Shown here piece by piece: positions 1 through 37,979 of a stretch of 37,979 bases of DNA. Origin of the DNA: an uncultured Alphaproteobacteria bacterium (GTDB lineage Bacteria; Pseudomonadota; Alphaproteobacteria; Rhodobacterales; Rhodobacteraceae); assembly GCA_902524845.1 (NCBI GenBank), contig CABZEW010000018.1:1-37979 (forward strand), read 5' to 3'. The translations under genes and the position numbers were made by a program. Each line of letters starts with the position of its first letter. Position 1 is the first letter of the stretch. Below the pieces are notes generated by a model. The model had not been told where the DNA came from. It made no database searches and worked only from the letters and a program-made list of their open reading frames with translations.

Positions 1-114
1 TGATGTCATTAAAAGCAATAAACTGAAGTAAAATTTTTGAAAATAATTATGTCTAGGAAACCATTGCTCTTCCAGCATGAGTGATATATGATTACGAAAA
101 AGTAAGGGGGATTT
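1..114. other. Non-coding lead-in to soxY
   Basis: No gene can be supported here. Every frame is closed by a stop within a few dozen bases; a reading frame from the left edge ends at 29-31 and could be the tail of an upstream gene, but nine codons are too few to identify. A GGGGG-type Shine-Dalgarno stretch at about 103-110 precedes the soxY GTG codon. If soxX and soxA exist in this cluster they would have to lie left of this edge. Confidence 0.5.
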
Positions 115-564
115 GTGAATTTAAGCCGTAGAAAAGCTGTAAAAATGGTGGCTGTCTCCAGCGCACTTTTTTGCTCTGGTGTTGGTGACGTTTTAGCCGG
201 TAAGCCCGAAGTGTCTGATCAAATCAATAACATAGTTTCCGGGTCACAGACAAGAGATGCAGACGTTTTTTTAGATGTTCCTGAAATTGCTGAGAACGGT
301 AATCAGGTTAAGGTTGCATTTGAGATAGAAAGTCCAATGTCTGATGAAGATTTTGTTAAAGAAGTTCATATATTGGCAGACGGAAACCCTTCTCCGAGTG
401 TTGCTAAATTCAATTTTACACCCTATTCAGGTGAATGTTTTGCATCAACGAGGATGAGACTCTCTAAAACCCAGGATGTTTATTTGATTGCGAAGTTTAA
501 TGATGGCACCCACTCAATAACTCAATCAACTATAAAAGTGACAATAGGGGGCTGTGGAGGATAG
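115..564 (+). CDS. soxY: SoxY, thiosulfate-carrier subunit of the Sox system
   Basis: SoxY carries the sulfur substrate covalently through the periplasm on a C-terminal cysteine while other Sox enzymes act on it. The 149-residue product begins with a twin-arginine signal (SRRKAVKM) followed by a short hydrophobic stretch, and ends with the diagnostic swinging arm GGCGG, whose cysteine is the attachment point. The start is GTG, chosen because a G-rich Shine-Dalgarno run lies directly upstream and the Tat motif follows at once. soxZ begins two bases after the stop, as expected for the obligate SoxYZ heterodimer. Length and both terminal motifs fit the family. Confidence 0.95.
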   Translation: MNLSRRKAVKMVAVSSALFCSGVGDVLAGKPEVSDQINNIVSGSQTRDADVFLDVPEIAENGNQVKVAFEIESPMSDEDFVKEVHILADGNPSPSVAKFNFTPYSGECFASTRMRLSKTQDVYLIAKFNDGTHSITQSTIKVTIGGCGG

Positions 565-566
565 CA

Positions 567-893
567 ATGTCTAAAATTAAACCAAGAGCCAAGATACCAA
601 AAGAAGCAGAGCTTGACGAGGTGATAGAGATTAAGACCCTTATTAGACACCCAATGCACAGTGGAAGAGTAAAGGGCTCAGATGGGAAAACTATACCACG
701 CCTAATTATTAACAAGTTCAACGCCATGTTCAATGGTAAGACAGTATTTACAGTAAATTTAGAGCCGTCTATTTCGAGCAATCCATATATCTCATTCCCC
801 TTTAAAATAAAAGAGGCTGGAACGTTTGACCTTACATGGGAAGAAGATGGTGGTAACCAGTACAAATTGGCTAAAAGCATAAAAGTTGTCTAA
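567..893 (+). CDS. soxZ: SoxZ, partner of the SoxY carrier
   Basis: SoxZ binds SoxY to form the carrier complex; it has no signal peptide and is normally co-exported with SoxY by the Tat pathway. The 108-residue product shows the family features: an N-terminal PRAKIP stretch, the IKTLIRHPMHSG motif (about residues 22-33), and an immunoglobulin-like beta fold ending in the DLTWEEDGG segment. It starts with ATG two bases after soxY and precedes soxC by about 30 bases, so it is almost certainly co-transcribed with both. Confidence 0.95.
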   Translation: MSKIKPRAKIPKEAELDEVIEIKTLIRHPMHSGRVKGSDGKTIPRLIINKFNAMFNGKTVFTVNLEPSISSNPYISFPFKIKEAGTFDLTWEEDGGNQYKLAKSIKVV

Positions 894-923
894 TAGTAAC
901 TTTTTTGATGGAAGGTAAAAGTA

Positions 924-2177
924 TTGAAATTCAATCGACGCAACTTGATCAAATCCTTCGCTGCTCTTGGCTCTGTGGGATTTTCGACTAGGGTTCTAGC
1001 TCAAGACAAGCCAAACCCAAATAACCTTCCTCCGAACTTACCTGAATGGACCCCAGACTTAGGCGCAGGCGTGGATGAAAATCCTTACGGAAGTCCCTCA
1101 CAGTTTGAACGTGAAGTTATTAGACGGAATGTCCCTTGGCTTACTGCTTCTTCTCAGTCATCTGTTAATTTTACGCCTTTGCAGGATCTGGAAGGTATCA
1201 TAACCCCAAATGGCCTCTGCTTTGAGAGGCATCACGGTGGAGTAGCTGAAATTAATCCAACTGATTACCGCCTTATGATAAATGGATTGGTAGATAGAGA
1301 GATGATCTTCAGTCTCGAAGATTTGAAGAGGTTTCCTCAAGTCAATAAATTTTATTTCCTAGAATGTGCCGCTAATGGGGGCATGGAATGGAAAGGGGCT
1401 CAACTTAATGGGTGCCAATATACTTTTGGTATGGTTCATAACGTACAATATACGGGGGTAAAACTTAGCGATCTTCTTAGAGAAACGGGATTAAAGCCAA
1501 AGGCAAAATGGGTTTTGGCTGAGGGCAGTGATACTTCCGGAATGACGCGATCCATTCCTATTGAGAAAATTTTGGGTGATTGTTTGATTGCGTGGGCAAT
1601 GAATGGTGAAGCCTTACGGCCAGAGCAAGGCTACCCCGCTCGTCTTGTGGTGCCAGGGTGGGAAGGTAATATGTGGGTTAAATGGATAAGGAGACTTGAG
1701 TTTGGTGACAAGCCTTATATGACAAGAGAGGAAACATCGAAATATACTGACTTATTAACAGACGGAAAGGCAAGAATGTTTACATGGGTTATGGAAGCAA
1801 AATCAGTGATTACATCACCAAGCCCCGAAAAGCCTATCCACCATAAGGGAATTCAACAATTAAGAGGTCTAGCTTGGTCAGGAAACGGAAAAATAAAAAG
1901 GGTTGACGTCTCTTTAGATGGTGGCAAAAACTGGACAACTGCTCAGCTACATGCGCCTATAATGGCAAAGTCTTTAGTAAGGTTTACACTTCCATTCGAA
2001 TGGCGTGGCGAAGAGCTGTTGATCCAATCAAGGGCTATGGATGAAACTGGATACGTTCAACCATATATTCAAGACCTTCAAAAGATCAGAGGTAAAAATT
2101 CAATTTATCATAATAATTCTATTGCCACTTGGCTGGTAAGTAAGTCTGGCAAGGTTGACAATGTACGTTTGGGTTAA
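924..2177 (+). CDS. soxC: SoxC, molybdopterin subunit of sulfane dehydrogenase
   Basis: SoxC with SoxD oxidises the SoxY-bound sulfane sulfur to sulfone level, removing six electrons, so organisms with SoxCD convert thiosulfate completely to sulfate instead of storing sulfur. The 417-residue protein has a Tat signal (NRRNLIKS), the sulfite-oxidase molybdopterin fold with its cysteine ligand at about C148 in LECAANGG, and a C-terminal dimerisation domain beginning around residue 290. The start codon is TTG (no better ATG precedes the Tat motif), with GGAAGG upstream. Its 3' end overlaps soxD. The molybdenum ligand and length exclude a pseudogene. Confidence 0.94.
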   Translation: MKFNRRNLIKSFAALGSVGFSTRVLAQDKPNPNNLPPNLPEWTPDLGAGVDENPYGSPSQFEREVIRRNVPWLTASSQSSVNFTPLQDLEGIITPNGLCFERHHGGVAEINPTDYRLMINGLVDREMIFSLEDLKRFPQVNKFYFLECAANGGMEWKGAQLNGCQYTFGMVHNVQYTGVKLSDLLRETGLKPKAKWVLAEGSDTSGMTRSIPIEKILGDCLIAWAMNGEALRPEQGYPARLVVPGWEGNMWVKWIRRLEFGDKPYMTREETSKYTDLLTDGKARMFTWVMEAKSVITSPSPEKPIHHKGIQQLRGLAWSGNGKIKRVDVSLDGGKNWTTAQLHAPIMAKSLVRFTLPFEWRGEELLIQSRAMDETGYVQPYIQDLQKIRGKNSIYHNNSIATWLVSKSGKVDNVRLG

Positions 2178-2799
2178 AATAGTTTCAGTATTATTGCTGA
2201 CTAGTTTAATGGGCACATGGTCGTTGCAAGCATCCGACAGAGCATTTAACCTAGGGAATATAGCAACGAGTCAACAAGTAAAAGGTTGGGACATAGACGT
2301 AAGACCTGATGGGGTAGGCGCTCCAATTGGCTCAGGTTCTGTTTTTGATGGCGAAGAAGTTTTTGCAGAGCAATGTGCGTCTTGCCATGGAGACTTTGGA
2401 GAAGGTGTAGATAGATGGCCTGAATTAGTTGGGGGTGAGGGTACTTTAAACACTCATGATCCTCTAAAAACTACTGGAAGCTATTGGCCGTATGCTTCAA
2501 CAATGTTTGATTACATATATCGGGCTATGCCCTTTGGTGTATCACAATCTCTTTCCTATGACGAAACCTATCAGATAGTTGCTTATCTTCTATATATGAA
2601 TGATATTATTGACGATGATTTTGTCCTATCTGATCAAAACATTGGGTTAATTAAAATGCCTAACCAAGATGGCTTTCTTTTACCAGACCCTAGGCCAGAT
2701 GCATCCACTATCGATGGCAATCCCTGCATGAAAAACTGTGATGTACCCGTGAAGATAATCGGGAAAGCGAGAGATATAGACGTAACTCCAGAAGACTAG
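2161..2799 (+). CDS. soxD: SoxD-like c-type cytochrome, single-haem form
   Basis: This is the electron acceptor of SoxC, passing electrons to the respiratory chain through periplasmic cytochromes. An N-terminal signal peptide (hydrophobic about residues 5-20) is followed by one haem site, CASCH at about residues 72-76, with a likely distal methionine in AMPFG. Only one CXXCH is present, whereas the Paracoccus-type SoxD is a diheme protein nearly twice as long; here the second haem domain is absent and a short tail with CMKNC replaces it. I chose the ATG at 2161 over a TTG six bases earlier. It overlaps the end of soxC by 17 bases, implying translational coupling. The SoxD assignment rests partly on position. 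Confidence 0.85.
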   Translation: MYVWVKIVSVLLLTSLMGTWSLQASDRAFNLGNIATSQQVKGWDIDVRPDGVGAPIGSGSVFDGEEVFAEQCASCHGDFGEGVDRWPELVGGEGTLNTHDPLKTTGSYWPYASTMFDYIYRAMPFGVSQSLSYDETYQIVAYLLYMNDIIDDDFVLSDQNIGLIKMPNQDGFLLPDPRPDASTIDGNPCMKNCDVPVKIIGKARDIDVTPED

Positions 2800-2844
2800 T
2801 TTTTTTCATTTTTATATTTAAGAAATTGTCATTACACTGGGGTA

Positions 2845-4533
2845 ATGTTTGGCAGAAGAGAATTTCTACAGTATTTATCGGTAATGGGCGGTCTTTTTTC
2901 TACCAGTAGCTTCCCAACAATCGCTTCTCCAAAAAACATAACGGCATCGGATCTTCTGAAATTTGACTCAAAGGGGCAAGTCACCTTATTGCACATAACG
3001 GACATACACGCGCAATTGAAGCCAGTATATTTTCGTCCACCATCAGAAAACTATGGAGTAGGAGACTTTGAAGGCATTCCGCCTCATTTGGTTGGAAAAG
3101 ATTTTTTGGAACATTTTTCAATAGAGAAAAACTCGCCTTTGGCTTACGCACATACCATGGTTGATTATGTAAGCCTTGCTAAAGAGTATGGGAAATTGGG
3201 TGGGTTGGATCGAACTGCCTATCTCATTAAAGCTATTCGTGAAGAAAGGGGAAATGATAAGGTCTTATTATTAGATGGTGGAGATACATGGCAAGGGTCA
3301 TACACTTCTCTAAAAACACAAGGTATGGATATGGTTTCTACCATGAACCTTCTTTCACCGGATGCTATGGTAGGGCACTGGGAGTTTACACTTGGTAAGG
3401 AGAGATTAAAAAAACTTACAGAACTACTCAGGTGCCCATTTATAGGTGGAAACGTTTTTGATACCGAATGGGAAGAACAAGTTTTTGATAGCACATTATT
3501 CTTCGAAAAAGGGGGGATCAAGGTAGCAGTTATTGGTCAGCATTTTCCCTATACACCCATCGCAAATCCTAGCTATATGGTTGAGGGGTGGTCATTCGGA
3601 ATACGTAGTGAGTTGCTACAGGAGAATGTAAATAAAGCGAAGGAAAAGGGTGCAGAGGTTATAGTTTTGCTTTCTCACAATGGGTTTGATGTGGATCAAA
3701 AACTTGCTAGAATTATTACTGGTATAGATGTCATTTTGACAGGGCATACTCATGACGCCGTACCTCATGCAATAAGATTAAACAATACTCTCTTGCTATC
3801 GTCCGGGTCTCATGGAAAGTACTTGGGAAGAATAGATTTGCAGGTGCGTAATGGGAAAGTTGTTGACAGTACATCATCTCTAATTCCAATTTTTTCTGAT
3901 ATTCTAAAGTCAGACAATGAAATGATGAAGAAAATAAAAGAGGTAAGAGCTCCCTTCGAAATGGAATGTCAGAACGTCATTGGCCGTACCGGGTCGCTAT
4001 TATACAGAAGGGGTAGTTTTAATGGGACTTGGGATGATGTAATTTGTGACTCAATAATTCAACAGAGAGATAGTGAAATTTCTTTAAGCCCAGGCTTTCG
4101 CTGGGGGACGACCCTTTTGCCTGATCAAAATATCACCACTGAAGATGTTTACAGTCAAACTGCCATAAACTATCCCGAGGTCTACCGAATGAAAATGACT
4201 GGAAAGGCAATCAAAGAATTACTCGAAGATATTTGCGATAATATTTTTAATCCTGACCCATTTTTCCAGCAAGGAGGTGATATGGTTAGAGTAGGTGGCA
4301 TGACGTATGATTGCCACCCAAAAGAAAAGATGGGGCATCGCATAAAAAATTTAAAATTAGTGCGTAATGGTAAAGATATTCAGAAAACGAAAGAGTACGT
4401 AGTGTCTGGTTGGGGATCAGTAAACGAAAACGTAGAAGGTCCTGCTATATACGATATATTGAAAAACTATATTATTGATAAGAGAGAGATAAAGCCAAAA
4501 ACCCCTTCGCCTGTCAGGGTTATTGGAGTTTAA
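2845..4533 (+). CDS. soxB: SoxB, thiosulfohydrolase
   Basis: SoxB hydrolyses the cysteine-bound sulfonate on SoxY and releases sulfate; it is a di-manganese enzyme of the 5'-nucleotidase superfamily. The 562-residue product has a Tat signal (GRREFLQYL), metallophosphatase motifs HITDIHAQ, GGDTWQGS, VGHWEFTLG and GHTHDAVP in the correct order, and the C-terminal 5'-nucleotidase-like domain from about residue 365. The GGDTWQGS and GHWEFT motifs separate SoxB from true nucleotidases. It is the last gene of the rightward sox run and ends three bases before the base of a strong hairpin. Confidence 0.96.
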   Translation: MFGRREFLQYLSVMGGLFSTSSFPTIASPKNITASDLLKFDSKGQVTLLHITDIHAQLKPVYFRPPSENYGVGDFEGIPPHLVGKDFLEHFSIEKNSPLAYAHTMVDYVSLAKEYGKLGGLDRTAYLIKAIREERGNDKVLLLDGGDTWQGSYTSLKTQGMDMVSTMNLLSPDAMVGHWEFTLGKERLKKLTELLRCPFIGGNVFDTEWEEQVFDSTLFFEKGGIKVAVIGQHFPYTPIANPSYMVEGWSFGIRSELLQENVNKAKEKGAEVIVLLSHNGFDVDQKLARIITGIDVILTGHTHDAVPHAIRLNNTLLLSSGSHGKYLGRIDLQVRNGKVVDSTSSLIPIFSDILKSDNEMMKKIKEVRAPFEMECQNVIGRTGSLLYRRGSFNGTWDDVICDSIIQQRDSEISLSPGFRWGTTLLPDQNITTEDVYSQTAINYPEVYRMKMTGKAIKELLEDICDNIFNPDPFFQQGGDMVRVGGMTYDCHPKEKMGHRIKNLKLVRNGKDIQKTKEYVVSGWGSVNENVEGPAIYDILKNYIIDKREIKPKTPSPVRVIGV

Positions 4534-4535
4534 AT

Positions 4536-4563
4536 AGGAAGGCAGTCATGCAACTGCCTTCCT
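4536..4563. terminator. Shared hairpin between soxB and soxF
   Basis: A perfect 11-bp stem (AGGAAGGCAGT at 4536-4546 pairing with 4553-4563) encloses a six-base loop. It lies 3 bases after the soxB stop and 9 bases after the soxF stop on the other strand. The symmetrical stem between convergent genes indicates a bidirectional terminator, although the U-tract is weak in both directions: the plus strand is followed by seven A and the minus strand by an AT-rich but broken run. Confidence 0.7.
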
Positions 4564-4571
4564 AAAAAAAC

Positions 4572-5840
4572 CTATGAGAACATATCCGTAGTTATACCGT
4601 TGTACCAACCTATAGACTCTTCGTAGGTCTTCTTACGCTTGGCGTTGTTCTCATCTGTTTTAGATACAAACTTTTCCACTGCTTCGATCTTTTCTTCTCC
4701 AGCCTTATAATTTGCACCAACCTTTATACCGTCATTGGTAGCCACTAAAGACCAACATGTGTTTGAGAATTTCGCGGCAAATACCTTGCTACCGGTGAGT
4801 TCTCCTCTGATATGATTTGCTGCAACCTTTGCTTGGCTGTTTGCAGAAAAACCAGATTTAGGCATTGACGAAGCAACTGATGCATCCCCTAGAACGTAAA
4901 TATTACTATCTGCCCTAGTTTGCATAGATGCTGGAATTATTGGGCTCCAATCTCCATCTGTTACACCAGCATTCATGGCTATGGCACCCGCTTTCTGTGC
5001 TGGAACCACACAGGCTACGTCCGCCTTAAATGTATCGATATCAGTCTCAATTTCCATCGTTTCAGGATTTACGTTTTTAATTCCCCCATGAGTATCGTTA
5101 TCAATCCATTCGACCATGCCAGGGTAATGTTTTTCCCAGCCAGCCATAAATAGTCCTTGTTTAGAAAACTTATTTTTTGGATCTACAACAACAATTTTGG
5201 CAGTCGGATTTCTTTCTTTAAGTATGTGCGCAACCATCGAAATGCGCTCATAAGGTCCGGGAGGGCATCTGTAGGGGTTTGGCGGAGGAACCATCGCAAA
5301 GGTACCACCCTTTGGCATATTTAAGACTTGATCTCTCAAAACCTTAACTTGTGTTCCCGACTTCCAAGCATGAGGCATTTTTGTTTGGGCCTCAACCGAG
5401 TACCCATTAATGCTGTCATATTTAATGTCTATCCCAGGTGATAAAACCAACCTATCATAACTTACAGTCGCTCCAGAGCCTAATCTCACTTTGCGAGCAG
5501 ACGAATCGACAGATATTGCCCAATCATGTACCACGTTAACTCCATGATTAGCGCTTAAGTTATCGTATGAGTGTCCAATTGAGTCATATTCACGAAACCC
5601 ACCTAGATAAAGGTTTGAATAAAAACATGTGTAATATTGTTTTGATGCTTCAATTAAAGTCACATCAATTGCGCCTTTGGAATCTTTTGCGATATATCTT
5701 GCTGCCGTAGCACCACCTGCACCACCGCCGACAACTACAACTTTAGGTCGCGCTGAACCCGTAGAAATAGCTGGCATCGCTAGTAAGGATGTTGAAGCAA
5801 GAGCAAAAGATACAAAGGAACGTCTAGATAAATTATTCAT
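4572..5840 (-). CDS. soxF: Flavoprotein subunit of sulfide dehydrogenase (SoxF/FccB)
   Basis: This FAD enzyme oxidises sulfide in the periplasm and passes electrons to a small cytochrome c. The 422-residue protein has a Tat signal (LSRRSFVSFALAS), the FAD-binding VVVVGGGAGGATAARY motif at about residues 34-49, and the two redox cysteines expected for flavocytochrome c, at C72 (YYTCFYSN) and C362 (SNTCWSL). A strong GGGAGG Shine-Dalgarno site precedes the ATG. The cytochrome gene upstream on the same strand is the likely partner. Whether it acts mainly as sulfide dehydrogenase or as the SoxF accessory flavoprotein cannot be decided from sequence. Confidence 0.92.
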   Translation of the reverse strand: MNNLSRRSFVSFALASTSLLAMPAISTGSARPKVVVVGGGAGGATAARYIAKDSKGAIDVTLIEASKQYYTCFYSNLYLGGFREYDSIGHSYDNLSANHGVNVVHDWAISVDSSARKVRLGSGATVSYDRLVLSPGIDIKYDSINGYSVEAQTKMPHAWKSGTQVKVLRDQVLNMPKGGTFAMVPPPNPYRCPPGPYERISMVAHILKERNPTAKIVVVDPKNKFSKQGLFMAGWEKHYPGMVEWIDNDTHGGIKNVNPETMEIETDIDTFKADVACVVPAQKAGAIAMNAGVTDGDWSPIIPASMQTRADSNIYVLGDASVASSMPKSGFSANSQAKVAANHIRGELTGSKVFAAKFSNTCWSLVATNDGIKVGANYKAGEEKIEAVEKFVSKTDENNAKRKKTYEESIGWYNGITTDMFS

Positions 5841-5947
5841 AGTGTCCTCCCTATTTTTTCTTTTAGTGTAACAGGATTATTTTTTTTTTGAAAAAAAATT
5901 TAAAAAAATAGGAATTTGGTTTTTATCTATGTTCGAAAAGGTTTAAG
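5841..5947. other. A/T-run spacer between the cytochrome gene and soxF
   Basis: This 107-base gap in an otherwise tightly packed cluster contains long homopolymeric runs of T then A (about 5879-5913), typical of intrinsically curved DNA or of a soxF-specific promoter/upstream element. No clear -35/-10 pair was found. Confidence 0.35.
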
Positions 5948-6268
5948 CTATTTTTCTAAGCTGTTAAAATAAATGGCTAATGATGCTATTTCCTCCTTGT
6001 CTAGAGCACTAGCAACCAGTTGCATTACTTCGTTCTCTAACTCCTTATTTTTATATAAGACTAAGCGCTTTGCGATGTAGAGGGCTTCAGCGCCATTAAT
6101 GGCAGGTATACCTTTATCAGAAGAACTTTGATGACATGTTACACACTGCCCAGATAAATATTCACCGTAATCGAAGTCAGCTCCATCTAGCAAAGGCTCT
6201 GCTAATAGTACCCTAAATATTAGCAAATAAGAAACAACTGCAAAAAATTTAAATACAATCTTCACCAT
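5948..6268 (-). CDS. Small monohaem cytochrome c (SoxE/FccA-like)
   Basis: Likely the electron-accepting cytochrome for the adjacent SoxF/FccB flavoprotein. The 106-residue product has a hydrophobic N-terminal signal sequence or anchor (about residues 3-22) and one haem-binding site CVTCH at residues 42-46. A methionine in the EVMQLV segment, within the C-terminal helical half, is the probable axial ligand. It lies upstream of soxF on the same strand, the usual order of cytochrome and flavoprotein subunits. FccA may carry one or two haems; this one has a single site. Assignment to SoxE or FccA is by context. Confidence 0.82.
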   Translation of the reverse strand: MVKIVFKFFAVVSYLLIFRVLLAEPLLDGADFDYGEYLSGQCVTCHQSSSDKGIPAINGAEALYIAKRLVLYKNKELENEVMQLVASALDKEEIASLAIYFNSLEK

Positions 6269-6410
6269 GTTATAAGTTTACTTTGCGAAAAGCGTTATTG
6301 TAAATCAATTTTATATCACACAACTAAATCTCGTTTAACTCAAACTCATAGATCTCAATATTCTATCGTAACAGATTTATTACCATTTACTGCAGTTGAA
6401 AATGGAGAAG

Positions 6411-6439
6411 TTGACCTTTTTAAGTATAGTTTATAAACT
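6411..6439 (+). promoter_or_regulatory. Possible thiolase promoter with overlapping palindrome
   Basis: A TTGACC hexamer (6411-6416) lies 15 bases before TATAAA (6432-6437). The -10 region is embedded in a perfect 12-base palindrome, AGTTTATAAACT (6428-6439), which could be an operator or simply a symmetrical AT-rich -10. The spacing is shorter than the ideal 17, so this is only a candidate. Confidence 0.3.
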
Positions 6440-6469
6440 GGAAGTCATTATAAAAAAACGGAGCTTCGA

Positions 6470-7669
6470 ATGACAAAGAAATCATCTGGAAATAAAGTAG
6501 TGGTAGCTGGAGTTGGAATGATACCTTTTGCCAAGCCGGGAGCTTCGGAGACCTATGATATTATGGGTGCAAAAGCAGCGAGGTTGGCACTGGAAGATAG
6601 CGGAGTGGACTATAGCAATATTCAAAGTGCGTTTGTAGGATATGTATTTGGAGACTCCACATCAGGTCAGCGTGCTTTGTATCATGTTGGAATGACCGGT
6701 ATTCCAATTATAAATGTAAATAATAATTGTTCAACAGGTTCAACAGCACTTTATTTAGCAAGGCAAGCTATAGAAAGTGGCGCTAGTGATTGCGTGCTAG
6801 CTTTGGGCTTTGAACAAATGAGGCCAGGCGCTCTCGGTGATATTTACACAGATAGACCTAGTCCTTTTGGTGAATTTAATGAAACGTGTGAACAGTTAGT
6901 AGGCAATGCAGAGATTCCATTAGCGTTACGTTATTTTGGAGGTGCTGGAAAATCGCATATGGATAAGTATGGAACCACTATGAAAGACTTTGCAAAGATT
7001 AGGGCTAAGGCAAGCAGACACGCTGCCAAAAACCCTTTAGCTCTTTTCAAAAAGGAGGTTAGTGAAGATGAAGTGTTGGGGTCACCAATAATGTGGCCGG
7101 GTGTGATGACAAGGTTAATGGCGTGTCCTCCAACATGTGGTGGGGCTGCAACTATCTTGGTGTCTGAAAATTTTGCTAATAAACATAATATTGACTCGTC
7201 CGTTAGGATATTAGCACAGTCCATGACAACTGATTACGAGTCCACATTTGCAGATAGAGACATGATGCAATTGGTAGGATATGACATGTCAAAGGAAGCA
7301 GCTAAAAATGTATACAACCAAGCTGGTCTTGACGTTCAGGATATAGACGTCGTGGAACTCCATGATTGTTTTGCGCATAATGAACTTATTACTTATGAAG
7401 CGCTAGGTTTATGTAAAGAGGGAGAAGCACAGAAGTTCGTTAGCGATGGAGACAATACTTTTGGAGGAAAGTTTGTCACAAATCCATCAGGTGGACTGCT
7501 ATCGAAGGGACACCCGCTCGGAGCAACTGGATTGGCCCAGTGTTTTGAACTTACTCAGCAACTCCGCGGTAATGCCGGAGAAAAGCAGGTTGATGGTGCT
7601 ACGACAGCTTTGCAACATAATCTTGGTTTGGGTGGGGCATGCGTCACCACGCTTTATCAAAGTGCGTAA
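6470..7669 (+). CDS. SCP2-type thiolase / lipid-transfer thiolase family protein
   Basis: A thiolase-superfamily enzyme of the sterol-carrier-protein-X type, predicted to act on acyl-CoA thioesters (beta-ketothiolysis or a related condensation). The 399-residue protein shows the nucleophilic cysteine at C87 in NVNNNCSTG, the HDCFAHNE motif in the second half, and the C-terminal GHPLGATG motif. Start is ATG with GGAG upstream. No partner genes of beta-oxidation lie nearby, so the substrate is unknown. It converges on htpG with a gap of only five bases. Confidence 0.85.
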   Translation: MTKKSSGNKVVVAGVGMIPFAKPGASETYDIMGAKAARLALEDSGVDYSNIQSAFVGYVFGDSTSGQRALYHVGMTGIPIINVNNNCSTGSTALYLARQAIESGASDCVLALGFEQMRPGALGDIYTDRPSPFGEFNETCEQLVGNAEIPLALRYFGGAGKSHMDKYGTTMKDFAKIRAKASRHAAKNPLALFKKEVSEDEVLGSPIMWPGVMTRLMACPPTCGGAATILVSENFANKHNIDSSVRILAQSMTTDYESTFADRDMMQLVGYDMSKEAAKNVYNQAGLDVQDIDVVELHDCFAHNELITYEALGLCKEGEAQKFVSDGDNTFGGKFVTNPSGGLLSKGHPLGATGLAQCFELTQQLRGNAGEKQVDGATTALQHNLGLGGACVTTLYQSA

Positions 7670-7674
7670 ACAGA

Positions 7675-9531
7675 TCAACCCAAAGCAAGACCCAAGAACT
7701 TTGACATTCTTTGGTTAAATTTTGCTACGTCCTGAGGGAGCTCTCCTTCGACCATTTTTGCTTGATCAAATAGCAGAAAGGAAGCGTCTTTCAATGCATC
7801 TTTGTCTGAGTCCTTTATCTTATTCAGTTTTTTTATTATATTATGATCAGGGTTTACCTCTAATATTCTGGGCATCCCCTTAAAGTCCTTGTTTTGAATT
7901 TTCATTATTCTTTCCATTTGAACATCCATCCCAGTATCTGGCGCAACTAGACAGCAAGCACTATCAACCAATTTTGTGGAAACTTTAACATCCTGTACGT
8001 GATCGCCGAGTATTTCTTTAATTTTTTCAACAAGACCCTTTATGCCTGCCGGCGTTTTTTTATTTTTCTCTTTTTTGTCGTCCGCAAAAGCTGTGAGGTC
8101 TATATCCCCTTTTGTGATCGAGACAAACTTTCTATCTTGAAAATCACTAGCCATAGACAACCAAAATGTATCAATGGGGTCTGTTAAAAATAAAACATCA
8201 AGCTTCTTTTGTTTGAATACCTCAAGATGAGGACTCCCTTCTGCCATTTCCTTACTCTCGGCCGCCAAGTAGTATATATCCTTCTGTTCAGCATTCATTT
8301 TTTCGATGTAATCCGTCAAAAACACCGGCTTGTCTTCATTCATAGACTGAAATTTTGATAGTTCGAGAAGCTCCGTCTTTAGATCAAAATCTTCATAAAC
8401 TCCTTCCTTTAGAACAATCCCAAATTCATTCCAAAAAGAAGAATATCTTTCTGGGTCTTTATCTTTAAGCTTCTTCAGTTCGTTGATTACTCTTTTCTTT
8501 AAAGCCTTAGAAATTTTATTCAATGTAACATTATGTTGTAGCATTTCTCTGCTAACATTAAGATCGACGTCCGATGTGTCCACTATACCTTTCACAAACC
8601 TTAGCCATCTCGGCAAAACACTTTCTGAGTCTTCAGTTATTAAGACCCTGTTTGAATAAAGCTTGATTTTAGATTTTACGTCCATTTGGAATAAATCAAA
8701 TGGCCTTGACCCAGGGATAAAGAGAAGATTTGTATAGCTAAGTGTCCCTTCTACCTTATTATGCAAGGTGAGCAAAGGTTTGTCATAACCAGCACCTATC
8801 TGTTTGTAAAACTCTTCATACTGCTCAACAGAAATGTCTTTCTTTTCTCTTGTCCATATTGCTGAGGCTTTATTAAGCAATTCAGGCTCATTTTTACCAT
8901 CAATAAAGTTTACAGAATACATTAAATGATCGGAATACTTTCGCGTGATAAAGCCTATTCTCTCTTTATCAAGGTATTCTTTTTCGCTTCTCTTCATGTG
9001 GAGGGTTATTTCTGTACCCACCTCTTCTTTTGTAGCATCAGATATTTCGTAGCCAGAAACACCGTCTGACTCCCATTTGTTTGCCTTGGTTTGCCCAGTT
9101 CCTTTACTTACCACCTCAACCTTATCTGCGACCATGAAAGCAGAATAAAAGCCCACACCAAACTGACCTATGAGGTTAACGTCTTTCTTTTTTTTATCTT
9201 TGCCGGCATTTTTTTCAAGCTCCGCTAAGAACTCCGTAGTGCCTGATTTTGCGATAGTTCCCAAAGAGTTCTCTAACTCCTCTCTAGTCATGCCGACGCC
9301 ATTGTCTGTAATTGTAAGGGTACTGTCCTTCTTATTTGCATGAATTTGAATTTTAAGATCCTCAGTCCCAACGCTTTCATTTTTATCGGTTAAAGAGAGA
9401 AAACGCCTTTTATCAAGTGCATCACTACTGTTTGAAATTAATTCTCTTAGAAAAATTTCTTTTTCCGAGTAAAGAGAGTTAATCACTATATTAAGAACAC
9501 GACCGGTGTCTGCTTCAAAAGCCTTTTTCAT
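7675..9531 (-). CDS. htpG: HtpG, bacterial Hsp90 chaperone
   Basis: HtpG is the cytosolic Hsp90, an ATP-dependent dimeric chaperone. The 618-residue protein begins with the GHKL ATPase domain: the FLRELISNSSDALDK motif (about residues 27-41), ITDNGVGMT and GQFGVGFYSAF. The middle domain contains the conserved SRGIVD-like patch here written as KGIVDTSDVDLNVSREMLQ, and the dimerisation domain ends at FLGLALG. An AAGGAAA ribosome site precedes the ATG. It is transcribed alone, divergent from the aroF operon. Confidence 0.97.
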   Translation of the reverse strand: MKKAFEADTGRVLNIVINSLYSEKEIFLRELISNSSDALDKRRFLSLTDKNESVGTEDLKIQIHANKKDSTLTITDNGVGMTREELENSLGTIAKSGTTEFLAELEKNAGKDKKKKDVNLIGQFGVGFYSAFMVADKVEVVSKGTGQTKANKWESDGVSGYEISDATKEEVGTEITLHMKRSEKEYLDKERIGFITRKYSDHLMYSVNFIDGKNEPELLNKASAIWTREKKDISVEQYEEFYKQIGAGYDKPLLTLHNKVEGTLSYTNLLFIPGSRPFDLFQMDVKSKIKLYSNRVLITEDSESVLPRWLRFVKGIVDTSDVDLNVSREMLQHNVTLNKISKALKKRVINELKKLKDKDPERYSSFWNEFGIVLKEGVYEDFDLKTELLELSKFQSMNEDKPVFLTDYIEKMNAEQKDIYYLAAESKEMAEGSPHLEVFKQKKLDVLFLTDPIDTFWLSMASDFQDRKFVSITKGDIDLTAFADDKKEKNKKTPAGIKGLVEKIKEILGDHVQDVKVSTKLVDSACCLVAPDTGMDVQMERIMKIQNKDFKGMPRILEVNPDHNIIKKLNKIKDSDKDALKDASFLLFDQAKMVEGELPQDVAKFNQRMSKFLGLALG

Positions 9532-9706
9532 TGGGAAAGTTTCCTTCGTTATTCATTTTGTCGCTATTATGTATGTATTGAATATTCAGTAGTCAATAAG
9601 GCGGGGCATTTTTTTTCACTTTTTTTATTATTCTTCAGGTTGTTTTTTAGACCTAATAAGTGTAATACCTAGCAGGGCATTGATTTAAGGTTACTGAGGA
9701 ATGTAA

Positions 9707-11044
9707 ATGAGCTGGGATAAAACAAATTGGCGAGAAAAACCTCGGGTTCAAATGCCCGTTTATCGTAATGCTAAAGAGTTAGAGTCTGTTGGGAGTAGTT
9801 TAGAGGCGTTACCACCGTTAGTTTTCGCAGGAGAAGTGAGAAGTTTAAAAGAGCACCTCTCCGCTGTAGGTAACGGTGATGCTCTTTTGCTTCAGGGGGG
9901 AGATTGTGCTGAAAGCTTCTCAGAATTTTCTGCAAATTTAATCAGAGATACTTTTAAAGTAATGCTTCAAATGGCAGTTGTCTTGACGTTCGGTTCAAAA
10001 AAACCAGTCATAAAAGTAGGCCGCATGGCGGGGCAGTTTGCAAAGCCTCGATCTGCGGACTTTGAAGTAATAAATGATCAGAAATTACCATCCTATAGAG
10101 GAGATATCATCAATGATATTACTCCCAACTTAAAAAGTAGAGAGCCTGATCCAAAGAGAATGCTTCAAGCATATACACAATCAGCGGCTTCCGTAAATCT
10201 TCTGCGGGCATTTTCTCAAGGAGGGTTTGCTGACATTCGCCAAGTACATGCTTGGACTTTGGAAAGTACTAGGGCAGGGAGTACATACAAGCAATTTTCA
10301 GAACTTGCAGAAAAAATCTCGGAAGCCCTTGAATTCATGGAGGCTGCGGGTGTTTCACCGAATAACACTTTGTCCCTTAGGAGAGTTGACTTTTACACAA
10401 GTCATGAGGCACTCCTTTTGGAATACGAAGAAGCACTTTGTCGAATTGACAGCCTGACGGGTAATCCAGTTGCGGGGTCTGGTCATATGCTTTGGATTGG
10501 AGACCGAACCAGGGATCCTGATGGAGCGCATGTTGATTTTTGCAGTGGTGTTGAAAACCCTATAGGGCTTAAGTGTGGACCAAGCTTATCAGCAAATGAC
10601 CTATTAAAATTAGTACAGAAACTAAATCCCGACAATGAAATGGGACGGCTTACTCTGATAACTAGATACGGTCATGATAAAGTTTCAGAATATCTACCCA
10701 AGCTTATAACGAGCGTTAAGTCCGAGGGTTTTAATGTCGTGTGGTGTTGTGATCCCATGCATGGTAATACAATCAAATCAAATAGTGGGTTCAAAACTAG
10801 GCCATTTGAGCACGTATTATCGGAAGTTCAAAATTCTTTTGCGGTGCATCGATCCGAAGGAACATATCCAGGAGGTGTTCATTTTGAAATGACTGGGAAA
10901 GATGTGACCGAGTGCACCGGAGGGGCTCAATCAATTGCTGATGAGGATCTCTCTTCAAGATATCATACCGCCTGTGATCCGAGACTGAATGCCTCTCAAT
11001 CTCTTGAGCTTGCATTCTTAGTTGCGGAACTATTGAAAAAATAA
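9707..11044 (+). CDS. aroF: Class II 3-deoxy-7-phosphoheptulonate (DAHP) synthase
   Basis: This enzyme condenses phosphoenolpyruvate and erythrose 4-phosphate in the first step of the shikimate pathway. The 445-residue product belongs to the plant-like class II family, shown by LLLQGGDCAESF (about residues 59-70), the GRMAGQFAKPRS motif, the metal and phosphate-binding segment around DFYTSHEAL, and the WCCDPMHGNT motif near residue 350. Class II enzymes differ completely in sequence from the E. coli AroG/F/H type. A GAGGAA site lies upstream of the ATG. It heads a rightward run with serB, gmk, a carbonic anhydrase and plsC. Confidence 0.95.
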   Translation: MSWDKTNWREKPRVQMPVYRNAKELESVGSSLEALPPLVFAGEVRSLKEHLSAVGNGDALLLQGGDCAESFSEFSANLIRDTFKVMLQMAVVLTFGSKKPVIKVGRMAGQFAKPRSADFEVINDQKLPSYRGDIINDITPNLKSREPDPKRMLQAYTQSAASVNLLRAFSQGGFADIRQVHAWTLESTRAGSTYKQFSELAEKISEALEFMEAAGVSPNNTLSLRRVDFYTSHEALLLEYEEALCRIDSLTGNPVAGSGHMLWIGDRTRDPDGAHVDFCSGVENPIGLKCGPSLSANDLLKLVQKLNPDNEMGRLTLITRYGHDKVSEYLPKLITSVKSEGFNVVWCCDPMHGNTIKSNSGFKTRPFEHVLSEVQNSFAVHRSEGTYPGGVHFEMTGKDVTECTGGAQSIADEDLSSRYHTACDPRLNASQSLELAFLVAELLKK

Positions 11045-11069
11045 AATAATAAGAAGACTATATTTCCAT

Positions 11070-11933
11070 GTGATGTTAAATTTTTGTGTCGCAACTTCCT
11101 GTGAGGCTTTAGTAAAGTCCGATATCTCTTTCCTAAAGGATTATCTAAGAGCGGAAAGGGTCGATGTTATGGGCACCTTTGGAGCACAATTTGAGGTAAA
11201 GAGAAAACTAATCCCATCTGCTAAACAGCTAAATAATGGAAAAAAAATCGATTTAAATTTCATATCTGAGGATGATAGGCGCGTACATTTGTTAATATCT
11301 GACATGGATGGCACCATATTAGAAGAGGAGTGTATCGATGAGATTGCTGAGCTCGTAGGTAAAGGGCCCGAGGTAAAAAAAATTACGAGTTTAGCTATGA
11401 AAGAGGGTTTAAATTTTGACGAAGCGTTAGAAAGAAGATTAGCTTTGATTAAAGGGACTCGAATAGAGGTTTTAGAGAAATGTATGGCTAAAAGAATAAA
11501 TATTAGGCACGGAGCTAAGGTTCTTTTTAAAACGTTCAAAAAAAATTTTGGAGAAACTGCTATTCTTTCAGGAGGATTCACCTTTTTTTCCGATCGCATA
11601 CAAAGGGAATTGAAGGCTGATTTTTCATTTGCTCATGTTTTAGAATTCAAAAGTAATCGCTTAACCGGGAAAATATTAGGATCCAAAATAAATTCCGAGA
11701 TGAAAACTGAATTAATGAAACAATTAAGTGCTAGGCAAGGAAAAAAAACCACTAATGTTGTTGCTGTAGGTGATGGCAACAATGATATAGGGATGATTTC
11801 TGAGTCTGGCATGGGTATCTCGTTCAAGGGAGGTCACCAAGTTAATCTTGCAGCAAAACATGTGTTAAAGAATTCAAATATATCGGCTATCCTTCACTTG
11901 TTAGGACTAAGAGAAGATCAGTTTGTGTATTAA
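11070..11933 (+). CDS. serB: Phosphoserine phosphatase SerB
   Basis: Removes phosphate from O-phosphoserine in the last step of serine synthesis. The 287-residue HAD-family protein has the nucleophile motif DMDGT (D78, D80), the motif II region LSGGFTFF, and the metal-binding GDGNNDIGMI near the C terminus, in the order typical of SerB. The preceding ~75 residues form the less conserved N-terminal regulatory domain. GTG at 11070 and ATG at 11073 are both possible starts. It follows aroF by 25 bases. Confidence 0.92.
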   Translation: MMLNFCVATSCEALVKSDISFLKDYLRAERVDVMGTFGAQFEVKRKLIPSAKQLNNGKKIDLNFISEDDRRVHLLISDMDGTILEEECIDEIAELVGKGPEVKKITSLAMKEGLNFDEALERRLALIKGTRIEVLEKCMAKRINIRHGAKVLFKTFKKNFGETAILSGGFTFFSDRIQRELKADFSFAHVLEFKSNRLTGKILGSKINSEMKTELMKQLSARQGKKTTNVVAVGDGNNDIGMISESGMGISFKGGHQVNLAAKHVLKNSNISAILHLLGLREDQFVY

Positions 11934-11942
11934 AGTAAATTT

Positions 11943-12599
11943 ATGGAGAAAGTGGCCGTGTCAAAGAAAGGCGTCTTAGTTATTTTATCTTCTCCATCAG
12001 GTGCTGGTAAAACAAGTATTGCTCGTGCCCTGGTAGAAGGGAATGAAAACTTCTTGTTTTCTGTTTCTGCTACAACAAGAAAATCACGACCTGGTGAAGT
12101 AAATGGGAGAGAATATTATTTTCTAACGGTCGATCAATTTAGACAAAACATTGATGATGGCCAATTTTTAGAGCATGCAAAAGTTTTTGGAAATTTATAT
12201 GGAACTCCTCTCAAAGCCGTTAAAGATTCGATAATTCAAGGTAAAAACTTGATTTTCGATGTTGACTGGCAAGGTGGCAAACAGATCCGAAGTTCTTCTT
12301 TTAGCAAATTTGTCATTTCTATATTTTTTCTACCTCCATCAATTAAAGAATTGCATGAAAGGTTAATGGACCGAGCCCAAGATTCATCGGAAACAGTTAA
12401 AGATAGAATGAGAAAATCCATTGATGAAATTATGCATTGGAAAGAATATGATTATGTTATTGTGAATAGAGATTTCGATAAAACGCTTAAAGAAGTTAAG
12501 TCCATTATAATATCTGAGAAATTGAGGCGCGTTAGAAATAACGAATTGGAGAAATTTGTGGAAACGCTAACAAATGAATTTAAGGATCTAAAGTCATGA
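11943..12599 (+). CDS. gmk: Guanylate kinase
   Basis: Phosphorylates GMP to GDP. The 218-residue protein has the P-loop SSPSGAGKT (about residues 16-24), the GMP-binding SATTRKSRPGEVNGREYYF segment, and the lid region around the DRMRKS arginines. The start ATG lies nine bases after serB; a second possible start is a GTG four codons later. Its last four bases overlap the ATG of the carbonic-anhydrase-like gene (ATGA), indicating translational coupling. Confidence 0.95.
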   Translation: MEKVAVSKKGVLVILSSPSGAGKTSIARALVEGNENFLFSVSATTRKSRPGEVNGREYYFLTVDQFRQNIDDGQFLEHAKVFGNLYGTPLKAVKDSIIQGKNLIFDVDWQGGKQIRSSSFSKFVISIFFLPPSIKELHERLMDRAQDSSETVKDRMRKSIDEIMHWKEYDYVIVNRDFDKTLKEVKSIIISEKLRRVRNNELEKFVETLTNEFKDLKS

Positions 12600-13132
12600 C
12601 AACGATATATGAAATCGGCGCAATGAGGCCGACCTTACCAAATAACGGTGATTTTTGGATTGCTCCAAATTCATTTGTAATTGGCAACGTGATTATGAAA
12701 GGAGCGACATCTGTTTGGTTTGGAACAACTATAAGGGGCGATAACGAAATAGTAACTATAAACGATGGTACCAACATACAAGAAAATACAATACTTCATA
12801 CCGATTTAGGTTTCCCAATTGAAATAGGAAAAAACTGTACAATTGGGCATAAGGCTATGCTTCATGGTTGTGTGATCGAAGATAACTCATTGATTGGAAT
12901 GGGATCTACGATATTAAATGGTGCTCGAATATCAAAAAATTGCTTAGTGGGTGCCTGCTCCCTAGTAACTGAGGGTAAAACGTTTCCTGAAAATTCACTA
13001 ATTATGGGATCTCCGGCAAAAGTTGTTAGACAATTGACAGAAAGAGAGATTGAAGGCATCACTAAGTCTGCATTTTGGTATCAGGAAAACATGAGACGTT
13101 TCAAATCAGACATGAAAGTAGTAGAAATATAA
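12596..13132 (+). CDS. Gamma-class carbonic anhydrase / hexapeptide-repeat protein
   Basis: A left-handed beta-helix protein of 178 residues built from hexapeptide repeats (VIGNVI, IRGD, IQENTI, IEIGKN, SLIGMG). Three histidines in the expected positions, HTD and GHKAMLHG, match the zinc ligands of gamma-class carbonic anhydrases (YrdA/CaiE/PaaY group). Many members of this group have no proven carbonic anhydrase activity, so the reaction is tentative. It overlaps gmk by four bases and is followed by plsC after 16 bases. Confidence 0.88.
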   Translation: MTTIYEIGAMRPTLPNNGDFWIAPNSFVIGNVIMKGATSVWFGTTIRGDNEIVTINDGTNIQENTILHTDLGFPIEIGKNCTIGHKAMLHGCVIEDNSLIGMGSTILNGARISKNCLVGACSLVTEGKTFPENSLIMGSPAKVVRQLTEREIEGITKSAFWYQENMRRFKSDMKVVEI

Positions 13133-13148
13133 ACAATTGGAAGTTTAA

Positions 13149-13925
13149 ATGATTTCAATCGCGATCCTGAGAGCTTCAATTGTTGTCGTTATGACAATAA
13201 TTCTTATGCCTATTCACTTAATGGGATTGTTTTTAGATTATTTTTTTGAAGTAAGAATAGTGGTTCTGCTCACGAAGAAACTTTGGTCTAGAGCCGTAAT
13301 GAAAACGATTGGTGTCGACCGGCAATTAATAGGAATTGGTAGAAGCTCTAATATTTTTGTTTCTAACCATATTTCTTGGCTCGATATATTAGCTATAAAT
13401 AGTACTATAGATGTTGTTTTTATAGCAAAAAGTGAGGTTAGATCTTGGCCAGGATTAGGATTTCTGGCAGTACTAGGGCAAACAATATTTATAGAAAGAA
13501 AGTCTTTTCATGCGCTTTCTCAAAAGCAAGCATTGGAAGAGTGTTTAAAAAAAAACCAAAGTGTATTTTTCTTCCCAGAAGGAACCAGCACCGACGGTTC
13601 CAGTCTAAAACAATTCAAATCCTCGCTTTTTGAGGTTTGCTACAGTGACTTTTTTAAAAAAAACAATTTGGGAACAGTGCAACCTATAACAATTAACTAC
13701 GAATCACCGATAGAAAGTGATCCAGGTTTTTACAGCTTCTGGAGAGAGGAAGATACGATATTTGGAAACATAAAAAAGATTATAAAGAAAGTAAGCCATG
13801 GCCGCGTTCGATTGACATTCCATAGACCAATTGAATTTAGTAAATACAGCAATAGGAAGCATTTAAGCTTTGCCTGTTACAAAACAGTTAGGAGTGGGTT
13901 AGGAAACTCAGCACGCTCCTGTTAA
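13149..13925 (+). CDS. plsC: 1-acyl-glycerol-3-phosphate acyltransferase (PlsC family)
   Basis: Membrane-associated acyltransferase that adds the second fatty acid in phosphatidic acid synthesis. The 258-residue product has an N-terminal membrane segment (about residues 4-30), the catalytic HX4D motif in [10 protein letters not shown] (about residues 73-82), the substrate-binding [10 protein letters not shown] motif, and a C-terminal segment typical of PlsC. A close relative acting on lyso-ornithine lipids (OlsA) cannot be excluded. Its last 18 bases overlap the end of eno on the opposite strand. Confidence 0.88.
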
Positions 13926-15194
13926 GATATCATTGCCAATATATTTAGCATTTTGCCCAATTTCTTCTTCTATTCTTAACAGCTGGTTATACTTCGCTAA
14001 TCTGTCACTTCTTGATAAAGAACCAGTCTTTATTTGAGTGCACCCGGTGGCTACGGCTAAATCGGCTATGAAAGTATCTTCCGTTTCACCGGATCTGTGA
14101 GACATAATACAGGAATAATCATTTTTCTTTGCTAGCGCGATAGTTTCTAAAGTTTCACTGAGTGTGCCTATTTGGTTTGGCTTTATTAGTATTGCATTGC
14201 CAGCACTCCTTTCCACCCCCTCTTTTAACCTGACTTTGTTAGTAACAAATAAATCATCTCCAACTAATTGAACTTTTGAGCTAAGGTTTTTTGTAAGCAG
14301 CCTCCAGCCATCCCAGTCATCTTCGGCCATTCCGTCCTCAATAGAAAAGATAGGATACTTCTTGCATAGACTTCCTAAATACCCAGCATTCTCTTTAGCT
14401 GTTAAATATTTACCTTCCCCTACCAAATTATACTTATTGCCATCGTAATATTCAGTTGACGCGCAGTCGAGTGCAAGATAGAAGTCTTTCTCTAATTTAT
14501 ATCCACAAGAATTGATAGCCTTAATGACTGCATCTAATGCAGCCTCCGCACTTTCTAAAGTGGGTGCAAATCCGCCTTCGTCTCCAATATTTGTACTCAA
14601 TCCCTCTGCCTTAAAATTCTTTTTCAGAGTTTGAAAAACTTCGCAGGACATTTGTAAGGCTTCTCTAAACGTTTTTGCTCCGATTGGCATAATCATGAAC
14701 TCTTGAAAATCGATAGAGTTATCGGCGTGACTTCCCCCATTTATTATATTCATTAATGGCACGGGCAGCCTGTACTCCTTGCCAGTGGCCAGGTAACTGA
14801 ATAGGGACTGTTTTTTTAAATGTGAAGCCGCTCTAGCCACTGCAAGAGAAACACCTAAAATAGCGTTTCCTCCCAAATTTGATTTATTTGGCGTGCCATC
14901 TAGTTGTATAAGTGTGTAGTCAATTTGTTTTTGATCTGTAGCATCTTTACCCTTCAACTGTGGATTTATTTTCTCATTAACGTTACCAACCGCTTTTCTA
15001 ACTCCATTCCCCAAAAATCTTAATAAATCATTATCCCTCAGCTCTATCGCTTCGTGCCTACCAGTGGATGCCCCAGAGGGAACTGAAGCTCTCCCATAAG
15101 AACCATTGAGAAGATATACATCAACTTCAATGGTTGGATTTCCTCTGCTATCAATTATCTCACGTGCACGTATCCTATTAATTGTCCCTATCAT
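13908..15194 (-). CDS. eno: Enolase
   Basis: Interconverts 2-phosphoglycerate and phosphoenolpyruvate in glycolysis. Hallmarks are [15 protein letters not shown] at the N terminus, [15 protein letters not shown], the metal-binding [14 protein letters not shown] and GDDLFVTN segments, and [18 protein letters not shown] near the C terminus. The reading frame is open to a start at 15206, but the ATG at 15194 (MIGTINRI) matches the usual enolase N terminus better and reduces the overlap with fur. It is the last gene of the fabI-gpt-mazG-fur-eno run. Confidence 0.96.
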
Positions 15195-15597
15195 TTTTCT
15201 TTCCATATAATTCTAGTTTATGCCCAATTAGCTTATAACCTAACTTGTCTGCTATTTTTTTTTGTATATGTTCTATCTCTTCATCGATAAACTCAATAAC
15301 TTTACCAGTATCTAAATCGATTAGATGATCATGATGTTTCCTTACCGCATCTTCAAACCTTGATCTACCGTCGTTAAACTCCAATTTTTCAAGAATGCCA
15401 GCATTTTTTAAAATCTTTACTGTTCTATACACCGTGGCTATTGATACTTTATTATCAATTTCGTTCGCTCGTTCGAACAAAGTTTCGACATCTGGGTGAT
15501 CTCTTGAGTTTTCAAGTACAGTAATAATTAATCGTCTCTGCCCAGTCATTCTGATTCCAACGCTTTTACATCTCTCTAAGATTGTTTTAAGCATCAT
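15178..15597 (-). CDS. fur: Fur-family metal-responsive repressor (Fur/Mur type)
   Basis: A 139-residue dimeric transcription regulator with an N-terminal winged helix ([11 protein letters not shown] to [13 protein letters not shown], about residues 18-63) and the metal-binding HHDH at residues 88-91. The usual C-X2-C structural zinc motifs of E. coli Fur are absent (DLD-TGK replaces them), as in alphaproteobacterial Fur proteins, many of which respond to manganese and are called Mur. Which metal is sensed cannot be told here. It overlaps mazG by 11 bases and the start of eno by about 17. Confidence 0.9.
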
Positions 15598-16429
15598 TCT
15601 TTTTAAGCAATTCCTTCACTTGCTCCCATATTTTCTGTAACTTTTTATCGGTTAATTGTTCTTCAGATACTTTCTCTGATGCTATTATCTTAATTGACTC
15701 AACTACTCTTTTTTTAAATTTATTGATTGAAATTCCCAAGCTTTTCTCGGGGTCTAAGCCAAGTGTTCTAGCCAAATTTACAAGCGAAAAAAGAAGGTCT
15801 CCGAACTCTTCTTCAATAGCAATTTCTTCATTAGCTTCAAAAGCACACAATAGTTCTTTCGCCTCTTCGTTTATCTTTTCAAGTATTCCTTCAGAATTAG
15901 TCCAATCGAATTTTAGCTGTGAAGCTTTTTTTTGAACTTTCATGGCATGAGATAATGCTGAAAGTGATAGGGGGACATCTTCAAAAAAATTTATTGGATC
16001 TTGAAAACTATTTTTTTCAAACGATTTAATTTTTTCCCAGTTATCTCTTACTTCTCTGCTTGAAATAGATTTCCCTTTTCCTCTTTTTACATTGAAAACA
16101 TGCGGATGCCTGAAAATCATTTTATCACAAACGTCTTGAATAATGTCGTCAAAAGAAAAGCCATATTGTTTCTCAGCTATATTACAATGGAAAGCTATCT
16201 GGAACAAAAGATCTCCTAACTCACTCTTTATTGCGTCCGGTTTATCCAGTGAAATAGCGTGCTGAAGCTCGTGAGCCTCTTCAACGCAATAATGTGCTAT
16301 GCTTTTACTGTCTTGTTCTATGTCCCAAGGGCAACCATTTTTAGGATCTCTTAGTCTTTCAATCAATGACTCCAGTCTTTGCATACCGATATCACGGTTG
16401 TAGACCTTATCACTTTTTGATTTGTCCAT
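15587..16429 (-). CDS. mazG: MazG nucleoside triphosphate pyrophosphohydrolase
   Basis: House-cleaning enzyme that hydrolyses (d)NTPs to monophosphates and pyrophosphate. The 280-residue protein contains the tandem MazG arrangement: the first domain has RLRDPKNGCPWDIEQ and EEAHELQHAI followed by ELGDLLFQIAFH; the second has EEAKELLCAF and EEFGDLLFSLVNLAR. The EEXXE and EXXD metal-binding patterns are intact in both. It lies 20 bases after gpt and overlaps fur, so it is co-transcribed with them. Confidence 0.94.
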   Translation of the reverse strand: MDKSKSDKVYNRDIGMQRLESLIERLRDPKNGCPWDIEQDSKSIAHYCVEEAHELQHAISLDKPDAIKSELGDLLFQIAFHCNIAEKQYGFSFDDIIQDVCDKMIFRHPHVFNVKRGKGKSISSREVRDNWEKIKSFEKNSFQDPINFFEDVPLSLSALSHAMKVQKKASQLKFDWTNSEGILEKINEEAKELLCAFEANEEIAIEEEFGDLLFSLVNLARTLGLDPEKSLGISINKFKKRVVESIKIIASEKVSEEQLTDKKLQKIWEQVKELLKKNDA

Positions 16430-16449
16430 ATATCAATTAACTCACTATT

Positions 16450-16950
16450 TTAGCCTTCACCCTTGTAGGGTGCCACATATTGCAGGGCCATGTCCCAGGG
16501 AAAGAATATCCATGTGTCTTGACTGACCTCTGTTATGAAAGTGTCTAGAGATTCTTTGCCCAATGGTTTGGCATAAACAGCAGCATAGTGTGCTTTTGGG
16601 TAACAGCTTCTTACAGCTTTGAATGTTTTTCCTGTATCCACCAGGTCATCTACAATAAGTATACCATCACCGTCGCCTACATAGGCTTCTGCAGGGCTCT
16701 TTAAAATGTCCACTTCAGATTGCACTTGGTGATTATATGATTTAACACTTATTGTTTCCACTATCCTCAAATCTAATTCTCTGGCTACAACCATTGCTGG
16801 AACCATCCCACCTCTCGTCACTGCTACAATGGCTTTCCAGTTAGTACCTCGAGGAGCCATTTTTTCTAAGCGCCATGCAAGAGCTCTAGAGTCCCTGTGG
16901 ATTTGCTCCCAAGATATATGAAATCCTTTCTCGTGAGGTAATTTCTCCAT
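16450..16950 (-). CDS. gpt: Xanthine-guanine phosphoribosyltransferase
   Basis: Purine-salvage enzyme joining xanthine or guanine to PRPP. The PRPP-binding loop [13 protein letters not shown] is clear near residue 85-97 of the 166-residue form, and [15 protein letters not shown] is the pyrophosphate-binding region. The frame is open to 16995, but that start would overlap fabI by 41 bases; the ATG at 16950 ([10 protein letters not shown]) gives the usual family length and is preferred. It lies directly downstream of fabI. Confidence 0.9.
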
Positions 16951-16954
16951 GTCT

Positions 16955-17770
16955 TCACTCTTTTCTTCCAGTAACCACGTCGATGTCTGGAGCATCCTCA
17001 GCCTTCATTCCTACGATATTATACCCTGCATCAACATGGAGGTTTTCTCCGGTAATCCCAGATGATAGTTCGGATAAAAGAAAAAGTGAGGCGTTTCCTA
17101 CTTCAGTCTGGGTAACATTTCTTCTTAAGGGAGAATTCAATTCATTCCATTTCATAATATATCTAAAGTCCCCAATACCAGAAGCGGCTAACGTCTTCAC
17201 CGTCCCTGCGCTTATTGCGTTTACTCTTATATTTTTTTTGCCTAAATCCATTGCCATATATCGAACAGAAGCCTCTAATGCGGCTTTTGCAACGCCCATA
17301 ACATTATAATGTGGCAGAACTTTTTCTGACCCATAGTATGTTAGCGTTAATACAGAGCCTCCATTGAGCATGATCTTCTCAGCTTCTTGGGTGACGGCGG
17401 TTAAAGAATAGACCGAGATATCCATCGTTGATAGAAAATTTTGCTTAGAGGTATCTACGTATCTTCCTCTCAGTTCATTTTTATCTGAAAACCCTATCGC
17501 GTGAACCAAAAAGTCGATATCTTTCCATATATTTTTTATTTCTGCGAAAGTCTCTTTGATAGCAAGTTGGTCCCCAACATCACATTCCAATGTAAAGTCA
17601 GACCCAACACTCTCAGCTAGCGGCACTATTCTTTTTTTTAGCGCCTCACCTTGGTAAGTGAAAGCTAGATTTGCACCCTCAGAGCTACATGCCTTCGCTA
17701 TACCCCATGCTATTGATCTTTCGTTAGCGACGCCCATTATCAAGCCCTTTTTACCGGATAGTAGACCCAT
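16955..17770 (-). CDS. fabI: Enoyl-[acyl-carrier-protein] reductase FabI
   Basis: Catalyses the last reduction in each round of fatty-acid elongation using NAD(P)H. The 271-residue short-chain dehydrogenase has the [13 protein letters not shown] nucleotide-binding motif (about residues 13-25), the catalytic pair Y155 and K162 in the FabI Y-X6-K spacing, and the [14 protein letters not shown] loop. The frame runs open 51 codons further upstream, but that extension is lysine/phenylalanine-rich, matches no known FabI, and overlaps pdxH; the ATG at 17770 ([10 protein letters not shown]) is the correct family start. First gene of the leftward run. Confidence 0.95.
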
Positions 17771-17871
17771 TTTACTAATACTCCCTGTGAATTTTTTGAA
17801 ATAAATTATATAAAAGGATAGAGATTTTTTTTTTAAAAGCCATAACTCAGATAAAAAAATTGGAAATAAGC

Positions 17872-18483
17872 ATGGAAAGTAAATTTGACCAAAAATTATT
17901 CGCCGGGAAGGATCCTCTAACAATTTTTCGTAGGTGGTTAGAAGAAGCTAGAAAAACAGAAATTAATGACCCTGACGCGATCGCGTTGGCCACTGTTGAT
18001 GAAGAAGGATTACCAAACGTGAGAATGGTGCTACTCAGAATTATTGAGGAAGACGGCTTTGTTTTCTTCACTAATTATGGCTCAAAAAAAGCAGAAGAAG
18101 CATTCCATAGTGATAAAGTAGCTTTCAACTTACATTGGAAGTCATTAAGGAGGCAGATTAGAGTCAGGGGTTATGTCGAGAAGGAGAATGGGATGATAGC
18201 AGACAAATATTTTTCTGACAGACAAATGGGCTCAAAAATTGCGGCTTGGGCTTCTAAACAAAGCCAGACATTGCTCAACAGAGAAAAACTCATTGAAAGA
18301 TGGCAAAGGTATCAAAATGAATTCAAAGAAAATGTAAGGAGGCCAGATTTTTGGGGAGGGATCAGAATTAAACCAATTCAAATTGAATTTTGGGCTGATG
18401 GACAATATAGGCTCCATGACAGGTTTGTTTGGGAAAGGCAAGTTGGTGAAAAGGTTTGGACTGTGCGCCGTCTTTTCCCTTAA
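17872..18483 (+). CDS. pdxH: Pyridoxamine/pyridoxine 5'-phosphate oxidase
   Basis: FMN enzyme making pyridoxal 5'-phosphate. Family signatures include DPDAIALATVDEEGLPNVRMV, the FMN-binding NYGSKKAEE and FNLHWKSLRRQIRVRG segments, the SDRQMGSKIAAWASKQS loop, and the C-terminal LHDRFVWER ... W.VRRLFP end. A TTG four codons upstream keeps the frame open, but the ATG at 17872 gives the expected length of 203. It is divergent from fabI, with about 100 bases between starts. Confidence 0.95.
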   Translation: MESKFDQKLFAGKDPLTIFRRWLEEARKTEINDPDAIALATVDEEGLPNVRMVLLRIIEEDGFVFFTNYGSKKAEEAFHSDKVAFNLHWKSLRRQIRVRGYVEKENGMIADKYFSDRQMGSKIAAWASKQSQTLLNREKLIERWQRYQNEFKENVRRPDFWGGIRIKPIQIEFWADGQYRLHDRFVWERQVGEKVWTVRRLFP

Positions 18484-18554
18484 TTCTTTTGCTGTTTTTT
18501 TTTTTTATTCTGGTATAGTAATTCTGACAGTGCTAGTAGGGTAGGAGTGGCTGC

Positions 18555-19055
18555 TTGAGTGTTAAATTCAAAGGAACCGTAAAGTGGTTTGACACTACAA
18601 AAGGATTTGGTTTTCTACTTGTTGATGATGACAAGGGCGATGTGCTACTACATGCTAACGTATTAAGAAACTTCGGCAGGGGTTCTGTTGTTGAGGGGTC
18701 AACTGTTGAGTTCGAAGTGCAGGATACGGATAAGGGCAGACAGGTTTCAATTATCCATAGTTTAGACGTTCCCAACGAGCTTATCGAAAGTTTCGAAGAC
18801 AGTGAAGAATTCGGAATTCCAGATGTCTCTGGAGTTGAAATGTTACCAGCGCGGGTGAAATGGTTCGATAAATCAAAAGGTTTCGGCTTCGCAAATGTTT
18901 ATCAATCGGATGAAGATATATTTCTTCATATGGAGATTCTAAGACATTTCGGTTTTTCCGATTTACAAGCAGGAGAAGCTATTGTCCTTCAAGTAGTAGA
19001 TGGGCCAAGGGGGAAAATGGCTGGAGCGGTCCATTCTTGGGATAATATTGCTTGA
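18555..19055 (+). CDS. Protein with two cold-shock domains
   Basis: A 166-residue nucleic-acid-binding protein made of two CspA-like domains, about residues 4-70 and 98-163, separated by an acidic linker. Each has the RNP1-type motif (KWFDTTKGFGFL and KWFDKSKGFGFANV) and a shortened RNP2 motif (VLLHANVL and IFLHMEIL). Two-domain cold-shock proteins of this kind are common in Alphaproteobacteria and bind single-stranded RNA or DNA. The start is TTG with GGAGTGG upstream; no in-frame ATG precedes the first domain. Confidence 0.88.
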   Translation: MSVKFKGTVKWFDTTKGFGFLLVDDDKGDVLLHANVLRNFGRGSVVEGSTVEFEVQDTDKGRQVSIIHSLDVPNELIESFEDSEEFGIPDVSGVEMLPARVKWFDKSKGFGFANVYQSDEDIFLHMEILRHFGFSDLQAGEAIVLQVVDGPRGKMAGAVHSWDNIA

Positions 19056-19079
19056 AAGATTGTTAATTTTAGTTCAAAA

Positions 19080-19110
19080 GTGACCGATGAATTTTAGCTT
19101 GGGTTATAAT
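19080..19110 (+). promoter_or_regulatory. Promoter of tRNA-Pro
   Basis: A perfect TATAAT (19105-19110) lies six bases before the first tRNA base, so transcription would begin at or beside the mature 5' end. A weaker GTGACC (19080-19085) is the -35 candidate at a slightly long spacing of 19. Confidence 0.5.
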
Positions 19111-19116
19111 GATTCG

Positions 19117-19193
19117 CGGGGCGTGGCGCAGCCTGGTAGCGCGACGGTTTTGGGTACCGTAGGTCGTGAGTTCGAATCTCGCCGCCCCGACCA
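19117..19193 (+). tRNA. tRNA-Pro (anticodon TGG)
   Basis: A 77-base tRNA with a seven-pair acceptor stem (CGGGGCG with CGCCCCG at 19183-19189), discriminator A, and an encoded CCA end (19191-19193). The anticodon loop TTTTGGGTA gives TGG, reading CCN proline codons. The D-arm (GGCGCAGCCTGGTAGCGC) and T-loop TTCGAAT are canonical. Confidence 0.97.
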
Positions 19194-19459
19194 CTTGAAC
19201 GCTTAAGAAAATATGAACGGTAGTGTAGCCAAATTTGGGTCCTTCTTTGGCCGATATTCGCTAAAAGAGCTGTCAACAAAATTTTTTTTTTTTTTTTTAA
19301 ATTTTTTATTGACCAAAGGGTGTTTTATCGCGCAAGTTGTATGTCAGGCGTAAAAAACAACAACATGTGGTATGTGCTAAGCAAGACAATTAATTTCTGG
19401 TGCAGCAGCATGACTGTTTATAAAATATAACCATTGTTTAAAATTTGGGAACGAGCATT
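19194..19459. other. Non-coding region upstream of nrdJ with a 17-base T run
   Basis: About 266 bases without a gene. It holds a run of 17 T (19282-19298) followed by a second shorter T run, and a weak GCCAAA/TTTGGC stem (19228-19233 with 19246-19251). The runs may terminate tRNA-Pro transcription. A TATAAAATATAA stretch at about 19417-19430 is a possible nrdJ -10 region. I see no recognisable cobalamin riboswitch or NrdR box, but neither was tested computationally. Confidence 0.4.
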
Positions 19460-22400
19460 ATGAAATTCGAACGAAAAAACACTATCGAAGAAATAGAAGT
19501 GTATGAGAACATGGGTTTCAAGAAAACGGACTCTGAGATTAGAAACCCTGATGGGTCAATCGTGTTTAGTGCAAAAAATATCGAGGTGCCAGAAGGATGG
19601 AGCCAAGTTGCTGCTGATGTCTTAGCGCAAAAATATTTTCGAAAGGCTGGAGTTCCTAAAGCACTCAAGAAAGTCCATGAAGAAGGAATTCCCGTGTTTT
19701 TGCAACGAAGCATCGAAGATAAACAGGCGTTGGAAAAGTTTAGTCCTGACCAAAGGTATGTTAGTGAAACAACCGCGACACAAGTTTTTGATAGATTAGC
19801 TGGTGCGTGGGCATATTGGGGTTGGAAAGGGAACTACTTTGACAGTCAACAAGATGCCAAAATCTATTATGATGAGATGAGATTCATTCTAGCTAACCAA
19901 ATGGGAGCACCTAACTCACCCCAGTGGTTCAACACTGGGCTACATTGGGCCTATGGGATAGACGGTCCCAGTCAGGGGCACTTTTATGTTGATCATAAAA
20001 CACACAAATTAACAGCTTCTAAAACAGCATACGAGCACCCACAGCCTCACGCTTGTTTCATTCAATCAGTTCAAGACGATTTAGTAAACGATGGCGGCAT
20101 AATGGACTTGTGGAAAAGAGAAGCTCGGCTGTTTAAGTATGGCTCAGGGACAGGAACAAACTTTTCATCGTTAAGGGGAAGTGCTGAGGGTCTGACAGGC
20201 GGAGGAAGGTCTTCAGGGTTAATGTCTTTCTTAAAAATAGGTGACCGGTCAGCCGGTGCAATCAAATCTGGAGGAACAACAAGGCGCGCTGCAAAGATGG
20301 TAATATGCGATGTAGATCACCCCGACATCGAGGAATTCATAAACTGGAAAGTCATAGAGGAACAAAAAGTAGCTGCTCTGGTTGCTGGCTCAAAGTTACA
20401 TGAAAAAATGCTTAACAAGATTTTTGAAGCTGTTGACTACGAAAAGGTTGAAAGAAAGGATAAAACAGACCCAAAGGTAAATAGACAACTAAATAAGGCT
20501 ATCAAAGAAGCACGTCAAAGCATGATACCCGATACTTACATAAATAGAATATTGGAGTATGCAAGGCAGGGCTACAAGGAGATAACTTTTCCGACCTACG
20601 ACACCGATTGGGACTCCGAGGCATATTTGACAGTATCAGGCCAAAACTCTAATAACTCGGTAAGGGTCACAGATAGGTTTCTCACAGCCGTTAAGGAAAA
20701 TAAAGACTGGGAACTATTGAAAAGAACAGATGGCAAAGCACTGAAAAAGGTCAAAGCACGAGAATTGTGGGATCAGATATCACATGCAGCATGGTCTTGT
20801 GCTGACCCGGGTATTCAATATCACGATACCATCAACGCATGGCACACCTGTCCAGATGATGGAGATATAAGAGCTTCCAATCCTTGTTCTGAATATATGT
20901 TTCTCGATGACACAGCCTGTAATTTGGCATCTATAAATCTTCTTAAGTATTTGAAAAACGGAAAATTTGACTACGAGAGCTTCACTCACTCTATAGAACT
21001 CTGGACTCTGAGTTTAGAAATTTCAGTTATGATGGCACAATTTCCTAGTAAAGAGATAGCCGAAGGTTCTTTTGATTACAGGACCCTTGGATTGGGATAT
21101 GCGAACCTTGGTGGTTTGTTAATGAACATGGGGTTATCCTATGATAGCAAAGAGGGTAGAGCTATATGTGGTGTAATAACAGCGATAATGACTGGAACTT
21201 CATATAAGGCGTCTGCTGTATTGGCTGGAGAGGTGGGATCATTTAAAAGATATACGAAAAACAAGAGACACATGTTGAGAGTCATAAAGAACCATAAGAA
21301 CGCCGCATTTGGTAAGGAAACTGGTTACGATAAAGTGAATGTAGCGCCGGTGCCACTTGATACCAAGAGCTGTCCCGATCAGAGTCTTGTTACAATTGCA
21401 CAAGAAGCTTGGACGCAAGCATTATCTCTTGGAGAAAAGAACGGATTTCGAAATGCTCAAGTTTCGGTCATAGCGCCGACAGGAACAATTGGATTGATTA
21501 TGGATTGTGATACAACGGGCATTGAACCCGATTTTGCGCTGGTAAAATTCAAGAAGCTCGCTGGAGGAGGTTATTTTAAAATAATAAATCAATCAGTCCC
21601 AAAAGCGCTTAAAGTGCTTGGCTATGACCAGAAAAAAACAGACTCGATAATAAACTATGCCGTGGGTAACGGCTCTTTGCAAAACTGTCCTAAAATAAAT
21701 CCAACGTCTCTATTAGGAAATGGCTTCTCATCTAAAGAAATTGAAAAGGTTGAGAAGGCGCTGCCAACGGCTTTTGACATTAAGTTTGTTTTCAACCAAT
21801 GGACATTAGGACTGGAATTCTGCAGAGATACACTTGGGGTTCCTGTGGAGAAACTCAATGACCCAAGCTTTAGCTTATTAGCTCACCTAGGCTTTAGTAG
21901 CGAAGATATATCAAAAGCAAATGACTATGTTTGTGGAACAATGACTTTGGAAGGCGCTCCATTTCTTGAAGAAGCACACTTACCAGTTTTTGACTGCGCC
22001 AATCCGTGTGGGAAAAAAGGAAAACGATACCTTTCAGTTGAAAGTCATATTTTTATGATGGCTGCAGCTCAATCATTTATTTCCGGTGCTATCTCAAAAA
22101 CAATCAACATGCCTGGAAACTCATCAATTAAGGATTGTAAGGATGCCTACGAGTTAAGCTGGTCGTTAGGGGTCAAAGCTAATGCGCTGTACAGAGATGG
22201 GTCGAAGCTTTCTCAACCATTGTCTGCTGCATTAATTGAGGACGAAGCAGATGAACAGGAAAAAAATATTAGTGATGAAACAAATGTTCAAAGAGCTTTG
22301 GAGCAGATCGTATATAAAGAGATAGTAAAGGGCCGCTCAAAGCTTCCCGAAAGACGCAAAGGTTATACACAAAAGGCTGTTGTCGGAGGCCATAAAGTGT

Positions 22401-23053
22401 ATCTCCGTACCGGAGAATATGGAGATGGGAAGCTTGGAGAGATTTTCATAGATATGCATAAGGAAGGAGCAGCTTTTAGAGCGATGATGAATAACTTCGC
22501 TATTGCTGTCTCTGTAGGATTACAGTACGGCGTTCCTCTCGATGAATTTGTAGAGGCTTTTACGTTTACAAGATTTGAACCAGCAGGACTTGTGCAAGGT
22601 AATGACACGATAAGGAACGCTACTTCAATTTTGGATTACATATTTAGAGAATTAGCTATATCCTATTTAGACAGAACAGACCTAGCTCATTCCATTCCTG
22701 AAGATAATCTCGATACACTGGGCGAAAAGGTAGACTCTAATAAAACCTCAAAAGAGGCTGGTCTTGGAAAAGCAGAGGAATCTCTTGAGATGATTAAAGA
22801 GCTTTCCAGCTCAGGTTATTTAAGGAAAAGATTCCCCAATGTCGGTGGCGAATATCAAGAAGAAGTAGTATCCGCAAGTAGCAAAACAGATATCAATTCA
22901 AAACAATCTTTGCAAATTTCTGATCAAATAACGAAAGCAAAAATGCAAGGCTTTGAAGGTGATCCGTGTAATGAATGTGGCAATTTCACATTGGTTAGAA
23001 ATGGGACTTGTTTAAAGTGCAATACTTGTGGGGGTACCTCGGGGTGCAGCTGA
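19460..23053 (+). CDS. nrdJ: Class II (B12-dependent) ribonucleotide reductase
   Basis: Reduces ribonucleotides to deoxyribonucleotides using adenosylcobalamin to generate the thiyl radical; works with or without oxygen. The protein of about 1197 residues has the catalytic-core motifs [34 protein letters not shown] and the [23 protein letters not shown] finger-loop region, then a C-terminal domain ending in two CXXC pairs (CNECG and CLKCNTCGG), the redox-active tail. The frame opens at a TTG at 19445, but the ATG at 19460 matches family starts. It implies the cell makes or imports cobalamin. It ends six bases from ilvH. Confidence 0.96.
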
Positions 23054-23059
23054 AAAGCG

Positions 23060-23626
23060 TTAGCTGGAATTATCCCCTCTAAGTAGTGCGACTATTCCAG
23101 TTCTGGCTATTTCTTTGAGACCTAGAGGACCCATCAACTCAGCAAATGCATTTATCTTGTCAGACGTGCCCGTAAGCTCGAATGTGAAGCTCTTTAGAGT
23201 GCTGTCTACTACTTTTGCTCTGAATACATCTGCGAGTCTCAAAGACTCTACTCTTTGATTACCATTTCCTACAACTTTAAATATTGCAAGCTCTCTCTGA
23301 ACAGCTTTACCTTTAAGGGTGAGATCTATCACTTCGTGGACTGGAACCATTCTATTTAGCTGTGCCTTAATTTGGTTCACAACTTTTGGAGTTCCTGTTG
23401 TCACTATTGTAATTCTGGACCTATGGCCATTGGGATCCACCTCTGCCACGGTTAAGCTGTCAATGTTATAACCTCTGCCAGAAAACAAGCCGATGACCCT
23501 TGCCAGCACACCCGATTCATTGTCTACAATAATCGAAAGAGTATGAGCAGCTTCATAGTCTAAATTCGGATCCCTAAGATTGTAAGCACTTTGCTTGTTA
23601 ACCCCTTTTTTCAATTTTAAAGACAT
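23060..23626 (-). CDS. ilvH: Acetolactate synthase small (regulatory) subunit
   Basis: Regulatory subunit that activates IlvB and gives valine feedback inhibition in branched-chain amino acid synthesis. The 188-residue protein has an N-terminal ACT domain (TLSIIVDNESGVLARVIGLF, RGYNIDSLTV, about residues 29-60) and the C-terminal small-subunit domain ending in ELMGPLGLKEIARTGIVAL. It lies 24 bases downstream of ilvB on the same strand. A 28-residue N-terminal tail before the ACT domain is longer than in E. coli IlvH. Confidence 0.94.
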   Translation of the reverse strand: MSLKLKKGVNKQSAYNLRDPNLDYEAAHTLSIIVDNESGVLARVIGLFSGRGYNIDSLTVAEVDPNGHRSRITIVTTGTPKVVNQIKAQLNRMVPVHEVIDLTLKGKAVQRELAIFKVVGNGNQRVESLRLADVFRAKVVDSTLKSFTFELTGTSDKINAFAELMGPLGLKEIARTGIVALLRGDNSS

Positions 23627-23650
23627 CTTTCTAAAATCTTTCTTTTTTCA

Positions 23651-25411
23651 TTACACCAAAACAGCACCGTCGTCTGATATGGTATTTTCATCGGTTTGTT
23701 CTCCGAGAATCATTTCGTTATGGGCTTTACCTGATGGAATCATTGGAAAGCAATTTTCATGTTTCTCAACTAAGCAATCAAATATTACTGGGCCAGGATA
23801 CTCAACCATTTCCCTTATACTATCGTCAAGCTTATCAGGTGACACACACCTAATCCCTTTTATTCCATATGCCTCGGCTAATTTAACGAAATCAGGCAAA
23901 GCATCAGACCAGCTATGAGAGTAACGTTCTCCATGTAACAGCTCTTGCCACTGTCTTACCATACCTAGTCTTTCGTTATTCAGGATAAACTGTTTAACAG
24001 GTAATCTGTATTGAACAGCAGTCCCTAATTCTTGCATATTCATTAGCCAGCTGGCCTCACCCGCAACATTAATTACTAGAGACTTTGGATGCGCAATTTG
24101 AATTCCAATTGACGCTGGAAATCCATATCCCATAGTTCCCAATCCTCCTGAGGTCATCCACCTATTTGGCTCTTCAAATCCCATAAATTGTGCTGCCCAC
24201 ATTTGATGTTGGCCAACCTCCGTCGACACAAATCGATTGTATGATTTAGTAAGCTCCTCTAATCTTTCAACAGCATATTGAGGCTTAATCACGTTGGAAG
24301 AGTTCTCGTAACTAAGCGACTTAACTCCTTTCCAATCATTTATGGATTTCCACCAAGTACTTAATTTTTTCTGATTTACTTTCGAACCTCTTTCCTTCCA
24401 TCTTTTAGTAAGAGAATTTAATATATTTGAAACATCTCCAATTAAAGGGGCTTCTACAGTTATGTTTTTATTTACAGAAGATGGATCGATATCTATGTGA
24501 ACCTTATATGAGTCGGGGCTGAAAGCATCAATTCTTCCTGTTATTCGATCATCAAAACGAGCGCCAACACAAAGCATAAAGTCGCATCCATGCATAGACA
24601 TATTCGCTTCATATGTGCCATGCATTCCCAACATGCCTAACCAGTTTTTTCCTGATGCAGGATAGCTACCCAATCCCATAAGTGTAGAAGTTATAGGAAA
24701 GTCAGTTCCAGCAACCAAATTCCTAAGTGAATGAACGGCTGATTGTCCAGAATTTATCACTCCACCTCCACTGTAAATTATTGGTCTCTCTGCATGTTCT
24801 AATCTATCTATTACTTCATCTAACATTTTTAGGTCAATGGGAGGTTCATTTTTTAAAAACCCAGTATCAATAGCATTTTTCTTTGTGTAATGACCGGACG
24901 CAAATTGAACATCTTTTGGAACGTCTACCAAAACGGGTCCAGGCCTGCCGCTCCCCGCAACTTCAAAGGCTTTATGTATAGTTTCAGCTAATTTGTTAGT
25001 ATCTTTAACTAGCCAATTATGTTTTGTGCAGGGTCTAGTTATGCCTACAGTATCTGCTTCTTGAAACGCGTCGTTACCTATCATAAATGTCGGTACCTGA
25101 CCGCTAATCACTACTATAGGAACACTATCCATAAGAGCATCTGTAAGTCCTGTTACTGAATTTGTTGCGCCAGGACCAGAAGTTACAAAAACCACACCGA
25201 TTTTACCGGTCGATCTAGCGTAGCCTTCAGCGGCATGAGTAGCTGCTTGCTCATGCCTAACTAAAATATGTTTTATTTTTTTTTGCTGGAATAGTTCATC
25301 ATAAATTGGGAGAATCGCCCCGCCTGGATACCCAAATACAGTATCAACACCCTGATCAATCAAAGCTTTTATCACTATCTCCGCGCCGGTAATTTTATTA
25401 GAATGTGTCAT
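23651..25411 (-). CDS. ilvB: Acetolactate synthase large (catalytic) subunit
   Basis: Thiamine-diphosphate enzyme that condenses pyruvate into acetolactate (or with 2-oxobutyrate), first common step for valine, leucine and isoleucine. The 586-residue protein begins with TGAEIVIKALIDQGVDTVFGYPGGA, has the catalytic glutamate in VRHEQAATHAAEGYAR, the FAD-binding central domain with GARFDDRITG, and the ThDP motif from VAGEASWLMNMQELGTA. One small oddity is GEASW where GDGSF or GDASF is more usual in the GDX ThDP-binding motif, so the metal-ligand aspartate appears as glutamate. Co-transcribed with ilvH. Confidence 0.95.
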   Translation of the reverse strand: MTHSNKITGAEIVIKALIDQGVDTVFGYPGGAILPIYDELFQQKKIKHILVRHEQAATHAAEGYARSTGKIGVVFVTSGPGATNSVTGLTDALMDSVPIVVISGQVPTFMIGNDAFQEADTVGITRPCTKHNWLVKDTNKLAETIHKAFEVAGSGRPGPVLVDVPKDVQFASGHYTKKNAIDTGFLKNEPPIDLKMLDEVIDRLEHAERPIIYSGGGVINSGQSAVHSLRNLVAGTDFPITSTLMGLGSYPASGKNWLGMLGMHGTYEANMSMHGCDFMLCVGARFDDRITGRIDAFSPDSYKVHIDIDPSSVNKNITVEAPLIGDVSNILNSLTKRWKERGSKVNQKKLSTWWKSINDWKGVKSLSYENSSNVIKPQYAVERLEELTKSYNRFVSTEVGQHQMWAAQFMGFEEPNRWMTSGGLGTMGYGFPASIGIQIAHPKSLVINVAGEASWLMNMQELGTAVQYRLPVKQFILNNERLGMVRQWQELLHGERYSHSWSDALPDFVKLAEAYGIKGIRCVSPDKLDDSIREMVEYPGPVIFDCLVEKHENCFPMIPSGKAHNEMILGEQTDENTISDDGAVLV

Positions 25412-25692
25412 GGATCTTTCTCTTTAAATAAAAAAACAAGTGTTTAATTAAAATATTAAGGCAATCTTGCTTATTTATAAAGACTTTATTTAATTTCGGT
25501 TCTGTGGAAGTTAGTGAGTTGTAGGTGAAGTGACTTTAATAAAAGCTTAACAATTTTAGTATCGTAAACTAAGCAAAGATGATTTCCTCGTATAATTTTA
25601 TTTAAGTACTTGAAGTTAACACTTATTTAATATATTAGTGGGTACTATTTGCATCGTTTCAACAGTGCAAAATCAATAAATTTGGAGGAAAT
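25412..25692. other. Divergent control region between ilvB and dctP
   Basis: About 280 AT-rich bases without a gene. On the plus strand a perfect TATAAT (25591-25596) is a candidate -10 for the TRAP operon, though no good -35 lies 16-18 bases before it, and GGAGGAA just before the dctP ATG is an optimal ribosome site. On the minus strand a T run sits just before ilvB, without a convincing attenuator hairpin. Confidence 0.35.
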
Positions 25693-26790
25693 ATGAAACG
25701 TCGTGATTTTATTACTAAGGCAGGTCTCGGTACTGCCGCTGTGGCTGGGGCAACCCTTGCAGCACCCGCCATCGCACAAGAAAGGAAAGTCCTTACCTGT
25801 GTATCTAGTTGGGGGAGAGATTTCCCAGGTCTTGGAACGTCGGCTCAACGTTTGATGGAACGAATTACACAGCTATCCGAGGGACGAATAACAATGGAGT
25901 ACTTTGCCGCCGGAGAAAAGGTTGGTGCGTTGGATGTCTTTGATGAGGTTGCTTCTGGAAACTCTTCATGCTACATATCCGCAGATTATTATTATACCGG
26001 AAAACACCCCGGTTTGGCTTATTGGACTTCCGTTCCATTTGGCATGACTGCACCTGAATGGTGTGCGTGGGTTAAATTTGGTGGTGGTCAAGCACTCTGG
26101 GATGAAGTTTCTGGTGAGTTTGGACTTAAAGCGGTGACATGTGGATCCACTGGAACTCAGGCCGGTGGTTGGTTCAACAAAGAAATCAACAGCGCTGACG
26201 ATCTAAAGGGTCTAAAGATGCGTATTCCGGGTCTTGGAGGGCAAGTTATCTCAAAGCTCGGAGGTACTACTGTTACTCTTCCAGGAGGCCAAATTTACGA
26301 AAACCTCGTATCGGGCGCTATAGACGCAACAGAATGGGTTGGTCCTTATAACGATTACTTCCAAAAGTTCTATGAAGCAGCTAAATTCTATTACACGGGT
26401 GGTATGCACGAACCTGGTGGTGGACTTTCATTTGGATTTAATGCGAGCCTTTGGGGCAGCTTTTCAGAATGGGAAAAAGGCCTGATCACTTCCTGTGCAT
26501 ATGAGGAGCAAGCTAACCAGTATGAAGAAGCACTTGCAAGAAATGGTGAATACTTGGGTAAACTGATAAACGAGCATGGTGTCGAAGTTAAATCATTTCC
26601 TGATGAAGTTTGGGATTCATTCGGAACGGCATCAGCGGAAGTTTATGAGGAAGTGAGAGATCACAGTGCGCTCGCTAAAAAGATCGATGACGCTTTTCAA
26701 AAAGCTCTGAGAGAAATTGGAGGAACAATGGCTCAATTCGAGGGAACCTTCGTAAATCAACGAAATAGAGTTCTTGGGATCGAGGCTTAA
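25693..26790 (+). CDS. TRAP transporter substrate-binding protein (DctP family, TakP-like)
   Basis: Periplasmic binding protein that captures an organic anion and delivers it to the membrane subunits encoded next. The 365-residue precursor has a Tat-type signal (RRDFITKAGLG, cleavage likely after AAPAIA) and the DctP fold, with KGLKMRIPGLGGQVISKLG and the GAIDATEWVGPYND segment that holds the conserved substrate-carboxylate and tryptophan contacts. Overall it resembles the TakP group that binds 2-oxo acids such as pyruvate, but the ligand is inferred only from recalled similarity. Strong GGAGGAA start signal. Confidence 0.9.
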   Translation: MKRRDFITKAGLGTAAVAGATLAAPAIAQERKVLTCVSSWGRDFPGLGTSAQRLMERITQLSEGRITMEYFAAGEKVGALDVFDEVASGNSSCYISADYYYTGKHPGLAYWTSVPFGMTAPEWCAWVKFGGGQALWDEVSGEFGLKAVTCGSTGTQAGGWFNKEINSADDLKGLKMRIPGLGGQVISKLGGTTVTLPGGQIYENLVSGAIDATEWVGPYNDYFQKFYEAAKFYYTGGMHEPGGGLSFGFNASLWGSFSEWEKGLITSCAYEEQANQYEEALARNGEYLGKLINEHGVEVKSFPDEVWDSFGTASAEVYEEVRDHSALAKKIDDAFQKALREIGGTMAQFEGTFVNQRNRVLGIEA

Positions 26791-26800
26791 ACCAATTAAT

Positions 26801-26831
26801 TGAAGGCGAGTAAGTCTTTTGCTCGCCTTCA
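26801..26831 (+). terminator. Hairpin between dctP and dctQ (partial terminator or mRNA stabiliser)
   Basis: A perfect 10-bp stem (TGAAGGCGAG at 26801-26810 with 26822-26831) and an 11-base loop, followed by TTTT. It lies 10 bases after the dctP stop and 13 before the dctQ start. In binding-protein transporters such hairpins usually let only part of transcription continue, or protect the upstream mRNA, so that the binding protein is made in excess. Confidence 0.65.
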
Positions 26832-26844
26832 TTTTAGGATTTAA

Positions 26845-27831
26845 ATGAACGGTATAGTAGGTCCAGATCAACCTTTGATTAGTTCTTGGCAGCGGTACAT
26901 AGGTTGGCTTTTAATTGCGCTGTTGTTTGGCTATATAACAAATAATTTTCTCGAGATTTATCTAGGTTTGAACAACCCAAAAGACTTTAGAAATATTTCC
27001 ACTGCCTCTGGCTTAATCGGTACCATTATATATTTACTGTACATAGCCCTAGCTCTATGGAAAGTAAAAAAGTCTCGAAATGGTTCGTATAGAGAAGAAT
27101 CACAAGAACTTCACAGTTACAACGTATTTTTTTTGAGGGGCTGTTTTTTTGCGGTACTTTTTGTCGGATGTGTCGATTTCATACTTGCTCTTGTGCGATC
27201 ATTAGGAATACTCGAGTATATTGTCGGAGAAACTACGTCGAGAGCGTTAGGCTTGGGTAACATAGTTGGACCTTACGTACATGTTCCTTTGATTATTCTA
27301 GGGTTTGTTTTTGCTAGGTTTACTAAGACTTTGGGGTGGACTTGGCTAGCGCTTTTGATAGTATTTGCCGAACTTATAATTGTCTTATCAAGATATTTAT
27401 TTTCTTACGAACAATCCTTTATGGCCGATTTAGTTAGGTACTGGTATGCGGCTTTATTTTTATTTGCATCGGCTTACACTCTTTATGATGAAGGTCACGT
27501 GAGGGTCGACGTGATATACCAAGCTTTAAGTAATAGAACGAAAGCATTCGTGAACGCTTGGGGGTCGTTTATATTAGGTATCCTGACTATGAGCGTTGTT
27601 ATAATCATTGGTTTTAACGGTAAAACGTCAATAATTAACTCTCCTTTACTTGTCTTCGAAATTACCAATCAGGGAATCAATGGCCTGTTTGTGAAATATC
27701 AGATGGCATTCTTTTTGGGAATTTTTGCTGCCACTATGTTAGTGCAGTTTATAGTTCAATTTTTCGACAGTGTAGCTGATATTTATGAAGAACCCGGCAA
27801 ACGAGATACTTCGATAAAGATAGGGCACTAG
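26845..27831 (+). CDS. TRAP transporter small membrane subunit (DctQ-like, extended)
   Basis: Small permease partner of DctM. At 328 residues it is roughly twice the common DctQ length. Several membrane segments can be seen: about residues 12-32, 50-70, 92-115, 137-155, 165-185, 192-210, 230-255 and 285-305. The C-terminal half (RYWYAALFLFASAYTLYDEGHVRVDVIY) carries the DctQ signature, so the extra membrane segments lie at the N terminus. The DctM start follows after six bases. Confidence 0.82.
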   Translation: MNGIVGPDQPLISSWQRYIGWLLIALLFGYITNNFLEIYLGLNNPKDFRNISTASGLIGTIIYLLYIALALWKVKKSRNGSYREESQELHSYNVFFLRGCFFAVLFVGCVDFILALVRSLGILEYIVGETTSRALGLGNIVGPYVHVPLIILGFVFARFTKTLGWTWLALLIVFAELIIVLSRYLFSYEQSFMADLVRYWYAALFLFASAYTLYDEGHVRVDVIYQALSNRTKAFVNAWGSFILGILTMSVVIIIGFNGKTSIINSPLLVFEITNQGINGLFVKYQMAFFLGIFAATMLVQFIVQFFDSVADIYEEPGKRDTSIKIGH

Positions 27832-27837
27832 AGACAA

Positions 27838-30498
27838 ATGGAATTATTTTTTCTGGCATTTCTGTTTGTTACTATGGCAGTCGCTTTAGGTTCGGGTTAT
27901 CCGGTGGCTTTTTCGTTGCCTGGAGCAGCAATAATATCAATTTTAGCAGCTGCTTTGGTTGGGTTTTTACTCGAGGGAAAAGTAGATGCATATTTCCATA
28001 TTGGCACTCCCTACGAGTGGTTGTCTGCAGGAGTTACCAATCTCCGTTTTGTCTATTGGGATGTTGAACGAGATACGTTGATAGCTATCCCACTCTTTAT
28101 ATTCATGGGGATAATGCTTCAAAAGTCGAAAATTGCTGAAGATCTTCTTGTTACAATGGCAAACCTTTTCGGACCTGTACCCGGAGGTCTTGGTATATCC
28201 GTGGTTTTCGTTGGCGCATTATTAGCGGCCACAACTGGCATCGTTGGAGCAACGGTGGTAGCTATGGGTCTGATTTCCTTACCTGTCATGTTACGTAACA
28301 ATTACTCACCAGCGCTGGCGACTGGCACTATTGCGGCCTCCGGTACACTCGGGCAAATTATCCCACCATCTATCGTTCTTATAATACTGGCAGATCAACT
28401 TGGATCGGCTGCTGACCAAGCTGGCTCAATAAGAAAGGGTCTCCACAAGGAAGCGACGGGAGACCTTACCATGCCATCCACTATGGATGTGACTTCCACG
28501 AGCGCTGGCGAAATGTTTTTGGGAGCATTTGTCCCTGGTATAGTATTAGTACTCTTGTATATGATATTCATTTTAGTTCTAGCTTTATTTTTTCCCCGAT
28601 TAGCCCCGTCTGTTTCTTACAAAGGTAAAATGGATGCATCATTTTGGGTGCGAGTTGGTTTTATACTAGTGCCTCCATTAACTTTAATCATTCTAGTTTT
28701 AGGCTCTATAATTTCTGGTATAGCGACAGTAAATCAGGCGGGTGCAATCGGTGCTGCTGGGGCGATAGCTATGGCTGGTTATAGATTAAACCCAAGACAG
28801 GATTACACTGCATATCTTCCGGCCATATTACTCCTTATATCTATTTTAATAATGACCTTCGCTCTAACAAATTTTAATATGAATGTACTCTTGATACAGA
28901 ATTCCAAAGATTTATTAGGGATTCTAATTGGTGTTTTTGGATCAGTCTTATTTGTTGTGTCGCTAATATGGAGTTGTTTTCGACTGTATAAAATAGATGG
29001 TACTTTGAATGACGTCATGCTTGAAACGGCAAAGACGACATCCCTTGTATTTATCATTTTGTTGGGGGCTGCGGTACTTACAGCAGCGTTTAGAGCATTT
29101 GGTGGTGAGGAACTGGTAAGAGAGTTTCTAAATTCTTTACCAGGAGGTTTTTGGGCAAAGTTTGTCATAGTGATGGCAGTCATCTTTATACTTGGTTTCT
29201 TTTTAGACTTCATAGAAATTGCAGTTGTAGTTGTTCCAATTGTAGCTCCAATACTATTGGCGGATCCTTCCGCTAACATAACAGCTGTTTGGCTGGGTGT
29301 TATGATCGGTTTAAACATCCAAACTTCATTTTTAACGCCCCCCTTCGGGTTTGCATTGTTTTATTTGCGAGGTGTTGCTCCGGCAATTGTCAAAACTGTC
29401 CAAATGTATAAAGGAGTTGTACCGTTCATTCTACTCCAAATATTGGCCTTATTTATAGTTGGGTATTACCCCGCACTGGTAAATTATTTGCCCAACAGAA
29501 CAAGTCTTTTGTCTGAGAATTCACCACCTCCAAGAAATCCAAAGCTTCAACTTTGTATAGAAGAGTATAGTGCAAATATATTATATAATGGAGACAACGC
29601 AGTTCAGGAAGCGATAAGAAAAATAGCAAATATAACATTTGATGAGCTGCCAGAAAAAGTTTCTAAAACACTAGACTCAGCTATTGCAGATGCGGAAAGC
29701 GCTGTAGAAAGCCTCCAGAAAGCTATTGATCAAAACCAAATTATACAGACAGCGGCCCTTGACTATAGGCCAGTTCAAAGAGTTGTAAGAAGGTTAGAAA
29801 GCCAAATTAATGTTTTGCGAAGAGATATAAAAGGGATAAAAAAAGATGTAGTCCTTCAAAAAACTTTAAAAAACGATGAGAAAGTAATAGAGCTTGAAAG
29901 TGTGATCCTTGAAATCGAAGCTGAAATTCGAGATTTAAAGGATGAGATACCTGCAGATTGGGACTTAAAGTATAAAGAGTTTAGCGCTCTTATGAATGAG
30001 GAAAAGAAACTAAGAAATACTTACCGTAGGTCTGGGGACAAAAGCTATAAGACAATTGAAAACATTTTACTTATTTTTTCTGATTACGATACGATTGCGG
30101 GAAAAAAAGTAGAATTTGAAAAGTTGATGTTGGAACAAGAAAAATATGAGAAAAGTAAAAGGCTTGAAGTATTTAAACAATTTTCCAAAAGCGTGAATTC
30201 AGTCAATGGTTTAGGTGAATTCAAACGAAAGTTGGCTAAAGCATTGAAGGAACTGAAAAGAAAAAATGCTAAAGTCGATAAGGTCAATAAAGCACTGGAA
30301 GCTGCGCAAAATGAAATAAGCTTTCTAGCTAACTGGGTAGAGAGATCCAGAGGAGAACTAGAGCGGGAACTAGAAGAGTTTCGGCTTGCGATTTCCACTA
30401 GTTTAGGTATAAGATCTCAAGAGAAGTTCAGTAGGAAATTAGCTCTTTCTGTTGCAGCTTGCAACGCTAACCATAGAGATCTTTCATTAAGCTTCTAG
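27838..30498 (+). CDS. TRAP transporter large membrane subunit (DctM) with C-terminal coiled-coil tail
   Basis: The translocation subunit of a sodium-driven TRAP carrier. Residues 1 to about 545 form the DctM domain: GSGYPVAFSLPGAA, the GATTGIVGATVVAMGLISLP and SGTLGQIIPPSIVLIILAD segments, and the second-half FFLDFIEIAVVVVPIV and LNIQTSFLTPPFGFALFYLRG motifs. An insertion of about 40 polar residues follows the LADQLG segment. From about residue 550 an extension of some 335 residues is charged, low in hydrophobicity and heptad-like, predicted to form long coiled coils; it is not part of canonical DctM. It is read in one open frame with no internal stop, so it is a true fusion or tail. It ends six bases from bpt. 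Confidence 0.9.
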   Translation: MELFFLAFLFVTMAVALGSGYPVAFSLPGAAIISILAAALVGFLLEGKVDAYFHIGTPYEWLSAGVTNLRFVYWDVERDTLIAIPLFIFMGIMLQKSKIAEDLLVTMANLFGPVPGGLGISVVFVGALLAATTGIVGATVVAMGLISLPVMLRNNYSPALATGTIAASGTLGQIIPPSIVLIILADQLGSAADQAGSIRKGLHKEATGDLTMPSTMDVTSTSAGEMFLGAFVPGIVLVLLYMIFILVLALFFPRLAPSVSYKGKMDASFWVRVGFILVPPLTLIILVLGSIISGIATVNQAGAIGAAGAIAMAGYRLNPRQDYTAYLPAILLLISILIMTFALTNFNMNVLLIQNSKDLLGILIGVFGSVLFVVSLIWSCFRLYKIDGTLNDVMLETAKTTSLVFIILLGAAVLTAAFRAFGGEELVREFLNSLPGGFWAKFVIVMAVIFILGFFLDFIEIAVVVVPIVAPILLADPSANITAVWLGVMIGLNIQTSFLTPPFGFALFYLRGVAPAIVKTVQMYKGVVPFILLQILALFIVGYYPALVNYLPNRTSLLSENSPPPRNPKLQLCIEEYSANILYNGDNAVQEAIRKIANITFDELPEKVSKTLDSAIADAESAVESLQKAIDQNQIIQTAALDYRPVQRVVRRLESQINVLRRDIKGIKKDVVLQKTLKNDEKVIELESVILEIEAEIRDLKDEIPADWDLKYKEFSALMNEEKKLRNTYRRSGDKSYKTIENILLIFSDYDTIAGKKVEFEKLMLEQEKYEKSKRLEVFKQFSKSVNSVNGLGEFKRKLAKALKELKRKNAKVDKVNKALEAAQNEISFLANWVERSRGELERELEEFRLAISTSLGIRSQEKFSRKLALSVAACNANHRDLSLSF

Positions 30499-30504
30499 TG
30501 TGGT

Positions 30505-31311
30505 TTACTGATCTGAAGGTAGGTAGATAGGCACTCCGTGTTTCTGCTTTGAGCGATTTTCAGTATTGAGTTTTTTTTGGCTTACTTTGCTCGCACAGAT
30601 CCACTGGTCATTGGTAAATACTTCAAGGGGGCTAAATCTTTTTTTATAGTCCATTTTGGAGCTACCTTTAACCCAATAGCCCAGATAAACAAAATTAAGG
30701 TTCAATTCTAAGGCTAATTTATTGTGATCTATAATCATATAAGAACCAAGGCTTCTATCTTTAGTATCTGGATCAAATACTGAATATACCATTGATATAC
30801 CATCATCTAGAATATCAACTAACGAAAAGCTGATTAGTTTACGGGTTCCATTTTTGTTTGCATAGTATTCAATTATTTTAGAGTCAACATTTGTTTCCTC
30901 AATCATAGCGGTGAAATCATCAGCATCCATATCCGACATACCTCCATTAGGGTGCCTGATATTTATATAGCGCTTGAAAAGATCATATTGCGAGTCTGTT
31001 GCAAGTGGTGGGTTGACAACTCTTATTATATCTTCGTTCTTTAAAAGTATTCTCTTTTGTGACTTCGAGGGCTCAAACTTCATACTTGATATCCTTGCAG
31101 ACATGCAAGCGTTGCAATTAGAGCAAGAAGGTCTGTATAAAACGTTTTGTGATCTTCTAAATCCTTGCTTTGATAAAGAGTTATTTAGCCGTATGGAATT
31201 GCTCCCATACAATGCTGTGAATAACTTTCTTTCAACCTGATCCGTTAAATAAGGGCAATCTTGTGGCGCAGTGACGTAAAACTGTGGACTTTTAGGTAAA
31301 GTATGTCGCAT
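30505..31311 (-). CDS. bpt: Aspartate/glutamate leucyltransferase (Bpt, N-degron pathway)
   Basis: Transfers leucine from Leu-tRNA to N-terminal Asp or Glu of proteins, marking them for ClpS/ClpAP degradation. The family signature is present: PQFYVTAPQDCPYL at the N terminus, a cysteine cluster CSNCNACMSARI, the GNAT-like core with DDGISMVYSVFDPD, and YLGYWVKGSSKMDYKKRF. The frame is open to 31398, but that start overlaps metA; the ATG at 31311 (MRHTLPKSPQ) starts right before the first conserved block and leaves a short gap. Length is 268 residues. Confidence 0.9.
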   Translation of the reverse strand: MRHTLPKSPQFYVTAPQDCPYLTDQVERKLFTALYGSNSIRLNNSLSKQGFRRSQNVLYRPSCSNCNACMSARISSMKFEPSKSQKRILLKNEDIIRVVNPPLATDSQYDLFKRYINIRHPNGGMSDMDADDFTAMIEETNVDSKIIEYYANKNGTRKLISFSLVDILDDGISMVYSVFDPDTKDRSLGSYMIIDHNKLALELNLNFVYLGYWVKGSSKMDYKKRFSPLEVFTNDQWICASKVSQKKLNTENRSKQKHGVPIYLPSDQ

Positions 31312-31337
31312 GTTTAAGAATAACCTAAAAATTGAAG

Positions 31338-32258
31338 TTATTTCAAGCCTATCTTTTTTATGTCGAAGGGAGTTGTTTGATATATTTCGTTTATCCAATT
31401 GCTGTATAAGAGATGTGCATGGCTACGCCATCTATTGATAGGATCTAGCTTTGGGTTATCGTTAGGGAAATAGTTTTTTGGAACCTGAAAACTTTTGGCG
31501 GTAGCTCTGTCTCTCAAATATTCAGTATTAAGAGTATTACTGTCATACTCCAAATGATTAAGTAAGAATAAAAATCTCTTTTCTCTGTCTTCTATGAGAC
31601 AAGGTCCAACCTCATTAGAGTCTAATAATACTTCTAGCTTGTTATCGCGAGCAATGTCATCTGCTGATATTTCTGTCCAGCGGCTAACGGGCACTATGAG
31701 ATCATCTGAAAAGCCTCTAAGGAAATTAGATGTGATTTTTCTGTTCTGATGCCGAAATAAGCCGAAATATTTTTTTTTCAAAATTAGTTTTTCAATTTTA
31801 TGAAAATAATAAAGCATAGCCATAGCACCCCAACATACGCCAAATACTGAGTGAACAGATACTTTTGCCCACTCTAATATGTCTTTCAATTCCGTCCAAT
31901 AATCAACTTCCTCAAATGGAAGATGCTCTATAGGTGCTCCAGTAATAATCAAGCCATCGTATTTTTGATTGCGCACATCATTAAAAGTTTTATAAAAATT
32001 CTCTAAATGTTCTTTGGAGGTATTTTTTGAAATGTGTGACGATACTCTTAACAAAGTAAACTCAATCTGAAGTGGTGTAGATCCGATGAGTCGAGCAAAT
32101 TGCGTCTCTGTTTTAATTTTTTCTGGCATTAAATTGAGTAAGATTATCTGAAGAGGGCGGATATCTTGCTTCTCTGCCAATTGGCTAGACATAACCATAA
32201 CTCCTTCGTTTTGAAGAATGTCGAATGCTGGTAGATTTTTTGGAATTTTTATGGGCAT
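31338..32258 (-). CDS. metA: Homoserine O-acyltransferase MetA, predicted acetyl-CoA specific
   Basis: Activates homoserine by O-acylation for methionine synthesis. The 306-residue protein has the catalytic cysteine C142 in FGVCWGAMA and the histidine in LLNHLEYD. Residue 111 is glutamate ([15 protein letters not shown]); in characterised MetA enzymes, Glu at this position selects acetyl-CoA and Gly (E. coli) selects succinyl-CoA, so this is predicted to be an O-acetyltransferase. Its ATG overlaps the stop codon of the upstream P-loop gene by one base (TAATG), implying coupled translation. Confidence 0.93.
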
Positions 32259-33052
32259 TATGGGTTCTCTATCGCACTACCAATTTTAAGCTTTATTGCC
32301 TCTATCAAATCGGTAGCGTCGTTAATACGACGTAAAAGCTCGAAATTTAAGGTGATCCCCCAATTTTTAGAGATCCTATCAAATATCGCTTTCCTTCTTT
32401 CAATCAGAGCTTTAAATCCAAAAACCATAAAATCGTCGGGGTTTATTTTATCATCCGTATTTGAGCTAACTCTTTTAAAACTATGCCATAGTGAATTTAA
32501 AAATTTTTCTTCATAATACATTGGCTTAGGTTTGGCCAGAAACCTATCAATTAAGACTTGATATATTGAGTCTGGAGCTTCTAGACAGACTATCAAAAAA
32601 TTCCTCGAAATAGATGTAAGTAATAGATCATCTTTGTCCGAAGGATTTACCAGCTCACAAATTGAGCCGGACGTATCACAAACAAAGTGAGACAGTTCTG
32701 GTGATTTTTCTACTAATGAGCATGCTTTAAGTGTTGCCTTTATCTCTGCATCTCGATGAAGGCGCTGGCGAGAGACATATTCAGAAAATGGTATTCCCCC
32801 CATCGTGGAAGACCCAGGTTTTCCCAGAAAATTAGATAAGTGCGTTAGATTATCGATATCAAATCCTTTAAGTAAATTCTCGTGGTCGTCCTTAAATAAA
32901 AGCTGGCCTATTTCATAATCAACTGAGTAATGAGACCAATTGTCTGTCTTGGTTAGGTTTCGAGAGATAAATGTTTTTCCAAGTCCAGACATACCTAATA
33001 AAGCAAAACGCTTAAACTGGAGTCCAGGGTTTTCAATAGTAAGTTCTTTCAT
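32258..33052 (-). CDS. P-loop ATPase/kinase-like protein of unknown function
   Basis: I do not recognise a characterised family. The 264-residue protein has a clear Walker A site GMSGLGKT at residues 20-27 near the N terminus and a possible Walker B or switch segment [14 protein letters not shown] around residues 120-135. The pattern resembles small nucleoside or shikimate-type kinases and uncharacterised ATPases of Alphaproteobacteria. No signal peptide or membrane segment is visible. Its stop codon overlaps the metA start, which suggests a role connected with metA expression or with methionine metabolism, but this is inference from position alone. Confidence 0.75.
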
Positions 33053-33085
33053 GTGACTTTAAGACTAACAATCACATTCGATATA

Positions 33086-33589
33086 TCATGCACTATTAGC
33101 TTTAGCTAGAGCATTTTGAATTTTATCCCGTAGCTCAATCCGTTCGTTCGGGCTCAGAAAAGCACCCAGCTCTATATGTCTTCCTTTTCCAGCTAAGGTT
33201 AAGTAATTTTTTAGTTTTGGGTTATCTATGTCAACATTTACTCTGGTCCAATATGGGTTCCCTTCCCAAGTCTTATCCTCTTTGTTTTTCTCTTTATGCA
33301 CCACTATGATTTTACTCTTAGAGATTAGGATTTCTTCAAAAGTAGCACCTTGTTGAAAGCTCTTTTGAAGAAAGGTGAGAAAAAGGTAGAAGGTCAATCC
33401 TGAAAAAATCGTTAGAGTTGTCCCTATCGGACTGCCGATAAACGGAATAATCGGAAGTAAAAAACCACATGCTATTATCCCAAAAACAACCTTTGTTCCG
33501 TGCTTGTCCAGAGACCGATTAGGAAATAGTCTCATACGCAATAAGGTAGGTTCCTCGGAGTTATTCCAATTATCCATTACTTTGAGCAT
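33086..33589 (-). CDS. DUF2244 membrane protein
   Basis: A 167-residue protein with two membrane segments (about residues 34-52 and 55-76), then a soluble domain with the DUF2244 pattern: FEEILISKSKIIV, NPYWTRVNVD, GRHIELGAFLSPNERIEL. The family is frequently found beside cytochrome oxidase genes in Alphaproteobacteria, as here, 11 bases after ctaD. A role in oxidase biogenesis has been suggested by context only; the biochemical function is unknown. Confidence 0.85.
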   Translation of the reverse strand: MLKVMDNWNNSEEPTLLRMRLFPNRSLDKHGTKVVFGIIACGFLLPIIPFIGSPIGTTLTIFSGLTFYLFLTFLQKSFQQGATFEEILISKSKIIVVHKEKNKEDKTWEGNPYWTRVNVDIDNPKLKNYLTLAGKGRHIELGAFLSPNERIELRDKIQNALAKANSA

Positions 33590-33600
33590 AGAAAATCTGA

Positions 33601-35247
33601 CTAATGGCTAATGGTCTTTGACTCCCACATATCTCGTGTAGGTAAAGTTTCAAACGTGTGCTCGGGTGGAGGATTTGGCAGAGTCCACTCAAGAGTGTCA
33701 GCGTGTTTCCCCCAATATGCTTCTTCCGTTACTCTTCTACCCCAAATTAGTGTGTAGAAAATTATACCAAAGAAAAACAAAAATGAACCAAATGATATGA
33801 AAGCACCGATAGACGAAACATAATTCCATAACGCAAATTGCTCTGGGTAGTCTATGTACCGCCTAGGCATCCCCTGCCTTCCAAGAAAATGCTGGGGAAA
33901 AAAAGTTATATTTGATCCGATAAACATTAACCAGAAGTGTAGTTTTCCAGCCCATTCAGGATACTGACGACCAGACATTTTCCCGATCCAATAATATATC
34001 CCAGCAAAAATGCAAAATACTGCGCCTAAAGACATAACGTAATGAAAATGAGCTACTACATAGTAGGTATCATGATAGGCTCTATCGATACCTGCTTGAC
34101 TTAAAACTATACCTGTCACCCCGCCAACAGTGAAAAGAAATAGAAACCCTATTGCCCAAAGCATTGGCGTTTTAAACTCAACCGAACCGCCCCACATAGT
34201 AGCGATCCATGAAAAAATTTTTATTCCTGTAGGAACCGCGATAACCATTGTTGCTAGCATGAAATACGCTTGTTGAGTCACGGACATGCCCACCGTGTAC
34301 ATATGATGGGCCCAAACTACAAAACCCAAAGCGCCAATAGCTATCATCGCGTACACCATAGGAAGGTATCCAAATACTGGCTTCTTTGAAAATGTTGATA
34401 TAACGTGGCTTACAATACCAAACCCAGGAATAACGATCATATAGACTTCGGGATGGCCAAAAAACCATAATAAGTGTTGATAAAGTACAGGGTCTCCTCC
34501 TCCTGCAGGATCAAAGAATGTCGTGCCAAAATTTCTATCGGTTAGAAGCATTGTAATTGCACCAGCCAAGACGGGTAGTGAAAGAAGTATTAAAAACGCT
34601 GTAACCACTATTGACCAAGGGAAAAGGGGTGTTTTGTGGAGTGTCATGCCAGGAGCACGCATATTTAAAAAAGTTGTGATCATATTTATAGCGCTTAGTA
34701 TTGAAGACGCTCCAGACAAATGTATTGCGAAAATCGCTAAATCCATTGACATACCTTGTTCAGATGTCGATAGCGGTGCGTACAAAACCCATCCTACTCC
34801 TGATCCTAGTTGTCCGTTTCCGCCAGGAGCTAAAAGACTGCAAACAGCAAGCGATGACCCAGCCACGTATAACCAGTAGGACAAATTATTCATTCTAGGA
34901 AATGCCATATCAGGCGCACCAATCATCAATGGCATAAAATAGTTGCCAAAACCACCGAACAGGGCCGGAATAACAACGAAAAACATCATTAAAACACCGT
35001 GTCCTGTGATTAAAACATTCCACATATGACCATTAGGATCCCCGTCAGCATTTGTCATATATTGAACCCCTGGCTCCATAAGCTCCAATCTCATATAAAC
35101 GGTGAATGCAACAGCTATAAAACCTAATAGAGCTGCCGTGAAAATATATAATATTCCTATATCTTTGTGATTTGTTGACATGAACCAACGAGTAAAGAAG
35201 TTCTTTTTCTCGTGTTCGTATGAAATCTGATCTGTAACATCAACCAT
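33601..35247 (-). CDS. ctaD: Cytochrome c oxidase subunit I (aa3 type)
   Basis: Catalytic subunit of the terminal oxidase that reduces oxygen to water and pumps protons. The 548-residue protein has about 12 membrane helices and the haem-copper signature: [16 protein letters not shown], with the histidine-tyrosine pair of the CuB site, the HH pair in WAHHMYTVG, and HFHYVMS with the ligands of haem a and a3. The start ATG follows a G-rich ribosome site (AGGGGGC). Subunits II and III and assembly genes are not adjacent in this window; only a DUF2244 gene follows. Confidence 0.97.
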
Positions 35248-35363
35248 AAATTAACTGCCCCCTAAGCACTGATGATGACTAATTGGTTAATGCTATATAT
35301 AATACATACTGTTTGAGTTTTCCACCTAAAACTTAGAGACCGTTCGACGCACATAAAGTTTTT

Positions 35364-36017
35364 TTATTTCAAGAAAATTTTTGCAAAATTTCTTTCAAAT
35401 ATTTGATCCACATCTTCCATTTTTATTTTTACTCCAAGCTCTTTCAGAGATGTAACTCCTTTCCCAGATATACCGCAAGGGTTAATTTCATTAAAGAAGC
35501 CAAGATCAGGGCTCACATTAAATGATAGGCCGTGAAACGTTACCCATTTTTTTACCCTTAATCCCAGTGCGGCGATTTTTTTATCTCTAGTGCCATCTGT
35601 ATTTAAATCTTTGGGATCTTCAACCCAAACTCCAATTAGTCCGGGAATTCTATATCCTGACAGGCCAAGCTCGTTTAGGACCAAAATGAGCCATTCTTCG
35701 ATGTTCCAAACCAATTGTTTTATATCCCTTTTTCGATTTCTTAAATCAAGCATAAGATAGACAACTCGTTGTCCAGGACCGTGATAAGTTGTTTGCCCTC
35801 CTCTTTTAGTCTGATAAGTGGGAATACTGACTTCAGATTTGAAATCGCTAGTTTTTGCTGATGTGCCAAGAGTGTATATATTATTGTGTTCAAGAAGCCA
35901 AATGAGCTCTTTATTTTGGTTCAAAATTATTTCTTCAACGCGCTTTGACATTGCGTTCTCTGCAAATCTGTAGTCGACGAATTTATTCTCATGCTTCCAT
36001 TGTATCATTTGAACCAA
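35364..36017 (-). CDS. lipB: Octanoyltransferase LipB
   Basis: Transfers octanoate from acyl-carrier protein to lipoyl domains of 2-oxo acid dehydrogenases. The 217-residue protein shows the family motif RGGQTTYHGPGQRVVY, the acyl-binding KIAALGLRVKKWVTFHG with the catalytic lysine K147, and the nucleophilic cysteine C181 in NPCGISGKGVTSL. All catalytic residues are present. ATG codons at 36017 and 36008 are both possible starts. Its 5' end lies about 70 bases from the divergent tRNA-Leu. Confidence 0.94.
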   Translation of the reverse strand: MVQMIQWKHENKFVDYRFAENAMSKRVEEIILNQNKELIWLLEHNNIYTLGTSAKTSDFKSEVSIPTYQTKRGGQTTYHGPGQRVVYLMLDLRNRKRDIKQLVWNIEEWLILVLNELGLSGYRIPGLIGVWVEDPKDLNTDGTRDKKIAALGLRVKKWVTFHGLSFNVSPDLGFFNEINPCGISGKGVTSLKELGVKIKMEDVDQIFERNFAKIFLK

Positions 36018-36088
36018 TTATATAATCGAGTTGCTTTCTTTGGAAAAATATCATATTTAACAACAGATTAAAGATAATATTGAAATAC

Positions 36089-36175
36089 GCGGCTGTGGCG
36101 GAATCGGTAGACGCGCAGCGTTGAGGTCGCTGTGGGGTAAAACCCGTGGAAGTTCAAGTCTTCTCAGCCGCACCA
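36089..36175 (+). tRNA. tRNA-Leu (anticodon GAG)
   Basis: An 87-base class II tRNA with acceptor stem GCGGCTG paired to CAGCCGC (36165-36171), discriminator A, encoded CCA at 36173-36175, and the long variable arm of leucine tRNAs (about TGTGGGGTAAAACCCGTG). The anticodon in GTTGAGGTC is GAG, reading CTY. A GATAAT at 36073-36078 is a plausible -10. The last 14 bases of the gene are the start of a 94-bp inverted repeat and would be the integration target of the neighbouring integrase. Confidence 0.96.
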
Positions 36176-36255
36176 TAATCTAGATCTCATTTGACCTAAA
36201 GCACTGATTTATATGTATTTTATTATGGTTATGCAATTAGGTGTGAAACAAAATG
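36162..36255 (+). repeat. 94-bp inverted repeat, left copy
   Basis: Perfectly matches the reverse complement of 37783-37876 by direct base-by-base comparison. It starts 14 bases inside the tRNA-Leu 3' end and finishes exactly with the ATG of the integrase gene. Within it are TTGACC (36191-36196), an AGGTG ribosome site (36239-36243), and an internal inverted pair, ACCATAAT (36172-36179) and ATTATGGT (36222-36229). The match stops sharply on both sides. Confidence 0.97.
36191..36243 (+). promoter_or_regulatory. Expression leader carried inside the inverted repeat
   Basis: TTGACC (36191-36196) is followed by weak -10 candidates (TGTATT at 17 bases, TATTTT at 19), then AGGTG (36239-36243) nine bases before the integrase ATG. 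The same elements occur in mirror image at 37795-37847 before the MAPEG gene. The ribosome site is the most convincing part; the promoter is a candidate. If real, each repeat copy supplies its gene with a complete start signal. Confidence 0.4.
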
Positions 36256-37422
36256 AGAAACAATTATGGTGTGAATCACATGATGAATCGTGATGGTGTG
36301 TTCTATTACATCAGACGAGTGCCATGCGATCTTAGTGATTTTTATGCAATCAAAAGACTTTGCTTTAGCTTAAAAACCAAATCCATCAATACTGCTAGAC
36401 GACTCTCAAGATCAATTGAGCAGAAACTAGAAGATTATTGGTTGGGGTTGAGACTTCAGAACTTAGACATTCCTCAAATAAAAGTATCGTCACAGCCAAG
36501 TAGGTCACCGGATCAGGAAGGTGTGTGCTTATCTGAAGCTCTTGATCTTTATCTTAAATTGAAAGGGCAGGGGAAAGATCATGTATTCTTTAGGACAGCA
36601 AAAAGAAATATCAGATATGTAACCAACTTGTTAGGAGATAAACCTTTGTCTGCTTATTCCTCTAAAGAAGCAGGACAGTTTCGTGACTGGTTGTTTGATC
36701 AAGGCATGGGAGTGAATACTGTTAAGCGAGTATTTTCAACGGTCAGATCAATAATTAATATTTGTATAACTGAAATGGGGTTGGAGTGTTCCAATGCTTT
36801 TTCTAAAACCTTCATGCCTACTGTAGTCAATAGTGAGGGTAGACAACCTATTCCCCAAAAGAATATAGAAAGAATAAAAGAAGAATGTCATAGGTTAGAT
36901 GATGAGATGCGTTGGTTAGTAGCTTTACTTTGTGACAGTGGTTTGAGATTAGGTGAAGCAACTGGTCTTGCTAAAGAAGATATAGTTCTTAATCATTCTA
37001 TTCCTCATGTCAGGATTAAACCTCATCCTTGGAGAAGTTTAAAAACATTAGGTAGCGAAAGAGAAGTTCCATTGATTGGTATTTCTTTATGGGCAGCAAA
37101 GAGAATAAAAAATAATGGAAGTCCGTTTAAGTTTGCCTTTCCAAGATATACTAATGATCATTTTTCAAATGCCAACTCAGCATCAGCAGCTTTAAATAAG
37201 TGGCTCAAACCTTTTGTTCCAGAAAGCTGTGTCATTCATTCGTTTAGGCATAGCTTTAGAGATAGACTGCGTAATGTTGAATGTCCTTTTGACGTTATTG
37301 ATAGGCTAGGGGGTTGGATTACATCTGGAGTAGGGCAGACGTATGGCAAAGGTTATGATTTAAATGTACTTGGTAAGTGGATGCTAAAAGTAGACAGCAA
37401 TGTATTGAACAAAATTTACTAG
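36253..37422 (+). CDS. Tyrosine recombinase / phage-type integrase
   Basis: Site-specific recombinase, predicted to act on the tRNA-Leu 3' end. The 389-residue protein has an N-terminal DNA-binding region with the YYIRRVP motif (about residues 18-24, DUF6538-like), a SAM-like core-binding domain around residues 92-175, and the catalytic domain: R232 in GLRLGEATGL, K264 in SLKT, H329 and R332 in HSFRHSFR, W355 where many relatives have His or Trp, and nucleophile Y364 in TYGKGY. All catalytic positions are present, so it should be active. ATG lies at the end of the repeat; internal ATGs at codons 10-11 are alternative starts. Its last 39 bases overlap the MAPEG gene. Confidence 0.92.
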   Translation: MRNNYGVNHMMNRDGVFYYIRRVPCDLSDFYAIKRLCFSLKTKSINTARRLSRSIEQKLEDYWLGLRLQNLDIPQIKVSSQPSRSPDQEGVCLSEALDLYLKLKGQGKDHVFFRTAKRNIRYVTNLLGDKPLSAYSSKEAGQFRDWLFDQGMGVNTVKRVFSTVRSIINICITEMGLECSNAFSKTFMPTVVNSEGRQPIPQKNIERIKEECHRLDDEMRWLVALLCDSGLRLGEATGLAKEDIVLNHSIPHVRIKPHPWRSLKTLGSEREVPLIGISLWAAKRIKNNGSPFKFAFPRYTNDHFSNANSASAALNKWLKPFVPESCVIHSFRHSFRDRLRNVECPFDVIDRLGGWITSGVGQTYGKGYDLNVLGKWMLKVDSNVLNKIY

Positions 37423-37785
37423 ACCAACTAAACCAAGAGCTAGGAGTGTTAAAAACATTCCTCCTCCTCGGAGAAAAATGCTTTTCCTCAACATGAAAGA
37501 AAATAGTATGCCGTGCATTAATCGTCCAATCATAAACATAATAGCTAGGCTATGAAGTATGTGATTATGCGTTCCTGCTTCTTCAGCAAGATAAAGTAAG
37601 ATAAAAAATAGAGGAGCATACTCAATAAAGTTTCCATGACCCCTAACAGTTCTACGAATGACTTCTTCATTTTCTCTACCATAACTAATAAATTTAAATA
37701 GAGGGTTACCTCTAATTCCAAATATTCTAACTGTTAGTAATAAGAAGAAGCCTGTAGCTAGAGAAGCATAAAGTTGAGTTACCAT
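37384..37785 (-). CDS. MAPEG-family membrane protein
   Basis: A 133-residue integral membrane protein of the MAPEG superfamily (membrane-associated proteins in eicosanoid and glutathione metabolism). It has four predicted membrane helices (about residues 3-22, 56-72, 78-99 and 108-128) and the family signature RGHGNFIEYAPLF with E55 and P58. Bacterial members are often microsomal glutathione-transferase-like, but substrates are mostly unknown. Its ATG (37785-37783) is the last codon of the right repeat, and its 3' end overlaps the integrase gene. As cargo of a recombinase unit it may be an acquired detoxification gene, which is inference. Confidence 0.88.
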   Translation of the reverse strand: MVTQLYASLATGFFLLLTVRIFGIRGNPLFKFISYGRENEEVIRRTVRGHGNFIEYAPLFFILLYLAEEAGTHNHILHSLAIMFMIGRLMHGILFSFMLRKSIFLRGGGMFLTLLALGLVGLVNFVQYIAVYF

Positions 37786-37876
37786 TTTGTTTCACACCTA
37801 ATTGCATAACCATAATAAAATACATATAAATCAGTGCTTTAGGTCAAATGAGATCTAGATTATGGTGCGGCTGAGA
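37783..37876 (-). repeat. 94-bp inverted repeat, right copy
   Basis: Exact reverse complement of 36162-36255. It contains the tRNA-Leu 3' end fragment (37863-37876, minus strand) without the rest of a tRNA; the sequence beyond does not continue into a T-arm. Its inner end is the MAPEG start codon. The outer flank is unrelated to the tRNA-Leu upstream flank, showing that this is a true junction and not a fold-back copy. Confidence 0.97.
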
Positions 37877-37979
37877 TAAAGTTAACTGCCCTACAAATGC
37901 ACCACTAGCAACCGAAATACAGCAATAACAGTAGGTTAGGTATCTCCGAGTTCATGTCAATAGGCACGATTTGTTTCAC
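37877..37979. other. Window edge beyond the right repeat
   Basis: About 100 bases with no supportable gene. On the minus strand an open frame from the edge ends in a TAG about 30 bases before the repeat and could be the tail of another gene or a short peptide, unidentified. The final ten bases (37970-37979) match the inner part of the 94-bp repeat, reading in the same direction as the right copy. Confidence 0.35.

Follow-up and report, generated by a model that had tools for sequence, protein, structure and literature searches.

A tRNA-adjacent integrase enclosed by inverted attachment-site copies in Rhodobacteraceae: a possible integrative element with a second att site

The integrase unit at tRNA-Leu(GAG)

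The window, by which we mean the whole stretch of 37,979 nucleotides analysed, is the entire contig C18 of genome G000, an uncultured alphaproteobacterium of the Rhodobacteraceae whose assembly is 74.4% complete and composed of 89 contigs. Near its right end, a tRNA-Leu(GAG) gene called by ARAGORN (36089-36175, forward strand), the integration target, overlaps the left arm (L, 36162-36255, forward) of an inverted repeat, whose right arm (L', 37783-37876, reverse) is identical to it at 94 of 94 bases, within a wider gapless match of 108 nt at 94% identity. As a result of this overlap, 14 nt of the tRNA 3' end (core c1, 36162-36175, forward) lie inside the left arm, which they open, and their inverted copy (core', 37863-37876, reverse) lies at the outer end of L'.

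Two convergent genes are enclosed by the arms. The first encodes a tyrosine integrase of 389 aa (36253-37422, forward), with DUF6538 and Phage_integrase (PF00589) domains in Pfam and a frame free of internal stops; its catalytic residues R232, K264, H329, R332, W355 and Y364 are each shared by 76-78 of 78 homologues with an open frame. The second encodes a MAPEG-family protein of 133 aa (37384-37785, reverse; Pfam) and is the passenger gene of the integrase module. The first-pass annotation had described a perfect 94-bp inverted repeat, the final 14 bases of tRNA-Leu in its left copy, an apparently intact integrase and a MAPEG gene inside it, and all four points are confirmed by the base-by-base comparison, the tRNA call, the integrase frame and residues, and Pfam. 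The integrase adjoins the tRNA gene, as is expected of a tRNA-targeting element. The inner ends of the repeat fall exactly on the ATG of the integrase gene and on that of the MAPEG gene, so that both genes have an identical 5' leader, the left arm being at once the left end of the element and the leader of the integrase gene. Over the inner end of L lies a pair of short direct repeats (36242-36262, forward), TGTGAAACA (36242-36250) and TGAGAAACA (36254-36262), which could function as arm-type sites for the integrase. TGAGAAACA extends 7 nt past the inverted repeat into the integrase gene, and L' has only the first copy.

The contig stops 103 bp past the right arm, and these last bases (37877-37979, reverse) are assigned to the start of R', the inverted right end of the element, which runs past the contig end. 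Sequence like them recurs in the window's own genome and in its genus, mostly adjoining a tRNA-3' core, in islands of the plan tRNA|core-L ... R-core, some in tandem, at tRNA-Leu(GAG) and Leu(TAG); related islands of the genus lie at Leu(CAA) and Thr(TGT). As the R'-like sequence elsewhere is the right end of an element, the L'-core'-R' succession of the window can be read as an inverted attachment junction. At their tRNA-Leu(GAG) locus, both G005 and G009 have left ends that match the L arm at 97% identity, the G009 copy sitting in tandem, about 2 kb from the tRNA. Scanning genome contigs with a 21-base left-end pattern yielded six loci in five isolates of the window's genus, and a protein scan of genome contigs for relatives of the two proteins yielded none. 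Two protein clusters, c11 and c20, are common in the islands (10 and 6 loci, among them L057, L009 and further loci of the genus), and the one tested member of each matches an adenylate/guanylate cyclase domain.

The same integrase, MAPEG and inverted-arm unit lies at tRNA-Leu(TAG) in G008, where the cores of the two arms are both of the TAG type. Beyond it come R', a cargo of 6 kb, R and then a core (L046:13038), one base off the tRNA 3' end; the R'/R inverted pair measures 211 bp at 75% identity. In G005, the integrase is split, the MAPEG gene is present and the right arm has lost its core; the interruption of the integrase homologue is an insert of about 5 kb with five ORFs (L047, G005:C6, 360-5419), the first of which matches HAD and UbiA families. 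The integrase is broken in both G008 and G005, and the MAPEG gene, found in 3 of the 22 genus genomes and each time within such a unit, is intact in all three. The arms are 100% identical within the window, 93-94% within G008, and 84-87% between the two. In G020, an integrase 51% identical to that of the window lies at tRNA-Thr, enclosed by a perfect 81-bp inverted repeat, with an R'/R pair of 189 bp at 99.5%. Within the window's genus, only 2 of the 7 tallied integrases have arms. Elements of the genus that lack an integrase (L058, L059) have a plain L...R plan and no inverted site, so that the inverted site would not be required for mobility if those elements are mobile.

Enclosed integrases and complete elements in related genomes

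Our survey covers 94 deduplicated integrases from 53 genomes or records, sampled as best hits and not at random; integrases with fewer than about 250 aligned residues, including the broken G008 and G005 copies, were excluded. Hits were found in 10 of 22 genomes of the window's genus. A family search with the G020 integrase gave hits in 51 of 394 genomes, and 17 of the 20 loci taken from the best ones have arms. The class search gave hits in 10 of 385 genomes, and the 21 loci taken comprise 16 with arms of at least 60 bp, one more with an 18-bp inverted core, and four with neither. The family of G790 (hits in 32 of 61 genomes) contributed 30 loci and 20 fetched stretches, to which Ruegeria sp. 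TM1040 was added. A phylum sample of 398 genomes, 5 of them with hits including the window's own genome, stands outside the 94; arms are present there in L320 (a repeat of L159) and L321, and absent from L322 and L323.

Inverted repeats of at least 60 bp (range 60-390 bp) surround 63 of the 94 integrases, in 40 genomes; 30 of these repeats are perfect. Five others have arms of 20-57 bp, and 26 have no inverted arm, although 5 of these have less than 400 bp, and several others only about 1.5 kb, of sequence after the integrase gene. The enclosed integrases are mostly 40-60% alike and their hosts belong to seven family codes (f1, f19, f29, f80, f96, f109 and f148). A tRNA gene was found at the outer end for 46 of the 63, with 15 anticodon types; in 39 of these 46, the arm takes in 13-17 nt of the tRNA 3' end. 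None of 20 other phage-type integrases used as a control is enclosed by an inverted repeat, but only two of them (L251, L267) start beside a tRNA; a second control of 30 Xer-like integrases (none enclosed) is not relied on, as its minus-strand loci were mis-oriented. In a tree of 48 integrases, the trait needs at least seven changes, a count in which two rows, L161 (arm identity 97.4%) and L075, were read on the wrong strand. No confirmed viral relative of the integrase or of the MAPEG protein came from the phage, plasmid and viral collections, and the viral collections had no contig with the 21-base left-end pattern; the plasmid collection gave one match, in Ruegeria sp. TM1040, and the phage collection two distant integrases. 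Judged from sequence organisation, the arrangement of the window is no local accident, the same plan recurring in other alphaproteobacteria.

The longer loci reveal the full plan, tRNA|core-L-int(-passenger)-L'-core'-R'-cargo-R-core. In complete relatives, both L/L' and R'/R form inverted pairs, an inverted att junction is found at core', and the first and far cores are direct repeats; L' and R' overlap by the core, of 15-28 bp. The arms are nearly identical within an element and different between elements. Complete elements were found in single-contig genomes and large contigs, three in G106, two in G624, two in G790 and one in G260, with R arms of 197-3183 bp at 97.8-100% identity: 767 bp (98.3%), 686 bp (97.8%) and 379 bp (98.9%) in G106, 304 and 291 bp (99.7%) in G624, and 394 bp (99.0%) and 197 bp (100%) in G790. 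The pair of G260 (L215) is a perfect 3183-bp inverted repeat (2955-6137 and 11267-14449, integrase-oriented), far longer than the others seen. A third G624 locus, L204, has R'/R and an 18-bp inverted core, without L' beyond the core; downstream of this tRNA-Phe element lies a further perfect inverted repeat of 931 bp (6271-7201 and 9303-10233, integrase-oriented). The R'/R pair was not found in the fetched stretches of L165, L199, L202, L207 and L211.

A direct far core closes seven elements of G020, G106, G624 and G790 as well as that of TM1040, and these eight elements measure 4.3-13.4 kb. The latter, on the megaplasmid NC_008043.1 (about 586101-598870), lies at tRNA-Phe, with L/L' of 85 bp and R'/R of 1148 bp, both at 100%, and its cargo includes a type I restriction-modification system. 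This system is flanked by BRO-family genes with the same protein accession (L299, 13475-14050 and 23819-24394), located inside the R' and R arms. The first-pass annotation had named a direct-repeat att partner further right, explaining a normal integrative element, as evidence against its reading. Such a partner is present in the relatives G008 (one base off), G020, G106, G624, G790 and TM1040, and the window ends before the point where it would lie. The contigs of L161, L168, L172, L173 and L174 and the window all end 60-113 bp beyond the inverted arm, where an R'/R repeat would be expected to interrupt assembly; the double-site plan may thus explain assembly breaks at such islands. From the arrangement of its repeats, this plan is that of an integrative element with an extra, complete attachment site in inverted orientation.

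Orientation of the integrase module and competing explanations

The tRNA could be placed for 69 integrases, and it lies at the integrase start in 68 and at the stop in one. In the window, G008 and G005, the integrase has the same orientation (3 of 3), that of G005 being read from right-flank genes common with G008, as its tRNA is off the contig. Inverted att copies with a complete junction nevertheless make inversion possible, and two inversions were found, one of a cargo and one of an integrase module. In two G106 elements, L216 and L217, a cargo of 5,054 bp, 89% alike, is in opposite orientation relative to the integrase and bounded by the R arms, which are 98% alike within each element and 87-89% between them. 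This flipped cargo encodes a protein of about 1080 aa and one that, from its repeat, we take to be TPR-like. In the G106 loci L166/L216 and L167/L217, the gene next to that for the protein of about 1080 aa has a 102-bp tandem repeat in its coding sequence, with seven units in L166. In G815 (L300), the integrase module is flipped: tRNA-Arg faces the integrase stop and has the start of a 319-aa passenger gene next to it, and R'|core' adjoins the integrase start; the arms of L300 have only the 20-bp core in common. Inversion thus occurs in this family, but the orientation of the integrase is nearly fixed. The single cargo inversion could be explained by homologous recombination.

We tentatively favour the following explanation. 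This segment of the window would be the integrase module of an integrative element that targets tRNA genes and carries a second att site in inverted orientation; the circular form of the element would resemble the FLP/2-micron circle. The element would leave as a circle by recombination between the core and the far core. This circle would contain two inversely oriented att sites, with one arc for the integrase module and the other for the cargo module. Recombination between the inverted sites, whether catalysed by the integrase or proceeding homologously via the arms, would flip the cargo relative to the integrase and keep the arms alike. Integration would favour the site whose L arm continues into the integrase start, often with a second short repeat, L' being the weaker site; this preference would place the integrase beside the tRNA, pointing away from it. 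A passenger gene, MAPEG in the window, could borrow the duplicated leader L'. The 26 of 94 homologues, and 5 of 7 integrases in the window's genus, that have no inverted arm stand against this double-site model.

Short repeats are a potential basis for such a preference. Tandem 9-mers with at most one mismatch, searched for on both sides in the arm (up to 90 nt) and 60 nt beyond it, occur on 37 of 63 L sides, where 4.6 are expected from shuffles, versus 10 of 63 L' sides. The 37 L-side pairs straddle the arm end (22), lie wholly beyond it (9) or lie inside the arm (6); as their positions vary, straddling is not a uniform rule. A narrower count, allowing two mismatches in a region whose centring on the arm end favours straddling pairs, found a pair in 52 of 63 L arms (13.4 expected), the second copy lying beyond the arm in 48 of the 52 and being retained in L' in 4. 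By their position, these repeats are putative arm-type sites of the integrase. Should they be so, many elements would have one fully armed and one weaker att site between which the integrase could choose, and the L-biased tandem repeat would be a possible cause of the orientation lock.

Alternatively, the second site could be a by-product, namely an old inverted duplication of the attP region that has no role and is kept alike by gene conversion, an ordinary process between close inverted repeats. The same armless homologues, together with the integrase-less elements, which do without the inverted site, are in keeping with this explanation, which we consider rather unlikely: the arrangement is present in 40 genomes with integrases mostly 40-60% alike, and its arms run from the tRNA end to near the integrase start. 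Perfect arms are also commoner in elements with an open integrase frame (29 of 53) than in those with a stop or frame break (1 of 10; Fisher p 0.014), although the frame-break call is a crude test and, as the loci are related, this association is only a hint. G008, outside this count, fits it with its broken integrase and drifting arms.

Another explanation, to which we give a similarly low probability, is single-strand integration as in CTXphi. Because R-core-L can pair with L'-core'-R' within a single strand, a single-stranded circle would fold back on itself to form a double-stranded attP, leaving integrase and cargo as loops, and the exchange of one strand would yield one orientation. Such a folded attP, the main functional rival, would account for the orientation bias as well as the double-site model: exchange of a defined strand predicts a bias such as 68:1, and in relatives the two att junctions are complete inverted copies. 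CTXphi provides a precedent, two inversely oriented attP sequences pairing to form attP(+) (PMC4246890). Against it, we noticed neither a relaxase nor a Rep or phage gene in the Pfam results of 10 proteins, the G106 ORF list and the TM1040 annotation, which cover the cargo partly; R arms reach 3183 bp, far beyond what folding requires; and the integrase-less elements have no inverted site.

The first-pass annotation had proposed a two-state switch, in which the integrase flips its module in the chromosome and puts either itself or the passenger gene beside the tRNA. The part of this proposal that stands is inversion by inverted att copies, as the right arm belongs to a complete R'|core'|L' junction and module inversions exist in the family (L216/L217, L300). 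The switch itself is not borne out, and this expression switch at the tRNA is the least probable of the functional readings, indeed improbable. Of the features of a phase-variation switch, inverted sites with a recombinase between them are present, but both orientations are not: the search of relatives for the two states returned the window, G008 and G005 all alike, the integrase is broken in the last two, and the ratio of 68:1 in the family led us to reject a plain invertible switch as the main reading. The one flipped module, L300, is what a switch would produce, yet its arms share just the core. The inverted arm lies within 60 bp of the integrase stop in 28 of the 63 modules, and the remaining 35 have space for a passenger gene. 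The longest ORF points inward from L' in 14 of the latter and starts at most 90 bp from it, mirroring the integrase gene; MAPEG, missed by the ORF script because it overlaps the integrase gene, makes 15. In the other 20, the longest ORF points the opposite way (14) or there is no ORF of 60 aa (6). The duplicated leader thus sometimes serves as the front of a second gene; as the integrase and MAPEG genes have the same leader, flipping would not obviously alter expression. 

An artefact of assembly or of single-cell amplification, which can create inverted chimeras, is very improbable and was rejected for the family: five relatives in the genus look like single-cell genomes, but the same plan is present in the single-contig genomes G106, G624 and G790 and on the complete TM1040 megaplasmid, G008 has the same unit with diverged arms, and the arm ends match the tRNA end and the ATG.

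Relation to known systems and significance

In tRNA-targeting islands, such as P4-like islands and ICEs, a PF00589 integrase lies beside a tRNA gene whose 3' end is duplicated as a far direct core. The elements described here have the same tRNA-adjacent integrase and, in relatives, the far direct core; they differ by an extra complete inverted att site between integrase and cargo, which creates two modules bounded by inverted repeats. The yeast 2-micron plasmid with its FLP/FRT system has two arcs split by inverted repeats that hold the recombinase site, with the recombinase gene in one arc. The circle deduced here from complete integrated relatives would have the same two-arc topology, and the one cargo pair in opposite orientation (L216/L217) may correspond to two isomers of the 2-micron kind. 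The differences are integration at bacterial tRNAs and that no replication genes were noticed in the partly annotated cargo. Tycheposons of marine bacteria are likewise islands linked to tRNA genes and equipped with a tyrosine recombinase.

CTXphi is integrated by the host recombinases XerC/XerD at dif, through a folded attP made from two inverted attP sequences with a 90-bp spacer (PMC4246890). Our elements also have two att sites in inverted orientation (in relatives, and in the window with a partial R'), but they carry an integrase of their own between these sites and are directed to a tRNA gene. Strand-biased circularizing integrative elements (SEs) are small elements of marine bacteria with tyrosine recombinases, four conserved genes including two recombinases (intA and intB; CDS2 and CDS4), and imperfect inverted end repeats of 13-19 bp (PMC10214605). 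Ours resemble them in their small size, marine hosts and tyrosine recombinase; the arms here are of 94 bp (60-390 bp in the family) and not 13-19 bp imperfect end repeats, and the integrase module of the window has one integrase where SEs have two recombinases. A full-text literature search, the scope of which left out most subscription papers and all bioRxiv preprints, turned up no earlier account of an integrase lying between inverted att copies of a tRNA 3' end, and novelty is therefore unproven.

We propose, with the reserve that such a reading calls for, that the unit of the window is a mobile element with a built-in second site rather than a two-state expression switch. It can also be envisaged, if with some hesitation, that bacterial integrative elements of this kind form a new class, with two complete inverted att sites, FLP/2-micron-like isomerisation or folded single-strand integration, and an integrase orientation fixed by unequal arms. 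The second site may play a role in copy-number amplification or in cargo exchange. The arms are kept almost identical across 15 tRNA anticodon types and seven host family codes, and, if the double-site reading is true, these elements would be a bacterial counterpart of inverted-site recombination circles. They raise a testable question, namely why a second, inverted landing site is kept and what locks the orientation of the integrase.
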